Origin: Novosphingobium sp. 32-60-15
Lineage (GTDB): Bacteria; Pseudomonadota; Alphaproteobacteria; Sphingomonadales; Sphingomonadaceae
Direction: 5' to 3'
NCBI RefSeq assembly: GCF_002280675.1
Contig: NZ_NCEN01000004.1
Span: forward strand, 186,001 to 250,000
DNA: 64,000 nt
This document shows, one piece after another, positions 1 to 64,000 of the stretch (positions are counted from its first letter, which is position 1; the number at the start of each line of letters is the position of its first letter). A program made the translations under genes and the position numbers. A model generated the notes under the pieces. It searched no databases. It saw only the letters and a list, made by a program, of their open reading frames with translations, and was not told where the DNA came from.

Positions 1-1034
1 GCATGAACACGCTTTCCGTTGGATTCCATTTCAAGCTGCTGAAGATAGCTAGGCAGCAACGCAAGACGTTCATCATAGGCAAACACCGCGCGGGTCTGGC
101 AGCCACGCACTTGCGCGTAATAGAGATCGGCAAAGGCGGCGCGGACCACGACGTTTTCACCGATGTCTGCATCGATGAAGTGGCGGTCAATCGCGGCGGC
201 GCCGTCAAGGAATTCGGCAAAGCCCTGCCAGCCAAGCGCAATCGCCACGGGAAAGCCGATGGAGGACCAGAGCGAATAGCGCCCGCCAACGGTTTCGGAA
301 AATGGCAGAATGCGGGTTTCATCAACGCCCCATTCGACGGCCTTTTCAGGGGCTGCGGTGAGCGCAATGACGCGGCCATAAGGATCGGACACGCCACCTT
401 CGCGCAGCCAATCGAGCGCGCTGAAAGCATTGGTGATGGTTTCGGTGGTGGTGAAGGTTTTGGAGGCAAGCGCGATCATCGTGGTGGCGGGATCGCAAGC
501 CTTCATCGCCGCTTCCAGGGCGCAGCCATCGATATTTGATACGACATGGACTGCAACTTTGGCACCATTGCGGGTGAGCGCGTCAATTGCCAGGGCCGGG
601 CCGAGAGCGGACCCGCCGATACCGATATGGATCAGGCTTTTGACATCACCCAATGCGCCATCGTGGATCGCATCGACCAGCATCTGCATGCGCGCGTGGA
701 ATTCTGCGGCCTCTTCAACGCTGGATGTTTTGCCGATGCCGCGCTGGGCGGTATGCTCTGCTGCTCGGTCTTCAGTGTTGTTGATCTTTTCGCCTTCAAT
801 CAGGGCGTTGCGCCGGCCTGCGAAGTCCATCGCGGCGGCAATTGCCGATAGTTGCGCTTCAACATCGGCGGACAAGTGGGTTTTTGACCAATCGAACCGG
901 ATCGGTCCACCGGGCAGATCCAGCACCGTTGCATAAGTGCCAAGCCGGGAAGTATCGACAAACAGCTCTTTCAAGGTGGGCCGTGGCAGGCTTTCGAGCG
1001 CTGTCCAAAGTGGTTCGGCTTGCTCAACGGTCAT
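1..1034 (-). CDS. pgi: Glucose-6-phosphate isomerase, C-terminus cut by window edge
   Basis: Interconverts glucose 6-phosphate and fructose 6-phosphate in the cytoplasm. The minus-strand frame is open from an ATG at 1034 to the window edge (about 344 codons, against roughly 500-550 for the family), so the C-terminal third is missing. The N-terminal sugar-isomerase (SIS) domain shows HIGIGGSALGP followed by ALASKTFTTTET and the FSETVGGRYSLWSSIG block, all characteristic of Pgi. The sequence upstream of the ATG reads AAAGAGTGTGAAC, a usable ribosome binding site; an in-frame GTG lies two codons upstream. It is divergent from lepB across about 150 bp. Identification is secure. Confidence 0.95.
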   Translation of the reverse strand, partial: MTVEQAEPLWTALESLPRPTLKELFVDTSRLGTYATVLDLPGGPIRFDWSKTHLSADVEAQLSAIAAAMDFAGRRNALIEGEKINNTEDRAAEHTAQRGIGKTSSVEEAAEFHARMQMLVDAIHDGALGDVKSLIHIGIGGSALGPALAIDALTRNGAKVAVHVVSNIDGCALEAAMKACDPATTMIALASKTFTTTETITNAFSALDWLREGGVSDPYGRVIALTAAPEKAVEWGVDETRILPFSETVGGRYSLWSSIGFPVAIALGWQGFAEFLDGAAAIDRHFIDADIGENVVVRAAFADLYYAQVRGCQTRAVFAYDERLALLPSYLQQLEMESNGKRVH

Positions 1035-1189
1035 GTTCACACTCTTTCATCCGCAAATCGTTGACGGGGTTATGCCTGTCCGACAGGCCATCGCCAACCC
1101 GCCTGTTCATAGCCGCGTAAGGTTTAAATTCGTATTTCTTCGACTGTATTGGCTAAATAACACACTTGACGAAGGCCACGGCTGGCAAC

Positions 1190-2053
1190 ATGACCGCGAT
1201 GATGAACGACACGCCCGACGCCTCACCAGACGCTTCACCACAGCCGATGGCCGCTGTTCCACCTGTGAAAAAGGAAAAGAAGGAAGACAGTTTTCCGGTC
1301 TTCCTGATCAAGCTGGTGCTGGTGGTGGCGATCTTTCGCAGTTTCATCTTTGCGCCGTTTAACATTCCGTCGGAATCGATGCTTCCACGATTGGAGAACG
1401 GCGATTATCTGTTGGCCGCAAAGTGGCCGTATGGGTTTAGCAAGTATTCGCTGCCGTTCAGCTTGCCGTTGATCCCCGGACGCATTCTGGCCAGCCAGCC
1501 TGAGCGCGGCGATGTTGCCATCTTCAAAGCGCCGCCTACCAATGATGTGGACTATATCAAGCGCGTAATCGGCCTGCCGGGCGATACTGTGCAAATGATT
1601 GGCGGGACTTTGCATTTGAACGGGCAAGCCGTGCCAAAGCAACGCGTTGAAGATTTCATTATCCCTGTCAGCCCGAACACCGATTGTCTCTCGCCAGAAT
1701 TTGCCGTGACCGAAAAAGACGGTGCGCAGACCTGCCACTATCCCCAATATCGCGAGACGCTGCCGGGGGGACGCAGCTACAACGTGCTTGATCTGGGCTA
1801 TCGCCCGCAGGACGACACCGCCCCGGTGGTGGTGCCTGAAGGCCAGTTGTTCATGATGGGCGACAATCGCGACAATTCGATGGACAGCCGCTTCCCCGCC
1901 ATGGAAGGCGCGGGCATCGGATTGGTGCCGCAGGAAAACCTTGTGGGCCGTGCAACTGTGATGATGTGGTCGACTGACGGCAGTGCCAACTGGGTCTTGC
2001 CGTGGACCTGGTTCAGCGCGGCGCGCTGGGAGCGCATCGGGGGCACGTTCTGA
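1190..2053 (+). CDS. lepB: Signal peptidase I
   Basis: Membrane-bound type I signal peptidase that removes Sec/Tat signal peptides on the periplasmic side. An acidic/proline-rich cytoplasmic tail with a KKEKKE run precedes one membrane helix (FLIKLVLVVAIFRSFIF). The catalytic serine is in PSESMLP (about Ser63 from this start) and the general-base lysine is in YIKRVIGLPGD (about Lys124). Box E is GDNRDNSMDSR. The start is uncertain: TTG at 1166, ATG at 1190, and ATGs at 1199 and 1202 are all in frame and none has a good ribosome binding site. The stop overlaps the proposed start of rnc, and lepB-rnc-era forms the usual alphaproteobacterial cluster. Confidence 0.93.
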   Translation: MTAMMNDTPDASPDASPQPMAAVPPVKKEKKEDSFPVFLIKLVLVVAIFRSFIFAPFNIPSESMLPRLENGDYLLAAKWPYGFSKYSLPFSLPLIPGRILASQPERGDVAIFKAPPTNDVDYIKRVIGLPGDTVQMIGGTLHLNGQAVPKQRVEDFIIPVSPNTDCLSPEFAVTEKDGAQTCHYPQYRETLPGGRSYNVLDLGYRPQDDTAPVVVPEGQLFMMGDNRDNSMDSRFPAMEGAGIGLVPQENLVGRATVMMWSTDGSANWVLPWTWFSAARWERIGGTF

Positions 2054-2742
2054 GCGCGCTGTCTGCAGACGCTGCCGCCTATATTGCGGAATTGACCGGT
2101 GCGGCCCCTGCCCGCGCGGATCTGTGGGCTGATGCGTTGACGCATGGCTCCATGGGCGAAGCGCGCGATTATCAGCGGCTGGAGTTTCTGGGCGACCGTG
2201 TTTTGGGGCTGGTCATTGCTGACTGGCTGCACGAGAAAAGCGATGCTGCCGAAGGCAAGCTTTCGCAACGCCTGAATGCGCTGGTCAGCCGCGAGACGTG
2301 CGCAGATGTGGCGCGCATGATTGCCGTGCCCCAGCACATCCGCTTGGGCAAACAGGCGCGCGATGACGGCGGGGTGCAGAGCGACAATATTCTGGGCGAC
2401 GTGATGGAAGCGCTGATTGGTGCGCTGTTCGTTGAACGCGGGTTTGAAGCCGCGCGCGATTTTGTGCGCAAGGTGTGGGACAAGCCGATGGCTTCGGGCA
2501 CCGGCCAGCGCAAGCACCCCAAGGCGGCTCTGCAGGAATGGGCCGCTGGCAACCGCCGCAAGCCGCCCGTATATACGCTGGTCACCCGCGACGGGCCGGA
2601 TCATTCGGCGACTTTTACGGTGTCGGTCGAAGTCAAAGGCGTAGGCGAGAGCACCGCGCGCGGATCAAGCAAGCAGGAAGCCGAAACGGCGGCTGCGCGT
2701 GCGTTCATGCAGGCTTATGCCAGACGGCCTTTTGGCCTATAG
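2050..2742 (+). CDS. rnc: Ribonuclease III
   Basis: Double-strand-specific endoribonuclease for rRNA and mRNA processing. The RNase III domain carries the signature LEFLGDRVLGLVIADWL and the second acidic motif DNILGDVMEALIGALF. A C-terminal dsRBD follows (HPKAALQEWAAG ... GSSKQEAETAAARAFM). The only NTG other than CTG near the 5' end is a GTG at 2002, which would overlap lepB by 52 bp, has no ribosome binding site and adds residues atypical of the family. A CTG at 2050 sits in a CTGA overlap with the lepB stop and has GGGGG seven bases upstream. I therefore propose the CTG start, giving 230 residues, with moderate certainty about the start but high certainty about the gene. Confidence 0.93.
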   Translation: MSALSADAAAYIAELTGAAPARADLWADALTHGSMGEARDYQRLEFLGDRVLGLVIADWLHEKSDAAEGKLSQRLNALVSRETCADVARMIAVPQHIRLGKQARDDGGVQSDNILGDVMEALIGALFVERGFEAARDFVRKVWDKPMASGTGQRKHPKAALQEWAAGNRRKPPVYTLVTRDGPDHSATFTVSVEVKGVGESTARGSSKQEAETAAARAFMQAYARRPFGL

Positions 2743-2773
2743 TCACCCGACTTAACGATAGAGATTTTCAAAG

Positions 2774-3667
2774 ATGACTGAAAAATGTGGCCTTGTGGCT
2801 GTGCTGGGCGCGCCTAACGCCGGTAAATCGACCCTCGTCAATTCGCTGGTAGGGCAGAAAGTGGCGATTGTATCTGCCAAAGCGCAAACGACGCGCGCGC
2901 GGCTGATGGGGATTGCCTTGGCGGGCGAGACGCAGATCATTCTGGCCGATACGCCGGGCTTGTTTGAACCAAAACGTCGGCTTGACCGCGCGATGGTGAG
3001 CGCAGCCTGGGATGGCGCGCAGGAAGCTGACGCGATCCTGCTGGTGGTGGATGGCCGCAAGAAGAAGCGCGACTATCTGGACCCGATCATCGCCAGCCTG
3101 AAGGACCGGCCGGAACGCAAGATTCTGGTGCTGAACAAGGTTGATTCCACCGCCAAGGAACCGCTGTTGATCATGGCAGAGGCGCTGGTAGCTGATGCAG
3201 GATTTGACGAGGTGTTCTTTGTTTCGGCATTGACCGGTGACGGTGTGCCGGAATTGAAGCAGCGGCTGGCCGATCTTATGCCCGAAACGGCATGGCATTA
3301 TCCGGCCGATCAGGTGTCAGATGCCAGCGAGCGGTTGATGGCAACGGAAATCACACGCGAACAGTTGTACCGCCAACTTCATGACGAGTTGCCTTATGAC
3401 AGTGCAGTTCGGCCTGAAAAGTATATCCATCGCTCGGACGGATCGATCGAGATCCATCAGCAAATCGTGATTTCGCGCGAAAGCCAACGCCCGATTGTAT
3501 TGGGCAAGGGCGGCACGAAGATCAAGGCGATTGGCGAGGCAGCGCGCAAGGAACTGGCCGAGATGCTGGAGACGAAAGTCCATTTGTTCCTGCATGTCAA
3601 AGTGGATGAGCGCTGGGCCGATGCCAAGGAAATTTACGAGGAAATCGGGCTGGAATGGGTGAAATGA
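2774..3667 (+). CDS. era: GTPase Era
   Basis: Essential GTPase that binds 16S rRNA and assists 30S maturation. The G domain shows G1 GAPNAGKST, G3 DTPGL and G4 NKVD, with TTRAR as the switch region. A C-terminal KH domain follows, visible as VLGKGGTKIKAIGEAARKEL, the typical GxxG-type RNA-binding loop. Length (297 residues) is normal. GAGAT lies just upstream of the ATG at 2774. The stop overlaps the start of the next gene (ATGA), so translation is probably coupled with the downstream esterase. Confidence 0.97.
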   Translation: MTEKCGLVAVLGAPNAGKSTLVNSLVGQKVAIVSAKAQTTRARLMGIALAGETQIILADTPGLFEPKRRLDRAMVSAAWDGAQEADAILLVVDGRKKKRDYLDPIIASLKDRPERKILVLNKVDSTAKEPLLIMAEALVADAGFDEVFFVSALTGDGVPELKQRLADLMPETAWHYPADQVSDASERLMATEITREQLYRQLHDELPYDSAVRPEKYIHRSDGSIEIHQQIVISRESQRPIVLGKGGTKIKAIGEAARKELAEMLETKVHLFLHVKVDERWADAKEIYEEIGLEWVK

Positions 3668-4494
3668 GGTTATTTGGCGGGCTGGTAGGACTGGCGGCGA
3701 CGCTGGTTTCTTCGTCCGCGTTGGGCAATCCTGCGCAATTGCCTGAAGGCGCGCGTTACGTTGCGATGGGCAGCTCGTTTGCGGCGGGTCCCGGTGTGGG
3801 GCCGAACACGCCGGACACACCCCAACGCTGTGGACGAGGCACGTTCAATTATCCCAACCTCGTCGCCGAACAGCTTAAGCTGAAACTGGTGGATGCCACG
3901 TGCAGCGGCGCCAAGACCGAACATGTACTGGGCCCGTGGAACGAAGTTGCGCCACAGATTGACAGCGTTGATGCCGATACGCGGTTGGTGACGGTCACAA
4001 TCGGCGGCAATGATATCGCATTTGTCGGCAACATCTTTGCCGCGTTTTGCGAAAAAGCGGAAAAGCCCGAACCGCGATGCCGTCCTTGGAGTGCGCCTGC
4101 AGAAACAGATTGGCAGGCCGACGAGAAGCGGATGCGCGAAATCGTGCGTGGAATCAAATCGCGCGCTCCCAAGGCGCGCGTGGTGTTCGTGGATTACATC
4201 ACCGTGTTGCCAGCCAAGGCAGGATGCGCCGAGGTGCCGATGTCGGCAGAACGGCTTGCCTATAGCCAGGGTGTAGCGAAACGTCTGGCAGCGATGACAG
4301 CGCAGGTTGCCCGCGAAGAAGGGGCAGAGGTTTTGAGGTTTTCAAAGCTTTCGAAAAACCACGCACCTTGTTCAAAAGCGCCTTGGAGCAACGGCGTAAA
4401 CGCGCCCGCGGGAGATGGCATTCCCGTTCACCCCAACAAACTGGGCCATCAGGCTGCAGCAGACGCGCTGGTGAAGTTCCTGACCCGCCGATAA
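3664..4494 (+). CDS. Secreted SGNH/GDSL-family esterase
   Basis: A predicted exported hydrolase of the SGNH fold. An N-terminal signal peptide (MRLFGGLVGLAATLVSSSALG, cleavage near residue 21) precedes block I GSSFAAGPGVG, with the nucleophilic serine in the GSS context. Block III is GGNDIAFVGN, with Gly and Asn for the oxyanion hole, and block V HPNKLGHQ holds the catalytic histidine. Six conserved-looking cysteines suggest disulfides, as in actinobacterial SEST-type esterases. The ATG at 3664 overlaps the era stop; an ATG at 3655 is also in frame. Substrate is unknown. Its placement behind era looks like genomic convenience rather than shared function. Confidence 0.82.
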   Translation: MRLFGGLVGLAATLVSSSALGNPAQLPEGARYVAMGSSFAAGPGVGPNTPDTPQRCGRGTFNYPNLVAEQLKLKLVDATCSGAKTEHVLGPWNEVAPQIDSVDADTRLVTVTIGGNDIAFVGNIFAAFCEKAEKPEPRCRPWSAPAETDWQADEKRMREIVRGIKSRAPKARVVFVDYITVLPAKAGCAEVPMSAERLAYSQGVAKRLAAMTAQVAREEGAEVLRFSKLSKNHAPCSKAPWSNGVNAPAGDGIPVHPNKLGHQAAADALVKFLTRR

Positions 4495-4499
4495 GCCCA

Positions 4500-4544
4500 T
4501 CCAACCCGCTGCGACGACCGGAACGGCGTTCGCAGCGGGTTGGA
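4500..4544. terminator. Bidirectional terminator between esterase and topA
   Basis: Perfect 15-bp inverted repeat, arms 4500-4514 and 4530-4544 (core CCAACCCGCTGCGA), with a 15-nt loop. It lies exactly between two convergent genes. There is no clear T-run on either side, so it may be a terminator with weak U-tracts or a 3'-end-stabilising hairpin. Confidence 0.75.
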
Positions 4545-4551
4545 CTTGGCG

Positions 4552-7170
4552 CTATTCAGCTTCCGCTTTCGCCTTCTTCGCAGCAGGCTTTTTCGCCGCA
4601 GCCTTCTTGGCAGGCGCTTTTTTGGCTCGTGCCTTGTCGGTGGCAGTGGTCTTGGGGGCCGCCTTCTTGGGTGCAGCCTTCTTTTTGACAGCTTTCTTGC
4701 CCTTTGGCGGTCCTTTGGCTGCGCGTTCGTCGATCAGGACGATGGCTTCTTCAAGCGTCAGGTCTTCGGGCTTCTTGTCTTTAGGCAAAGTGGCGTTGGT
4801 GGTGCCGTCTGTGACGTAAGCGCCATAGCGGCCAGCCATGAGTTTGATTTCGCCGCCCGATGTGGGATGCGGACCAAAGGTGTTGAGCGGTTCGGCAGCA
4901 ACGCGGGCGCCGCGTCCGCCACCGGCTGCAGCGGCCGCAAGCAACATGACAGCGGCATTCATGCCGGTTTCAAACACTTCAGCAGTGGCTTTCAGCCGCG
5001 CATATTTGCCATCATGGGCAAGATAGGGGCCATAGCGGCCAATGCTGGCGGTGATGGGATTGCCCGATTCGGGATGTTTGCCCACTTCGCGCGGCAGGCC
5101 GAGCAGCTTTAACGCCCATTCGAGATCGAGTTCGCCGATGTCCTTGGGAATAGAGGCCCGCTTGGCTTCCTTGCCATCGCCCAGTTGGACATAAGGCCCA
5201 AAGCGGCCGGTTTTGCGGCTGACATCAAGGCCCGTCACCGGATCTTTGCCCAGCACGCCATCATCATCGCCGCCTTCACCATCAGCGCCGCCGGGTTGGG
5301 CGAATTTGCGCGTGAATTTGCATTCGGGATAATTCGAACAGGCAACGAATGCACCATAGCGTCCACCGCGCAGGGACAAGCGGCCTTCTGCGCACTTGGG
5401 GCAGATGCGTGGATCAGTGCCGTCATCGCGTGGCGGGAACAGGTAATCGGACAGGAATTCATCAAGCTCGGCCATGACCTCGCTTGGCTTGTTCTCCATA
5501 ACCTCATCGGACTTCGGTTTGAAATCGCGCCAGAAATCGGCGAGCACGATCTTCCATTCCGCACGTCCGCCCGAGACGTTGTCGAGTTCATCCTCCATCC
5601 CGGCAGTGAAGTCATAAGCGACATAGCGCGGGAAGAAGCGTTCGAGGAACGCGGTGAGCAACCGCCCCGATTCCTCGGCGAAGAAACGGTTCTTCTCGGT
5701 GCGAACGTAATTGCGGTCTTTCAACACCTGCAAGGTCGCGGCGTAAGTCGATGGGCGACCAATGCCGAGTTCTTCCAGACGCTTTACAAGGCTGGCTTCG
5801 GAATAGCGCGGTGGTGGCTGGGTGAAGTGCTGGGCTGCATCAACCCCGCGCTTGGCCGGGGTATCGCCCTTGTTCATCGCGGGCAGCAAGCCGCTTTCGT
5901 CGTCGTCGCCATCCTGCTTCTGGTCACGGCCTTCTTCGTAAACCGCGAGGAAGCCGGGGAACTTGATCACCTGGCCGGTGGCGCGCAATTCGTGCTTGCC
6001 GGTGCCGTCACGCAGGGTGATGGTGGTGCGTTCAATGTTGGCGGACGCCATCTGGCTGGCCATCGCGCGCTTGTAGACAAGGTCATAAAGCCGCGCTTCA
6101 TCACCCGAACCATAGCGGTCCTTGGTGAAGTCTGTCGGGCGGATGGCCTCGTGCGCTTCCTGTGCGTTCTTGGCCTTGGTTTCGTAATGGCGCGGCTTTT
6201 CGGGCAGATAGTGCCCGTCATAACGGTCAGAGATGGCCTTGCGCGCTTCGGAAATGGCGCTTGGATCCATCTGCACACCATCGGTACGCATATAGGTGAT
6301 GGCGCCTGCTTCATACAGCGTTTGCGCCACACGCATTGTATGGCTGGCCGAAAAGCCAAGCTTGCGCGCGGCTTCCTGTTGCAAGGTCGAGGTGGTGAAC
6401 GGCGGATAGGGATTGCGGCGGGTGGGCTTGGTCTCAACCTCGTCCACGCGGAAAGTGGCGGATTCGACCAAAGCCTTGGCCTTCATCGCCGCGCCTTCAT
6501 CGCCCAGCGTCAGCTTATCAAGCTTGTCGCCTTCGAAACGCACGAGGCGTGCCGAAAATTCGGTGCCGAGGTGTTCGAGTCGCGCGATGACCGACCAGTA
6601 TTCCTGTGAACGGAATGCTTCGATTTCCCGTTCACGCTCTACAATCAGGCGCAGAGCGACCGATTGCACACGCCCTGCAGATTTGGCACCCGGAAGCTTA
6701 CGCCACAAGACCGGCGAAAGCGTGAAGCCGAACAGGTAATCGAGGGCTCGGCGGGCGAGATAGGCGTCGATCAGATCCTGATCGAGTTCGCGCGGGCGCT
6801 TCATCGCGTCGGTCACGGTCTGCTTGGTGATCGCGTTGAAAGTGACGCGTTCAACTTCCTTTGGAAGGACCTTGCGCTTCTTCAGCAATTCTCTGACGTG
6901 CCACGAGATAGCCTCGCCTTCGCGGTCAGGGTCAGTCGCGAGGATCAGGCGGTCAGCGGTTTTGGCGGCATCGGTAATGGCCTTCACGCGCGAGGTTTTG
7001 TCGCCGTACAATTCCCAGTCCATCGCGAAATCTTCGTCCGGACGGACAGAGCCATCCTTGGGCGGCAGATCGCGGATATGGCCATAAGAGGCGAGGACCT
7101 TATAGCCTGGGCCGAGATACTTCTCGATGGTCTTGGCCTTGGCCGGAGATTCTACAATGACAAGCTGCAT
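4552..7170 (-). CDS. topA: DNA topoisomerase I
   Basis: Type IA topoisomerase that relaxes negative supercoils. The TOPRIM domain starts with VIVESPAKAKTIEKYLG (Glu7) and contains the metal-binding ATDPDREGEA near residue 79. The active-site tyrosine is in AITYMRTDG (Tyr293). One four-cysteine zinc module is visible (CPKCAEG ... CSNYPECKF), followed by three cysteine-less topoisomerase C-terminal repeats (KTGRFGPYVQLG, SIGRYGPYLAHDG, MAGRYGAYVTDG). The last 60 or so residues are a Lys/Ala/Pro histone-H1-like tail that presumably binds DNA. At 872 residues it is normal for alphaproteobacteria. It is downstream of plsY-dprA on the same strand. Confidence 0.98.
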   Translation of the reverse strand: MQLVIVESPAKAKTIEKYLGPGYKVLASYGHIRDLPPKDGSVRPDEDFAMDWELYGDKTSRVKAITDAAKTADRLILATDPDREGEAISWHVRELLKKRKVLPKEVERVTFNAITKQTVTDAMKRPRELDQDLIDAYLARRALDYLFGFTLSPVLWRKLPGAKSAGRVQSVALRLIVEREREIEAFRSQEYWSVIARLEHLGTEFSARLVRFEGDKLDKLTLGDEGAAMKAKALVESATFRVDEVETKPTRRNPYPPFTTSTLQQEAARKLGFSASHTMRVAQTLYEAGAITYMRTDGVQMDPSAISEARKAISDRYDGHYLPEKPRHYETKAKNAQEAHEAIRPTDFTKDRYGSGDEARLYDLVYKRAMASQMASANIERTTITLRDGTGKHELRATGQVIKFPGFLAVYEEGRDQKQDGDDDESGLLPAMNKGDTPAKRGVDAAQHFTQPPPRYSEASLVKRLEELGIGRPSTYAATLQVLKDRNYVRTEKNRFFAEESGRLLTAFLERFFPRYVAYDFTAGMEDELDNVSGGRAEWKIVLADFWRDFKPKSDEVMENKPSEVMAELDEFLSDYLFPPRDDGTDPRICPKCAEGRLSLRGGRYGAFVACSNYPECKFTRKFAQPGGADGEGGDDDGVLGKDPVTGLDVSRKTGRFGPYVQLGDGKEAKRASIPKDIGELDLEWALKLLGLPREVGKHPESGNPITASIGRYGPYLAHDGKYARLKATAEVFETGMNAAVMLLAAAAAGGGRGARVAAEPLNTFGPHPTSGGEIKLMAGRYGAYVTDGTTNATLPKDKKPEDLTLEEAIVLIDERAAKGPPKGKKAVKKKAAPKKAAPKTTATDKARAKKAPAKKAAAKKPAAKKAKAEAE

Positions 7171-7270
7171 GACGGTTTAAAGCAGTCCTTACGTGTACGT
7201 GTGCGCGAGGGTGGGGACGGAAACGCCCGTTCGTCAAGCGTCAGGTTGGGTATTCGCGGTTAAAGGAGGC

Positions 7271-8380
7271 TTAAGCCGAGAGGCTGACCCTTCCCGCAGC
7301 ATGGCGTTGCAAGCGTCCGGCAAGTTCAAGTTCGAGCAGCGCTATCTGCACAGCCCCTGCACTTGCCCCGCTTTGCCGGATGATTTCGTCCACGGCAACA
7401 GGCGCAAGACCGAGAAGTCCGGCAATGTCTGCGGGTTCATCGGTAATGTCCGGGGAGTAACTCTCAGGTGGTTCGCGGAAGGATGAGCGCGCTTGCCCTT
7501 CAAATCCGGCGAGAAGTTCAATCACGTCCTCCGGCGATTGGACGAGGATTGCGCCTTCACGGATCAGCTGGTTGCAGCCTTGCGAGCGGCTGTCGAGTGG
7601 CGAGCCGGGAATGGCCATGACTTCACGACCGGATTCGGCAGCAAGGCGGGCTGTGATGAGCGAGCCTGAGCGTGGCGCAGCTTCAACCACCAACGTGCCC
7701 GTGGCAAGGCCTGCGATGATGCGGTTGCGGTGGGGGAAGTGACGCGCGAGCGGTTCCGTACCGGGCGGCATTTCAGCGATGAGCAGGCCTTGACTGGCGA
7801 CTTGCTCTTGCAGGTCGGCGTTTTCAGGCGGGTACGTGATGTCGATGCCGCTGGCGATGACGCCGACAGTCCCGCCACCATCGGCCATCCCTGCGATGGC
7901 CCCGCGATGCGCGGCGGAATCGATACCCCGCGCAAGGCCTGAGACGACAACATATCCCATGCCTGCAAGCGCTGTAGCGAAATCGCGTGAGAGTTTGACA
8001 GCAGCCGCGGACGCATTGCGCGCACCGACAACGGCGATGGAAGGACGCGACAGCAATGCGCCATCCCCACGCACGGTCAATATCGGCGGAGGGTTTTCAA
8101 GCGCGGCCAACAAAACGGGATAATCGGGGCTATCGTGGAAAACATAGCGCGCACCGTTAGAGCGAACGGCGGCAATTTCGGATGCGATACGTTCAATCGC
8201 CGCTGGCCGGTAGGGTGCTCCGCAACGTGCGGCAAGATCGGGCAAGGCATTGAGTGCAGCAGCAGCTGTGCCGAAGCGGCGAAGCAACTGGGTATAGCTG
8301 ACCGGGCCAATATTGGGTGAGCGCAGCAAACGGATGCGCGCAAACGCCTCGTCACGGGTTAGCGAGGCAGCAGCGCTCAC
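7271..8380 (-). CDS. dprA: DNA-processing protein DprA
   Basis: Loads RecA on incoming single-stranded DNA during natural transformation. A SAM/HhH-like N-terminus (about residues 10-70) precedes the Rossmann-like DprA core with [35 protein letters not shown]-type and [11 protein letters not shown] motifs. A C-terminal winged helix ([27 protein letters not shown]) ends the protein. A GTG at 8380 overlaps the plsY stop (GTGA) and gives 369 residues, a typical length. Longer open reading upstream only runs antiparallel through plsY and is not expected to be translated. Confidence 0.95.
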
Positions 8381-8958
8381 TTTTTGCTGCCGACCTTGGG
8401 TTCGGTGCCGGCGCGCAGGCGGGCAATGTTCTCGCGGTGGAGGAAGAGCACGAGCAAAGCCAGCAGTGTCAGCGCCAAGGCGTATTGGATTTGCCCCAGC
8501 AACGCAGCAGCGATCGGTGCGACGATAGCGGCACACATCCCGCCGAGGGAAGAAATGCGGCTGAGGCCAAGCACGCCAAGCCACGTGACGGCATAAGCGA
8601 GGCCGATGGGCCATGCGAGGCCAAGCGATACGCCCATGAGCGTGGCCACGCCCTTCCCGCCCTTGAACTTGAGCCAGACCGGGAAACAGTGCCCAAGCAC
8701 AGCCGCAACGGCTGCGAGCGCTTCATGCCCTGGCCAAAAGTGGCGGGCGAGCAGGACAGCGGCAAGGCCTTTACCCAGATCAAGCAGCAGCGTGGCAGCG
8801 GCCAGCCCCTTTTTACCGGTGCGCAGGACGTTCGTTGCGCCGATATTGCCCGAACCGATCGCGCGCAAATCGCCCGTGCCGGTCAGGCGGGTGAGGATGA
8901 GGCCGAAGGGCACCGAGCCCAATAGATAGCCGACGACAAGAGGCAAAAGCGTTTCCAC
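8377..8958 (-). CDS. plsY: Glycerol-3-phosphate acyltransferase PlsY
   Basis: Transfers acyl from acyl-phosphate to glycerol 3-phosphate, the first step of phospholipid synthesis, in the inner membrane. The family motifs are visible: GSVPFGLI and [12 protein letters not shown] in the first third, [12 protein letters not shown] in the middle and [11 protein letters not shown] near the C-terminus, with about five membrane helices between them. Length (193 residues) is usual. It heads a plsY-dprA-topA unit and is divergent from murI. Confidence 0.97.
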
Positions 8959-9039
8959 AGCACGCTAATACGCACTCAAAACCCAAAAGCGAAAGAGGCC
9001 ACTTTCCATTTTGCTGCCATTCCCGATACAAGAGTGGCG

Positions 9040-9873
9040 ATGACCCCACAAAGTACAGACGCGATGACCGCTCCCATCGTCGATCCAACCGCACCTTTGC
9101 TGCTTTTCGATTCGGGCGTTGGCGGGCTTTCTGTGTTGCGGAAAGTGCGCGCGCTGCTGCCGCAAGCGCCCGTGATTTACGTAGCTGACAATGCCGGTCT
9201 GCCTTATGGTTCCAAGACCGAGGCACAGATTGCTGCACGCGTTTCGGGCCTGCTTGGGCGGCTGACCGAACGTTTTCGGCCTCGTCTTGTCTGCATCGCC
9301 TGCAATACCGCATCGACGATTGCGCTGGCTTCAGTGCGCGAAGTGCTGGAGGTGCCGATTGTAGGCACGGTACCCGCCATCAAGCCTGCCGCCGCGATGA
9401 CCCGCACCGGCGTGATCGGTTTGCTCGGCACGGCCGCCACGATCCGGCAAAGCTATGTGGACCGGCTTGAGGCAGAATTTGCCGCCGACAAGCGCCTGCT
9501 TCGGCATGGCGCACCGGAACTTGTCACCGCAGCTGAAGCCAAATTGCGCGGCGAATCGGTTGATCCTGCCGTCTATTCACGGGCCGTGGCTGCACTGCGG
9601 AGCCAGCCTGACGGCGAGCGGATTGATACGGTTGTTTTGGCTTGCACGCACTTTCCATTGATTGAAGACGAATTGCGCGCCGCTTTCGGCCCCGGCGTCG
9701 CGTTTATCGATGGATCGGATGGTATTGCCCGCCGCGTTGCATTTCTGACGCAAGGGCAGGAGTGGCGACGCAATCAGCCAGATCTTGCGCTGTTCACGAA
9801 AGGTGGGGACGATGTCGATCAACTAGACTGGACGCTTGCCGCGCATGGGTTGGAGCGCGTGGCGATTTTCTGA
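9040..9873 (+). CDS. murI: Glutamate racemase
   Basis: Makes D-glutamate for peptidoglycan in the cytoplasm by a two-base cysteine mechanism. Both catalytic cysteines are present: ACNTAS (about Cys88) and ACTHFPL (about Cys202). LLFDSGVGGLSV and YVADNAGLPYGSK near the N-terminus are the substrate-binding motifs. Start options are GTG 9034, ATG 9040 and ATG 9064. I chose 9040 because AGAG lies six bases upstream, but this is weak evidence. The gene is divergent from plsY. Confidence 0.95.
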   Translation: MTPQSTDAMTAPIVDPTAPLLLFDSGVGGLSVLRKVRALLPQAPVIYVADNAGLPYGSKTEAQIAARVSGLLGRLTERFRPRLVCIACNTASTIALASVREVLEVPIVGTVPAIKPAAAMTRTGVIGLLGTAATIRQSYVDRLEAEFAADKRLLRHGAPELVTAAEAKLRGESVDPAVYSRAVAALRSQPDGERIDTVVLACTHFPLIEDELRAAFGPGVAFIDGSDGIARRVAFLTQGQEWRRNQPDLALFTKGGDDVDQLDWTLAAHGLERVAIF

Positions 9874-9917
9874 CAGATGGCTCAGGCCAGATTTACGGCC
9901 GAGTGGAGGGCCATGTG

Positions 9918-10838
9918 ATGAGCAGATTTTCCAAGGCCTTGATCATCATGCTGGTACTGCTGGGGGCGGGATACTACTGGCTGCTGGTCAACTCTGGCCC
10001 CGCCGGTGCGCCGCCACGCACACTTGACCTTGCCGAAATCCGCACTCAAGCTGAAGCCTTACCTGGAGAGAAGCCGACGGCGCTGGAATATACGACCGTT
10101 GCGACACGGGATGTCCCCGGCGCGGCACTGGCAGCCGGAACCGGGCTACGGATGGTACAGAGCGGCGTGATCGTTTGGCATGTCGTCACGCCAAAGGGCG
10201 GGATCGTGATCGATAGCGGGCTTTCCGAGGCCAACGCCAAGGAACTGGACTTTTCAGGCTATGACCACACAGCAGCGACTTTGGTCGGCAATTGGATGGA
10301 GAATGCGAAATTGATTGTGTTCACCCATGAGCACATCGACCACGTAGGCGGTTTTCTGGACTATCCGAAGTTTGATGCCGTGGCGCACAAAGCCATCGTA
10401 TCGCCCGATTTGGCACGCGGCATGACCTCGCTATGGCGCGCCAATGCTGGTCAACTGCCCCCGCCACGATCCCTTGACCAGATTGAAGCTGTGGCACCGG
10501 GTGTTGTTCTGATCCAGACACCGGGTCACACCACGGGATCGCAAATGATCTATGTTCGCCTGCAGAACGGGCGCGAATATCTGTTTGCTGGCGACACAGG
10601 ATCGCTTGCCAGCAACGTCATCCAAACTGTGCCGCGCAGCCGGCTGTTGACCGACTGGCTGGCTCAAGAAGACCGGGTGGCAACAATTGGCTGGTTAAAG
10701 GGGCTAAGTGCCTTACGCCAACAGGATGCGTCTTTGATGATCATCCCCTCGCATGACCCGCAGTTCCTTAAAAACTCGGGCCCCAAAGATGGTTTTACCG
10801 TGGCTGGTTTGCCACGTCTTTTACCATTGGCGCGATAG
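9918..10838 (+). CDS. Membrane-anchored metallo-beta-lactamase-fold hydrolase
   Basis: A predicted zinc hydrolase facing the periplasm. A membrane helix or signal anchor (LIIMLVLLGAGYYWLLV) opens the protein. The metal site is FTHEHIDHVGGF (HxHxDH), followed by the second-shell histidine in TPGHTTGSQMIY, the aspartate in LFAGDTGSL and a late histidine in IPSHDPQFL. This pattern resembles lactonase and glyoxalase-like members rather than true beta-lactamases, but the substrate cannot be read from the sequence. GGAGGG at 9905-9910 is a strong ribosome binding site for the ATG at 9918. It stands alone between murI and hemA. Confidence 0.8.
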   Translation: MSRFSKALIIMLVLLGAGYYWLLVNSGPAGAPPRTLDLAEIRTQAEALPGEKPTALEYTTVATRDVPGAALAAGTGLRMVQSGVIVWHVVTPKGGIVIDSGLSEANAKELDFSGYDHTAATLVGNWMENAKLIVFTHEHIDHVGGFLDYPKFDAVAHKAIVSPDLARGMTSLWRANAGQLPPPRSLDQIEAVAPGVVLIQTPGHTTGSQMIYVRLQNGREYLFAGDTGSLASNVIQTVPRSRLLTDWLAQEDRVATIGWLKGLSALRQQDASLMIIPSHDPQFLKNSGPKDGFTVAGLPRLLPLAR

Positions 10839-10936
10839 GGCGGTCTTTGGGACAGAGCCTGCAAATCTTGCTGGCAATGCGGAATCAAGAGGCGTAGAGG
10901 CTGATCCATCGCCGGTGGGTCCACGTTATCGGGCCT

Positions 10937-10956
10937 CAAGGACAAGTATGTCCTTG
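10937..10956 (+). promoter_or_regulatory. Perfect hairpin in the hemA leader
   Basis: CAAGGACA and TGTCCTTG form a perfect 8-bp stem with an AGTA loop, ending about five bases before the AGGAAGGAG ribosome binding site of hemA. Without a T-run it is not a terminator. It could be an operator or a leader structure that affects translation of hemA. Confidence 0.4.
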
Positions 10957-10976
10957 TTGCAGGAAGGAGCGGCGGG

Positions 10977-12197
10977 GTGAACTACGATCAGGTTTTCGAT
11001 TCAGCTATCGAGCGTTTGCACTCGGAAGGTCGTTATCGCGTCTTTATCGACATCCTGCGCAATAAGGGGGCGTACCCCAATGCGCGCTGCTTTGCCGGCC
11101 ATAACGGCCCGAAGCCGATTACCGTTTGGTGTTCGAACGATTACCTTGCGATGGGCCAGCACCCGAAGGTTATCGAAGCGATGGAAGAGGCGCTGCACAA
11201 CGTGGGCGCAGGGTCCGGCGGAACGCGCAACATTGGTGGCAACACCCACTATCACATCCAGCTCGAAGCAGAGCTTGCCGACCTGCATGGCAAGGATGGT
11301 GCTTTGCTGTTCACGTCGGGCTACGTCTCGAACGATGCGACGCTTTCGACGCTGGCCAAGATCCTGCCAGGCTGCGTGATCTTTTCGGACGAGTTGAACC
11401 ATGCTTCGATGATTGCGGGTATTCGCAATTCGGGCGCGGAAAAGAAGGTGTTCCGTCACAACGACGTGGAGCATCTGGAAGAACTGCTGGCCGAAACCGA
11501 TCCGGCGGTGCCCAAGCTGATCGCGTTTGAATCAGTCTATTCGATGGATGGCGATATTGCCCCCATCCACGCCATTTGCGATCTGGCCGAGAAGTACAAC
11601 GCGCTGACGTATATTGATGAAGTACATGCGGTGGGCATGTATGGCCCACGCGGTGGCGGCATTACCGATCGTGATGAGGCTGCACATCGAATTGATATTA
11701 TCGAAGGTACGTTGGGCAAGGCTTTTGGCGTGATGGGCGGCTATATTGCGGCTGACACGCGGATTATCGATGTGATCCGTTCATATGCACCGGGCTTCAT
11801 CTTCACCACATCGCTGTCGCCCGTGCTGGTGGCCGGTGTTCTGGCATCGGTGCGGCATTTGAAGGCGTCCAGCGTTGAACGTGAAGGCCAACAGGCGGCA
11901 GCAGCTTTCATGAAGAAAGCTTTTGCCGATGCGGGCCTGCCGGTCATGCCATCAACCACGCATATCGTGCCGCTGATGGTGGGCGATCCGGTGCGGGCCA
12001 AGAAGATCGCGGACATCTTGCTGGCGGAATATGGCGTCTATGTGCAGCCGATCAATTACCCGACAGTTCCGCGCGGCACGGAGCGCTTGCGCTTTACGCC
12101 GGGCCCGTCGCACACGGAAGAGATGATGAGCGAGCTGACAGCGGCGCTGGTCGAGATCTGGCAGCGTATGGAACTGGACTTGCAAAAGGCTGCTTAA
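10977..12197 (+). CDS. hemA: 5-aminolevulinate synthase (C4 pathway)
   Basis: PLP enzyme that condenses glycine and succinyl-CoA to 5-aminolevulinate, the first step of heme and, where present, bacteriochlorophyll synthesis in alphaproteobacteria. The PLP lysine is in [13 protein letters not shown] (Lys248). Other family blocks are [38 protein letters not shown] and [12 protein letters not shown]. At 406 residues it is full length. A GTG start at 10977 follows AAGGAG at a suitable distance. The gene appears monocistronic, with a strong terminator behind it. Confidence 0.97.
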
Positions 12198-12224
12198 GGC
12201 AGTTCGCATTTGCCATTAAGATTG

Positions 12225-12253
12225 AGCCCTTCTGTTGCCGGGAGGGCTTTTTC
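12225..12253 (+). terminator. Rho-independent terminator of hemA
   Basis: AGCCCT (12225-12230) pairs with AGGGCT (12243-12248), and TTTTT follows immediately. It lies 28 bp after the hemA stop. Confidence 0.8.
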
Positions 12254-12315
12254 TTCGGCCCAAAACTTGCTCTTGCATTCGCTCGACACGAACGGGTTTC
12301 GGGTTTGGCAAAAGA

Positions 12316-12347
12316 AAAAAGGCCCCGCCTTTCGGCAGGGCCTTTTT
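12316..12347. terminator. Bidirectional terminator between hemA and the decarboxylase gene
   Basis: A-rich left arm AAAAAGGCCC (12316-12325) pairs with GGGCCTTTTT (12338-12347), with inner pairs GCC/GGC around a TTTC loop. T-runs appear on both strands, so it can stop transcription of hemA on the plus strand and of the decarboxylase on the minus strand. Confidence 0.85.
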
Positions 12348-12370
12348 CTATTCCAACACAGCGTGACCGG

Positions 12371-13576
12371 TCAGCGCAGTGATACCACGTTGTCCGAAAC
12401 GCGGGGGTCACGCCGGTCGCCACGGTACTGGCTCGACATCGGTTCGTCCGACACTTCGTACACTTCGGTTGCGCCAAAGCCGTTGAATGCGGTTTTCATG
12501 GCGGCACCATAAGCGCCGAGCATGCCGATCTCGATGTAGTCACCTGCACGGATGTTCGAAGGCAATTCGAACGGACCGTCCATGTGGTCCATGTCGTCGC
12601 AGGTTGGGCCGTAGAAGCTGAAGGGCTCCATTTCGATCTCAACGCCGTCATTTGCGACTTCGTTGCGCAAGACGTTCACAGGGAAGCGCCAGCCAACGTG
12701 TGCGGCATCGAACAAAGCGCCATAAGCACCATCGTTGATGTACAGTTCGCTACCGCGACGGCGTTCAACGCGCACGATCATCGAATTGTATTCAGCCGAC
12801 AAGGCACGGCCCGGTTCGCACCACAGTTCTGCCGAGTAGGACACTGGCAGAGATTCGTAGGTACGGTCGATCACGCCGAAGTAATCTTCGAGCGGTGGTG
12901 GTTCCATGCCGGGGTAGATCGACGGGAAGCCACCGCCGACATCGATGATGTCAACGAGGACCGAGGCGTCAACGATGGCTGCACGAACACGCTCAAGCGC
13001 CTGAACATAGGCGTGAGGGCTCATCGACTGGCTGCCGACGTGGAAGCACACACCGAGCGAATCCGACACCTGACGGGTTGCCTGAAGCAATTCAGCGGCG
13101 TTGGTCAGATCGCAGCCGAACTTGGATGCAAGGCTGAGTTCCGAATATTCCGATGAAACGCGCAAACGGACGCAGAGCGTCAGGTCTTCGGCCTGATCGG
13201 TCGCTTCGGTGATCTTTTCCAGTTCATCAAGCGAATCAAGGCTGAACACACGCACGCCATGATCGTGATAGGCTTCACGAATGGCGCTGGGCGACTTTAC
13301 CGGATGCATGAAGCACAGCGTAGCTTGTGGCAGCGTCTCGCGCACGAGACGCACTTCGACAATCGAAGCAACGTCATAGTGCGTTACGCCTGCATCCCAC
13401 AGCACACGCAGCAAATCCGGCGAAGGATTGGCCTTTACCGCATAGAGCGACTTGCCCGGAAACTTCTCAACGAAGAAACGGGCTGCGCGCGCAGCAGCAT
13501 GCGAACGGTTCAAAATGGCGGGTTGGTCAGGCGCGCAAGCGCCAACTACAGCCAATGCGTTAGGATAGATGTGCAA
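12371..13576 (-). CDS. Ornithine/lysine decarboxylase (alanine-racemase fold)
   Basis: PLP-dependent decarboxylase of the eukaryotic-type ODC group, making putrescine and/or cadaverine. The PLP lysine is in LYAVKANPSP (Lys48 from this start). FHVGSQS, IIDVGGGFPSIYPG, CEPGRALSAE and the catalytic cysteine in YGPTCDDMD are all present. A TTG at 13576 gives the family-like N-terminus MHIYPNALAVV. An ATG at 13636 is in frame but would translate a strongly paired leader. Ornithine-versus-lysine preference cannot be decided here. The neighbouring carboxynorspermidine genes use its product, so this is a polyamine cluster. Confidence 0.9.
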   Translation of the reverse strand: MHIYPNALAVVGACAPDQPAILNRSHAAARAARFFVEKFPGKSLYAVKANPSPDLLRVLWDAGVTHYDVASIVEVRLVRETLPQATLCFMHPVKSPSAIREAYHDHGVRVFSLDSLDELEKITEATDQAEDLTLCVRLRVSSEYSELSLASKFGCDLTNAAELLQATRQVSDSLGVCFHVGSQSMSPHAYVQALERVRAAIVDASVLVDIIDVGGGFPSIYPGMEPPPLEDYFGVIDRTYESLPVSYSAELWCEPGRALSAEYNSMIVRVERRRGSELYINDGAYGALFDAAHVGWRFPVNVLRNEVANDGVEIEMEPFSFYGPTCDDMDHMDGPFELPSNIRAGDYIEIGMLGAYGAAMKTAFNGFGATEVYEVSDEPMSSQYRGDRRDPRVSDNVVSLR

Positions 13577-13581
13577 CTCAA

Positions 13582-13633
13582 GGGACCCCCAAACGGAACA
13601 GTGAAAGAAGCTGCCTTGCGGTTTGGAAGTCCC
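13582..13633 (-). ncRNA. Stem-loop leader of the decarboxylase mRNA
   Basis: On the minus strand, 13633-13621 (GGGACTTCCAAAC) can pair with 13594-13582 (GTTTGGGGGTCCC) in a 13-bp stem with two U-G wobbles and a 26-nt loop. The stem ends five bases before the proposed TTG start and buries the G-run that would act as ribosome binding site. Position and form recall the alphaproteobacterial speF leader motif found upstream of ornithine decarboxylase genes. That assignment is inference and needs a covariance-model search. Confidence 0.5.
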
Positions 13634-13684
13634 CATGGGGCAGCGAGAAGGGGTAAATAGAGGCGTCTGGCTGAACATCAAGTG

Positions 13685-13713
13685 AAAAACGGACCCCGGC
13701 AAACGCGTGTCAA
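13685..13713 (-). promoter_or_regulatory. Candidate promoter of the decarboxylase gene
   Basis: A perfect -35 TTGACA (minus strand, 13713-13708) is followed after 17 bp by GTTTTT (13690-13685), a weak -10. Transcription would start near 13678 and give a leader of about 100 nt containing the stem-loop at 13582-13633. Confidence 0.35.
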
Positions 13714-13828
13714 AAAAATGAAACAATTTGCGCCAAATCGCCTAAAAATCGGGGATTCTTTACAGAGCCGTGAAGCACCCCCGGCCTTAAGGGCATGTCG
13801 GTGATTTCCGAATCATCATGACGTCTTT

Positions 13829-15040
13829 TCACGAAAGCCGGTCGCGGAAGTCCTCATAGGTAAAGCCGCGAACTTTCTGGAGCGCGTCGGTTTGACTGTT
13901 CCAGAGCCAGATCGATGGCAGGGGCACACCGTTGAACGTGGTCGTCTTGACCATCGAATAGTGCGCCTGATCGAGGAAGGCGAAGCGGGTGCCGGGGGCT
14001 GCGCCGGCGGGCAAGCGGTAATCGCCGATTACATCTCCGGCCAGACAGGAAGGGCCACCGAGGCGAACGGGCGCCCCGCCCTCGCCCCCAATGTCTCCGG
14101 CGTCCTCGTATTCATCGATGGGCAACTCACCCAACATCGCAGGGCGATAAGGGGCTTCGATCACGTCGGGCATGTGGCAAGTGGCTGAAATGTCAGTCAC
14201 AGCCAGTTGCATGCCGTTCCAGTGCGTATCAAGCACGGTGCCGACAAGGATGCCTGCGTCAAGCGCGACAGCTTCACCGGGTTCGAGATAGATCTCGCAG
14301 CCGGTTTGCGCCTTCACAGCTTTGAGGAAGGCGACCAGATCATCGCGCTGATAATCAGCGCGGGTGATATGGTGGCCGCCGCCAAAGTTCAGCCACTTTA
14401 GCTGGCCGAGATAGGGCTGGATGCGCGGCAGCAGAGCATCCCATGTGCGCTGGAGCGGTTCGAAGTCCTGTTCGCACAGTGTGTGGAAGTGGATGCCACC
14501 GACACCTTCGAAATGTTCGGGTTTGAGTTGATCCACAGGGAAGCCGAGACGCGAATGCGGCGCGCACGGGTCATAGCGCGGCACTTCGCCTTCGGCATGA
14601 AGCGGGTTCACACGCAGGCCGATGTCGAACACATCGCCACGCGCTTTGGCGGCGGTGATCTCGGCCTTGAAGCATTCGTGTTGGCCGGGCGTGTTGAAGA
14701 TCACGTGATCGGACAGCCGAAGGATTTCGGGCAGGTCTTCGGCTTTGTAGGCTGCGCAATATGTGGCGATTTCGCCCTTGTAATGTTCGGCTGCCAGCAT
14801 GGCTTCCCACAGGCCCGATGTGCACACGCCATCAAGGTATTCACCGATGACGGGCGCGACTTTCCACATGGAAAACGCCTTCATGGCGGCAAGGACTTTG
14901 ATCCCGGCACGGTCACGCACATCGGCGAGCACGGCCAGATTGGCGCGCAATTTGGCTTCGTCCACAACGAAGGCGGGGCTATCGACACGGCTAAGGTCGA
15001 AGTGGGCAAACGCGCCCGGATCGCCGGCTTTGGTTTCCAT
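13829..15040 (-). CDS. nspC: Carboxynorspermidine/carboxyspermidine decarboxylase
   Basis: PLP enzyme that decarboxylates carboxy(nor)spermidine in the alternative, SAM-independent route to spermidine or norspermidine. It has the alanine-racemase-like fold with the PLP lysine in AAMKAFSMW (Lys54), GGIHFHTLCEQD, WLNFGGGHHITR, YLEPGEAVALDAG and the FLDQAHYSMVKTTTFNG block typical of the family. About 403 residues is normal. The ATG at 15040 has GAGGG seven bases upstream; a TTG two codons earlier is less likely. It lies upstream of the decarboxylase gene on the same strand. Confidence 0.93.
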   Translation of the reverse strand: METKAGDPGAFAHFDLSRVDSPAFVVDEAKLRANLAVLADVRDRAGIKVLAAMKAFSMWKVAPVIGEYLDGVCTSGLWEAMLAAEHYKGEIATYCAAYKAEDLPEILRLSDHVIFNTPGQHECFKAEITAAKARGDVFDIGLRVNPLHAEGEVPRYDPCAPHSRLGFPVDQLKPEHFEGVGGIHFHTLCEQDFEPLQRTWDALLPRIQPYLGQLKWLNFGGGHHITRADYQRDDLVAFLKAVKAQTGCEIYLEPGEAVALDAGILVGTVLDTHWNGMQLAVTDISATCHMPDVIEAPYRPAMLGELPIDEYEDAGDIGGEGGAPVRLGGPSCLAGDVIGDYRLPAGAAPGTRFAFLDQAHYSMVKTTTFNGVPLPSIWLWNSQTDALQKVRGFTYEDFRDRLS

Positions 15041-15063
15041 TTTCAAGCCCTCATTTTAAAAAT

Positions 15064-15097
15064 GTTTCGCGCAGAGGCGCAGAGGAAGCAGAGAACG
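15064..15097 (+). repeat. Left inverted repeat of the GxxExxY cassette
   Basis: 34-bp copy beginning GTTTCGCGCAGAG, just past the stop of the GxxExxY gene. It matches the reverse complement of 15509-15542 at 30 of 34 positions. The repeat is itself internally repetitive, with CGCAGAGG-like units. Confidence 0.85.
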
Positions 15098-15105
15098 GGG
15101 AGACT

Positions 15106-15492
15106 TCAATCGGCTTGGTAATTGTTGACCATTCGCCGAATCCCTTCCTTCATCGTCGCGCCGGAAAAGTTAAGGAGCAGCCCTACGGGCTGTTTCATGA
15201 GCCGCAGGTACGTGAGGAGCTGCTTTGCATGAGCCTTGCTCAATTGCTCGACAGCTTTCACTTCAACAATCAATCGCTCCTCGATCAAAAGGTCAATCCG
15301 GAACGCAGCGTCGTAGAATTTCCCGTCAAGATTAACACCTACCGCCACCTGACGTTCAACTCGCAAGCCTCGCCCTTCAAGCCGTCCTGCAAGGACCGCT
15401 TCATAAACTGACTCAAACAGACCAGGACCGATCTCGCGATGTATACCAATCGCCTCTTCGATCACAGTTGCGCTGAGTTCATCGAACTGCAT
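15106..15492 (-). CDS. GxxExxY protein (PD-(D/E)XK-like)
   Basis: A 128-residue protein of the GxxExxY family, whose function is unknown but which resembles PD-(D/E)XK nucleases. The name motif is GLFESVY (residues 24-30). Candidate metal ligands follow as FRID (Asp67) and VEVK (Glu77-Lys79), with QLLTYLRL as the trailing helix. The C-terminus, VGLLLNFSGATMKEGIRRMV, is typical of the family. It sits between the carboxynorspermidine dehydrogenase and decarboxylase genes and is enclosed by inverted repeats at 15064-15097 and 15509-15542. The whole intergenic gap is accounted for by this cassette, which looks like an insertion. Confidence 0.88.
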   Translation of the reverse strand: MQFDELSATVIEEAIGIHREIGPGLFESVYEAVLAGRLEGRGLRVERQVAVGVNLDGKFYDAAFRIDLLIEERLIVEVKAVEQLSKAHAKQLLTYLRLMKQPVGLLLNFSGATMKEGIRRMVNNYQAD

Positions 15493-15508
15493 CCGTTGAA
15501 ACCCTCAG

Positions 15509-15542
15509 CGCTCTCTGCTTCCTTCGCGTCTCTGCGCGAAAC
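15509..15542 (-). repeat. Right inverted repeat of the GxxExxY cassette
   Basis: 34-bp inverted partner of 15064-15097 with four mismatches, ending 16 bp before the stop codon of the dehydrogenase gene. On the coding strand it lies just upstream of the GAGGG ribosome binding site of the GxxExxY gene, so it may contain its promoter or leader. Confidence 0.85.
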
Positions 15543-15557
15543 CTCTTCCTTCTTACC

Positions 15558-16763
15558 TCAAAACGCCAGTGGCCCGGCCAGTTCCTTGACATGCCACGGG
15601 AGGCCGTGCTGGTTTAGCATGTCCATGTAGGGATCGGGATCGAGTTGTTCGATGTTGAACACGCCGGTTCCGCTCCAGATGCCCTGCACCATCAGTGCTG
15701 CGCCGATCATCGCGGGAACGCCGGTGGTGTAGCTTACTGCCTGGTTGCCGGTTTCGCGATAAGCGTCCTCGTGATCACAGATGTTGTAGATGTAGAAGGT
15801 CTTTTCGACGCCGTCTTTGAGGCCGGTGGCGATGTCGCCGATGTTGGTCTTGCCCTTGGTGGTGGCACCCAAAGAGGCGGGTTCGGGCAGGACGGCTTTG
15901 AGGAACTGGAGCGGGATGATTTCCTTGCCTTCGTACATCACCGGATCGATGCGCGTCATGCCGACGTTTTGCAGGACGGTAAGATGCGTGATGTAGGCAT
16001 CGCCGAAGGTCATCCAGAAGCGGATGCGTTCGATTTCGGGGATATGATGCGCGAGGCTTTCGAGTTCCTCGTGGTACATCAGGTACATGTTCTTGGGGCC
16101 AACCGCTTCGAAATCGAAGGTTTCGCGGATGGTCAATGCAGGCGTTTCAATCCATTCGCCGTTGAGCCAGTGGCGTGCGGGCGCGGTCACTTCGCGGATG
16201 TTGATTTCCGGATTGAAGTTGGTCGCAAAGTGCTGACCATGATCGCCGCCGTTGCAATCAAGGATGTCGAGCGTGCGGATCGTGTCGAGCTTGTGCTTGC
16301 GCAGCCACGTTGCGAACACGCTGGTGACGCCGGGATCGAAGCCTGAACCGAGCAGCGCCATCAGGCCGGCTTCCTTGAAGCGCTCCTGATAGGCCCACTG
16401 CCACGTGTATTCGAACTTGGCCTCGTCAATCGGCTCGTAATTCGCGGTGTCCATGTAATTGACGCCGGCGGCAAGGCAGGCGTCCATGATGTTGAGGTCC
16501 TGATAAGGCAGCGCGAGATTGACCACGAGGACGGGCTTTACTTCGTTCAGCAACGCAGTGGTTGCGGCAACATCATCGGCATCGATCTGGTAAGTATCGA
16601 TGGTGACGCCGGTACGCTCTTTCACCGAAGCGGCGATGGCATCGCATTTGCTTTTGGTGCGGCTGGCCAGCGCGATTTCGCTGAAAATACCGGCGTTCAT
16701 CGCCATCTTGTGAACCGCAACCGAGCCGACGCCGCCTGCGCCGATGACGAGAACTTTAGCCAT
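15558..16763 (-). CDS. Carboxynorspermidine/carboxyspermidine dehydrogenase (saccharopine dehydrogenase family)
   Basis: NADPH-dependent enzyme that condenses putrescine (or diaminopropane) with aspartate semialdehyde to carboxyspermidine (or carboxynorspermidine), the substrate of NspC. The Rossmann start is VLVIGAGGVGSVAVHK, followed by NLALPYQDLNIMDACLAAGVNYMDTANYE and LLGSGFDPGVTSVF, all typical of the saccharopine-dehydrogenase-like CANSDH/CASDH group. 401 residues is normal. It is first in the polyamine unit, with nspC and the decarboxylase downstream on the same strand, separated from nspC only by the GxxExxY cassette. Confidence 0.92.
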   Translation of the reverse strand: MAKVLVIGAGGVGSVAVHKMAMNAGIFSEIALASRTKSKCDAIAASVKERTGVTIDTYQIDADDVAATTALLNEVKPVLVVNLALPYQDLNIMDACLAAGVNYMDTANYEPIDEAKFEYTWQWAYQERFKEAGLMALLGSGFDPGVTSVFATWLRKHKLDTIRTLDILDCNGGDHGQHFATNFNPEINIREVTAPARHWLNGEWIETPALTIRETFDFEAVGPKNMYLMYHEELESLAHHIPEIERIRFWMTFGDAYITHLTVLQNVGMTRIDPVMYEGKEIIPLQFLKAVLPEPASLGATTKGKTNIGDIATGLKDGVEKTFYIYNICDHEDAYRETGNQAVSYTTGVPAMIGAALMVQGIWSGTGVFNIEQLDPDPYMDMLNQHGLPWHVKELAGPLAF

Positions 16764-16926
16764 TGTGTCTCCAAACCTTCATTGCCGCGCGCTTCGGGCG
16801 CGGGCGCATCATAGCGCGCCTTTAGGATATCGGCATGACAAACCCAAGCCCCGCATTTTGGGGCAGAGCCGGAAATGTCATGGGGCACGCACATGGTGAT
16901 AGCGCAAGTTGTCAGACAGCAGTGTT

Positions 16927-16961
16927 ACAACCGCAGCATTGCTAGCACACAACCGCAACAT
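16927..16961. promoter_or_regulatory. Direct repeat upstream of btaA, 22-bp period
   Basis: ACAACCGCAGCAT (16927-16939) is repeated as ACAACCGCAACAT (16949-16961), 12 of 13 identical and offset by 22 bp (two helical turns). It lies in the divergent region between the carboxynorspermidine dehydrogenase gene and btaA, just upstream of either plausible btaA start. It may be a tandem operator; it does not match the usual Pho box, with its 7-bp repeats 11 bp apart. Confidence 0.45.
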
Positions 16962-16988
16962 AGGGCTTCTAAGCGCAGTGTGGGATCA

Positions 16989-18224
16989 ATGAAACCGGGA
17001 CTTATTATGCTTGAGCGCGCGCGTTCGCATCCGATTACGCGATCAGTTGTCCGCCGGGGGGCGAGCGCGACCAACCGTCTGCTTGACCACGCTTTTGCGT
17101 TGGCGTTTCGCGGACTGGTTTATGCACAGATCTGGGAAGACCCGGATGTGGACATGAAAGCGCTGCAAATTAAGCCGGACAGCCGGATGATTGCCATTGC
17201 CAGCGGCGGGTGCAACGTCTTGTCGTACCTGACCGCCAATCCTGAAGCGATTACGGCGGTCGATTTGAACACGGCACACATCGCGCTGAACAAGTTGAAG
17301 ATCGGTTCGGCGCGCTATTTGCCTGACTATGCGCACTTCCGCCGGTTTTTTGCCGAAGCCGATAGTGCTGCAAACATCGCTTCGTACAAAACGTACATTG
17401 CTCCGTACATGGACGAAACGACGCGGCGCTATTGGGAAGGCCGTGATCTGATCGGGCGGCGGCGCATTCGCGGCTTTTCGAGCAATTTCTACAAGCGCGG
17501 ATTGCTCGGCAACTTCATCGGCGTGGCGCATTTGCTGGCGCGGCTTTACCGGATTGATCTGTCGACGATCCTTGATGCCCAGACGATTGAAGAACAGCGT
17601 CAGGTGTTTGAGCGCGAGATGTCGCCGGTGTTCGACAAGCGCTTTGTGCGTTGGCTGACCGATCAGCCCGCATCGCTGTTTGGCCTTGGCATTCCGCCAG
17701 CACAGTTTGACGCGTTGGCAGGTGATGAGCCGATGGCCGAAGTGCTGCGGCGGCGCCTGGCCAAGCTGGCCTGCGATTTTCCGGTGGGAGACAACTATTT
17801 CGCATGGCAGGCGTTTTCGCGCGGCTATGGCCGGGGGGATGAATGTCCGTTGCCGCCATACCTGCAAGAGGCGAACTGGGAGGTCGTGCGTGAACGCGCC
17901 AACCGAATCGATGTGCGCCATGCGAACCTGACCGAGCACTTGACCTCGCTGCCGGATGCATCACTGGATCGCTATGTCCTGCTGGATGCGCAGGATTGGA
18001 TGACCGACGTTCAATTGAACGACCTGTGGCGCGAAATCACGCGCACGGCACGGCCAAAATCGCGCGTTCTGTTCCGTACTGCGGCCGAGCCCAGTCTGCT
18101 GCCGGGACGCGTGGATGAAGTGGTGCTGTCACGCTGGACCTATGATGAAGCGGTTTCAGCTGAGAGCACGGCGCAGGATCGATCATCAATCTATGGCGGC
18201 GTGCATTTGTACGAGTTGGCCTGA
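16989..18224 (+). CDS. btaA: S-adenosylmethionine:diacylglycerol 3-amino-3-carboxypropyltransferase
   Basis: First enzyme of betaine lipid (DGTS) synthesis: transfers the aminocarboxypropyl group of SAM to diacylglycerol. The DUF3419 family pattern is visible: FRGLVYAQIWEDPDVDM, IASGGCNVLSYL, VDLNTAHIALNKLK, and late VLLDAQDWM ... VLFRTAAEPSLLPG. The open frame extends back to 16875, but its first residues are unlike the family. ATG 16989 and ATG 17007 (GGGA seven bases upstream) are the realistic starts. The stop overlaps the btaB start (TGATG). Betaine lipids generally replace phospholipids when phosphate is scarce. Confidence 0.92.
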   Translation: MKPGLIMLERARSHPITRSVVRRGASATNRLLDHAFALAFRGLVYAQIWEDPDVDMKALQIKPDSRMIAIASGGCNVLSYLTANPEAITAVDLNTAHIALNKLKIGSARYLPDYAHFRRFFAEADSAANIASYKTYIAPYMDETTRRYWEGRDLIGRRRIRGFSSNFYKRGLLGNFIGVAHLLARLYRIDLSTILDAQTIEEQRQVFEREMSPVFDKRFVRWLTDQPASLFGLGIPPAQFDALAGDEPMAEVLRRRLAKLACDFPVGDNYFAWQAFSRGYGRGDECPLPPYLQEANWEVVRERANRIDVRHANLTEHLTSLPDASLDRYVLLDAQDWMTDVQLNDLWREITRTARPKSRVLFRTAAEPSLLPGRVDEVVLSRWTYDEAVSAESTAQDRSSIYGGVHLYELA

Positions 18225-18868
18225 TGGCAACGGTTGCCCCCTCGCCCACGCATGATGCGCTGATGGATGCGGTATATCGCAACCAGAAGTACATTTATGA
18301 CGCCACGCGCAAATACTATCTGTTCGGGCGCGACGGGTTGATCCGCAATCTGGAAGCCGCGCCGGGGATGAGCGTGCTGGAGATTGGCTGCGGCACGGGG
18401 CGCAATCTGGCTTGTGCTGCGCGATCCTGGCCCGGCGCACAGTTGCACGGCTTGGACATTTCAGACGAAATGCTTTCGGTTGCCCGCAAGCGGATGGGCG
18501 ATGATTGCGTGCTATCGCGCGGTGATGCGACCGGCTTTGACGCAGAAGCCTTGTTCGGTCGGGCGACATTTGACCGTGTATTCATATCGTACGCCTTGTC
18601 GATGATCCCGCAGTGGGAGCAGGCGATGGATCAGGCCGCCCGCGTGCTGGCGCCTGGCGGATCATTGCATGTGGTTGATTTTGGCGATTTTGGCGGCCTG
18701 CCCCGGCCTGTACGCAGCCTGATGCATGGATGGCTGGAAAAGTTCCACGTGACCCCACGTGAAAACATGGGATCGGTCGCATCCAGCATTGCGCAAGACC
18801 ACGGCCTGACCCTGCGCACATTGCGCGGGCGGTTTGGCTATTACCGGCGAATTTCCCTGCGCAAATAG
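18224..18868 (+). CDS. btaB: Diacylglyceryl-homoserine N-methyltransferase
   Basis: SAM-dependent methyltransferase that trimethylates the homoserine head group made by BtaA, giving diacylglyceryl-trimethylhomoserine. Motif I is VLEIGCGTGRNLA, followed by HGLDISDEMLSVARKR (motif II) and VLAPGGSLHVVDFGD. The N-terminal YRNQKYIYDATRKYYLFGRD is characteristic of the BtaB group. 214 residues is normal. The ATG lies within the btaA stop (TGATG), so the two are translationally coupled. Confidence 0.92.
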   Translation: MATVAPSPTHDALMDAVYRNQKYIYDATRKYYLFGRDGLIRNLEAAPGMSVLEIGCGTGRNLACAARSWPGAQLHGLDISDEMLSVARKRMGDDCVLSRGDATGFDAEALFGRATFDRVFISYALSMIPQWEQAMDQAARVLAPGGSLHVVDFGDFGGLPRPVRSLMHGWLEKFHVTPRENMGSVASSIAQDHGLTLRTLRGRFGYYRRISLRK

Positions 18869-18954
18869 GAGCGCTTCCGGCCCAAATTAAGTTGCGATTG
18901 ACAATCTAATTTTCGTCTCGCACTCTCCTGTCACGATATGTGGGAGAGTGATCG

Positions 18955-19386
18955 ATGCTGGGGGCGATATTGATGCCGGCCACAGTGCTGGTGCTGTGGT
19001 CTTTGGTCATGATGTTCTGGATGGCCGGTTCGCGTCTGCCCGCGCTTTCCAAGCTGGGCGGGTTGGGCAATGCCAAGCCCGGTGGACGCGGACAGGATCT
19101 TGAAGGCGTCATTCCCGATCACATCAACTGGAAGGCGCACAATTACGCCCACTTGATGGAGCAGCCGACGCTGTTTTACGCCACGTTGATGATCCTGGCG
19201 ATCTTGGGTGCAACGCAGCTCGATGTGGGGTTGGCGTGGGGCTATGCAGGGATCCGTGTCATACATTCGGTCTGGCAGTCGACGGTCAACCGGGTTCCGG
19301 TGCGGTTCACGCTCTTCCTGCTTTCCTCGATATGCTTGATCGCGCTGGCCATCCGGGCGTTGGTGGCCACATTCGGACAAAGCTGA
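18955..19386 (+). CDS. MAPEG family membrane protein (first of a tandem pair)
   Basis: A 143-residue, four-helix MAPEG-superfamily protein (membrane-associated proteins in eicosanoid and glutathione metabolism). The central motif WKAHNYAHLMEQPTLFYATLMIL and the following RVIHSVWQSTVNRVPVRF are diagnostic. Bacterial members are poorly characterised; some have glutathione transferase or peroxidase activity. It is 30 bp ahead of a paralogue on the same strand and 86 bp after btaB, so a shared transcript with btaAB is possible but not shown. Confidence 0.85.
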   Translation: MLGAILMPATVLVLWSLVMMFWMAGSRLPALSKLGGLGNAKPGGRGQDLEGVIPDHINWKAHNYAHLMEQPTLFYATLMILAILGATQLDVGLAWGYAGIRVIHSVWQSTVNRVPVRFTLFLLSSICLIALAIRALVATFGQS

Positions 19387-19416
19387 AGTTCACAAAAACA
19401 ATGGGGGAAAGTTGCC

Positions 19417-19845
19417 ATGAATCCAGCAGCGATTTTGCAGCCGGCAGTCGCGCTTATGGCTTGGACAATGGTCATGTGGCTGTGGATGTATGCGACCCGC
19501 ATTCCCGCGATGAACGCCGCCAAGCTTGATCCGGATGCATTGGCGCAAGACCCGACGCGAACGTTGGATGATATCCTGCCAGCGCAGGTCCAATGGAAAG
19601 CGCACAATTACAATCACCTGCATGAAGCGCCAACACTGTTCTATGCCGTGTGCCTTGTGCTGGCAGTTGCCGGGCAAGGTAATGGCATGAGCGCGCAAGT
19701 TGCGTGGGCCTATGTGGGCCTGCGCGTGATCCACTCCTTGGTGCAAGCAACCGTGAACAAAGTCGTGGTGCGCTTTGTCCTGTTTGCGCTGTCGTCGATT
19801 GTGCTGATGGCACTGATTTACCACGCTGCGCGCGTGGTGTTCTGA
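19417..19845 (+). CDS. MAPEG family membrane protein (second of a tandem pair)
   Basis: A 142-residue paralogue of the preceding gene, with WKAHNYNHLHEAPTLFYAV and RVIHSLVQATVNKVVVRFVLF. Four membrane helices are apparent, at roughly residues 5-25, 66-84, 92-112 and 118-138. Both copies keep the core motif while the loop between helices 1 and 2 has diverged, which suggests an old duplication and possibly a heteromer. It converges with the RNA methyltransferase gene, leaving 4 bp between the stops. Confidence 0.85.
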   Translation: MNPAAILQPAVALMAWTMVMWLWMYATRIPAMNAAKLDPDALAQDPTRTLDDILPAQVQWKAHNYNHLHEAPTLFYAVCLVLAVAGQGNGMSAQVAWAYVGLRVIHSLVQATVNKVVVRFVLFALSSIVLMALIYHAARVVF

Positions 19846-19849
19846 ACAA

Positions 19850-21055
19850 TCAATCGCGGACGAACAGGCTGGCCAGTTCCACATGGGTTGACCAGCGGAA
19901 TTGGCCAACCGGCCGCACTTCTGCCAGCCTGTAGCCACCTGCGATAAGGCGCACGGCATCACGCGCCCAACTGGCAGCGTTGCAGCTGATATAGACGACG
20001 CGTGGGACGGCGCTGGCAGCGATCTGATCAACTTGCTCTTGCGCGCCAGCCCGGGGCGGATCGAGCAGTACCGCGGCAAAGCGGTCCAGTTCTTCCACAC
20101 GCAAGGGATTGCGGAACAAATCGCGGTGCAGGCAATGAACCGGACGCCCGTTTATGCGCGCAGCTGATTGGCAAGCAAGGTGCGTATCGCGCGCCGCTTC
20201 GACCGCGAGGACTTTTGTTGTCGCACTTGCCAGTGCGAAGGCAAACGTGCCGAGTCCGGAAAAAAGATCGGCCACGGTTGGGGCATCGCCGATCCATTCG
20301 CGCGCGGCTTGTGCCAGCACTTCCTCGCCATCGCGGGTCGCCTGAAGGAACGCGCCCGGAGGCAGCGATACGGCGGTGCCGCCAAGCGTAATGGTGACCG
20401 GTTCAGGCTCCCACACGCCTTCGGGGCCATAACCGCTATCGATGGTCAGGCGGGCAAGGTGATTGTCGCGCGAAAAATCGAGCAAGGCTTCGGTGCGCTT
20501 GAGGCCTTCGACTTTCAGCCCTTTGAGGCCAACGGAAAGGCCCTGATCCGCCATTGCCAGTTCAACATCGACACCCAGTTTGCGATCACCCCAGCCTTCA
20601 AGCAGTGTGCGCAAAGCGGCGACGATCGCCACCATTTCAGGCGCAAGAACATGGCATTCGCGCATGTCGATGATCTTGTGCGAGCCTTGTTCGCGAAAGC
20701 CGATGACAACGCGCTTGCCAATGCCCTGCGCGTGAAGCGTGGCACGGCGGCGACTGTTGGCGGGCGAAAGGTGCGGCGGCGTGACTTTGCCGGATACAAT
20801 ATCCTGCCCTTTGGCCGCGCCGATTGCGCGGTCAAACACGTATGTTGCAAGCGCGCTTTCAGACAAGTGCTGCAACTGGCAGCCACCGCAGGCCGGAAAA
20901 TGGCGGCACGGTGGCGCCACGTGATTTGGGCCTTTGGTCAAGCTGCCATCAGCCTCGATCATATCGCCGGGTGCAGCAAGTTCGGCATAGCGGCCATCCG
21001 CAGTGGCGCCCTCGCCTTTGGCAGCGATGCGGACAATCAGGCCGGGATGGGTCAT
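19850..21055 (-). CDS. TrmA/RumA-type RNA (uracil-5)-methyltransferase
   Basis: SAM-dependent methyltransferase that makes 5-methyluridine in rRNA or tRNA. A [4Fe-4S] site is visible as CRHFPACGGCQ plus a later Cys in MRECHVL. The SAM motif is DLFSGLGTFAFALA, the catalytic DPPRAGAQ is present, and the nucleophilic cysteine is in ISCNAASWARD. An N-terminal TRAM-like stretch is partial. The ATG at 21055 overlaps the stop of the upstream gene (ATGA). Whether the target is 23S U1939, U747 or another site cannot be told, so no symbol is given. Confidence 0.88.
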   Translation of the reverse strand: MTHPGLIVRIAAKGEGATADGRYAELAAPGDMIEADGSLTKGPNHVAPPCRHFPACGGCQLQHLSESALATYVFDRAIGAAKGQDIVSGKVTPPHLSPANSRRRATLHAQGIGKRVVIGFREQGSHKIIDMRECHVLAPEMVAIVAALRTLLEGWGDRKLGVDVELAMADQGLSVGLKGLKVEGLKRTEALLDFSRDNHLARLTIDSGYGPEGVWEPEPVTITLGGTAVSLPPGAFLQATRDGEEVLAQAAREWIGDAPTVADLFSGLGTFAFALASATTKVLAVEAARDTHLACQSAARINGRPVHCLHRDLFRNPLRVEELDRFAAVLLDPPRAGAQEQVDQIAASAVPRVVYISCNAASWARDAVRLIAGGYRLAEVRPVGQFRWSTHVELASLFVRD

Positions 21056-22440
21056 GGAAGGCACTCGATCAAGGCAAGACGAATGGCGTGAGCCAGTTCG
21101 GTGGGGGTAAAGGCCGCACCACACAGGCGGGCCGCTTCGCCGTGGAGCCATAGACCTTCTTGCGCGGCGCGCAACGGGTCAGCGTGAACAGCAAGGCGGC
21201 TGGCGATGGTTCCGGCCAATACGTCGCCCGTTCCCGCAACCGAAAGCCATGGCGATGCGCGGGGGCTGAGGATGAGCGAGCCATCGGGAGCTGCGATGAG
21301 ACTGTCGGGGCCTTTCAGGACAACGACGGTGCCGGTTGCCGTAGCGAGAGCCCTGGCGCGATCCCGCCGCAATCCTGTGCTTTCAAGCGCAAAACTGCGT
21401 TCAAGGGCGAGCATCTCACCGTCATGGGGCGTCAGAATGCATGGTGCGTGCGTAAGCATCGCTGAGCGGAGAAGAACCAGCGCATCGGCATCGATCACGG
21501 TTGGCCGCTCTGCCGCCAAAGCCTGCGCCAAAAGCCGCGATGCAGCGTCGGAACGCCCAAGGCCGGGGCCAACGAGCAGTGCGGCGGTGCGCTTATCAGC
21601 AAGTGTCGCACTGACATCGGTCGTTAAAACCAAAGCGGGATCTGCCTGGTGCAAAGGAGAGGCTGTGGCGAGTTTGACGTAGCCCGCACCCGCATTTTGG
21701 GCGGCGGCGGCAGAAAGCAGCGCTGCGCCCGGCATTTCGCCACCAACAATGCCTAGCAAACCCCGGCGGTACTTATGCGCATCGGCAGCAGGAGGCGTGA
21801 TGGCGGGCTTCACCAATGTGAGCGCTGCGTCGGATTGGGCCGAAACACCGATATCAACGAGCCTGAGCGCCCCCATACTTTGGCAGGCTGGCATTGTCAG
21901 GTGAGCATGTTTCCACGCACCAAGAGCGATGGTGTGCGTCCAGTCTGGCAGGCCGGGGTTGAGGGCTAGCCCGCTATCGCTTTCGATGCCGCTGGGTACA
22001 TCAATAGCAATGCGGAAAGGGTGATGCGCGGCAAGTTCGGTGATCAGAGCATAAAGATCTTCAGGCAAAGCGCGCGTCAGGCCACTGCCGAACAGGCAAT
22101 CAACAAGGACATCGCCGGTCGTACCGGGATCAGCAGCGGTGACCGTACCACGATAAAGCGCGCGGGCATTGCGTGCAGCGTCAGTGGCAGGTTCGCGCGC
22201 GGCAATGACGGTGACGGGATTGCCGTGTGCCCGCAAATATTCGGCGATAACCCAGCCATCGCCGCCATTGTTACCGGGGCCGCACAGGACGGTGACCGCG
22301 CGCCCGGCAGCGATACGGCGCACCCATTCAGCCGCCCCGTTGCCGGCCGTTTGCATCAGTGCATCGACAGAGATTCCCGCTGAAATCAATTCGTCTTCGG
22401 CATGGCGCATTTGCGCCACGGTGAGCACTTGCCGTAGCAT
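21052..22440 (-). CDS. nnr: Bifunctional NAD(P)HX epimerase / ADP-dependent dehydratase
   Basis: Repairs hydrated NADH and NADPH. The N-terminal epimerase half (YjeF_N) shows LCGPGNNGGDGWVIAEYL and IDVPSGIESDSG. The C-terminal dehydratase half shows GIVGGEMPGAALLSA, LLVGPGLGRSDA, LTPHDGEM and WLSVAGTGDVLAGTIASRLA. 462 residues is normal for the fusion. The ATG at 22440 abuts a MITE-like element: the element's TA flank begins at the next base upstream, so the native ribosome binding site has been moved away. An element-encoded ORF ends on this ATG (TAATG), which may supply ribosomes by coupling. Confidence 0.92.
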   Translation of the reverse strand: MLRQVLTVAQMRHAEDELISAGISVDALMQTAGNGAAEWVRRIAAGRAVTVLCGPGNNGGDGWVIAEYLRAHGNPVTVIAAREPATDAARNARALYRGTVTAADPGTTGDVLVDCLFGSGLTRALPEDLYALITELAAHHPFRIAIDVPSGIESDSGLALNPGLPDWTHTIALGAWKHAHLTMPACQSMGALRLVDIGVSAQSDAALTLVKPAITPPAADAHKYRRGLLGIVGGEMPGAALLSAAAAQNAGAGYVKLATASPLHQADPALVLTTDVSATLADKRTAALLVGPGLGRSDAASRLLAQALAAERPTVIDADALVLLRSAMLTHAPCILTPHDGEMLALERSFALESTGLRRDRARALATATGTVVVLKGPDSLIAAPDGSLILSPRASPWLSVAGTGDVLAGTIASRLAVHADPLRAAQEGLWLHGEAARLCGAAFTPTELAHAIRLALIECLP

Positions 22441-22634
22441 TAGAGCCAGATGACATAAGATTGACCCACCGTGATTGCTCTGTGAGGTTCGCCGACAAGG
22501 AAGGTTGCGCAGCGCGGGCTGGTTGCCCGTGCAAGCAACGTGACGCAGGCGGCGGGCCTCACAGAGCAACCCCGCAGGGGCGGGCCGCTTTTGGCCCAGA
22601 GCTGCGTCTCTCGTCGGTCACTATGCGACGGCAT
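22440..22634 (-). CDS. Small ORF inside the MITE, coupled to nnr
   Basis: A 64-codon frame starting with ATG at 22634, preceded by GAGGAGGG four to five bases upstream, a strong ribosome binding site. It runs through the internal palindrome and the right-hand reading of the terminal repeat and stops with TAA at 22442-22440, overlapping the nnr ATG as TAATG. The product (MPSHSDRRETQLWAKSG...) is basic and shows no known domain. It may matter as a ribosome-delivery leader rather than as a protein. Confidence 0.4.
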   Translation of the reverse strand: MPSHSDRRETQLWAKSGPPLRGCSVRPAACVTLLARATSPRCATFLVGEPHRAITVGQSYVIWL

Positions 22635-22708
22635 GGCTCCCTCCTCATTCCTTGCTCTGAGCCAAAATCGGCTCCGTCAAGGTGGGTCAATCTTATGTCA
22701 TCTGGCTC
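22443..22708. mobile_element. MITE-like element, 266 bp, 28-bp perfect TIRs, TA flanks
   Basis: Perfect terminal inverted repeats at 22443-22470 (starts GAGCCAGATGACATAAG) and 22681-22708, flanked on both sides by TA (22441-22442 and 22709-22710). A TA duplication with no internal transposase is the pattern of a non-autonomous element mobilised by an IS630/Tc1-mariner-type enzyme. Inside is a second perfect 13-bp inverted repeat, 22476-22488 with 22557-22569 (TTGCTCTGTGAGG). It sits in what would otherwise be a gap of about 5 bp between the lipoprotein stop and the nnr start. Confidence 0.8.
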
Positions 22709-22712
22709 TAGC

Positions 22713-23066
22713 TCACGGTTGCGGGGCATCACTTTTCATCCTTGCGGGAAAGCGATAGCGATCTTTGCCCACCGCAACTTCAAGCACACCTTCGGCCGAC
22801 CATTTTGCGACGGCCTCATCTGCGCCATCGGCTGCAACAACGCCGCGCCCGTCATTGACCATTTCAAAGCGGCGGAACGCGCCGTTCTTGTTGCGGACGG
22901 TCAGGAAACGGCGTTCGCCAACCTGCGAATCTTCAACGAAGCATTCGGGCACGAATTTTTCCGAACCGCCGGTTGCGCAATCAATCCCCCTGCCCTTCGG
23001 CGCTTCTTCTCCGGCTGAACATGCCGCCAACACGGAGAGGAGCGTAAGAGCGAGGACTTTGCGCAT
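22713..23066 (-). CDS. Small lipoprotein of unknown function
   Basis: A 117-residue protein with a lipoprotein signal peptide: MRKVLALTLLSVLAAC, lipobox LAAC with Cys16 as the acylation site. The mature part has three further cysteines near the N-terminus (GIDCATGG ... VPECFVED) and a small beta-rich domain (RRFLTVRNKNGAFRRFEM). I do not recognise the family. It starts 4 bp after the ilvD stop on the same strand, so it is probably cotranscribed with ilvD. The MITE begins 4 bp after its own stop. Confidence 0.75.
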   Translation of the reverse strand: MRKVLALTLLSVLAACSAGEEAPKGRGIDCATGGSEKFVPECFVEDSQVGERRFLTVRNKNGAFRRFEMVNDGRGVVAADGADEAVAKWSAEGVLEVAVGKDRYRFPARMKSDAPQP

Positions 23067-23070
23067 AAGT

Positions 23071-24918
23071 TCAATCCAGCTTCAACTGCGACAGATCACG
23101 GACCGCGCCGCGCGCGGCACTGGTGGTCATAGCTGCATAAGCTTTCAAAGCGGTTGAGACTTTGCGCGGGCGCTCCTTGGCAGGTTTCCAGCCATGGGCT
23201 TCCTGAATGGCGCGACGTTCAGCCAGAACGCCGTCCGTTACGGCGAGGTGAATGGTGCGGTTGGGGATATCGATCTCGATGATATCGCCCTCTTCCACCA
23301 GACCGATCTCGCCGCCCTCAGCCGCTTCTGGCGAAGCGTGGCCGATGGACAGGCCCGATGTGCCACCCGAAAAGCGACCATCGGTCAGCAAAGCGCAGGC
23401 AGCGCCAAGGCCCTTCGATTTGAGGTAGCTGGTGGGGTAAAGCATTTCCTGCATGCCGGGACCGCCCTTGGGGCCTTCATAGCGGATGACGACAACATCG
23501 CCTGCAACGACCTGACCGGTCAGGACTGCCGTAACGGCAGCGTCCTGGCTTTCATAAACCTTTGCAGGGCCGGTGAATTTGAGAATCTTATCATCGACGC
23601 CAGCTGTTTTGACGATGCAACCATCGCGCGCGATGTTTCCGAACAAGACCGCAAGCCCGCCATCCTTGCTGAAGGCATGTTCGGCAGAGCGGATCACGCC
23701 ATTCTCACGGTCGAGATCAAGTTCCTTCCAGCGCCGGTCCTGTGAAAAGGCGACTTGGGTGGGCACGCCACCGGGGGCCGCGCGGAAGAATTCCTGCACG
23801 GAAGGAGCAGTCGTACGCTTGATGTCCCACAAGTTCAGCGCATCAGCCATCGTCCGGCTGTGTACGGTTGGCAGATGCGTGTGGAGCAAACCGGCACGGT
23901 CCAGTTCGCCAAGGATGGCATAGATGCCACCTGCGCGATGGACGTCTTCCATGTGGACATCGGACTTGGCCGGAGCAACCTTTGACAAGCACGGTACGCG
24001 GCGGCTGAGCCGGTCGATATCGGCCATTGTGAAATCAACGCCCGCTTCATGTGCTGCGGCGAGCAAATGCAGCACAGTATTGGTCGAACCGCCCATTGCA
24101 ATGTCAAGGCTGACCGCATTTTCAAACGCTTCGAAGCCCGCAATGGTGCGTGGCAGAGCGCTTTCATCGTCCTGTTCGTAATAGCGTTTGCACAGATCGA
24201 CGACGAGACGGCCTGCTTCGAGGAACAGGCGCTTGCGATCAGCGTGGGTTGCCAGCGTCGAGCCATTGCCCGGCAGCGACAGCCCCAGCGCTTCTGTAAG
24301 GCAGTTCATCGAATTGGCGGTGAACATGCCCGAGCATGAACCGCAGGTTGGGCAAGCGGAGCGTTCAATGCTGGCGACTTCTTCATCGCTGAACGATTCA
24401 TCAGCTGCGGCGACCATTGCATCGACCAGATCGAGTGCGGTTTCCTTGCCCCGCAAGATCACTTTGCCCGCTTCCATCGGTCCGCCAGACACGAACACAA
24501 CAGGAATGTTGATCCGCAATGCGGCCATTAACATGCCCGGTGTGATCTTGTCGCAGTTGGAGATACAGACCATCGCATCAGCACAGTGCGCGTTGACCAT
24601 ATATTCGACGCTGTCGGCAATAAGATCACGGCTTGGCAACGAATAGAGCATGCCGTCGTGGCCCATGGCGATGCCATCATCGACGGCGATGGTGTTGAAT
24701 TCCTTGGCAACGCCGCCTGCTGCTTCGATTTCCCGCGCGACCATTTGGCCCAGGTCCTTGAGGTGGACATGGCCCGGAACAAACTGTGTGAAGCTGTTGA
24801 CCACGGCGATGATGGGCTTGCCAAAATCGGAATCCTTCATGCCGGTGGCGCGCCACAATCCGCGCGCGCCCGCCATATTTCGGCCATGGGTGGTGGTGCG
24901 TGAACGATAGGCAGGCAT
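23071..24918 (-). CDS. ilvD: Dihydroxy-acid dehydratase
   Basis: Fe-S dehydratase of valine, isoleucine and pantothenate synthesis that converts dihydroxy-acids to 2-keto acids. The cluster and signature motifs are visible: [16 protein letters not shown] and [20 protein letters not shown] near residue 195, the metal-site [18 protein letters not shown] in the first fifth, and [15 protein letters not shown] near the C-terminus. 615 residues matches the longer IlvD class. It lies upstream of a small lipoprotein gene with a 4-bp gap. Confidence 0.97.
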
Positions 24919-25038
24919 GGGTGAACTCCGGACCGGGAATCAGTTTTTATGGGCGACTTTCCTTGCCACTAACGCAGCGGGGCCTGTCCGTCGAAGGATA
25001 AATTACCTTCGTGTCAGTGGGAAAAACGCCCAGAAACG

Positions 25039-25761
25039 CTAGGTAATTGCAACCGCAACTTGATTTGCGATACGGGCAAGCCGCTCGGCCCATTCGGCTT
25101 GGCCTTTTGGCGTGTCGATCAGGTCCTGCCGCACTTCAATGCCAAGATAGGGACGGCCATCGGCCTCTGCGTGGCGATTCATCGTCGCGTTGAGAAGTTT
25201 GCCCGAATAGGGAAGCTGGTCGCCGACATTCAGACCTTCGCCTGTCAGCATGGGGATTGCGATGCGGGCGGCGCGGTCGTCTTCGTTATACAGCACGCCG
25301 ACATGCCATGGGCGCGGCTCTTCGCTGGATGCAAGGTGAGGCGTGAAGCTGTGAAGTGACAGGATCAGCGCCTGCGGAGTGTTGGCCAAGAGGTTTTCAA
25401 GCGCCGTGTGATAGGGGTGGAAGAACCTAGTCAGGCGTGCTTCTTGGCCAGCGTGATCAAGCGCGTTGCCGGGGATAGCGTGACCGTCGCTTGCGATGGG
25501 GACTACGGTTGGCAAGTGTTCTTCGCGGTTGAAATCGCAGACCAGACGGCTGACATTGCCTTGGAACGCAGCAAAGCCGGGGCGCTGGGCCATCAGTTCC
25601 CCAATCGCGCCAACACCGATGTCGACGGCGATGTGCTGATTGAGCAGATCGGGCGCGATGCCGAGAGCGATGTCGTCTGGCACGCGGTTCGAGGCATGAT
25701 CGGATACGACGAGAATGCCGCCAAAGCGGGGAGTGCCGATAAGGCGGTAGGCCTCGCTCAT
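25039..25761 (-). CDS. N-formylglutamate amidohydrolase family protein
   Basis: Predicted zinc amidohydrolase of the FGase (HutG-like) family that releases formate from N-formylglutamate or related N-formyl amino acids. VVSDHASNRVP, DIGVGAIGELMAQ, NVSRLVCDFNRE, SLHSFTPHL and YLGIEVRQDLI are the family blocks. No other hut genes are nearby, so a role in histidine use is not supported by context. The ATG at 25761 overlaps the ispE stop (ATGA); an earlier TTG/ATG frame inside ispE is unlikely. Confidence 0.85.
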   Translation of the reverse strand: MSEAYRLIGTPRFGGILVVSDHASNRVPDDIALGIAPDLLNQHIAVDIGVGAIGELMAQRPGFAAFQGNVSRLVCDFNREEHLPTVVPIASDGHAIPGNALDHAGQEARLTRFFHPYHTALENLLANTPQALILSLHSFTPHLASSEEPRPWHVGVLYNEDDRAARIAIPMLTGEGLNVGDQLPYSGKLLNATMNRHAEADGRPYLGIEVRQDLIDTPKGQAEWAERLARIANQVAVAIT

Positions 25762-26555
25762 CGCAGCGCTCCGACCATTGTCCACCATTCGCGGGGCATG
25801 GCTCGTTCGGCTGCGTCACGCTGCTCAGACGTGTCGTAAAGCGCAAAGCATGTTGCACCAGAGCCGGACATCCGCGCGATCCATGAGTCTGTCTTGCGCA
25901 ATGTGGCAAGCACGTCAGCAATCTGCGGGACCAATTCGAGCGCGGGGGCTTCAAGATCATTGCGGCCATTGAGCGTCATTTCGCGCAAGTTTTCTCCTGC
26001 AAGCGGTCCATGATCAACCCCGTCCCAGCCTTTGAACACAGGGCCGGTGGCGAGCGGAATGCGCGGGTTTACCAGCAGAACCGCGCATCCCGCCAGATCA
26101 TTGGTGACGGGTTCAAGTTCAGTGCCTGTGCCGCGCCCGATGCAGGCGCGGCTTTCAACGCAAGCAGGTACATCCGCGCCCAGCTTTGCGGCCTTTTCAC
26201 GCCAGTCATCAGGCAAGCCAAAGGCGCGCTCAACCATGCGGAAAATGGCACCTGCATCGGCAGAGCCGCCGCCCAGACCCGCTGCGACGGGCAGGTTCTT
26301 TTCAAGCGTAACGGCCCAGCCTGCCCCGTGCGGCAAACCGGCCAGTGCCCTGGCAACGATATTGCCGGACGGATCATCCAGCGCGCCGCAAAATTCGCCC
26401 GTTACGCGCAATTCATCGCGAGGAGCAGACGTTGCGGACAATTCATCGCCCGCATCGACAAAGGCGAACAGCGTTTCCAGCGCGTGATAGCCGTCTTCCC
26501 GGCGTTCGCGCACGTGCAACGCAAGGTTGATCTTAGCAAAAGCGGTTTCGCGCAT
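25758..26555 (-). CDS. ispE: 4-diphosphocytidyl-2-C-methyl-D-erythritol kinase
   Basis: GHMP kinase of the MEP isoprenoid pathway. AFAKINLALHV is the N-terminal substrate site, with Lys as catalytic base region. The ATP loop is LPVAAGLGGGSADAGA, the third motif is MSGSGATCFALY, and GADVPACV is the family-typical GxDVPxC motif. 265 residues is a little short but normal for sphingomonads. Its ATG at 26555 is preceded by GGAGG in the 3' arm of a strong hairpin. It is followed by the FGase gene with ATGA overlap. Confidence 0.95.
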   Translation of the reverse strand: MRETAFAKINLALHVRERREDGYHALETLFAFVDAGDELSATSAPRDELRVTGEFCGALDDPSGNIVARALAGLPHGAGWAVTLEKNLPVAAGLGGGSADAGAIFRMVERAFGLPDDWREKAAKLGADVPACVESRACIGRGTGTELEPVTNDLAGCAVLLVNPRIPLATGPVFKGWDGVDHGPLAGENLREMTLNGRNDLEAPALELVPQIADVLATLRKTDSWIARMSGSGATCFALYDTSEQRDAAERAMPREWWTMVGALR

Positions 26556-26557
26556 TA

Positions 26558-26585
26558 TTCCTCCCCTCCCCGTTGAGGGGAGGAA
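26558..26585 (-). promoter_or_regulatory. Hairpin containing the ispE ribosome binding site
   Basis: An 11-bp perfect stem (arms 26558-26568 and 26575-26585, core CCTCCCCTC/GAGGGGAGG) with a 6-nt loop separates the ETF-QO stop from the ispE ATG. On the minus strand the 3' arm ends GGGGAGGAA just before TAATG, so pairing would hide the ispE ribosome binding site. It could also act as a terminator or mRNA 3'-end stabiliser for the ETF-QO gene. Confidence 0.5.
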
Positions 26586-26591
26586 CGTGCC

Positions 26592-28241
26592 TCACATGTT
26601 CGGATAGTTAGGTCCGCCGCCGCCTTCGGGTGTGACCCATTCGATGTTCTGGGTCATGTCCTTGATATCGCAGGTTTTGCAGTGGACACAGTTTTGCGCG
26701 TTGATTTGCAAGCGCGGATTGCCCTCTTCAACGCCGATGTATTCATAGACGCCTGCGGGGCAATACCGCGCTTCGGGGCCTGCGTAGATCGGCAGGTTGA
26801 TGCGGGTGGGTACCGTGGGGTCTTTGAGCACGAGGTGGCACGGCTGGTCTTCCTCGTGGTTAGTATAGGAAAAGGCCACGCTGGTGAGACGATCGAACGT
26901 GATCGTGCCGTCGGGCTTGGGATAGACGATAGGCTTATACAAGTCGGCGCGCTGCGTAGCCTCGGCGTCCTTGTGGTGCTTCATCGGCTTCCAGATGCCG
27001 AAGCCGCCGATGGTGCGCAGCCACATGTCAGCGCCTGCCAGGACAGTACCCAGCTCGCCACCAAATTTGGCAACGAGTGGCTGGGCGTTCTGAACCTTTT
27101 TAAGTTCGGTGGCGATCCAGCTTTCGCGGACGGCAGTGTCGTATTCGACCATGTCGTCCTTTTCGCGGCCAGCGGCCATGGCAGCGACAATCGAGTCCGC
27201 CGCCAGCATTCCGCTTTTCATAGCGGTGTGGCTGCCCTTGATGCGGGGCACATTGACGAAGCCTGCCGAGCACCCGATCAGCGCGCCACCCGGGAATGAC
27301 AAGCGCGGCACAGACTGCCAGCCGCCTTCGTTAATCGCCCGCGCGCCATAAGATACGCGGCGACCGCCTTCGAGAATTTCGCGTATCGCAGGGTGCTGCT
27401 TCCAGCGCTGGAACTCTTCGAAAGGATAGACGTAAGGGTTTGCATAATCGAGTGCAGTAACAAAGCCCAGAGCCACCTGATTGTTCGATTGATGGTAAAG
27501 GAAGCCACCGCCCCATGAATCTGATTCAGAGAGCGGCCAGCCTTGGGTGTGCAAAACGCGGCCCGGGACGTGCTTTTCGGGATCGATATCCCACAATTCC
27601 TTGATGCCGATGCCATAGACTTGCGGTTCGCAATCACGCTCAAGATCAAAGTGCGCTTTCAGCCGCTTGGTCAGATGGCCTCGTGCGCCTTCGGCAAACA
27701 GCGTGTACTTTGCGTGGAGTTCCATGCCGGGCTGGTAATCACCCTTGTGCGAGCCATCTTTGGCAACACCCATGTCACCTGTAGCCACGCCCATGACAGA
27801 ACCGCTTTCATCAAACAGCACTTCTGCAGCGGCAAAACCGGGGAAGATTTCAACACCCAGTTCCATCGCCTGTTCAGAAAGCCAGCGGCACAAATTGCCC
27901 AGGCTACCGGTATAGTTGCCATGGTTGGACATGAACGGAGGCATCGGCCAATGCGGAATGCTGACTTTGCCGGTCTTGGACAATACCCAGTGCCAGTTAT
28001 CTGTCACCGGCGTTTCGGCCATGGGGCAGCCCTGATCCCGCCATTCGGGCAGAAGCTCGTCCAAAGCCTTCGGATCAACAACGGCGCCCGAAAGAATATG
28101 CGCACCGATTTCCGAGCCCTTTTCCAGAACACAGACCGCAATATCCGGATTGGCCTGCTTCAACCGGATTGAAGCGGCCAAGCCAGCTGGCCCACCACCC
28201 ACGATGACCACATCATACGGCATCGATTCCCGTTCGCTCAT
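26592..28241 (-). CDS. Electron-transfer flavoprotein:ubiquinone oxidoreductase
   Basis: Passes electrons from reduced ETF to ubiquinone at the inner membrane, serving fatty acid and amino acid oxidation. The FAD-binding motif is DVVIVGGGPAGLAASIRL near the N-terminus. The C-terminal [4Fe-4S] domain has CPAGVYEYI, then NCVHCKTCDIKD, giving four cysteines. HTQGWPLSESDSWGGGFLYH is the typical quinone-site region. 549 residues is full length. No etfAB genes are in the window. Confidence 0.96.
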   Translation of the reverse strand: MSERESMPYDVVIVGGGPAGLAASIRLKQANPDIAVCVLEKGSEIGAHILSGAVVDPKALDELLPEWRDQGCPMAETPVTDNWHWVLSKTGKVSIPHWPMPPFMSNHGNYTGSLGNLCRWLSEQAMELGVEIFPGFAAAEVLFDESGSVMGVATGDMGVAKDGSHKGDYQPGMELHAKYTLFAEGARGHLTKRLKAHFDLERDCEPQVYGIGIKELWDIDPEKHVPGRVLHTQGWPLSESDSWGGGFLYHQSNNQVALGFVTALDYANPYVYPFEEFQRWKQHPAIREILEGGRRVSYGARAINEGGWQSVPRLSFPGGALIGCSAGFVNVPRIKGSHTAMKSGMLAADSIVAAMAAGREKDDMVEYDTAVRESWIATELKKVQNAQPLVAKFGGELGTVLAGADMWLRTIGGFGIWKPMKHHKDAEATQRADLYKPIVYPKPDGTITFDRLTSVAFSYTNHEEDQPCHLVLKDPTVPTRINLPIYAGPEARYCPAGVYEYIGVEEGNPRLQINAQNCVHCKTCDIKDMTQNIEWVTPEGGGGPNYPNM

Positions 28242-28344
28242 GCCCGCGTACTCCCGACTATATGCGCATTCGAATTCGCTTTATGCCTTGAAAGAGGCCA
28301 CCGGGAAGGTCAAGACCGCAAATTGGACTAGGAGGATGGACAGC

Positions 28345-29118
28345 TTGCCCGACACGCCGGAGGTAAAACACGCAAACTGGAGCGAAGCCCTTACGGCAGC
28401 GCTGGACTGGTGGCGTGATGCCGGGGTGGACGGGACATTCGTGGACGACCCGCAAGACTGGCTGGCGCAGAACCATCGCCAACCTGATCCTGCCGTCCCT
28501 GCCCCGATGAAGCCATTGCGCGAATTGGTGGCAGAACGTGATTCGCCGCCTGCTCCGGTGGTGATTGATCGTTCAGGCTGGCCGCAAACGCTTGAGGCAT
28601 TCAACGCCTGGTGGCTAACCGAAGAGCCACTTGCTCCGCCAGGTTTGCGCCGCTTGGCTCCAATCGGTCAGGCACAAGCAGAATTGATGATCCTGGTGCC
28701 GATGCCTTCAGTCGATGATGGCGATAGCTTGTTGAGCGGGCGTACGGGCCGGCTGCTTGACGCAATGCTGTCAGCAATGGGCATCTCGCGCGCTGAGGCA
28801 TATCTCGCCTCGGCCTTGCCCGCACATATTCCCATGTCGGATTGGGCAGCACTGCGTGCGATGGGTTTGGGCGAGGTTCTGTTGCATCACATCACCATCG
28901 CGGCGCCCAATCGGCTCCTCATTTTAGGCGCAACAGGCGTTTCAGCGCTTCTTGGACACGATCCAACGAATTTGGCTCACAGTTTACGCGCAATTAATCA
29001 AGAGTCTTCACAGATTGCCGCGATGTCGGCTTGGGATCTTGATGCCATGCTGGCACGCCCGGTTTTGAAAGCCGGGTTCTGGGGCCGCTGGCTCGATTGG
29101 ACGGGAACGAAACCATAG
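28345..29118 (+). CDS. Uracil-DNA glycosylase-like protein without cysteines
   Basis: The C-terminal two thirds resemble the family-4-type uracil-DNA glycosylase fold: AELMILVPMPSVDDGDSLLSGRTGRLLDAML in the place of the GE.PG..ED..G.PF.G..G loop, then AYLASALPAHIPM and NRLLILGATGVSALLG. The protein has no cysteine at all, so the [4Fe-4S] cluster of true family-4 enzymes cannot form, and the catalytic loop is altered. It may be inactive or have another role. An ATG at 28336 follows GGAGG with no spacing; a TTG at 28345 has ideal spacing. It overlaps the transglycosylase start. Confidence 0.6.
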   Translation: MPDTPEVKHANWSEALTAALDWWRDAGVDGTFVDDPQDWLAQNHRQPDPAVPAPMKPLRELVAERDSPPAPVVIDRSGWPQTLEAFNAWWLTEEPLAPPGLRRLAPIGQAQAELMILVPMPSVDDGDSLLSGRTGRLLDAMLSAMGISRAEAYLASALPAHIPMSDWAALRAMGLGEVLLHHITIAAPNRLLILGATGVSALLGHDPTNLAHSLRAINQESSQIAAMSAWDLDAMLARPVLKAGFWGRWLDWTGTKP

Positions 29119-30908
29119 TGAAAATGGCTTGCGCTGCACGATGCACGCTTCTGACGCTGGCAACTTCGGTCGCTGCGTTTGCCGCTATGCCTGCTTTCGC
29201 CAATAGCGCCGCGGTCGATTATTTTCGGGGCCGCGCTGATCGTACTGCCGTGCCATCCCTGCTGAGCCAGGATGACCGTTCTTATTACAAAACGCTGTTC
29301 GGGGCGATTGACAAGGAAGACTGGTCGCAAGTCCAGTCCTTGTTCGCGCAACGCGCTGATGGTCCGCTGCACACAGTTGCCCGCGCACAATACATGCTTG
29401 CCGCCAATTCGCCGAAAGCCGAACTGGTGCCGCTTACCGATGCTTTGCATGCTGCCCCCAACCTTCCCTGGGCAGAGCAGTTGGGCAAGCTTGCCTTAAA
29501 GCGCGGCGCAATTGCCATTCCTGATCTGCCGCAAGCACAGCGCTTCGTTTCACTGCCAACGGTAACAAAGCGCATCCGGCCCCGCTCAATCACCGATGGC
29601 ACAATGCCTGAAAGCGTGGCTGCTGCTATTGTTGACCGGATCAAGTTTGACGATCCCGTTGGCGCCCGGGTGCTGCTTGATGGCGTAGACGCAACGCTTT
29701 CGCCTGAAGCCCGCGCAGAGTGGCGCCAGAAAATTGGCTGGGCGTTCTATATTGAAAACGATGACGCCACAGCCCGCGCAATATCGCTGACCGCAGCCGA
29801 TGGAAGCGGTCCGTGGGTTGCCGAGGCATATTGGACGGCAGGGTTGGCAAGCTGGCGTTTGGGCGATTGCCTTGCCGCCGCTGATGCTTTTACCAAATCG
29901 GCATCGCAGTCCCACAACGACGAACTGGGGGCTGCAGCGCATTATTGGGCGGGACGTGCTGCGATGCGTTGTCGCAAACCTGAAATGGTTGCCGCATCAC
30001 TGCGGTCCGCGGCGCGTTTTGGTGAAACACTTTACGGCATGATGGCGCAAGAAGCGCTGGGCATGCGCGAAAGCACGCGATCAGCCGCACCTGATTTCTC
30101 TCCTAGCGATTGGCAAAATCTTCGTAACGTAGCCAATATCCGCACGGCGGTGCAACTTGCCGAAATCGGCAAAGATGGCCTGGCCGACGAGGTTCTGCGG
30201 CATCAGGCGCGGATCGGTGATCCTGCACAATATGCGCCGCTTTCGCGTTTGGCGCGCGACCTTGGCCTGCCATCAACGCAATTGTGGATGGCGTACAATG
30301 CGCCCACGGGTGCGCGACCCGATGAATCCGCACGCTTCCCTGCACCAAAATGGGTGCCTGCTACGGGTTGGAAAGTTGATCCAGCCCTGCTGTTTGCGCA
30401 TTCATTGCAGGAATCAAACTTCCGCACATCGGTGACAAGTCCCGCAGGGGCCAAAGGCCTGATGCAGCTTCGTCCCGGCACTGCTCGCGATATGGCACGG
30501 GCAGAACCCTTGATGGCAGGGCGCGATAGCCAGCTTGAACTGCCCGACGTAAACCTTGCCTTTGGCCAGCAATATCTACAGCAATTGCGAAATTCTGAAG
30601 CTACGCAGGGTCTGTTGCCGAAAGTCATGGCGGCATATAACGCAGGCCCAATGCCCGTTTCGCGCTGGAATACGGATATACGCGGCGGCACTGATCCACT
30701 TTTGTGGATGGAATCAATTCCCTACTGGGAGACGCGTGGATACGTTTCCATCGTGATGCGCAATTACTGGATGTATGAGCGTCAAGCCGGAGGCCCTTCC
30801 GAAAGCCGCCTCGGCCTTGTTCAAGGCATGTGGCCCAAATTCCCCGGCCTTGAAGGTGCAGAAAACGTCCGGCCAGAACATGTCAGGATTGCATCGCGTG
30901 GCAATTGA
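29118..30908 (+). CDS. Soluble lytic murein transglycosylase
   Basis: Periplasmic enzyme that cleaves peptidoglycan to 1,6-anhydromuropeptides. A signal peptide (LLTLATSVAAFAAMPAFA) is followed by an alpha-superhelical domain of about 400 residues and a C-terminal SLT domain. The catalytic glutamate is in HSLQESNFRTS, with SPAGAKGLMQLRPGTA and VMAAYNAGPMPVSRW as further SLT motifs. A GTG at 29118 overlaps the previous stop (TAGTG); an ATG two codons later is also possible. About 597 residues matches Slt70-like proteins. moaB begins inside its last codons. Confidence 0.92.
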   Translation: MKMACAARCTLLTLATSVAAFAAMPAFANSAAVDYFRGRADRTAVPSLLSQDDRSYYKTLFGAIDKEDWSQVQSLFAQRADGPLHTVARAQYMLAANSPKAELVPLTDALHAAPNLPWAEQLGKLALKRGAIAIPDLPQAQRFVSLPTVTKRIRPRSITDGTMPESVAAAIVDRIKFDDPVGARVLLDGVDATLSPEARAEWRQKIGWAFYIENDDATARAISLTAADGSGPWVAEAYWTAGLASWRLGDCLAAADAFTKSASQSHNDELGAAAHYWAGRAAMRCRKPEMVAASLRSAARFGETLYGMMAQEALGMRESTRSAAPDFSPSDWQNLRNVANIRTAVQLAEIGKDGLADEVLRHQARIGDPAQYAPLSRLARDLGLPSTQLWMAYNAPTGARPDESARFPAPKWVPATGWKVDPALLFAHSLQESNFRTSVTSPAGAKGLMQLRPGTARDMARAEPLMAGRDSQLELPDVNLAFGQQYLQQLRNSEATQGLLPKVMAAYNAGPMPVSRWNTDIRGGTDPLLWMESIPYWETRGYVSIVMRNYWMYERQAGGPSESRLGLVQGMWPKFPGLEGAENVRPEHVRIASRGN

Positions 30909-31425
30909 TCCCGCTCGGCAATTCAAGCCTATCAATATTGCACTGCTGACAGTGTCCGATACGCGCACTGCTGCCGACGACACATCCGGTGATATTTTGG
31001 CAGAGCGAGTCAAGGCATCCGGCCACAAACTGGCAACGCGCGCCTTGGAAAAGGACGATGCCGATCGCATCGCAAACCGGCTGAACAACTGGATTGATGA
31101 TCGCTCGGTTGATGCGGTGATTATCACGGGCGGAACCGGCCTTACGGGCCGTGACGTTACGCCTGAAGCGCTTGACCGGGTAAAGACGCGTGACATTCCC
31201 GGATTTGGTGAGCTGTTCCGCTGGCTGAGTTACAAGACCATCGGCACAAGCACGATACAATCGCGCGCTTGCGCCGTGGTTGCGCGCGGAACGTATATCT
31301 TCGCACTGCCGGGATCAAATGGCGCCGTGAAAGACGGGTGGGATGGCATCTTGGCCGAGCAACTCGATAGCCGCAACCGGCCCTGCAATTTCGTTGAGCT
31401 TATGCCAAGATTGCTTGAAAAATAG
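30898..31425 (+). CDS. moaB: Molybdenum cofactor biosynthesis protein B
   Basis: MoaB/MogA-like protein, probably an adenylyltransferase-type step of molybdopterin synthesis. ALLTVSDTRTAADDTSGDIL, VDAVIITGGTGLTGRDVTPEAL, FALPGSNGAVKDGWDGIL and the preceding FRWLSYKTIGTSTIQSRA are all typical. GTG at 30898 gives the family-like start MAIDPARQF and has AGGA nine bases upstream. An ATG at 30880 is in frame but lacks a ribosome binding site. It overlaps the transglycosylase by 11 bp. No other moa or moe gene is in the window. Confidence 0.93.
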   Translation: MAIDPARQFKPINIALLTVSDTRTAADDTSGDILAERVKASGHKLATRALEKDDADRIANRLNNWIDDRSVDAVIITGGTGLTGRDVTPEALDRVKTRDIPGFGELFRWLSYKTIGTSTIQSRACAVVARGTYIFALPGSNGAVKDGWDGILAEQLDSRNRPCNFVELMPRLLEK

Positions 31426-31428
31426 CCC

Positions 31429-31462
31429 GTATTGATGCGCTGCGCCGCGCTCAGATCAATAC
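31429..31462. terminator. Hairpin at the convergence of moaB and the small membrane gene
   Basis: GTATTGAT (31429-31436) pairs with ATCAATAC (31455-31462), with an inner GCGC/GCGC pair. It lies 3 bp after the moaB stop and covers the end of the opposite gene, consistent with a shared terminator, although T-runs are lacking. Confidence 0.5.
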
Positions 31463-31648
31463 AGCACCCGCAAGGACGCAGCTTACGGCGAAAAGCGCAA
31501 TCACTGTAGCAATCTCGACTGATCGCAAAGCATCGCGTCTCAGCCAATCTTTACGCATTGTTATAACGGGTGGCTCATCGCGTTTTTCAGGGTGACCTAC
31601 GCTTCGTCCGTGGATTGATTCGACCGCATGGAAATGCCGGTTCGTCAT
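31451..31648 (-). CDS. Single-helix membrane peptide coupled to a winged-helix regulator
   Basis: A 65-residue protein with a charged, His/Arg-rich N-terminal half (residues 1-40) and one C-terminal membrane helix (VEIATVIALFAVSCVLAGAVLI). Its ATG overlaps the stop of the upstream regulator gene as ATGA, which argues that it is real and translated together with it. I do not recognise a family. Its context suggests an accessory or partner to the regulator. Confidence 0.6.
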   Translation of the reverse strand: MTNRHFHAVESIHGRSVGHPEKRDEPPVITMRKDWLRRDALRSVEIATVIALFAVSCVLAGAVLI

Positions 31649-32202
31649 CTTGCGGCACGCGATGCATACATCGGCAAGGAAGACTGAAAGCCATCGTCAG
31701 AAGAACCTGTCGCGGGCATGACACCTGATAGCAACAGCTTATGCATCGCTTCGAAGCCGGTGTTGCTTAAAGTAATCCAGCGAACCCGCTGATCTACCTG
31801 ATCATTGTTGCGCTCTAACAGCCCTTCTTTAACCAACATCCCGATCCAGCGAAGCGCTGTGGTCGGCGGGACGCCCGAGGCGATGCAAACGCTCTTCACG
31901 CTCGCTTTGCGGCCTTCGCGGCGCAGCACATAGAGTTCGAGCAAGATGTCCCAGCTTGGATCGGCAAATAGCGTACTTGCGAAAAACTCGTTCCGTTTGC
32001 GACGGAAACGATAAATTTCCTTTGCAAGCAGCAGAGCGGCTTCATCGCCAGACGACGGCTGATGCGTGGCTGCCTTATGCAGGCGGATGAAAGGTTGATC
32101 CTGATCGCGTGCGCTGCCCTCAGTTGAATTAATCAACTCACCAAGTTGAGCCCACACTTGCCGTAGGCGAGGAATATCTAAAACATCACTGGATGCCGAC
32201 AT
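31645..32202 (-). CDS. Winged-helix (MarR-like) transcriptional regulator
   Basis: A 185-residue protein with a winged helix in its C-terminal half: FADPSWDILLELYVLRREGRKASVKSVC, then the recognition helix SGVPPTTALRWIGMLVKEGLL and the wing ERNNDQVDQRVRWITLS. The N-terminal 75 residues are polar and may be a dimerisation or sensing region; YRFRRKRNEFF resembles the helix before the HTH in sphingomonad MarR-like proteins. The ATG at 32202 follows a 49-bp gap from the membrane-protein gene, and a one-helix peptide is coupled behind it. Ligand and target are unknown. Confidence 0.78.
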   Translation of the reverse strand: MSASSDVLDIPRLRQVWAQLGELINSTEGSARDQDQPFIRLHKAATHQPSSGDEAALLLAKEIYRFRRKRNEFFASTLFADPSWDILLELYVLRREGRKASVKSVCIASGVPPTTALRWIGMLVKEGLLERNNDQVDQRVRWITLSNTGFEAMHKLLLSGVMPATGSSDDGFQSSLPMYASRAAR

Positions 32203-32251
32203 GTCAACTCAACCCCTTTTCAAAAAACATCATGGTCACGATATCCGCCCA

Positions 32252-32752
32252 TCACAGAGGACGAGGAATTCTTATCATACTGTAGCTGCGCACATTTTTT
32301 CCCGAGACAGTTGCCCAAAGAATGATCAACGCAGCACTTAGGCGCAGGCCGATCTGAACTTCTTCACGCGCGAATATTCCGACTTGCATGCCCAGATATT
32401 GGGTTAATCCCGCACTGGCTTTGACGAGGAAAATTGCAGCGATAATCAAGGGCCAGAACCGCGCCGTTTTTAAAGCGACCCAAACCGAAATACCTAACTC
32501 CACTGCGTATGAAATGACCTCAACCGATTGGAACTTGATACCGTTCGCGTTCGATAGGGCGACCTCAGCAGTTTGCAGCACAACGAAAGCTGCAATCATC
32601 GAACCCAATATCCGCTCTTCCGGCTGCCCTATGAACGCTGTAAACAATGCTACAATCATGCAGACAATTGACGTGGCCGCAGCAAATAAAACCAAACCGC
32701 TGCTCACATCCATTATCACCATTTCAAAAAGACTACCTTCGCTTTTTGGCAT
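32252..32752 (-). CDS. Multi-pass inner-membrane protein of unknown function
   Basis: A 166-residue hydrophobic protein with about four membrane segments, near residues 16-38, 44-62, 80-115 (long, perhaps two) and 130-147, and a short basic tail. No catalytic motif is visible. ATG at 32752, ATG 32722 and ATG 32713 are all in frame, and none has a clear ribosome binding site. It lies between the membrane-anchored LuxR-type gene (41-bp gap) and the winged-helix gene (49-bp gap), all on the minus strand. Local AT content is higher than in the flanking housekeeping genes, suggesting transfer. Confidence 0.65.
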   Translation of the reverse strand: MPKSEGSLFEMVIMDVSSGLVLFAAATSIVCMIVALFTAFIGQPEERILGSMIAAFVVLQTAEVALSNANGIKFQSVEVISYAVELGISVWVALKTARFWPLIIAAIFLVKASAGLTQYLGMQVGIFAREEVQIGLRLSAALIILWATVSGKNVRSYSMIRIPRPL

Positions 32753-32793
32753 TCAGCATTTAAACAAAAAGTTGTCCAAGCCACACCGACTTG

Positions 32794-33321
32794 TTAATTC
32801 AAAGCTGGAGCAACCTCTGTAATCAAAATGATCAGAAGAGCGATAGAAGCAGCGGCTGTCGTAATGGCAGCAATTCTACCAGCCAGACCTGCGGTACGAT
32901 CAATCACTTCAAGCACGCTGGATTTCGCTTCTAAGCTAAGACCTCCATCCAAAAATGTGGTTTTCAAGAGCGGCACGTCCACACCGTTAACTTTTGGATC
33001 GGCCGTCTCCTTCTCAAAATACTTAGTAGGACTTTGACCATCGGGAATGGAGGATTCTACCTGATATTCCGCACCTGTCAGATTTAGACAGGTTACTTGA
33101 GCCCTCTCATATGCCCTTGCCAGATCTGCACGGCTATGAACTCCGAACTTGCGCCGAACAGATTGAAGGCGCTGTTCGACAGCCGACGGCGAGATGCCGA
33201 GCATCAGAGCGATCTCCTTGTTCGTGCGACGATCACAAACAAATTGAAGCACTTCCACCTGCTTATCCGTCAGGCCCGCACAATCACCATCCGCTTCGTG
33301 AACTATAACTTTCGTTACCAT
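32794..33321 (-). CDS. LuxR-type HTH regulator with C-terminal membrane anchor
   Basis: Unlike ordinary LuxR/NarL regulators, the DNA-binding domain is N-terminal: LTDKQVEVLQFVCDRRTNKEIALMLGISPSAVEQRLQSVRRKFGVHSRADL, a GerE-type HTH, at about residues 16-70. A linker of some 75 residues follows, and then a C-terminal membrane helix (IAAITTAAASIALLIILI). There is no receiver or ligand domain. The start is probably ATG 33321; a TTG at 33354 is in frame. It heads a set of four same-strand genes, and an IS element lies 105 bp upstream of the start. Probably a membrane-tethered regulator. Confidence 0.75.
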   Translation of the reverse strand: MVTKVIVHEADGDCAGLTDKQVEVLQFVCDRRTNKEIALMLGISPSAVEQRLQSVRRKFGVHSRADLARAYERAQVTCLNLTGAEYQVESSIPDGQSPTKYFEKETADPKVNGVDVPLLKTTFLDGGLSLEAKSSVLEVIDRTAGLAGRIAAITTAAASIALLIILITEVAPALN

Positions 33322-33425
33322 ATGGCCGAGTTCCACAAACAGTGCACGGTCCAAGCTTCGATGTGCATTCCCAAATCAGCTACCCCCAAGCTTTTTACGC
33401 CCTTGTAACAGAGCCTAACATTTTA

Positions 33426-34379
33426 GAGCCTGATTCAAAATTATCCTTCGTAAATTCATAACCTTGCGATGCGGCGGGCGAAGAGCTGGATCGAGGCTAT
33501 GAACAGCCATGCGGTTGCTGACGCGATGGTTTGCTCGAAATCCTTGGCCAATCGGCGGTTTCGATTCAGCCATGCCAGCGTCCGCTCTACGACCCAACGG
33601 CGTGGAAGGACCACGAAACCCCTGGCGGTATCGGACCGTTTGACGATCTCGAGGTTCCATTTGCCGATCCGGCTCAGCGCCTGCCGGAGTTTGTCTCCAG
33701 CATAGCCGCCATCGGCAAACACATGGCGCAGCCACGGGAAACGCTTGATGATCTCGGTCAGCACCAGCGGTGCACCGTCTCTGTCCTGAATGTCGGCGGT
33801 GTGGATCACGGCGTGGACCAGATTGCCCTCGGTGTCGGTGAGGATGTGGCGCTTGCGGCCCTTGATCTTCTTGCCCGCATCATAGCCGTGAGGACCGCCG
33901 GATTCGGTGGTTTTGACGCTCTGGCTGTCGATGACCCCGGCACTGGGCGAGGCATCGCGCCCGGTCGCCTCGCGTCCGATCAGCAATAGGGCATGATTGA
34001 GCGACAACCAGAGCCGGTTGTCCCGCCAAAGGTAAAACCAGCGCCGCACTGTCGAGACCGGCGGAAAGCACGGTGGCAGCATCCGCCACGGCAGACCGCC
34101 GCGCAACAGATACAGGATCGCCTCGATAATCCGCCGCAGCGGCCACTTGCGCGGACGGCCCACATGCGACGGCGGCGGCAAAAACGGCTCAAGCAGCGCC
34201 CATTCAGCGTCGGTCAAATCACTTGGCAAAGCCAAGTCCGCGCGGGCATACTGCGTCCGAGTGGTGTCGGTCCACATCGTTGATCTCCGGTAGTCTTCGC
34301 AAAACCACCTGAATCAACGACTTGGGCTGGCGTCAAGCTAACCCACTGATACCACTCAACTTAGTTTCGGATCAGGCAC
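33426..34379 (-). mobile_element. IS5-family (IS1031-type) insertion sequence
   Basis: A complete 954-bp insertion sequence. The ends GAGCCTGATTCAAAATTA (33426-33443) and, read from the other side, GTGCCTGATCCGAAACTA (34379-34362) match at 14 of 18 positions. The element is flanked by TTA on both sides (33423-33425 and 34380-34382), a 3-bp duplication of TNA type as expected for the IS1031 group. One intact transposase gene fills it. It is inserted just upstream of the membrane-anchored regulator gene. Confidence 0.9.
33456..34277 (-). CDS. IS5-family transposase
   Basis: DDE transposase of 273 residues, intact. The N-terminal part shows LTDAEWALLEPFLPPP and RRIIEAILYLLRGGLPWRMLP. The catalytic triad is visible as VIDSQSVKTTE (Asp), FADGGYAGDKL (Asp) and RRWVVERTLAWLNRNRRLAKDFE (Glu in the Y/V-(2)-R-(3)-E-(6)-K-like signature). 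No frameshift is needed. The element should therefore be capable of moving. Confidence 0.95.
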   Translation of the reverse strand: MWTDTTRTQYARADLALPSDLTDAEWALLEPFLPPPSHVGRPRKWPLRRIIEAILYLLRGGLPWRMLPPCFPPVSTVRRWFYLWRDNRLWLSLNHALLLIGREATGRDASPSAGVIDSQSVKTTESGGPHGYDAGKKIKGRKRHILTDTEGNLVHAVIHTADIQDRDGAPLVLTEIIKRFPWLRHVFADGGYAGDKLRQALSRIGKWNLEIVKRSDTARGFVVLPRRWVVERTLAWLNRNRRLAKDFEQTIASATAWLFIASIQLFARRIARL

Positions 34380-34382
34380 TTA

Positions 34383-34716
34383 GAGAGTACCTGTGCACAT
34401 TCAATCAACCGGCAGAAACAGCAATCTAGGTAAAATCAGATAGATGTCGAACGATTTTTACATCCGACGTCGACCTATGCCTATGCGGTCCTAACTGGCC
34501 CTTTGGGGAAAAGTTCCCAAAAATTATAGAAAGGTGACATTTTTGCCAGGGAAAATCATTTGACGGATAGTCCCTAACGAACGTTTACCATGATTGCGCG
34601 ACTCAGCATCATTAGCTAGCGTAACAGAGTGAGCACTTTCATATATGGAGCGTGCCACAATTGCAGAACAGAATGCGAAGATCGTTTTGTCCTAAGCCCT
34701 AACCAATGTCGGATTT
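34383..34716. other. Intergenic region without a gene
   Basis: 334 bp between the IS element and the acyl-CoA ligase stop. No frame of credible length or ribosome binding site was found. It is AT-rich and holds a weak imperfect hairpin near 34501-34521 (TTGGGGAA/TTCCCAA) and a fragment probably originally upstream of the LuxR-type gene before the IS inserted. Confidence 0.6.
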
Positions 34717-36327
34717 TCAAGACGAAGCCCATTGATAGCTGGCAAACTGCACACGCAGGTCTTTCTTGCTGATCTTTCCGGTTCCCGTATGCGGAATTTG
34801 ATCTACGAACGCTACCGCGTCGGGCACCCACCACTTCGCAACATGACCTGCCAGAAAATCGCGCAGATCGTCCTCTGATACTTCTGCGCCGGGCTTTTTG
34901 ACCACGATGAGCAAAGGCCGCTCGTCCCATTTGGGATGGGACACTCCAATTGCAGCAGCTTCGGCGACAGCGGGATGGCCTATTGCCGCGTTTTCCAACT
35001 CGACCGAACTTATCCATTCACCGCCTGATTTGATCACATCTTTCGTGCGATCCGTCAGTTGCAGGGTGCCATCAGGGTAAATCAAGCCAACGTCGCCGGT
35101 GTCAAACCATTGACCCGCAGTAACCGCGTCTTGTTCCGCTTTGAAGTAGCGCTTTACCACCCAAGGCCCCCGCACTTGCAGGGCCCCGGCAGTTGTGCCG
35201 TCGCGTGGCAGTACTTTGCCCGGATCATCCAGATCGACGCAGCGGATCTCTACACCGAATGGCGGACGCCCTTGCATCGATTTGACGGTGACTTTCTCAT
35301 CAAACGTCAATTCATTCCAATTCCACGTTTCAGCACCGGTAGTGCCGATGGGCGAAGTTTCGGTCATCCCCCATGCGTGAGCCACACGGATGCCCTGGCG
35401 CATGAGGCGTTCAATCATTGCACGCGGCATAGCCGAGCCACCACATACGACAGTTTCGAGGCTTGGGGGGAAATGACCTCCGTTGGCATCGATATGCTGT
35501 AGCAAGGCCATCCATACGGTTGGCACGCCCGCCGAACATGTCACCTTTTCGCGTTCGATAAGGCCGCACAAAACCGCGCCTTCATTGACGGCGGAATAGA
35601 CAAATTTTGCTCCGGCAGCAGCACCAGCCCACGGCAAGCCCCAACTGGCAGCGTGGAACATCGGCACGATCGGCAGCATGACCGAACGGCAATCCATTCC
35701 GAACACCGGCGGGCTAATCGCGCTTAAGGCGTGCAGCATGGTGGACCGGTTTTCGTAGATTACGCCTTTGGGGTTTCCGGTCGTGCCACTCGTGTAACAC
35801 AACATACAAGCATCGCGTTCGTCGCCGTCAGACCATTCTGTTTGACCGTCTTCCTCCCCGATCCATTCTTCAAAATGGATTGCAGGTTCGCTGCTGTCGA
35901 AACAGATGTAATGTTCAATGGTGGGCCAGCGGGGCTTCATCCGTTCAACAATGGGCGCCCAGACCTTGTCAAACAGCAACACGCGATCTTCGGCATGGTT
36001 GACGATATAGTCGAGTTGATCATCAAACAGACGCGGATTGATGGTGTGAAGAATTCCGCCCGCGCCGACCGCGCCGTACCACGTGACCAGATGGCGCGAA
36101 TGGTTCATCGCCAGCGTTGCAATCCTGTCGCCAGACTGGATGCCGAGGCGGCGCAAAGCTTGTGTCATGCGTAAGGCATCATGGCGGATGCCCGACCAGT
36201 TGGTACGCGTTTCCGCTCCATCGGCCCAGAGACTAACAATTTCACGCGAGCCATGTTCGCGCGCAGCGTAATCGATCAGGTGTGTTACCCGCAGCTTCCA
36301 GTCCTGCATTGCGCCCAGCTGCTGCAT
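34717..36327 (-). CDS. Fatty acyl-CoA ligase (AMP-forming)
   Basis: Activates medium- or long-chain fatty acids to CoA thioesters by an acyl-AMP intermediate. The P-loop-like motif is MLCYTSGTTGNPKGV, followed by HAWGMTETSPIGT (A5), WFDTGDVGLIYPDGTLQLTDRTKDVIKSGGEWIS (A7/A8), and the catalytic C-terminal lysine in HTGTGKISKKDLR. 536 residues is typical of AlkK-like ligases. The ATG at 36327 has GGAGAG upstream. The gene lies 21 bp downstream of dnaE on the same strand. Confidence 0.92.
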   Translation of the reverse strand: MQQLGAMQDWKLRVTHLIDYAAREHGSREIVSLWADGAETRTNWSGIRHDALRMTQALRRLGIQSGDRIATLAMNHSRHLVTWYGAVGAGGILHTINPRLFDDQLDYIVNHAEDRVLLFDKVWAPIVERMKPRWPTIEHYICFDSSEPAIHFEEWIGEEDGQTEWSDGDERDACMLCYTSGTTGNPKGVIYENRSTMLHALSAISPPVFGMDCRSVMLPIVPMFHAASWGLPWAGAAAGAKFVYSAVNEGAVLCGLIEREKVTCSAGVPTVWMALLQHIDANGGHFPPSLETVVCGGSAMPRAMIERLMRQGIRVAHAWGMTETSPIGTTGAETWNWNELTFDEKVTVKSMQGRPPFGVEIRCVDLDDPGKVLPRDGTTAGALQVRGPWVVKRYFKAEQDAVTAGQWFDTGDVGLIYPDGTLQLTDRTKDVIKSGGEWISSVELENAAIGHPAVAEAAAIGVSHPKWDERPLLIVVKKPGAEVSEDDLRDFLAGHVAKWWVPDAVAFVDQIPHTGTGKISKKDLRVQFASYQWASS

Positions 36328-36348
36328 CAGATCTCTCTCCGGTTATTG

Positions 36349-39300
36349 TTATTCCACCAGCCGCAGATGCCTTTCCGGCCTTGCGGTCAGCGCCACATTG
36401 GCAAGTCCTTCTATCGGAATCAATCGTTCGATTAAATCGCTATCAAGTTTAAAATTGTTGCCAAGCCGGACAAGTGGTTCACGCGCCCCCCCGGTCTTCA
36501 GCCGCGCCAGCACCTCACCCTTGGCTTCGCTGTCGCGCGGCAGCAGAAGGGCAAGTTCGGCAATGGCTTCGGGCCGGGTGACTTCAAGCTGCAATTGCAT
36601 ACGCGATGCACTGGTCACTGACGCCAAAGGACGCGCTCCACGCACCGTTACGCGCGGCGCCTCATCCGGGTTTGGTCGATCAAGCTCAACGTTGAGAAGA
36701 ACGCAGGTACCCTCTTTCGCCCATTGCTGGAACGGTTCGACCAGACTTTCTTCAAAGCAAGAGGCAGAGAACAGGCCGGTGCTGTCCGAGAAATCTGCCA
36801 TGACGAAGTCCTTGCCCTTCTTCGTCTTGCGCTTCTGCACGTTCTCAACCAACGCGGCCATGACAGCAGCCGAGCGGCCCGCCGCTTCGCCCGTGCTACC
36901 AATCAAGCTGCCAAATGTGCGCGCACCGTTGGCCGATGCGACAGCGCGATATTCCTCAACCGGATGCGCCGCGAAATAGAAGCCGAAGTTCTCTCGCTCA
37001 GCCGTCATCTGATCCGAACGCGACCATGGCTTTGTATCAGCAAGGCGCGTGGCGGGCACCGCGTGATCGTCACCTCCAAACAGGCCGCCCTGCCCCGAAG
37101 TGCGCGAGCGCGAGGCTTCGTCGGCCACCGCCATCAGCAATTCGGCGTTGGCGATAACTTGCGCACGGTTTGGTTCAAGGCAATCAAGCGCGCCGCCTGC
37201 AGCCAAAGCTTCCAACTGCCGCCGGTTCATTGAGCCTGCCGGAATGCGTCGGAACAAGTCATCAAGCGATGCAAATGCGCCCTTGGTTTCGCGTTCCTCG
37301 ACGATCTGTTCCATCGCCTTTTCGCCAACGTTGCGAAGGCCCGCCAAGGCATAGCGCACGGCATAGCCATCATGCGTGCGCTCAACCGTAAATTCGGCAA
37401 CCGAGTGATTGATGTCAGGCCCTGCCAACGCCACGTTGTTGCGGCGCATGTCATCGACAAAGATCGCAAGCTTTTCCGACTGGTGCATATCAAAGCACAT
37501 CGAAGCGGCATAAAATTCGTGCGGGTAGTGCGTCTTGAGCCATGCGGTTTGATAGGCAAGCAGCGCATAGGCGGCTGCGTGGGATTTGTTGAAGCCATAG
37601 CCTGCGAACTTGTCGATCAAATCGAAAAGTTCATTGGCCTTGCCCTTTTCAATGCCGGAAACGGTTTTGCAGCCATCGGCAAAGCGCTGGCGCTGGGCAT
37701 CCATTTCCTTCTGGTCTTTTTTGCCCATCGCGCGGCGCAAAAGGTCGGCATCGCCGAGCGAATAGCCCGCGAGGATCTGCGCGGCTTGCATGACCTGTTC
37801 CTGATAAACGAAAATCCCGTAAGTTTCGGCCAGGATCACGCTCAGTTTTTCGTGAGGATATTCAATCGCCTCAAGCCCGTTCTTGCGGCGGCCAAACAGC
37901 GGGATGTTGTCCATTGGCCCCGGGCGATAGAGCGAGACGAGCGCGATAATGTCACCAAAGTTGGTCGGCTTTACCGCCGCCAGCGTGCGCCGCATGCCTT
38001 CGGATTCCAGCTGGAACACGCCGACCGTATCGCCCGATTGGAGCAGTTTGTAAGTCTGTTCATCATCCCATGCGAGAGCAGACAGATCAATGTCGATCTG
38101 GCGCTTGCCGAGCAAGTCCACCGCCTTGCGCAAGACTGACAGCGTTTTGAGGCCGAGAAAGTCGAACTTGACCAACCCGGCATCTTCAACGTGCTTCATG
38201 TCGAACTGCGTCACCGGCATGTCGGAGCGCGGATCGCGGTAGAGCGGCACGAGTTGCGCCAAGGGGCGGTCACCGATCACCACACCGGCGGCGTGAGTGG
38301 AACTGTTGCGGGGCAAACCTTCAAGCTGCATCGCAAGATCGATCAGGCGTTTGACCTCGGGATCGCGGTCATATTCGCGCTTCAGTTCGAGTACGCCGTT
38401 CAAGGCGCGCGGCAATGGCCAAGGGTCTGTCGGATGGTTGGGCACCATCTTGCACAGCCGGTCGGTCTGGCCATAGCTCATTTGCAGGATGCGGCCTGTA
38501 TCGCGCAGCACCGCACGGGCCTTCAGCTTGCCGAACGTGATGATCTGGGCGACGTGGTCCTGCCCGTACTTTTGCTGGACATAGCGGATAACCTCGCCGC
38601 GCCGCGTTTCGCAGAAGTCGATATCGAAGTCTGGCATGGAAACGCGTTCAGGGTTGAGGAAGCGTTCGAACAGCAGTCCTAGCTTGATCGGGTCAAGATC
38701 GGTAATGGTCAGCGCCCACGCCACCAGCGAGCCTGCACCGGAGCCACGCCCCGGCCCAACCGGAATGCCTTGGTCCTTGGCCCACTTGATAAAATCGGCA
38801 ACGATCAGGAAGTACCCGCCAAAGCCCATGCGGTTGATGATGCCGACTTCAAATTCCAGCCGCTGACGATAGCCGCAGACTTCTTCCCACACGCCAACCG
38901 CTGCAAGTTGCGGATAGTCCGCCGCGTCAGGTTCAACGTCAGGCCCGATGCACAACACGCGTTCCAGTTCTTCGTGCGTGTCTTCGGGATAATAAGGGCG
39001 CAGCCGCAGAACGAGGCCCTTTCGACTATCGGCCGCGCACATCCGCGCTTCGCCTTCCTGATCGCCTGCAAGGCTAGGCAGGATTGGCTTGCGCTTTGGC
39101 GGCATCACCGCGCAGCGTTGCGCGACGACCAGCGTATTGGCGATGGCTTCGGGAAGGTCCTTGAACAATTCCTCCATCACTTCGGCAGGTTTGATCCACC
39201 ATTCACGGCTTGAACGGGGGCGATCAGTGCTGTCGACGTGGGTTGAACTGGCGATGCACAACATAGCATCGTGCGCTTCGTAAAAACCTCGTTCGGCAAA

Positions 39301-39939
39301 GCATGCCGGGTTTGTGGCAACCAGCGGCAAGTCGCGCGCATAGGCAAGATCGATCAGCGCCGCTTCGGCTGCGTCCTCAACCGGATCATTGCGGCGGGCC
39401 AGTTCAATGTAGAGCCGGTTCGGGAACAGTTCTTGCAACCGGTCAGCATAGGCTAGCGCCGCAGCTTCCTGTTCACCGCCAAACAACCGCGTGAGCGCAC
39501 CTTCACCCGAAGCTGTAAGGCATATCAGGCCACCGGTGTGGCCGACAAGGTCTGCCAGCATGACATGCGGCGCAAATTCGAGAGGCCTGTCCAAGTGTGC
39601 GCGGCTGACGAGGTGGCACAAGTTGTCATAGCCCACCGTATCCTGCGCATAGAGCGCAAGCCAATCAATGGTAGGCTGGGTTGTGCCAAATCCGGTCGCC
39701 GCACCCTCGCGTTCAGGTCGTGCGACGGCGAGCATCGTGCCGATAACCGGTTGAACGCCCATTTCCTTGCACGCTTTGGCAAAGGCGACCGAGCCATAAA
39801 GGCCGTTCCGGTCGGTAATCGCCACGCCGGGAAAGCCACGCTCAGCCGCTGTTTTGGCAATGGCCTTGGGGTCCACGGCCCCGTCGAGCATCGTGTAGGA
39901 CGAAAAGACGCGAAGCGGGACGAACGTGGCATGGGGCAT
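36349..39939 (-). CDS. dnaE: DNA polymerase III alpha subunit
   Basis: Replicative polymerase catalytic subunit, 1196 residues. Order: PHP domain (from FVPLRVFSSYTMLDGAVDP), the C-family polymerase core with GPGRGSGAGSLVAWAL and the catalytic SMPDFDIDFCE, then YGIFVYQEQVMQAA, the helix-hairpin-helix near NVGEKAMEQIVEER, and a C-terminal OB fold. The PHP start lacks both histidines of the usual HxH (Pro and Phe instead), so PHP metal-dependent activity is unlikely. Downstream is an acyl-CoA ligase gene and upstream a terminator hairpin. Confidence 0.97.
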   Translation of the reverse strand: MPHATFVPLRVFSSYTMLDGAVDPKAIAKTAAERGFPGVAITDRNGLYGSVAFAKACKEMGVQPVIGTMLAVARPEREGAATGFGTTQPTIDWLALYAQDTVGYDNLCHLVSRAHLDRPLEFAPHVMLADLVGHTGGLICLTASGEGALTRLFGGEQEAAALAYADRLQELFPNRLYIELARRNDPVEDAAEAALIDLAYARDLPLVATNPACFAERGFYEAHDAMLCIASSTHVDSTDRPRSSREWWIKPAEVMEELFKDLPEAIANTLVVAQRCAVMPPKRKPILPSLAGDQEGEARMCAADSRKGLVLRLRPYYPEDTHEELERVLCIGPDVEPDAADYPQLAAVGVWEEVCGYRQRLEFEVGIINRMGFGGYFLIVADFIKWAKDQGIPVGPGRGSGAGSLVAWALTITDLDPIKLGLLFERFLNPERVSMPDFDIDFCETRRGEVIRYVQQKYGQDHVAQIITFGKLKARAVLRDTGRILQMSYGQTDRLCKMVPNHPTDPWPLPRALNGVLELKREYDRDPEVKRLIDLAMQLEGLPRNSSTHAAGVVIGDRPLAQLVPLYRDPRSDMPVTQFDMKHVEDAGLVKFDFLGLKTLSVLRKAVDLLGKRQIDIDLSALAWDDEQTYKLLQSGDTVGVFQLESEGMRRTLAAVKPTNFGDIIALVSLYRPGPMDNIPLFGRRKNGLEAIEYPHEKLSVILAETYGIFVYQEQVMQAAQILAGYSLGDADLLRRAMGKKDQKEMDAQRQRFADGCKTVSGIEKGKANELFDLIDKFAGYGFNKSHAAAYALLAYQTAWLKTHYPHEFYAASMCFDMHQSEKLAIFVDDMRRNNVALAGPDINHSVAEFTVERTHDGYAVRYALAGLRNVGEKAMEQIVEERETKGAFASLDDLFRRIPAGSMNRRQLEALAAGGALDCLEPNRAQVIANAELLMAVADEASRSRTSGQGGLFGGDDHAVPATRLADTKPWSRSDQMTAERENFGFYFAAHPVEEYRAVASANGARTFGSLIGSTGEAAGRSAAVMAALVENVQKRKTKKGKDFVMADFSDSTGLFSASCFEESLVEPFQQWAKEGTCVLLNVELDRPNPDEAPRVTVRGARPLASVTSASRMQLQLEVTRPEAIAELALLLPRDSEAKGEVLARLKTGGAREPLVRLGNNFKLDSDLIERLIPIEGLANVALTARPERHLRLVE

Positions 39940-39954
39940 GGCTAACAGGTAAGC

Positions 39955-39993
39955 AAAAGGCCGCAGTCTTTCGAGTGGTGTGGCCTTTTTTTC
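39955..39993. terminator. Terminator between the peroxidase gene and dnaE
   Basis: AAAAGGCCGCA (39955-39965) pairs with TGTGGCCTTTT (39979-39989) in an 11-bp stem with one G-U pair. On the minus strand it is followed by TTTTGC after GGCC, terminating the glutathione peroxidase transcript ahead of dnaE; the plus strand has a longer T-run. Confidence 0.7.
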
Positions 39994-40014
39994 CCCTGTT
40001 GTAAGCGTCGCGCT

Positions 40015-40503
40015 TCAGAGCAGCGCTTCAATGTCTTTCGCAATGCTTTCCGGCTTGTCGGTTGATGCGTAGCGGCGCACCACTTTGCCATCGCGGCCGA
40101 TCAGGAACTTGGTGAAGTTCCACTTGATTGCCTTGGTCCCAAGCACGCCGGGAGCTTCGGCCTTGAGCCATTCATAAAGCGGATCAGCGCCCGCACCATT
40201 GACTTCGATCTTGGCCATCAGCGGGAAGCTGAGGCCGAAGTTAACCTTGCAGAAGCTTTCGATTTCATCAGGGCCGCCGGGTTCCTGGCCACCAAACTGG
40301 TTGCAGGGGAAAGCCAGCACTTCAAATCCGCGCTCTCCATACTTTTTCCAGAGCGCTTCCAGCCCGTCATATTGCGGGGTGAAGCCACATTTGGACGCGG
40401 TGTTGACCACCAGCAAGACCTTGCCGACCTTTTCGGCCAGATCAATCACCTCACCATTGGGCTTTTTCGCTTTGAAATCAGCGATAGTGTGTGGACCGCT
40501 CAT
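40015..40503 (-). CDS. Glutathione peroxidase family (thiol peroxidase)
   Basis: Reduces peroxides using glutathione or thioredoxin. The peroxidatic residue is cysteine, not selenocysteine: NTASKCGFTPQY (Cys39). The remaining catalytic residues are visible in AFPCNQFGGQEPG (Gln) and KWNFTKFLI (Trp, Asn). A second cysteine in FPCNQ is the usual resolving candidate region. About 162 residues is normal. The ATG at 40503 has GGGGAA eight bases upstream; the ATG at 40509 is too close to it. Confidence 0.95.
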   Translation of the reverse strand: MSGPHTIADFKAKKPNGEVIDLAEKVGKVLLVVNTASKCGFTPQYDGLEALWKKYGERGFEVLAFPCNQFGGQEPGGPDEIESFCKVNFGLSFPLMAKIEVNGAGADPLYEWLKAEAPGVLGTKAIKWNFTKFLIGRDGKVVRRYASTDKPESIAKDIEALL

Positions 40504-40530
40504 GTTCATTTCCCCATGTTCGCTAAACGA

Positions 40531-41223
40531 TTATGCCCCGCCGCCAATTGTCCGCAACACACCTTCGTGCAAGCGCACCACCCGATCCATGCGCAGTGCC
40601 AGACGTTCGTTGTGCGTCGCAATCAAAGCCGAACTGCCCTCGCCGCGCACCAGCTTGAGGAATTCCTCCAACACGCGATCAGCTGTGGCTTCATCAAGGT
40701 TGCCGGTTGGTTCATCGGCCAGAACCAACTCAGGCCGGTTGGCCAGCGCACGCGCCACGGCGACACGCTGCTGTTCACCACCCGAAAGCTGACTTGGTCG
40801 GTGATCCAGCCGTTGGCCAAGTCCCAATGCGCTGAGCAATTCAGTGGCCCGCACATCAGCCGTTGACCGTTCTGTCCCTGCCACAAGCTGCGGCAAAACG
40901 ACGTTTTCGAGCGCGTTGAAATCTGCCAGCAAGTGGTGGAACTGATAAACAAAGCCCAAATGATCGCGGCGCAGGGCCGTGCGATCATCGCCTGAAAGCT
41001 TTGATGCATCTGTCCCGGCAATCTCGATCAAACCTGAAAAGCCGCCTTCCAACAGGCCGATGGCTTGGAGCATCGTTGATTTGCCCGATCCCGAAGGACC
41101 CAGCAGCGCAACGATTTCGCCCGGCTGGATTTCAAGGTTAACCCCGCGCAAGACGTCAATCGTCACACCACCCTGACTGAAAGAGCGGCGCAGATCACGC
41201 AGACGGACAATCGGTTCATTCAT
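40531..41223 (-). CDS. lolD: Lipoprotein-releasing ABC transporter ATPase LolD
   Basis: ATPase that powers extraction of lipoproteins from the inner membrane toward LolA. Walker A is [11 protein letters not shown], the Q-loop is [18 protein letters not shown] (the LolD-type FxHLL motif), the signature is [15 protein letters not shown], and Walker B is [12 protein letters not shown]. 230 residues is normal. It overlaps the end of the permease gene by 8 bp. Confidence 0.95.
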
Positions 41224-42457
41224 AACGCAGCACCTGAACAGGATCCGTGCTTGCCGCCTTCATCGCCGGGTAAAGCGTGGCGAGGAAGCTGAACAACAAC
41301 GCCATCACGCTGATCGTTGCAATCTCGACAGGGTCGGACCGGCTTGGCAATTCGGTGAGGAACCGGATGGATGGATCCCACAGATTCTGGCCGGTCACAA
41401 ATTGAATGGCATTGACGATCGGTTGGCGGAAAAACAGGAATATGAAGCCTAGCAGCAGACCAGAAAGTGTGCCGAGCGCTCCGATCACGAAGCCGATGGT
41501 GACAAACACTTTCAGCAACGATTTGCGCGTTGCGCCCATTGTCCGCAAAATGGCAATGTCCCGCGTTTTGGCGCGCACCAACATGATCAGCGATGACAGG
41601 ATATTGAACACCGCCACCAGCACGATGATCGAAAGAACGACGAACATCGCCACCCGCTCAACTGCCAAGGCCTCGAACAAGCTGGCGTTCATCGTCCGCC
41701 AATCTGTGACAACGGCTTGCCCCGCCAGTTCCTGTTTGAGCGGGCCGAGCGTATCCATCACAGTATCGGCATTCTTCGTGGTCACCTCGATCATGCCAAT
41801 CGCATCACCACTGAGCAGCAGAGTTTGCGCATCCTGTATCGGCATGACGACATAGGCCTGATCGTAGTCGTAGATACCAATTTCGAACAGTGCCGAGACG
41901 GTATAGGCGATTTCTCGCGGTACGGTGCCAAATGGGGTGGAACGGCCTTGCGGATTGATGATCGTGATCGTGTCACCCACCCGTGCGCCAAGGTTTTCAG
42001 CGAGGCGCGCACCCAGCGCAACGTTGTTTGCACCGGGCCGCAGCGCGCCAATCACACCGTCGACGCGCTTGGCTTCGAGGTCCTTGATATCGCCAGCAGT
42101 GTTGCCGCGCACGAGAATGGCTTCTACCCGCCCGTTAAAACTGGCGAGTAGCGGCTGTTCGATCAGCGGCGAGGCATGGGTGACGCCCTCGGTCCGCTCA
42201 ACCTTTTTGAGGATTTCCTGCCAGTTATCGAGCCTGCCGCCGTAGGCCTGAATGATTGCATGACCGTTCAGCCCGACGATCTTGTCCAGAAGTTCAGCGC
42301 GAAAGCCGTTCATCACGCTCATCACGATGACTAGCGCAGCCACGCCAAGCATCACCGCGACCAGACTGATCCCGGCAACCAGCGCAATAAACGCCTCCCC
42401 TCGGCCAGGCATCATATAGCGCTTGGCAATGGTCCATTCGAACGGAGAGAGGATCAA
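41216..42457 (-). CDS. lolC: Lipoprotein-releasing ABC transporter permease LolC/LolE family
   Basis: Membrane subunit of the Lol exporter, 413 residues. One N-terminal helix ([27 protein letters not shown]) precedes a large periplasmic domain (about residues 50-265), followed by three C-terminal helices of the FtsX-like MacB/LolC type: [21 protein letters not shown], then [28 protein letters not shown], then [32 protein letters not shown]. Only one permease gene is present, so the complex is likely a homodimer with LolD, as in other alphaproteobacteria. Confidence 0.93.
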
Positions 42458-42580
42458 GCAGAGGCCCTTTTGGAAGATGTTAGCCTAATTGGCCTGCCCG
42501 GATGTAGGGCGCGGCGCAAAAAACGGCAATGGCTGTGCTATCCGCAATCTGCTTGAAGCGAAATGATTTGGACTTTGAGC

Positions 42581-43540
42581 CTAGTAGGGCGATGGTTCCA
42601 GCGCTTCCAACTCGGCAAGCCGTTCGCGCATGCGGCGCAGTTCGGCCAAACGGCGCGATCTTTCGCAAGAAATTGGCAAGGCTGCCAGCACCGTGACGCC
42701 GACATAAAGCTGGAAGAACTGGATTCTATCGCCGTAAGCCACATCCATCAGCGCGATTGGCCCCAATTCGAAGGCGGTCAACGCACCTCCGATCAGGATC
42801 AGGGCAACAGGCATTGCGGCAATCAGCGCTTCTTCCAGCATGGCCGAGCCAACGACGACAAACAGCAGCGGAAACACCAGCAAAGCCCGCATATCGAGCA
42901 CGAAGACCGCAGTGGTCAACAGCGCGAAGCCTCCCAGGACCATTGCGGCAAATGGCCAGCTTTCCGAATTCGGCAGGCAATTGCGTCCGCGCGACCATCG
43001 CGAATACGTAAAGCGGAAAACGGGCAGGCAAGTAATAAGGCCAAGTGAATGGCCGATAATCCAATGCGTGAAGTTTTCAAGGAAAGGGGCATCGTTAGTG
43101 ACCCCTGCGACCATTGCTGCACAAGCACCACTGACAAGCGGAATGATCAAGCCGATGCCGATATAAAATCCCGCGACCCATTCAAGCGTCTCGTCCGGCC
43201 AAAACGCGAGTGTTATCCTGCGCATTATCATTGCCGCCGCAGCAGCCTCGGCGATATTGATCAAAGCCAAAGGGACTGATGCTGCCCAACCAAAGCCGAA
43301 AAGACCCGTCGCCGTAACGCTGGCGACCAAACACGCCAGCAACCAGGGGCCCCAGCGCTGTTCGGGTATAGTCACCAACCGCCCCGCCAATTGGGCACCG
43401 GCAATCCAGACCATCGCAACACCGCCGGTGAACCGCGCGAAGCTTACAGTCAGCGCTGCTAAAGCAAAGAAAACCAAAGCAACGCCGATGGGGCTGGAAA
43501 GGAAGCGAGATATGCGCATCCCCATATTGTGGAGCCGCAT
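42581..43540 (-). CDS. MASE1-type integral membrane protein without output domain
   Basis: An eight-helix membrane protein with the MASE1 sensor pattern: GVALVFFALAALTVSFARFTGGVAMVWIAGAQLAG and NFTHWIIGHSLGLITCLPVF. MASE1 normally precedes a histidine kinase, GGDEF or EAL domain. Here only a basic, coiled-coil-like tail (RSRRLAELRRMRERLAELEAL) follows before the stop. The start is uncertain: ATG 43540, 43525 and 43519 are in frame, and a TTG/ATG extension to 43579 exists. No neighbouring signalling gene supplies an obvious output. Confidence 0.75.
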   Translation of the reverse strand: MRLHNMGMRISRFLSSPIGVALVFFALAALTVSFARFTGGVAMVWIAGAQLAGRLVTIPEQRWGPWLLACLVASVTATGLFGFGWAASVPLALINIAEAAAAAMIMRRITLAFWPDETLEWVAGFYIGIGLIIPLVSGACAAMVAGVTNDAPFLENFTHWIIGHSLGLITCLPVFRFTYSRWSRGRNCLPNSESWPFAAMVLGGFALLTTAVFVLDMRALLVFPLLFVVVGSAMLEEALIAAMPVALILIGGALTAFELGPIALMDVAYGDRIQFFQLYVGVTVLAALPISCERSRRLAELRRMRERLAELEALEPSPY

Positions 43541-43697
43541 GGTTAAGATTTTGCCTTTAAAACAGATAGGTATTGTCAAGAACGACGATGTGGTTGTTCC
43601 ATATTAAAAGCAGAAACCCCCAATCAGGCCACGCATTCGCACTGGCCAATATCGCCCAATTTTGCACCGTTTGCCGCCATTCATGGCACATTGCCCA

Positions 43698-43726
43698 CTG
43701 ACATGCGCAGCTTGCACTTGCTATCC
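43698..43726 (+). promoter_or_regulatory. Candidate promoter of purF
   Basis: CTGACA (43698-43703) and CTATCC (43721-43726) with a 17-bp spacer make a plausible sigma-70-type promoter about 70 bp ahead of the purF ATG. Confidence 0.35.
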
Positions 43727-43797
43727 TGAGCAAAGGTCGTCATTTGGGCGCCAGAAGTTGGCCGGTGCTTTTGCGCCCACGCGAGTCCATAGGACCC

Positions 43798-45288
43798 ATG
43801 ATTTCACAGAACGAATTTCGCGATGAAACCCCGTGGGACATCGATTCCGATGACGACAAGCTGCGCGAGGAGTGCGGCATCTTCGGCGTACTCGGCGTAC
43901 GTGACGCTGCGGCGACAGCGGCTTTAGGGCTTCACGCTTTGCAGCACCGCGGACAAGAAGCGGTTGGTATCACCAGTTTCGATGGCCAGGAATTCTATTC
44001 GCGCAAGGGCATTGGCCACGTTGCGGCGAATTTTTCGACCGGATCGGCGATTGCCGAATTGCCCGGAATGATGGCTTCGGGCCACGTGCGGTACTCCACA
44101 ACTGGTGGCGCGGGCCTGCGCAATGTGCAGCCACTGTTTGCCGATCTTGCCTCGGGCGGGTTTGCAATTGCGCACAACGGCAACATTTCCAATGCGATGT
44201 TCCTGAAGCGCGATCTGGTTCGCAAAGGCGCGATCTTCCAATCCACTTCCGATACCGAGGTGATCATTCACCTTGTGGCGACAAGCCGCTACCCCACCCT
44301 GCTTGACCGCTTTGTCGATGCATTGCGTCTGGTAGAAGGCGCTTATTCGCTTATCTGCATGACACCCGAAGGCATGATTGCCTGCCGCGATCCACTGGGC
44401 ATTCGCCCGCTGGTCATGGGCAAAATGGGCGATGCGGTCGTGTTTGCTTCTGAAACTGTAGCGCTTGACGTGGTTGGAGCAGATTTCCTGCGCGAGATTG
44501 AGCCGGGCGAACTCGTCCAGGTCGATCTTGACGGCAATCTGAGTAGCCACCGCCCGTTCGGCAAGCCCGAAGCGCGCCCTTGTATCTTTGAACACGTCTA
44601 TTTCAGCCGTCCTGATTCGATCATGGGTGGCCGTTCGGTCTATCAGGTCCGCAAGGAAATCGGCGCGCAATTGGCAATCGAAAGCCCCGCAAACGCTGAT
44701 ATCGTGATCCCCGTCCCCGACAGCGGCGTTCCTGCTGCGCTGGGCTATGCGCAGCAATCGGGCATTCCGTTTGAGCTCGGCATCATTCGTTCGCACTACG
44801 TCGGCCGCACTTTCATCCAGCCTTCGGATGGCGCGCGCAACGCCGATGTGAAGCGCAAGCATAACGCCAACCGTGCGCTGGTTGCGGGCAAGCGGATTGT
44901 GCTGATTGATGATTCGATTGTGCGCGGCACGACCAGCCTGAAGATCGTACAGATGATGCGGGACGCCGGTGCGGCTGAAGTTCACATGCGCATTGCCAGC
45001 CCCCCGACCGAGCATTCGTGCTTCTACGGGGTCGACACGCCTGAACGCTCAAAGCTGCTGGCAGCGCGTATGGATGTACAAGCCATGGCCGATTTCATCC
45101 ACGCCGATAGCCTTGCCTTCGTTTCCATCGATGGCCTTTATCGCGCAGTTGGCGAAGCACAGCGCAACAACGCATGCCCGCAATACTGCGACGCTTGCTT
45201 CAGCGGCGAATACCCCACACGCCTGACGGACCTTGGTGAACGGGACAACCCCGCACAATTGTCGTTCGCGGTCGAAAAGGTCGCGTAA
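43798..45288 (+). CDS. purF: Amidophosphoribosyltransferase
   Basis: First committed step of purine synthesis: PRPP plus glutamine to phosphoribosylamine. A 25-residue propeptide precedes the nucleophile in REECGIFGV (Cys26), as in precursor-type PurF. The glutaminase part shows LQHRGQEAVGI, HVRYSTTGG and IAHNGNISN. The phosphoribosyltransferase motif is VLIDDSIVRGTTS. Cysteines near the end (PQYCDACFSGEYP) resemble those of the [4Fe-4S] type. The ATG at 43798 follows AGGA. An SDR gene starts directly after the stop. Confidence 0.97.
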   Translation: MISQNEFRDETPWDIDSDDDKLREECGIFGVLGVRDAAATAALGLHALQHRGQEAVGITSFDGQEFYSRKGIGHVAANFSTGSAIAELPGMMASGHVRYSTTGGAGLRNVQPLFADLASGGFAIAHNGNISNAMFLKRDLVRKGAIFQSTSDTEVIIHLVATSRYPTLLDRFVDALRLVEGAYSLICMTPEGMIACRDPLGIRPLVMGKMGDAVVFASETVALDVVGADFLREIEPGELVQVDLDGNLSSHRPFGKPEARPCIFEHVYFSRPDSIMGGRSVYQVRKEIGAQLAIESPANADIVIPVPDSGVPAALGYAQQSGIPFELGIIRSHYVGRTFIQPSDGARNADVKRKHNANRALVAGKRIVLIDDSIVRGTTSLKIVQMMRDAGAAEVHMRIASPPTEHSCFYGVDTPERSKLLAARMDVQAMADFIHADSLAFVSIDGLYRAVGEAQRNNACPQYCDACFSGEYPTRLTDLGERDNPAQLSFAVEKVA

Positions 45289-46008
45289 ATGAGCAGCGCG
45301 GGTCCGTTCGCTGGCCAATTGGCGCTGGTTACAGGCGCCAGTCGTGGCATCGGTGCAGCAACAGCCAAGGCATTGGCCGCAGCCGGCGCGCACGTGATCC
45401 TTGTGTCCCGTGCAGCCAAAGACCTTGAAAAGATCGAGCAGGACATTTTCGACGCAGGCGGCAGTGCCACGATTGCGCCGGTTGATCTGGCCGAAGCAGA
45501 CGGCATCGCACGGCTTGCCACGGCAATTTCGGGCCGCTGGGATGCGCTCGATATCATGGTAATCAACGCAGCGGCTTTCCCCACGTTGACCCCTGTGTGG
45601 CAAATTGATCCGCGCGAATTCAACAATGCTTTGACGCTGAATGTGCTGGCCACCCAAGCACTGCTTGCAGGCTTTGACGGCATGCTGCGCAAAAGCAAAG
45701 ACGCGCGTCTGATTGGCGTGACCAGCAGTGTCGGTGCATCCCCAAGGGCTTATTGGGCCGCTTATGGTTCATCCAAGGCTGCGTTTGACGTGTTGCTTGA
45801 TTGCTATGGGCAAGAAACGCGCAATACATCGGCAATTCGCGTTGCCGTGCTTGATCCGGGGGCAACCCGCACCAAGATGCGCGCCAAGGCGTACCCCGGC
45901 GAAGATCCGGCAAGCGTGAAGCCTCCCGAAGTGGTGGCAGATCGGATCGTGGCACTTCTTGGTGAACAATTTGCCAGTCCGCACCGCGAACGGGTTAACC
46001 ACGCTTAA
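45289..46008 (+). CDS. Short-chain dehydrogenase/reductase
   Basis: NAD(P)-dependent oxidoreductase of 239 residues. The cofactor motif is LVTGASRGIGAATAKAL, the NAG-type motif is VINAAAF, and the catalytic residues are SSVG (Ser), then YGSSK (Tyr and Lys). LDPGATRTKMRAKAYPGEDP near the C-terminus is typical of the YciK-like SDR group often found behind purF in alphaproteobacteria. It starts on the base after the purF stop, so the two are cotranscribed. The substrate is unknown. Confidence 0.9.
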   Translation: MSSAGPFAGQLALVTGASRGIGAATAKALAAAGAHVILVSRAAKDLEKIEQDIFDAGGSATIAPVDLAEADGIARLATAISGRWDALDIMVINAAAFPTLTPVWQIDPREFNNALTLNVLATQALLAGFDGMLRKSKDARLIGVTSSVGASPRAYWAAYGSSKAAFDVLLDCYGQETRNTSAIRVAVLDPGATRTKMRAKAYPGEDPASVKPPEVVADRIVALLGEQFASPHRERVNHA

Positions 46009-46100
46009 TAATTTAGAATTAATGCCCTTAGGCGATTCTTGAGCTCAATCCCGCAAGCTTCTCTTGCTGGAAAAAGTGACAGATTTAAGGGCGTGGTTTG

Positions 46101-46460
46101 ATGAACACCACCAACACTGAATGGAATGTAGGGACTTACGGCCAAGCCGCCTTTGAGGATCGCTGTGCCCCGCGCCAACGCGTGAATATTCCAGCGGTCT
46201 TACGTCCATCGGGGGAACGCGGTTTCAATACGGTGGTTGTCGATCTGGCGCTGGCCGGGTTCTGTGCAAACTCGGTCCACCGCATGTATCCCGGAAACCG
46301 GTGCTGGTTGAGCCTGCCCAACATGGAATCATTGCTGGCCGAAGTCGTATGGTGGGACAGCGGCCGCGTCGGCTGTGCCTTTGACAAACTGCTCAGCCCG
46401 ATTGTTCACGACAACATCCTGGTCCGCTTTCGCGGTGATGGCGTTTTCAGGAACGTTTAA
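46101..46460 (+). CDS. PilZ domain protein
   Basis: A 120-residue single-domain protein that probably binds cyclic di-GMP. The first binding motif is RCAPRQRVNIPAVL (RxxxR), the second is VVDLALAGFCANS (D/NxSxxG-like, with Ala in place of Ser). VVWWDSGRVGCAFDKLL is the conserved end strand of PilZ. The altered second motif could lower affinity. It converges with the cyclopropane synthase gene, and their 3' ends overlap by 14 bp. Confidence 0.82.
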   Translation: MNTTNTEWNVGTYGQAAFEDRCAPRQRVNIPAVLRPSGERGFNTVVVDLALAGFCANSVHRMYPGNRCWLSLPNMESLLAEVVWWDSGRVGCAFDKLLSPIVHDNILVRFRGDGVFRNV

Positions 46461-47718
46461 CGAGCGTTACCTGGGCGACATTGATCCCGCCGCCGCGAAA
46501 TCCGCCTTCACAATACATCAGATAATAACGCCACAAGTCTATGAATTTGCGGTCAAAGCCTGCTGGCAAAGCATTGCTTGCCACCGCATGGTCAACCGCA
46601 TCGCGCCACAACTTCAACGTGCGCGCATAATCGAGGCCAAAATCATGCTGGTCCTCCCAACTTAGTCCGCGTTCAGCAGCCAGCACTTTGAATTCGCGCT
46701 CACTGATCAGCAGGCCGCCGGGAAAAACATAGGCCTGAATAAAGTCGGCGCTGGCGGCATAGGCATCGAACAATTCATCGCGGATGGTGATGTATTGCAA
46801 CGCTGCCCTGCCCCCCGGCTTGAGGCAGCGGGCAAGGCAATCAAAATACGACGGCCAATATTCGCGGCCCACGGCTTCGACCATTTCGACGCTGGCAATG
46901 GCGTCGAACTGCCCTTCGACATCGCGGTAATCCTGATGCAGGTAGTCGATCCCGGTCAGCCCCGAGGTTGCCAGTTCGCGCCGTGCCCAATCCAGTTGCT
47001 CGTCGGACAGACTGATCCCGGTCACGCGCGCACCCGACGTTTCGGCCAACCGCCGCGCAAGGTAGCCCCATCCGCAGCCAATTTCGAGAACATGACTTCC
47101 CGGCTTCAGCGCCAGCCTGTCGCCCAGACGGTCAACCTTGTTGGCCTGTGCTTGTGCCAGCGACGCATTGTCCGGAAGCCCATCCCACAAGGCGCTCGAA
47201 TAGCTCATCGTTTCATCAAGCCACAGGCGATAAAAGTCATTGCCGAGATCGTAATGCGCCGCAATGTTGCGCCGGGCCTGTGCCTTGGAGTTGCGGCGCG
47301 CGATGTTGAGCAGCCTTCCAGCCCAGCGCCACGGTCCTTTCGCGCGGCCGGTATCACCCAGTGTATCGGCGTTGCGCATGAACAGATCAAAGATCAACAC
47401 AGGGTCGGGGCTGTCCCACTCACCTGCGACCCACGCCTCATACCAGCCAATGGAACCTGCCGTCGCCAAACGGACCAGTGCATGCCAGCTTTTCAGATGG
47501 ATATAAGCGGTGGGCCCTTCGCCACGGCCACCGACAGTGCGCGATGATCCATCAGGTAGTTTGGCATGGATCGTTCCGCTGACCAGACCCCGGTCAATCC
47601 GCTCAACCGCGGTGTTGAACGATCCTGCAAACAACTTTGCAACCCAGCGGCCGGTGGCGGAAATGTTCCGTCCCCCTGCCACCAGATGCCGTCCCCTGAT
47701 TGGCGTCTGTGCGTTCAT
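46447..47718 (-). CDS. Cyclopropane-fatty-acyl-phospholipid synthase family methyltransferase
   Basis: SAM-dependent enzyme that modifies unsaturated acyl chains of membrane phospholipids. SAM motif I is VLEIGCGWGYLARRLAE, preceded by AHYDLGNDFYRLWLDETMSYSSA (the lipid-site block). LQYITIRDELFDAYAASADFIQ and YVFPGGLLIS are typical of CfaS. 423 residues is family-normal. It is upstream of, and convergent with, the PilZ gene; the photolyase gene lies behind its start on the same strand. Confidence 0.93.
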   Translation of the reverse strand: MNAQTPIRGRHLVAGGRNISATGRWVAKLFAGSFNTAVERIDRGLVSGTIHAKLPDGSSRTVGGRGEGPTAYIHLKSWHALVRLATAGSIGWYEAWVAGEWDSPDPVLIFDLFMRNADTLGDTGRAKGPWRWAGRLLNIARRNSKAQARRNIAAHYDLGNDFYRLWLDETMSYSSALWDGLPDNASLAQAQANKVDRLGDRLALKPGSHVLEIGCGWGYLARRLAETSGARVTGISLSDEQLDWARRELATSGLTGIDYLHQDYRDVEGQFDAIASVEMVEAVGREYWPSYFDCLARCLKPGGRAALQYITIRDELFDAYAASADFIQAYVFPGGLLISEREFKVLAAERGLSWEDQHDFGLDYARTLKLWRDAVDHAVASNALPAGFDRKFIDLWRYYLMYCEGGFRGGGINVAQVTLVKRS

Positions 47719-47755
47719 AATTGGCCTATGCGGTGGCCCGCAACATCGCGCAAGA

Positions 47756-49132
47756 TCATGCGTGCTTCATCAGATCATGTGCAGCCAAAGCCCGCGCCCG
47801 CGCTTCGGTGTGCGCGATGATTTTGGCGGGATAACCGCGGGGAGGAATGGCTGGATCGTGGATCTTGTCATCGGACAAATGCGCCAGTTCAGGCACCCAA
47901 CGCCGGATGTATTCCGCAGCGTCAAATTTTGGACTTTGCGTTAGCGGTGCCATGATCCGCACGAACATGTTGGAGTCAACACCTGTCCCCGCAGTCCATT
48001 GCCAATTCACGGCGTTTGATCCGTAATCGGCATCAACCAGCGTGTCCCAGAACCAGCGCTCACCCTCGCGCCAATCAATCAGCAGGTGCTTCACCAAAAA
48101 GCTCGCAGCGATCATCCGCACGCGATTGTGCATCCATCCGGTGTGCCACAATTCGCGCATACCGGCATCCACAATGGGATAGCCTGTTTTGCCTTGTTGC
48201 CACGCTTTCAGTCCTTCGGGGTCATCCCTCCAGTGCAACCGGTCGTAAGCTTCGCGGGCATTGCGCGTGCCGTAGTCTGGGAACTGCATGATCACGTTCT
48301 GCGCATAATCGCGCCAGCCCAACTCGCTTAGGAACACGTCGACCGTGCCACCGGCATCAGCCACGCGCGGCCAGATCATGGCTGGCGAAATTTCGCCAAA
48401 ATGCAGATGCGGGGATAATCGCGACGTGCCTTCGACCGAGGGCAGATTGCGGCATTCGCTGTAGCGGGCGGCTCTATCGACGAAGTCGTCAAGACGTCGC
48501 AAGGCCCCTGATTCTCCCGGCGTCCATTCATCGCGAAAGCCGCCTGCCCAATCGGGCCTCGTCGGCAGCAAATCCCAGTCATTCAAGGTGTCGCTGGCGG
48601 GCCAAACGTCCGGTGCCGCGAGCAGTGTCGGCGCGGGCATCGGCGGTGCTGGCGGCATGCGGTCGCGCAATGCGTTCCAGAATGGCGTATAGATCTTGTA
48701 CGGTGCCCCGCCGCCGGTCAGAACAGTTCCCGCAGGCGCAAGGTAATTGCCATCATGCAGCACCAGTGTGAACGTCTTGGCCACAGCCCGTTCGGCATTG
48801 CGCCACCACGGTTCGTAATGATGCAGCGCATGGATTGTCCGCGCGCCGGTTTCGCGGCGGATCGCGGCCAATTCCTCATGGCACTTGCCCCGGCGCAAGA
48901 TCAGACGCGACCCGAGCTTTTGCAACGAAGCATCAAGACTGGCCAAGCTGTGATGCAGCCACCAACGCGAGGCCCCACCCATCCGGTGATGTTTTGCCAA
49001 TTCATCATCAAGGACATAAACAGCGATGACGGGGCCTTCTGCCGCAGCAGCGACCAGTGCGGCTTGATCGGCAAGACGCAAATCGCGCCGAAACCACACG
49101 ATGGACGGGGAAACTCCAGCAAGCGACGTCAC
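47756..49132 (-). CDS. phrB: Deoxyribodipyrimidine photolyase
   Basis: Light-driven repair of UV-induced pyrimidine dimers in DNA. The N-terminal antenna domain starts SIVWFRRDLRLADQAALVAA. The FAD-binding C-terminal half has LSPHLHFGEISP, ELGWRDYAQNVI, KTGYPIVDAGMRELWHTGWMHNRVRMI and the conserved WFWDTLVDADYGSNAVNWQWTAG. 458 residues is normal. A GTG at 49132 is preceded by AGGAA at good distance; a longer frame to 49288 has an unlike N-terminus. It is divergent from the PAP2 gene. Confidence 0.95.
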   Translation of the reverse strand: MTSLAGVSPSIVWFRRDLRLADQAALVAAAAEGPVIAVYVLDDELAKHHRMGGASRWWLHHSLASLDASLQKLGSRLILRRGKCHEELAAIRRETGARTIHALHHYEPWWRNAERAVAKTFTLVLHDGNYLAPAGTVLTGGGAPYKIYTPFWNALRDRMPPAPPMPAPTLLAAPDVWPASDTLNDWDLLPTRPDWAGGFRDEWTPGESGALRRLDDFVDRAARYSECRNLPSVEGTSRLSPHLHFGEISPAMIWPRVADAGGTVDVFLSELGWRDYAQNVIMQFPDYGTRNAREAYDRLHWRDDPEGLKAWQQGKTGYPIVDAGMRELWHTGWMHNRVRMIAASFLVKHLLIDWREGERWFWDTLVDADYGSNAVNWQWTAGTGVDSNMFVRIMAPLTQSPKFDAAEYIRRWVPELAHLSDDKIHDPAIPPRGYPAKIIAHTEARARALAAHDLMKHA

Positions 49133-49206
49133 GATCTGTTTTTCCTGTTGCGTTTGGCTTGATTGACAGGGAACATCATCAAGCCGTCGCCCGTTCCAAT
49201 ATCCGA

Positions 49207-49935
49207 ATGATGAACTCCACCAACGATAACCACCTGTCCCTAAGGGCGCATCACTGGCGTATTTCGCCCACGCACGCGTTGATGGCAACTGCGTTGTGTT
49301 GGGCAGGATTTGCGGTAGTGACGGCGGCAGTGCTCACCGGGCGTAGCGAAGGCATTGATAGCGCCGGACTGCTATTTTGGCGACGAGGTGCGACGCTGTT
49401 GCCCGTAGGGCCTGAATGGCTGCTTGAAGCGGTCCGTGATTTGACGGCACTGGGCGGCGTGTTCTTGCGCAACCTTATAGCCTTGGGTGCGATTGTGGCG
49501 CTTGTCTTTCTGCGCCTTCGCCGTGAGGCGGTGTTGCTGGCTGCGACGATCGCGGGCGGTTGGATCGTCAACACCTTGGTGAAACTGGCAGTAGGCCGCC
49601 CTCGCCCGCTGATCGTGCCGCATTTGACCGATGCTGGCGGACAAAGCTTTCCCAGCGGGCACAGCTTCAATGCGGCGGTTGTCTATATCGCGATTGCCTT
49701 GGCATTCGCCGCGATGAGCCCGAAGCGATCCGTGCGGTGGACGCTTATCAGCCTGGCGATTGTGTTGAGCATGGGCGTGGCGGTCAGCCGCGTGTGGCTA
49801 GGCGTTCATTTTCCCAGCGATGTTATGGCAGGCTGGTTGGGCGGTGCTGGATGGGCTTTTCTGGCTGTGGCCATGCTGCAAAGGCCCGCAAAAGCCGTCG
49901 CGCAATCGTTGGATGGGGCTGCGCCAGCTGGTTAA
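49207..49935 (+). CDS. PAP2-family membrane phosphatase
   Basis: Integral membrane acid phosphatase of the PAP2 type, likely acting on lipid pyrophosphates or phosphatidic acid. The three-part active site is visible: KLAVGRPRP, PSGHSFNAAVVY and SRVWLGVHFPSDVMAGW, supplying Lys/Arg, Ser/His and Arg/His. About six membrane helices. The start is at ATG 49207 or 49210; a longer frame to 49057 overlaps the photolyase gene and is unlikely. It ends with a 4-bp overlap with the convergent DUF457 gene. Confidence 0.92.
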   Translation: MMNSTNDNHLSLRAHHWRISPTHALMATALCWAGFAVVTAAVLTGRSEGIDSAGLLFWRRGATLLPVGPEWLLEAVRDLTALGGVFLRNLIALGAIVALVFLRLRREAVLLAATIAGGWIVNTLVKLAVGRPRPLIVPHLTDAGGQSFPSGHSFNAAVVYIAIALAFAAMSPKRSVRWTLISLAIVLSMGVAVSRVWLGVHFPSDVMAGWLGGAGWAFLAVAMLQRPAKAVAQSLDGAAPAG

Positions 49936-50870
49936 CAGTCGGTCAAACGCACTGTTTCTTGAAAGCCGCCTGCCATGACAGGATCGGCGAAGCGCGCATC
50001 GCCGAATGTCACTGTGATTTCGCAGCCCTTGCGCCATATTGTCGCCGTGGGCATTTGTGACCACGCTAGGAAATCACGCACTTGGGGTGTGGCGATCGCT
50101 GCGCGTTGGACCACAGGCACGCTCATATTGTCGGCAACCGGTGGGCCGTAATCGGCCAACCGCGTCATACTGATTAAGGGATCGAACCGGGCATGCGTGA
50201 TCGCGCCGCCCGACCGCCACACGAGATCACGCCGCCAGAAACGCAAGGGCTCGGGCGAAGCGAATATGCGATCTGGCCTTGCGTATGGTGCATCTGCCGA
50301 CGGAGCGCGCCATGCCAGCGCGCTGATCCCCATGTTTCCAAGGATGAAAGCCAGCGCGGCGACCAGAGCAAGAATGGCAGGGCGGCCCGCTTTACGCTTT
50401 CGCGTCCGCCAAATCCCAGCGCTCAGAAACGCCAGAAGCCACGGCGACACGATGAACAAGCCGTCAGTGTGGAACCAGCGTTCGCTTGCCGGAGACAGCA
50501 ATTGCACCGCATAGACGTTCTGCAAATCAAGCAGCGGGTGTGTGATCGCGCCCAACCAGCACAACACAAGCAACCAGCCAAAGCGCATCGGTGGCGCGCT
50601 TTGCGCAATCTTGCCGCCGCTTAGCTGCCAACGGTCCAGCAGCCAAAGCATTGCTGCCAGCACTGGCGGCAAAACCACGACACCGCCGATCAGCCCGTGC
50701 GTAAAGCCGCGATGCATCGCCAGCGGTGCCCAAGGCGCCCATCCGAAAAACACATCGATATCAGGCATATTTGCTGCCAATATGCAGGCAGCCAATCCTT
50801 TGCGTGTACGATGCTTCAGGCCTGTCTCGGCCAGCGCCCAACCGACGAGGCTGTGTGTCAGGTTATCCAG
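49932..50870 (-). CDS. DUF457 / YdjM-type membrane metal-dependent hydrolase, apparent CTG start
   Basis: Membrane protein with four or five helices and the family's N-terminal motif. Reading upstream of the first ATG/GTG/TTG-type start (50795), the frame continues as DNLTHSLVGWALAETGLKHRTRKG, which is the conserved family N-terminus and includes the metal-ligand histidine. No ATG, GTG or TTG precedes it before an in-frame TAA, and the residue before DNL is a CTG at 50870-50868, with GGGGA seven bases upstream. NMPDIDVFF and AMHRGFTHG and THPLLDLQN supply further His/Asp ligands. The C-terminal third is periplasmic. Total length is 312 residues. Confidence 0.85.
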   Translation of the reverse strand: MDNLTHSLVGWALAETGLKHRTRKGLAACILAANMPDIDVFFGWAPWAPLAMHRGFTHGLIGGVVVLPPVLAAMLWLLDRWQLSGGKIAQSAPPMRFGWLLVLCWLGAITHPLLDLQNVYAVQLLSPASERWFHTDGLFIVSPWLLAFLSAGIWRTRKRKAGRPAILALVAALAFILGNMGISALAWRAPSADAPYARPDRIFASPEPLRFWRRDLVWRSGGAITHARFDPLISMTRLADYGPPVADNMSVPVVQRAAIATPQVRDFLAWSQMPTATIWRKGCEITVTFGDARFADPVMAGGFQETVRLTDC

Positions 50871-50904
50871 ACGCCAATCCCCGTCAGCCGTGCGGTGTTA
50901 TTAC

Positions 50905-51960
50905 TTAAATCGGGTCAGCCGCCGTGCCACTGACGGTCCACGTCTGGCCTTTGGCGAGCAGTTTGGCGAGATTTGCTTCTTTGCCGACGCGCGATTTGGC
51001 GTCCTGGCCAAGCAGCACTTCTTCGTACGTCGGGCGCGGATCGTCATAGATTACGCCCAGCGCCATCGGGAACGGGCCGAACGGCATTTCCACCAGCATG
51101 TGCGCAATCGCGCGGTTGCGGGCGTTGTGGACGATGACGCCCGCTGCCTGCCAATCGCCATCGATCACATCGACGACTTTCAGGCTGAGCGTTTCCATAT
51201 CAAGCGCAATGCCCTTGATCCCGCCCGACTTTTCGCTGCCGAACAGCATCGGCTGGCCATCTTCGACCCAAAGCTGGTTCTGATCCGCCACGCCCTTGGC
51301 GACGAAATCATCGAAGCGGTCTTTGTTATAGACGATGCAGTTCTGGAAGATTTCCACAAACGCCGCCCCCTTGTGGGCGTGGGATGCCTTCAACACACCG
51401 CTTAGGTTCTTGGACACATCATAAGCACGGGCGATAAACCGCGCGCCTGAACCCAACGCAAAAGCGCAAGGGCTGGCGGGATGATCGACCGAACCCAAGG
51501 GCGACGTCGGGCTGTTGGTGCCCTCACGGCTGGTCGGCGAGAACTGGCCTTTGGTCAGGCCGTAAATCTCGTTATTGAACAGAAGAATCTGCACATTCAC
51601 ATTGCGGCGCAGGATGTGCATCGTGTGATTTCCGCCGATCGACATGCCGTCACCGTCACCGGTTACAATCCAGACATCGAGGTCCGGATTGGCCAGCTTC
51701 ACGCCCGTGGCAAAGGCCGGCGCGCGACCGTGGATCGTGTGGAAGCCATAGCTTTCAATGTAATAGGGGAAACGGCTTGAGCAGCCGATGCCCGAGACGA
51801 ACACGGTGTTCGACGGATCAGCGCCGATTTCAGGCAAGGTGCGCTGCACGGCCTTGAGAATTGCGTAATCCCCGCAGCCCGGGCACCAGCGTACTTCCTG
51901 ATCGGTTTCCCAGTCCTTCAGCGAGGTCTGGACCTTGGCGATGGGAGTCATGTCGTTCAT
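50905..51960 (-). CDS. korB: 2-oxoacid:ferredoxin oxidoreductase, beta subunit
   Basis: TPP-binding subunit of a 2-oxoglutarate (KorAB-type) oxidoreductase. RWCPGCGDYAILKAVQ carries the conserved CPGCGD, and VTGDGDGMSIGGNHTMHILRRN is the TPP/Mg site. FNNEIYGLTKGQFSPTSREG is typical of the family. Only two of the four cysteines of a cluster are in the opening motif, with others near GIGCSSRFPYY and NCIVYNKD. 351 residues is normal. It lies 12 bp after korA on the same strand. Confidence 0.93.
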   Translation of the reverse strand: MNDMTPIAKVQTSLKDWETDQEVRWCPGCGDYAILKAVQRTLPEIGADPSNTVFVSGIGCSSRFPYYIESYGFHTIHGRAPAFATGVKLANPDLDVWIVTGDGDGMSIGGNHTMHILRRNVNVQILLFNNEIYGLTKGQFSPTSREGTNSPTSPLGSVDHPASPCAFALGSGARFIARAYDVSKNLSGVLKASHAHKGAAFVEIFQNCIVYNKDRFDDFVAKGVADQNQLWVEDGQPMLFGSEKSGGIKGIALDMETLSLKVVDVIDGDWQAAGVIVHNARNRAIAHMLVEMPFGPFPMALGVIYDDPRPTYEEVLLGQDAKSRVGKEANLAKLLAKGQTWTVSGTAADPI

Positions 51961-51972
51961 GTCTATATCCCC

Positions 51973-53856
51973 TTAAGCCAGAGCTTCATCAATCGCGGCT
52001 TCGATTTCCGCGATGGTAAAGGGTTGGCCGCTGGTCTTGTTAAGTGGCTTGGCGTCAACCAGGAACTGGTCGCGCAGCACGGTCTTGAACTGGCCGGTGT
52101 TCATTTCGGGCACCAGCACCTTGTCATAGCCCTTGAGCAATTCGCCAAGGTTGGACGGCATCGGCCAGACGTGGCGGACATGGATTTGCGCCACGTCCTG
52201 CCCTTTGCGACGCGCACGGCCCACGGCCTGATGGATCGGGCCGTATGTGCTGCCCCAACCGACAACCGCCAGCTTGCCCGAGGTTTCACCCAGTTCAACC
52301 GCCTGCGCCGGAATGCTGGCGGCAACGCCATCAACCTTGGCCTTGCGGGCATCGGTCATGGTCTGGTGGCTGGCCGGACTGTAATCGATGTTGCCGGTGC
52401 CGGGGTTCTTTTCGATCCCGCCAATCCGGTGCATCAGGCCCGGTGTGCCCGGCTTGATCCATGGACGCGCACCCTTTTCATCACGCGCAAACGGCAGTAA
52501 TTCGCCATTGGGCCCGTTCTTCTCGGCAAGGAATTTGGCCGGGAACGGCGTGAAGCTGGCAGGATCAGGGACTTTCCACGGTTCTGCCGCGTTGGCGATG
52601 TAGCCATCGGTCAGGACCATAACGGGCGTCATGTATTCGACAGCAATACGGCAGGCCTCAATCGCCACTTCAAAGCAGTCAGAGGCAGAACGCGCGGCGA
52701 TCACCGGCATCGGTGCATCACCATTGCGGCCATAGATCGCCTGATAAAGGTCGGATTGTTCGGTCTTGGTCGGCAGACCCGTTGATGGCCCGCCACGCTG
52801 CGAATTGATGATAACCAATGGAAGTTCGGTCATGATGGCAAGGCCCATCGCCTCCCCCTTCAGCGCGATGCCGGGGCCTGAAGATGACGTTACGCCCAAC
52901 TGTCCGGCAAAGCTTGCGCCGATGGCCGAAGCAATTGCTGCAATCTCGTCTTCAGCCTGGAATGTGGTGACGCCATATTCCTTCAGCTTGGTCAGGTTGT
53001 GCAGGATCGCTGATGCGGGCGTGATCGGATAGCCGCCAAAGAACATCGGCAATTCAGCCAATTGCGCGCCTGCCACCAGACCCAGGCTGATAGCCTCAGC
53101 GCCCGTAACGGTGCGATAGAGGCCCGGTTCGCTTTCGGCCGGGGCGATGTGATACTGCTTGAGCGGTCCGGCGAGTTCTGCCGTCTCGCCATAAGCGTGG
53201 CCTGCATTGAGCGCCGCGACATTCGCTTGCGCCAGCACCGGGCTTTTGGCGAACTTGGCGTTGAGCCAATCGATCAAGGGCTGCCGGTCGCGGTCAAACA
53301 TCCACAGCGCAAGGCCAAGCGTCCACATGTTCTTGCAACGCAGCGCTTCCTTGTTGCCAAGGCCGAACGGCTTCACGGCTTGCAGCGTCATCGCCGAAAT
53401 GTCGAAAGCCAGCAGTTGCCAGTTTTCAAGGCTGCCGTCTTCCAACGGGTTGACGTCGTACTTGGCTTTCTCAAGGTTACGCTTGTTGAATTCACCAGCG
53501 TCAGCGATGATCAGGCCACCGGCCTTCAACGCTCCGACATTCGTTTTCAGCGCCGCCGGGTTCATCGCCACGAGCACATCGGGCTGATCACCTGCAGTAT
53601 CAATCGCGGATGAACCGAAGTTGATCTGGAAGGCCGAAACACCGAACAACGTGCCCTGCGGCGCGCGGATTTCTGCCGGAAAATCGGGGAATGTCGCCAG
53701 ATCATTGCCTGCAAGTGCGGTGGACAGCGTAAACTGTCCTCCGGTCAACTGCATACCATCGCCTGAGTCACCGGCAAAACGCACGACCACTGCTTCGGGG
53801 CTCAAGTCTTCCTTGCCACCCGTCAACGCGTCCGGTCCATCAACTACTGTCGCCAT
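51973..53856 (-). CDS. korA: 2-oxoacid:ferredoxin oxidoreductase, fused gamma-alpha subunit
   Basis: Partner of KorB. The N-terminal gamma part starts VVVRFAGDSGDGMQLTGGQF, with LVAMNPAALKTNVGALKAGG. The alpha part shows GGYPITPASAIL, TFQAEDEIAAIASAIGASFAG, GVTSSSGPGIALKGEAMGLA and RGGPSTGLPTKTEQSDL. 627 residues is the fused form common in alphaproteobacteria and actinobacteria. The ATG at 53856 follows GAGG. The pair makes low-potential ferredoxin from oxidation of 2-oxoglutarate or another 2-oxoacid. It is divergent from the esterase gene across about 220 bp. Confidence 0.93.
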   Translation of the reverse strand: MATVVDGPDALTGGKEDLSPEAVVVRFAGDSGDGMQLTGGQFTLSTALAGNDLATFPDFPAEIRAPQGTLFGVSAFQINFGSSAIDTAGDQPDVLVAMNPAALKTNVGALKAGGLIIADAGEFNKRNLEKAKYDVNPLEDGSLENWQLLAFDISAMTLQAVKPFGLGNKEALRCKNMWTLGLALWMFDRDRQPLIDWLNAKFAKSPVLAQANVAALNAGHAYGETAELAGPLKQYHIAPAESEPGLYRTVTGAEAISLGLVAGAQLAELPMFFGGYPITPASAILHNLTKLKEYGVTTFQAEDEIAAIASAIGASFAGQLGVTSSSGPGIALKGEAMGLAIMTELPLVIINSQRGGPSTGLPTKTEQSDLYQAIYGRNGDAPMPVIAARSASDCFEVAIEACRIAVEYMTPVMVLTDGYIANAAEPWKVPDPASFTPFPAKFLAEKNGPNGELLPFARDEKGARPWIKPGTPGLMHRIGGIEKNPGTGNIDYSPASHQTMTDARKAKVDGVAASIPAQAVELGETSGKLAVVGWGSTYGPIHQAVGRARRKGQDVAQIHVRHVWPMPSNLGELLKGYDKVLVPEMNTGQFKTVLRDQFLVDAKPLNKTSGQPFTIAEIEAAIDEALA

Positions 53857-54080
53857 ATCGTCCTCTGATGCGTGCGCCGGGATTGCCCCCACGCCCATAA
53901 GCGCATTTCAATGAAATCAGCGCCTATGCCGCTCTCGATCCAATCGCAAAGAAGAAAAACTCCTGCGATAAAAAAATTGCCAATGGCATGGTGTTTCAAT
54001 CACGGCGCGCTAGTCAAGTTGCATTCGGGAACCTACCCCTTTGAAAGTAGCGATTCCCGTTGATGGAATGAGGAGAGACC

Positions 54081-55034
54081 ATGTCTGACACCCTTGCGCA
54101 TTTTGTTCGCCCCGATGTGAAAGTGTTTCTCGATTTCCTGAATTCTACAAATGCCCCGCCGATGCATGAGATGGGCCTGGACATGGCCCGCGCCAGCTAT
54201 ACCGCCATGGGAGCCATTGCCGAACAGCCCCCGCGCGCGCTGGCCGTCATCCGCGATCTTGCTTGCCCGGGCCCTGCGGGCGACATTGCGTTGCGCCTTT
54301 ATGATGCACGCGAAAACCGCGATGCCGGACCTGCCGTCGTTTTCATGCACGGCGGCGGCTTCGTCATCGGCGATCTTGAAAGCCATCATAGTCTTTGCAC
54401 GGAAATCGCGGCAGAACTCGATTTGCCGGTCATCGCGGTGGATTATCGCCTCGCGCCGGAACATCCATTCCCAGCAGCCCCTGATGACTGCGAAGCTGCT
54501 GCACGCTGGATTGCTGCAAATTCGGCACAATTGGGGCGGGAAATTACCGGGCTGATCCCGATGGGTGATTCCGCAGGCGGCAATCTGACCATTGTCGTCA
54601 CCCAGGCGCTGGGCGATGCGCCAGCTGCCGTGCCGGTCGTGCTACAAGTGCCGATCTATCCTTTGTCTGATGACAAGCCCGATCACCGATCATTCCTTGA
54701 TTTTGCGGAAGGATTTCTGCTCACCGCACAGACCATGGCATGGTTCGCTGATTCCTATCGCGCAGTAGATGGCGACAAACGCGCCTACCCGCTCTATGGC
54801 GATCATACGAAGACACCGCCAACGGTGCTGGTGACGGCAGGCTTGGACCCGATTCGCGATAGCGGGCGGATCTATGGTGCAGAACTGGTGCGCGCTGGCG
54901 CAGAGGTCGTTTTCCTTGAAATGAAGGGAACGATTCACGGCTTCACGCAGTTGCGCAAGGCGTTGCCAAGCGCGCAGCAAGATATGCAATCCATCTTTGC
55001 GGCCGTCAGGCTGCTGCTGGAAAGGTCAAAATGA
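54081..55034 (+). CDS. Alpha/beta hydrolase (HSL-type esterase)
   Basis: Cytoplasmic carboxylesterase of the hormone-sensitive lipase family (317 residues). The oxyanion motif is FMHGGGFVIGD, the nucleophile is in PMGDSAGGNLT, the acid is in TAGLDPIRDSG and the histidine is in GTIHGFTQ. DYRLAPEHPFPAAPDDC is also family-typical. The ATG at 54081 is preceded by AGGAGAG. The last codons overlap rppH as ATGA, so the two genes are translationally coupled. Natural substrate unknown. Confidence 0.92.
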   Translation: MSDTLAHFVRPDVKVFLDFLNSTNAPPMHEMGLDMARASYTAMGAIAEQPPRALAVIRDLACPGPAGDIALRLYDARENRDAGPAVVFMHGGGFVIGDLESHHSLCTEIAAELDLPVIAVDYRLAPEHPFPAAPDDCEAAARWIAANSAQLGREITGLIPMGDSAGGNLTIVVTQALGDAPAAVPVVLQVPIYPLSDDKPDHRSFLDFAEGFLLTAQTMAWFADSYRAVDGDKRAYPLYGDHTKTPPTVLVTAGLDPIRDSGRIYGAELVRAGAEVVFLEMKGTIHGFTQLRKALPSAQQDMQSIFAAVRLLLERSK

Positions 55035-55516
55035 ACGATCAAGTTGCCGGGCTGCCTTATCGCCCTTGTGTCGGAATCATGCTGGTCAATGCCTCGGGCC
55101 TCGTGTTCGTGGGCAAGCGGATCGACAACAAGGAAGGCGACGCCTGGCAAATGCCGCAAGGCGGGATTGACGACGGCGAGGATCTCCACCCCGCCGCCTT
55201 CCGTGAACTGGCCGAGGAAACGGGCGTTTCAGCCGAGCTTGTCACGATCATCGCCGAAAGCCGCGATGAACACTTCTATGATCTGCCCGACGAACTGTTG
55301 GGCCGGTTGTGGGGCGGAAAATATCGCGGGCAACGCCAGAAGTGGCTGCTGCTACGCTTTGCAGGCGAAGATACAGATATCCGGATTGACGCGCACGAAC
55401 ATCCCGAATTCAACGAATGGCGCTGGGTTGAACCAGAACTTCTGCCTGATCTGATCGTGCCCTTCAAAAAGCGCGTCTACCGGCAGATTGTCGAAGAGTT
55501 CCGCGAGTTGATCTGA
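55031..55516 (+). CDS. rppH: RNA pyrophosphohydrolase
   Basis: Nudix hydrolase that removes pyrophosphate from mRNA 5' ends and triggers decay. The Nudix box is visible as GGIDDGEDLHPAAFRELAEETGV. The N-terminal YRPCVGIMLVN, the WQMPQGGI strand, and KWLLLRFAGED then FNEWRWVEPELLPDLIVPFKKRVY are the RppH-type features. 161 residues is normal. The start overlaps the esterase stop (ATGA). Confidence 0.95.
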   Translation: MNDQVAGLPYRPCVGIMLVNASGLVFVGKRIDNKEGDAWQMPQGGIDDGEDLHPAAFRELAEETGVSAELVTIIAESRDEHFYDLPDELLGRLWGGKYRGQRQKWLLLRFAGEDTDIRIDAHEHPEFNEWRWVEPELLPDLIVPFKKRVYRQIVEEFRELI

Positions 55517-55531
55517 CGGAGCAGAACCAGC

Positions 55532-56035
55532 TTAGTTGGTTTCGATTTTTGGATCAGGCTTCACCGCTTCGGCGGATACCACGCGCGGTGCAGGGCCACG
55601 CGCAATCGCAGCGGCAAGGTCAGCTGTCTCGGTGCAGCCCTTGCCGCACAAACCCTCAAGCCGGGTAAGATTGCGGCGGGCTTTTTCCAAAGCGCCCTTT
55701 TCAACCATAGCCCCGCCTTCGCCAGAAATGGCGACGACGTTGTTGGGATCACGGTCAAGGGCCTGACGATAGTAACGAATAGCCTTGCCCTGCAGACCAT
55801 CGCGACGGGCAGCTTCGGCAAGACCGATCAACGGTGCCGCGCTGCCGGGGTCAATGGCAAGTGCAGCCTCAAAATTGTCAGTGGCTGCGCCGACGTCGCC
55901 TTTGGCCAAAGAGGCACGGCCATCTTTGACAAGTGTTGCGGCACGGGGATTTTCAACCGTTCCTTTGGCAGAGCCCATGCTGCCGGTCATGGCAACGACA
56001 AGCGAAAGGGCAACTGCAACAGGGGCGTAACGCAT
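55532..56035 (-). CDS. Exported TPR protein
   Basis: A 167-residue secreted protein with a signal peptide (VAVALSLVVAMTGSMGSA) and at least two tetratricopeptide units: ASLAKGDVGAATDNFEAALAIDPGSAAPLIGLAEA and QGKAIRYYRQALDRDPNNVVA. Two cysteines (GLCGKGC) near the C-terminus may form a disulfide. TPR proteins of this kind are usually protein-protein adaptors; no function can be assigned. AAGGAG is positioned ten bases ahead of the ATG at 56035. It is convergent with rppH. Confidence 0.8.
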   Translation of the reverse strand: MRYAPVAVALSLVVAMTGSMGSAKGTVENPRAATLVKDGRASLAKGDVGAATDNFEAALAIDPGSAAPLIGLAEAARRDGLQGKAIRYYRQALDRDPNNVVAISGEGGAMVEKGALEKARRNLTRLEGLCGKGCTETADLAAAIARGPAPRVVSAEAVKPDPKIETN

Positions 56036-56089
56036 CAAGCACTCCTTGAGCCGACGACTACCACTGAATGAACCCGCCTGCATGAGTAT

Positions 56090-57277
56090 TCAATTAACAC
56101 GGCGGATGAGTGTTGCGAAGAAAAACCCGTCAGTCCCATCCCTAAAGGGTGTGAGTCGCCAGCCCTTGCCGTGCGGACGACCTGCGGGAAGTTCCGGCAA
56201 GGCCACTGACCATTCGTCATTCGCATCCAGAAACGCGGCAATCCGTCCGGCACCTTCGGCGTCCAGTAACGAACACACCACATAAGTGAGCCTTCCACCG
56301 GGACGCACCAGCGCTGCCCCGATGTCCAGAACATTGGCCTGCATCGCGTGATAGCGAGCGAGTGCCTTGGCATCGAGCCGCCACCGCGCTTCCGGATTGC
56401 GCCGCCAGGTGCCGGTGCCTGAACACGGCGCGTCAATCATCACCGCATCAGCCATGCCCGCCCAATCGGTCAAAGCTTCCAGTTCCCGTCCGGGATTGAG
56501 CAGCCGTGTTTCAACCAGAACACCAGACCGCGTAGCGCGATCGGGCAAACGCGAAAGACGGGTACGATCAATATCGCAAGCCAACAGCTTTCCGGTGTTA
56601 CGCATGGCTGCCCCCAAGCCCAGCGTTTTGCCGCCAGCGCCCGCGCATAGATCAACCACGGCTTCACCGGGCTGCACGCCGAGCGCCATGCAGGCAATCT
56701 GGCTGCCGCTGTCCTGAATTTCGAACAGACCTTCGGCGAATTCAGGCCAGCTTTCCGCTGCCGTGCCCGCAGGCAAACGCAAGGCATCGGGCGCAGCGGT
56801 TGGCTCTGCCTGAACAGGCAAACGCGCGCGCAATTCGTCCCGGGCAATCTTTAACGAATTGGCACGCAGGTCCAATGAAGCGCGGCCCAGAAGCGCCGCC
56901 TGTTCGTTTGCATCCAACCCTGACGCCGCCATCTGTTCAACCAGCCAAGCCGGCGCGATGCCGCCTTCGGCCACAGGTTCATCGGCGGAAATCAGTGCCG
57001 GTCCATAGGTTGATCCATCGAACAGGGCGGTCAAAGTGGTGTCGCCCTTGGCAAGGCGCAGCATTGCCGCCCTGCCATTTACCGGCACGTCACCACAGAC
57101 CCTGATCGCGTTCCATGCCAGATCGCGGATCGCGCGCCGGTCTTTCGAGCCGACGAAACGCCGCGCCCGAAACCATTCTGCGGCAATTCGGTCCGCCGAA
57201 GCACCCTGCCCTCGCGCGGCGTCAATCACCGCGTCAAGGATATCAATCGCCGCTTGTACGCGCGCTGATGGCGTCAC
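56090..57277 (-). CDS. RsmB/NOP-family rRNA (cytosine-C5)-methyltransferase
   Basis: SAM-dependent methyltransferase of 395 residues. The N-terminal NusB-like helical region precedes the catalytic domain with EIQDSGSQIACMAL, motif I VVDLCAGAGGKTLGLGA, motif IV DAPCSGTGTWRRNPEARWRL (Cys) and motif VI YVVCSLLDAEG (catalytic Cys). The C-terminus ends DGFFFATLIRR. It starts with GTG at 57277. It is close to guaB on the same strand. The 16S target position is inferred only by family. Confidence 0.92.
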   Translation of the reverse strand: MTPSARVQAAIDILDAVIDAARGQGASADRIAAEWFRARRFVGSKDRRAIRDLAWNAIRVCGDVPVNGRAAMLRLAKGDTTLTALFDGSTYGPALISADEPVAEGGIAPAWLVEQMAASGLDANEQAALLGRASLDLRANSLKIARDELRARLPVQAEPTAAPDALRLPAGTAAESWPEFAEGLFEIQDSGSQIACMALGVQPGEAVVDLCAGAGGKTLGLGAAMRNTGKLLACDIDRTRLSRLPDRATRSGVLVETRLLNPGRELEALTDWAGMADAVMIDAPCSGTGTWRRNPEARWRLDAKALARYHAMQANVLDIGAALVRPGGRLTYVVCSLLDAEGAGRIAAFLDANDEWSVALPELPAGRPHGKGWRLTPFRDGTDGFFFATLIRRVN

Positions 57278-57302
57278 TTTACGATGCTCAACCGGGCGAT
57301 GC

Positions 57303-60357
<3,055 letters not shown>

Positions 60358-60472
60358 CGCTGTCCCCAAACGCTTTGTCGTGATCCCTTGTTCTCAAAAC
60401 CAGGAATGACGCGCAAGTTCCCAATGGACCCGCACGCATGAACAGAACTTTACAAAATTGGCTGGCCGCCCC

Positions 60473-61048
60473 TTATTCGGCCACCCAACCGCCATCCATG
60501 TTGTAATTGGCGCCTGTAATATTCCGCGCCTCATGTCGGCACAGGAACAGCGCCAACGCCGCCAGATCCTCGGGCTGAACAAACTCTTTGGTCGGTTGGC
60601 GCACCAGCATCACATCGTTGATCACCTGCTCGCGCGTCATCCCGCGGGCTTTCATCGTATCGGGGATCTGGTTCTCGACCAGCGGCGTCCAGACATATCC
60701 GGGGCTGATGCAGTTTGCGGTAACGCCATGCGTTGCCAATTCCAGTGCCAGCGTCTTGGCCAGCCCTGCAATGCCGTGCTTGGCCGAGACATAAGCCGAC
60801 TTGAACGGTGACGCTGTAAGCGAGTGCGCAGAAGCAGTGAAAATAATGCGCCCCCAACCTTTCTGCTTCATGCCGGGAATCGCCAGACGGCAAGCATCGA
60901 ACGCCGAAGTCAGGTTCAGCGCAATGATCGCATCCCACTTTTCGACCGGAAATTCTTCAACCGGCGCGACGTGTTGCATTCCGGCGTTGTTGATAAGGAT
61001 ATCAATCGCGCCAAATTCTGCCAGCGCAGCCGCTATCATCGCTTCTGT
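60473..61048 (-). pseudogene. bdhA: 5'-truncated 3-hydroxybutyrate dehydrogenase
   Basis: The frame encodes the C-terminal three quarters of a D-3-hydroxybutyrate dehydrogenase (SDR): ILINNAGMQHVAPVEEFP, TASAHSLTASPFKSAYVSAKHGIAG (catalytic Ser, Tyr, Lys), CISPGYVWTPLVENQIPDT and YNMDGGW. The homology begins at TEAMIAAALAEFG. The first 70 or so residues, including the TGxxxGIG cofactor site, are absent. Upstream codons are open but unlike the family, and a divergent metallopeptidase gene follows about 80 bp away. The only start is an internal ATG at 61039. Probably a remnant with no NAD binding. Confidence 0.75.
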
Positions 61049-61125
61049 GTGAGTAAGAAGATGTATCTGGCATCGCGGGCTTAGCCGCGCTTGTCCAGTC
61101 GCAATAATGATTGAAGGGGCAATGC

Positions 61126-61983
61126 ATGCGGCTCGACGATTTTGATAACTCCATTAATGTCGAAGACCAGCGTGGCGGTGGTGGCGGGCGCTTCCCGATG
61201 GGCGGCGGCGGAAAGCTGGGCTGCGGTTCAATTGTAATAGCGCTGATAGCAGCGCTGGTGTTTGGTGTGGATCCCGCGCAAATGCTGGGTACGTTGCAAC
61301 AATCCCAAGTTAGCGCGCCGGCCCAACAGCAAGGCGGCACGACATTGGAAGAAAGCTGCTCGGTCAATGAATTCAGCCGCGAAAGCTGCAATGCGCTGTC
61401 ATCGCTCAACAAGACCTGGCAGCCATTGTTCGCCCAGGCCAACATTGCCTTCGAACCACCAAAGCTGACGTTCTATTCGCAGGCCGGCAATTCAGGATGC
61501 GGCGCCGCACAGAGCGCGATGGGTCCGTTCTACTGCCCCGCTGATAATGGTATCTATATCGACACCGATTTCTTTGCCGAGATGGACCAACGCATGGGCG
61601 CAGGCGGCGATTTTGCGCGGGTCTATGTCATGGCGCATGAGTATGGCCACCATATCCAGAACGTGCTCGGCACATCAACCCAAGTGCGCCAACTGCAACA
61701 GCGCAGCCCGAGCGAGGCCAACCGTCTGTCCGTGGCACTGGAATTGCAGGCCGATTGCTATGCTGGAGTATGGGCAGGCCGCAATCGTGACCGGATCGAA
61801 CCGGGCGACATTGAAGAAGGCATGCGCGCAGCGCACCAGATCGGGGATGATACCTTGATGAAAGCTGCCGGTCGTCGCCCTGTTGAAGACGCCTTCACTC
61901 ACGGCAGCGCCGCACAGCGCAAGCAATGGCTGCAGACCGGCATAGAGACAGCAGACGAGGACCAGTGCGACACGTTCAAATAA
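61126..61983 (+). CDS. Neutral zinc metallopeptidase (YpfJ family)
   Basis: A 286-residue membrane-anchored peptidase-like protein. A Gly-rich cytoplasmic N-terminus (QRGGGGGRFPMGGGG) precedes a single helix (IVIALIAALVFGV). The zinc motif is VMAHEYGHHIQNVLG (HExxH variant HEYGH). ELQADCYAGVWAG supplies the downstream Glu ligand, and DAFTHGSAAQRKQWLQTG closes the family pattern. The ATG at 61126 has AAGGGG at good distance; a TTG at 61111 is in frame. It is divergent from the truncated bdhA. Confidence 0.9.
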   Translation: MRLDDFDNSINVEDQRGGGGGRFPMGGGGKLGCGSIVIALIAALVFGVDPAQMLGTLQQSQVSAPAQQQGGTTLEESCSVNEFSRESCNALSSLNKTWQPLFAQANIAFEPPKLTFYSQAGNSGCGAAQSAMGPFYCPADNGIYIDTDFFAEMDQRMGAGGDFARVYVMAHEYGHHIQNVLGTSTQVRQLQQRSPSEANRLSVALELQADCYAGVWAGRNRDRIEPGDIEEGMRAAHQIGDDTLMKAAGRRPVEDAFTHGSAAQRKQWLQTGIETADEDQCDTFK

Positions 61984-62046
61984 GAATTCGGCGTCTAACC
62001 GGAACCGAAGAGCTTGGTGATGCTTCTATTACGTAAAGGGGCATCT

Positions 62047-62715
62047 ATGACTTTTACAAAGACTCTTCGGTTCGCACTGCTTTGTGGCGCATATATTTTT
62101 GCCGCACCAGCGTCTGCCCAAACAGCCGTTGCGCAAGACCGCGTGTCTGCAAGCGATGTTGCCACCACGCCGCTCAGCGACTTCAACCTCAAGAAGGATG
62201 AAGTGCCCGCAGTCCTGATCACAGCCCGCGAAAAGCCCTATAATCTGGCCGGGATGACGCGGTGCACGGCGATTTCGACGGAGATTGCGCAGCTTGATGC
62301 AGTATTGGGCGATGATATCGACATCGCCCGGGACGATGGTGGCGCAAAAGTCAGTGTTGGCAGTGTTGCCAAATCCTTGGTCCGTTCGCTCATTCCGTTC
62401 GGCGGGGTTATCCGCGAATTGAGCGGAGCCGGCGGCCAAGAGCGCATGTGGAACGAAGCAATCTACGCAGGCTCGGTGCGCCGCGCTTTCCTGAAAGGTG
62501 TTGGCCAACAACGGGGCTGCAAATACCCGGCTCGCAGCGCAAGTATGGCAGATTCAACGAAACTGTGGGCCAATCGTGACGCTGCCGGAGCTGCCGAAAA
62601 AAACAGCAAATCGGACAACCGCAAATCTGATGACGAGAAGTCCAAAGCTTCGAAAGATGACAAGGACAAACCGGTGAAGTTTGAAGCCCGCCCCGTCGTG
62701 CAATCAGCTAATTAG
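62047..62715 (+). CDS. Secreted protein with charged low-complexity tail, unknown function
   Basis: A 222-residue exported protein. The signal peptide ends near APASAQ. A globular middle (about residues 45-165) contains LAGMTRCTAISTEIAQLDAVLG, VAKSLVRSLIPFGGVIRELSGAG and YAGSVRRAFLKGVGQQRGCKYP, with two cysteines that could pair. The last 45 residues are Lys/Asp/Ser-rich (KSDNRKSDDEKSKASKDDKDK), probably disordered. I do not recognise the family. AAAGGGG precedes the ATG at 62047. It lies 63 bp after the metallopeptidase gene on the same strand. Confidence 0.75.
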   Translation: MTFTKTLRFALLCGAYIFAAPASAQTAVAQDRVSASDVATTPLSDFNLKKDEVPAVLITAREKPYNLAGMTRCTAISTEIAQLDAVLGDDIDIARDDGGAKVSVGSVAKSLVRSLIPFGGVIRELSGAGGQERMWNEAIYAGSVRRAFLKGVGQQRGCKYPARSASMADSTKLWANRDAAGAAEKNSKSDNRKSDDEKSKASKDDKDKPVKFEARPVVQSAN

Positions 62716-62720
62716 AAAGC

Positions 62721-62746
62721 AAAACGCCGGGATCACAATCCCGGCG
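62721..62746 (-). terminator. Terminator of sdhA
   Basis: CGCCGGGAT (62725-62733) pairs with ATCCCGGCG (62738-62746) in a perfect 9-bp stem with a CACA loop. On the minus strand it is followed by TTTTG, fitting a Rho-independent terminator for sdhA. Confidence 0.85.
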
Positions 62747-62786
62747 CAAGCTCTTACATCCTGACGCCAAAGCGCCCGGTTTGATT

Positions 62787-64000
62787 TTAGTATACGCGCT
62801 TCTTGGGCTTGATGTACTCTACATCGTCGGTCAGCGTGTATTCGTGGACCGGGCGGTAATCGATCTTGATCTCGCCACCTTTGCCGCCCCAGCCATTGAA
62901 CCAGGCTGCGGTGTGCTTCATCCATTCAGCATCGTTGCGATCAGGGAAATCTTCGTGCGCATGTGCGCCACGGCTTTCCTTGCGGTTGTGCGCGGAATGC
63001 ATGGTCACGGCAGCCTGGCTGATCAGGTTATCGAGTTCCAGTGTTTCGACCAGATCGGTGTTCCAGATCAGCGAGCTGTCCGACACGTTGATGTCTTCCA
63101 TCCGCTTGTAGGTATCGGCCAGCTTGACCTTGCCTTCTGCCATCAGTTCGTCGGTGCGGAACACAGCGGCATGCATGGACATGGTTCGCTGCATTTCCGT
63201 GCGCACTTCTGCAGTGGGCGAGCCACCCTTCGCGTGACGGAAGTGATCGAGGCGACCGAGTGCCAGATCGGCGCTATCCTTTGGCAAGGAAGCGTGAGCC
63301 GTACCGGGCTTGATCAATTCCTTCAGGCGCAGGCCGGTTGCACGACCGAACACGACAAGGTCGATCAACGAGTTCGAACCCAGACGGTTGGCGCCGTGGA
63401 CCGAAACGCAAGCAGCTTCACCAACGGCAAAGAGGCCCGGAATGATCGTTTCAGGATTGCCGTCGGCACCGATTGTCACGACTTCGCCATGATAATTGCA
63501 CGGAATGCCGCCCATGTTGTAATGCACGGTTGGCACCACAGGCAGCGGCTGGCGGGTCAGGTCGACACCGGCAAATATCTTGCCGCTTTCGGTAATGCCC
63601 GGAAGGCGTTCTGCCAGAACGTTCTGGTCAATATGATCGAGGTGCAGGAAGATGTGGTCCTTGTGCGGACCAACGCCGCGACCTTCGCGGATTTCCAGCG
63701 CCATCGAACGCGAAACAACATCACGCGAGGCGAGGTCTTTGGCCGATGGAGCATAACGCTCCATGAAGCGTTCGCCCTCGGAGTTGGTCAAATAACCACC
63801 CTCGCCACGCGCGCCTTCGGTGATCAGCACGCCTGCACCGTAGATGCCGGTCGGGTGGAATTGCACGAATTCCATGTCCTGCAGCGGCAGACCAGCGCGC
63901 AGCACCATGCCGCCACCGTCGCCGGTGCATGTGTGCGCCGATGTTGCCGTGAAGTAAGAACGGCCATAACCGCCCGTTGCCAGAACGACAGCATGGCCAC
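62787..64000 (-). CDS. sdhA: Succinate dehydrogenase flavoprotein subunit, N-terminus beyond window
   Basis: The C-terminal 404 codons of SdhA are present, running to the window edge. [29 protein letters not shown] and the substrate site [23 protein letters not shown] are visible, then [19 protein letters not shown] (with the catalytic His/Arg region), [30 protein letters not shown] (FAD site) and [23 protein letters not shown]. The final residues are IKPKKRVY. A strong terminator follows within 41 bp, so sdhB is not immediately downstream. Confidence 0.97.

Follow-up and report, generated by a model that had tools for sequence, protein, structure and literature searches.

Work on the REPIN/RAYT system (Bertels and Rainey 2011, PMC3116915) indicates that RAYTs and their REPs co-vary and that RAYT paralogs are distinct. 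The elements described here resemble REPINs in being short and non-autonomous, with two inverted repeats enclosing a variable loop and a mostly doublet, facing arrangement. The likeness extends to the system as a whole, in that one genomic gene is flanked by the same repeat, its paralogs are distinct, repeat and enzyme co-vary, and no target duplication is seen at the elements. Unlike a RAYT, however, the enzyme is predicted to be a RecB/Cas4-like PD-(D/E)XK nuclease and not a Y1/HUH tyrosine transposase, and the arm consists of tandem CRCNRAG units in place of the GTAG-type palindrome of REPs, with a motif that, unlike that of REPs, is recognisably common to many phyla. As no RAYT is present, the elements are by definition not REPINs.

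A second precedent comes from Candidatus Thiomargarita nelsonii, in which a MITE derived from PD-(D/E)XK_2/YhgA has been proposed (PMC4853749). It shares with the present case its short inverted-repeat elements and a proposed origin from a PD-(D/E)XK-encoding element, but it is linked to a protein of the YhgA/Rpn type and its ends carry an inverted repeat of 19 bp and a direct repeat of 10 bp, whereas here the arms differ, the protein is GxxExxY and there is no direct repeat. The Rpn proteins (YhgA-like, PF04754) are small PD-(D/E)XK nucleases that have been studied as DNA mobilisers (PMC5350276); GxxExxY belongs to a different Pfam family, PF13366. Among the open-licence PMC papers searched, two mention GxxExxY, each in passing, no function is proposed for PF13366, and arm sequences of the ACCRCAGAG/CACGAAG type have neither a match nor a named source.

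The cassette considered here probably belongs to a family of miniature inverted-repeat elements as the member that carries the gene, with GxxExxY as a trans-acting enzyme that recognises the arms and maintains or spreads the gene-less elements. It occupies positions 15064–15542 of the window, by which we mean the whole stretch of 64,000 nucleotides that was analysed. As an unstranded unit of 479 bp it runs from GTTTC to GAAAC, its limits being given by the sharp edge of the inverted repeat and by the empty sites of relatives. The left arm (15064–15097, plus strand), whose purine-rich strand reads inward, has the sequence GTTTCGCGCAGAGGCGCAGAGGAAGCAGAGAACG and is identical at 30 of 34 positions to the reverse complement of the right arm (15509–15542, minus strand), with a looser extension that reaches 55 nt at 76% match; both belong to the dispersed arm family. 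The inverted repeat scores 24; when the region was dinucleotide-shuffled 100 times, scores averaged 12.6 and never exceeded 19. The preliminary description of this locus, in which 30/34 inverted arms enclosed a single 128-residue gene, is thus exact in its coordinates, and the repeat scores above every shuffle.

The one open reading frame between the arms is the GxxExxY gene, at 15106–15492 on the minus strand, and it is co-oriented with both flanking genes. These lie outside the element and are kept as neighbours across the genus; from the preliminary description and general family knowledge, we take them to be a carboxynorspermidine dehydrogenase-like gene (15558–16763, minus strand) and an nspC-like decarboxylase gene (13829–15046, minus strand). 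A 451-residue open reading frame adjoining nspC (12371–13726, minus strand) resembles, by eye, the PLP-dependent ornithine/lysine decarboxylases, and on that likeness would complete a polyamine gene cluster around the cassette.

The 128-residue protein matches the TIGR04256 profile with 124.7 bits (cut-off 35) and PF13366 (PDDEXK_3) with 128.4 bits (cut-off 22). In the Pfam scan PF13366 alone exceeds its cut-off; PF01930 (Cas4) gives a weak match below cut-off, and the Rpn/YhgA profiles PF04754 and PF12784 give none. The motif residues are G24xxE27xxY30, D67, E77-x-K79 and Q91xxxY95. In an alignment of 67 proteins from many phyla, E27, Y30, D67, E77, K79, Y95 and N108 are invariant, H88 is nearly so, and Q91 is found in at least 90%; the residues previously singled out as nuclease-like, Asp67 and Glu77-Lys79, are among the invariant ones. 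The set D...E-x-K...QxxxY is, as we understand the family, that of RecB/Cas4-type PD-(D/E)XK nucleases.

A search of the PDB by sequence gives no match to GxxExxY. The AlphaFold2 model, which is of high confidence (pLDDT 90.5, pTM 0.85), is closest in structure to Cas4 SSO0001 (VIA Z 9.6, Foldseek TM 0.53), followed by restriction-endonuclease-like proteins (Z 8.4 for one of them) and, lower, by Hjc resolvases; matches with Z below 8 may reflect nothing beyond a common arrangement. Core fold and motif set are shared with Cas4, RecB and lambda-exonuclease. Unlike Cas4, GxxExxY is minimal at 128 residues and its locus contains no cas genes or helicase; there is no cysteine in the sequence, and hence no Fe-S cluster of the Cas4 type, for which four are needed. 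From its motif and fold model, GxxExxY is predicted to be a conserved RecB/Cas4-like PD-(D/E)XK nuclease. Values of dN/dS between 0.03 and 0.12, for pairs with estimable dS, show that it is under purifying selection.

The preliminary description took the cassette as the unit, and the cassette is confirmed, but the system is far larger, the arm being a repeat dispersed throughout the genome. With the cassette as query, the genome that the window comes from (G000, with 3.76 Mb in 61 contigs) gives 43 matches, almost all to arms, and the arm pattern at up to 3 mismatches has 90 matches compared with 16 for a reversed control. The arm GTTTCRCGCAGAGRCGCRGAGR bounds about 27 more short elements, of 70–333 bp, that have two arms and a variable loop and no GxxExxY gene. 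When up to 2 mismatches are allowed there are 58 arm matches, 50 of which fall into 25 neighbouring pairs, with 8 singlets, and all 25 pairs are convergent, facing inward. At both ends of the 27 elements, positions 0–20 are nearly always GTTTC[GA]CGCAGAG[AG]CGCAGAG, and beyond GTTTC there is no conservation save for a purine-rich tendency. What emerges is a REPIN-like system of repeats associated with a predicted PD-(D/E)XK nuclease; the finding is real and larger than first stated.

Exactly one GxxExxY gene is present in this genome, within one arm pair, and that is the sole arm pair around a conserved gene. Two arm subfamilies can be distinguished, GTTTCGCGCAGAGGCGCAGAGGAAGCAGAG and GTTTCACGCAGAGACGCAGAGAAGAAG. 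The resident GxxExxY gene has GTTTCGCGCAGAGGCGCAGAGGAAGCAGAG arms; the GTTTCACGCAGAGACGCAGAGAAGAAG arms (for example at L029, L043 and L047) have no resident GxxExxY in this genome and resemble those of the GxxExxY cassette that occupies the homologous site in two congeners, G320 and G173. A single arm taken alone folds only weakly (−9.5 to −3.6 kcal/mol, calculated with RNA parameters and no shuffled control), and the elements have no match in Rfam. That the arms are regulatory hairpins of the GxxExxY gene alone is ruled out, since most copies are without the gene.

TIGR04256 is found in 54 of the 250 genomes of the home family, in 1–8 copies each, and the gene behaves in a RAYT-like manner, being inherited and mostly present in one to few copies per genome. 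Inverted repeats of the arm type lie close outside GxxExxY at 28 of 30 family loci, the cassette locus included; at the remaining two (L084 and L085) they are weak or short. A wider contig scan gave 80 GxxExxY loci from about a dozen phyla, with two archaeal records. The bacterial sources include Bacteroidota, Planctomycetota, Verrucomicrobiota, Acidobacteriota, Chloroflexota, Cyanobacteria, Armatimonadota, Ignavibacteria/Melioribacter, Beta- and Alphaproteobacteria, Desulfobacteraceae and Sumerlaeota, among others. An inverted repeat score of at least 14 is reached at 49 of the 74 loci with enough flank, across many phyla and archaea, and in 1 of 259 shifted control intervals (0.4%). Repeats thus accompany nearly all sampled GxxExxY genes of the family and most of those across phyla, a check that the preliminary description had proposed. 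The arms have a common design across phyla, with CRCNRAG units every 8 or 9 bases, often after TTNACC, as in AACCACAGAGACACAGAGACACAGAG. As the arm motif is common to the loci, pairing the flank of one genome with that of another likewise gives scores above background.

Arms and proteins vary together. Between genomes, protein identity and arm similarity at 39 family loci give a Mantel correlation of 0.59; none of 2000 permutations is as high, and none exceeds 0.29. In the genome with eight GxxExxY paralogs (G109) the arms are mostly different from one paralog to another, but left and right arm agree within each locus. The co-variation is partly due to physical linkage and shared descent, and it goes beyond linkage in so far as flanks free of selection would be expected to lose their similarity at such distances.

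The gene also occurs together with dispersed arms, in statistics that ignore phylogeny. In the home family, the arm type of the window reaches 4 copies or more in 28 of 54 genomes with the gene and in 12 of 196 without it (Fisher p=2.5e-13), and this is an undercount because many other gene-bearing genomes of the family have arms of a different type. Gene loss would fit eleven of the 12 gene-less carriers, each of which has a gene-bearing congener; the remaining one is G095. Among 292 cyanobacterial genomes, at least 10 arms of the general pattern are found in 44 of 52 with the gene and in 11 of 240 without (p=1.7e-33); for genomes of at least 3.5 Mb the figures are 44 of 50 and 11 of 53 (p=2.6e-12), and arm copies rise with the number of GxxExxY genes (rho 0.48). 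Dispersed arms are also present in every one of the 20 genomes with the gene that were sampled in other phyla, with 2 to 242 matches, often as close facing pairs. Six cyanobacteria that bear GxxExxY are without the searched arm type, and sizeable arm populations occur without a full-length GxxExxY in G556, G462, G627, G389, G095 and G156. A search of such arm-rich, gene-less genomes for a missed, diverged GxxExxY found no full-length PF13366 match and two weak partial ones; these populations are possibly relics of gene loss or the product of an independent mobiliser.

Those arm-rich genomes without GxxExxY favour an explanation in which an ordinary mobile element, moved by another, undetected transposase, has the arms as its ends, GxxExxY being a passenger and the short elements MITEs. 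MITEs are common in bacteria, and the transposase search in the home genome covered Y1 alone. We nevertheless regard this explanation as unlikely. The Y1/RAYT profile (PF01797) finds no match in the home genome, where the same search succeeds in E. coli; no transposase lies inside the arm pairs among the home-genome elements examined, the GxxExxY cassette being the only pair there with a conserved gene; and arm pairs spaced 250–700 bp apart in many phyla nearly all hold GxxExxY, with few holding unrelated open reading frames, in a sample centred on GxxExxY. The arms, moreover, co-vary with GxxExxY. In 155 arm pairs the inverted repeat stops about 5–6 bases outside the first unit, and neither symmetric nor asymmetric offsets reveal a target-site duplication in them, save for matches inside the arm, unlike the situation in classical IS elements and MITEs with a DDE transposase.

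Comparison of relatives shows how the sites vary. The cassette is present between both polyamine genes in G260, G323, G277, G320 and G173, and is therefore common at this site to at least five other species, with 72–79% identity, from which the home copy looks old and mostly inherited. The remaining congeners that were read have no cassette in the dehydrogenase–nspC gap; among them is the closest relative, G306, whose gap (flanks 90–93% identical) contains 115 bp of unrelated repeat. Empty sites, with gaps of −2 to +12 bp between the two genes, are found in G315, G319, G263 and G293. The earlier reading of the cassette as a discrete inserted unit, which looked to such empty sites in relatives, is upheld by them, but this copy does not look like a fresh insertion.

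Between the home genome and G306, which are species about 95% identical, element sites were compared by joined-flank queries with the flanks of 13 elements. Four elements of the home genome are present in G306 (L002, L007, L033 and L037) and four are absent (L010, L011, L024 and L042); L015 is truncated there, and in place of L021 there are 441 bp of different DNA. One further element, L006 (contig C16, near 33705–33788), corresponds to L203 of G306 by an exact inversion between the arms with intact flanks: it matches at 88 of 92 positions as the reverse complement compared with 64 of 92 directly, and its interior at 42 of 44 compared with 18 of 44. This in-place inversion could alternatively have arisen by ordinary recombination between the arms. 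In more distant species, several of the sites are occupied by an element from a different subfamily. No fresh transposition event was caught in the comparisons between relatives, nor was a clean insertion site. The site that came nearest to one, that of L024 compared with G306 (flanks 94%), has a small number of unmatched bases at either side, and because absent sites in G306 are unclean, deletion is as likely as insertion.

The retention of a single cassette in the same place by six species, together with the strong purifying selection, would suit a nuclease that benefits the host, for example in repair, at replication forks or Holliday junctions, or in defence, with the hairpin elements as its functional recognition sites instead of selfish DNA and the arms of its own gene as regulatory or terminator hairpins. 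The presence of archaeal Hjc Holliday-junction resolvases among the structural matches fits this alternative, as does the near absence of the gene from mobile replicons: its profile occurs in 7 of 72,556 plasmid records, none of them mobilizable, and in none of 50,697 phages, figures that rule out phage or plasmid as its vehicle. The gene is, however, patchily distributed in its family, element sites differ between close relatives, and paralogs in one genome have different arms; as RAYTs are likewise single-copy and inherited, such retention stays compatible with mobility. On balance this alternative seems improbable. Spread of the repeats by recombination or gene conversion between hairpins (template switching), with the arms around GxxExxY arising from permissive intergenic build-up, could draw on the other repeats at the dehydrogenase–nspC gap in other species, the change of arm subfamily at orthologous sites and the element flipped in place, but is very hard to credit, as it leaves unexplained both the arms that bound GxxExxY in many phyla and the scarcity of arms in gene-less genomes.

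We therefore return to GxxExxY as the trans-acting enzyme of the elements, a system that would work as REPIN/RAYT does with an unrelated enzyme. In support stand the observed anatomy, dispersal and facing orientation of the arms, co-occurrence, co-variation, the nuclease motif, selection, site polymorphism and the flip. The arms, made up of tandem 7-bp CRCNRAG units every 8–9 bp with a GTTTC end here, would be what GxxExxY recognises. Facing arms may pair to form a hairpin, in single-stranded DNA or as a cruciform; GxxExxY would bind the arm units and cut at or near the outer GTTTC edge; and host repair or replication would then copy or re-join the element, elsewhere or flipped in place, with no target duplication. 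The flip and the missing duplication of this last step are seen, and the enzyme's part in it we infer. The preliminary description had raised the possibility that the protein aids its own spread or maintenance, a proposal strengthened by the gene-less elements, the co-occurrence and the co-variation, from which we infer that the elements move.

These results suggest that GxxExxY drives a kind of miniature mobile DNA that had not been recognised before. The chances seem to us evenly balanced that it represents a new class of DNA mobilisation, in which a stand-alone RecB/Cas4-type nuclease propagates CRCNRAG hairpin elements across phyla and archaea with no DDE, HUH, tyrosine or serine transposase, as a counterpart of REPIN/RAYT that arose independently. 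The link to the arms gives a candidate function to GxxExxY, a 'hypothetical' family that is common, and a candidate source to the abundant repeats of the ACCRCAGAG/CACGAAG type in many bacterial genomes. If the nuclease does move the elements, transposition gains a further class of enzyme, and the situation that makes REPINs puzzling, in which small populations of repeats coexist with a single inherited enzyme, would have evolved more than once.

Three observations were made in passing. The dehydrogenase–nspC gap (15047–15557 in the window; also L173, L177, L181 and L195) is a hot spot across the genus, and in other species it holds unrelated palindromic repeats of the CCCTCTCCC and CCTCCCC types. 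In a cyanobacterial pair, G468 and G610, which have about 8 kb of common synteny in the stretches compared, a 142-bp inverted-repeat insertion of the GTTGGGTTGAG type lies near 29570–29710 of contig C1 of G468 and is absent in G610 (about 95% identity); it is MITE-like, and as an unrelated repeat it is ruled out as an arm element. On the 880-kb replicon of Sphingomonas parapaucimobilis (NZ_CP155749.1; L325), a GxxExxY gene with degenerate arms lies between fabD and fabG, in a fatty-acid operon, and is another insertion between co-transcribed genes.
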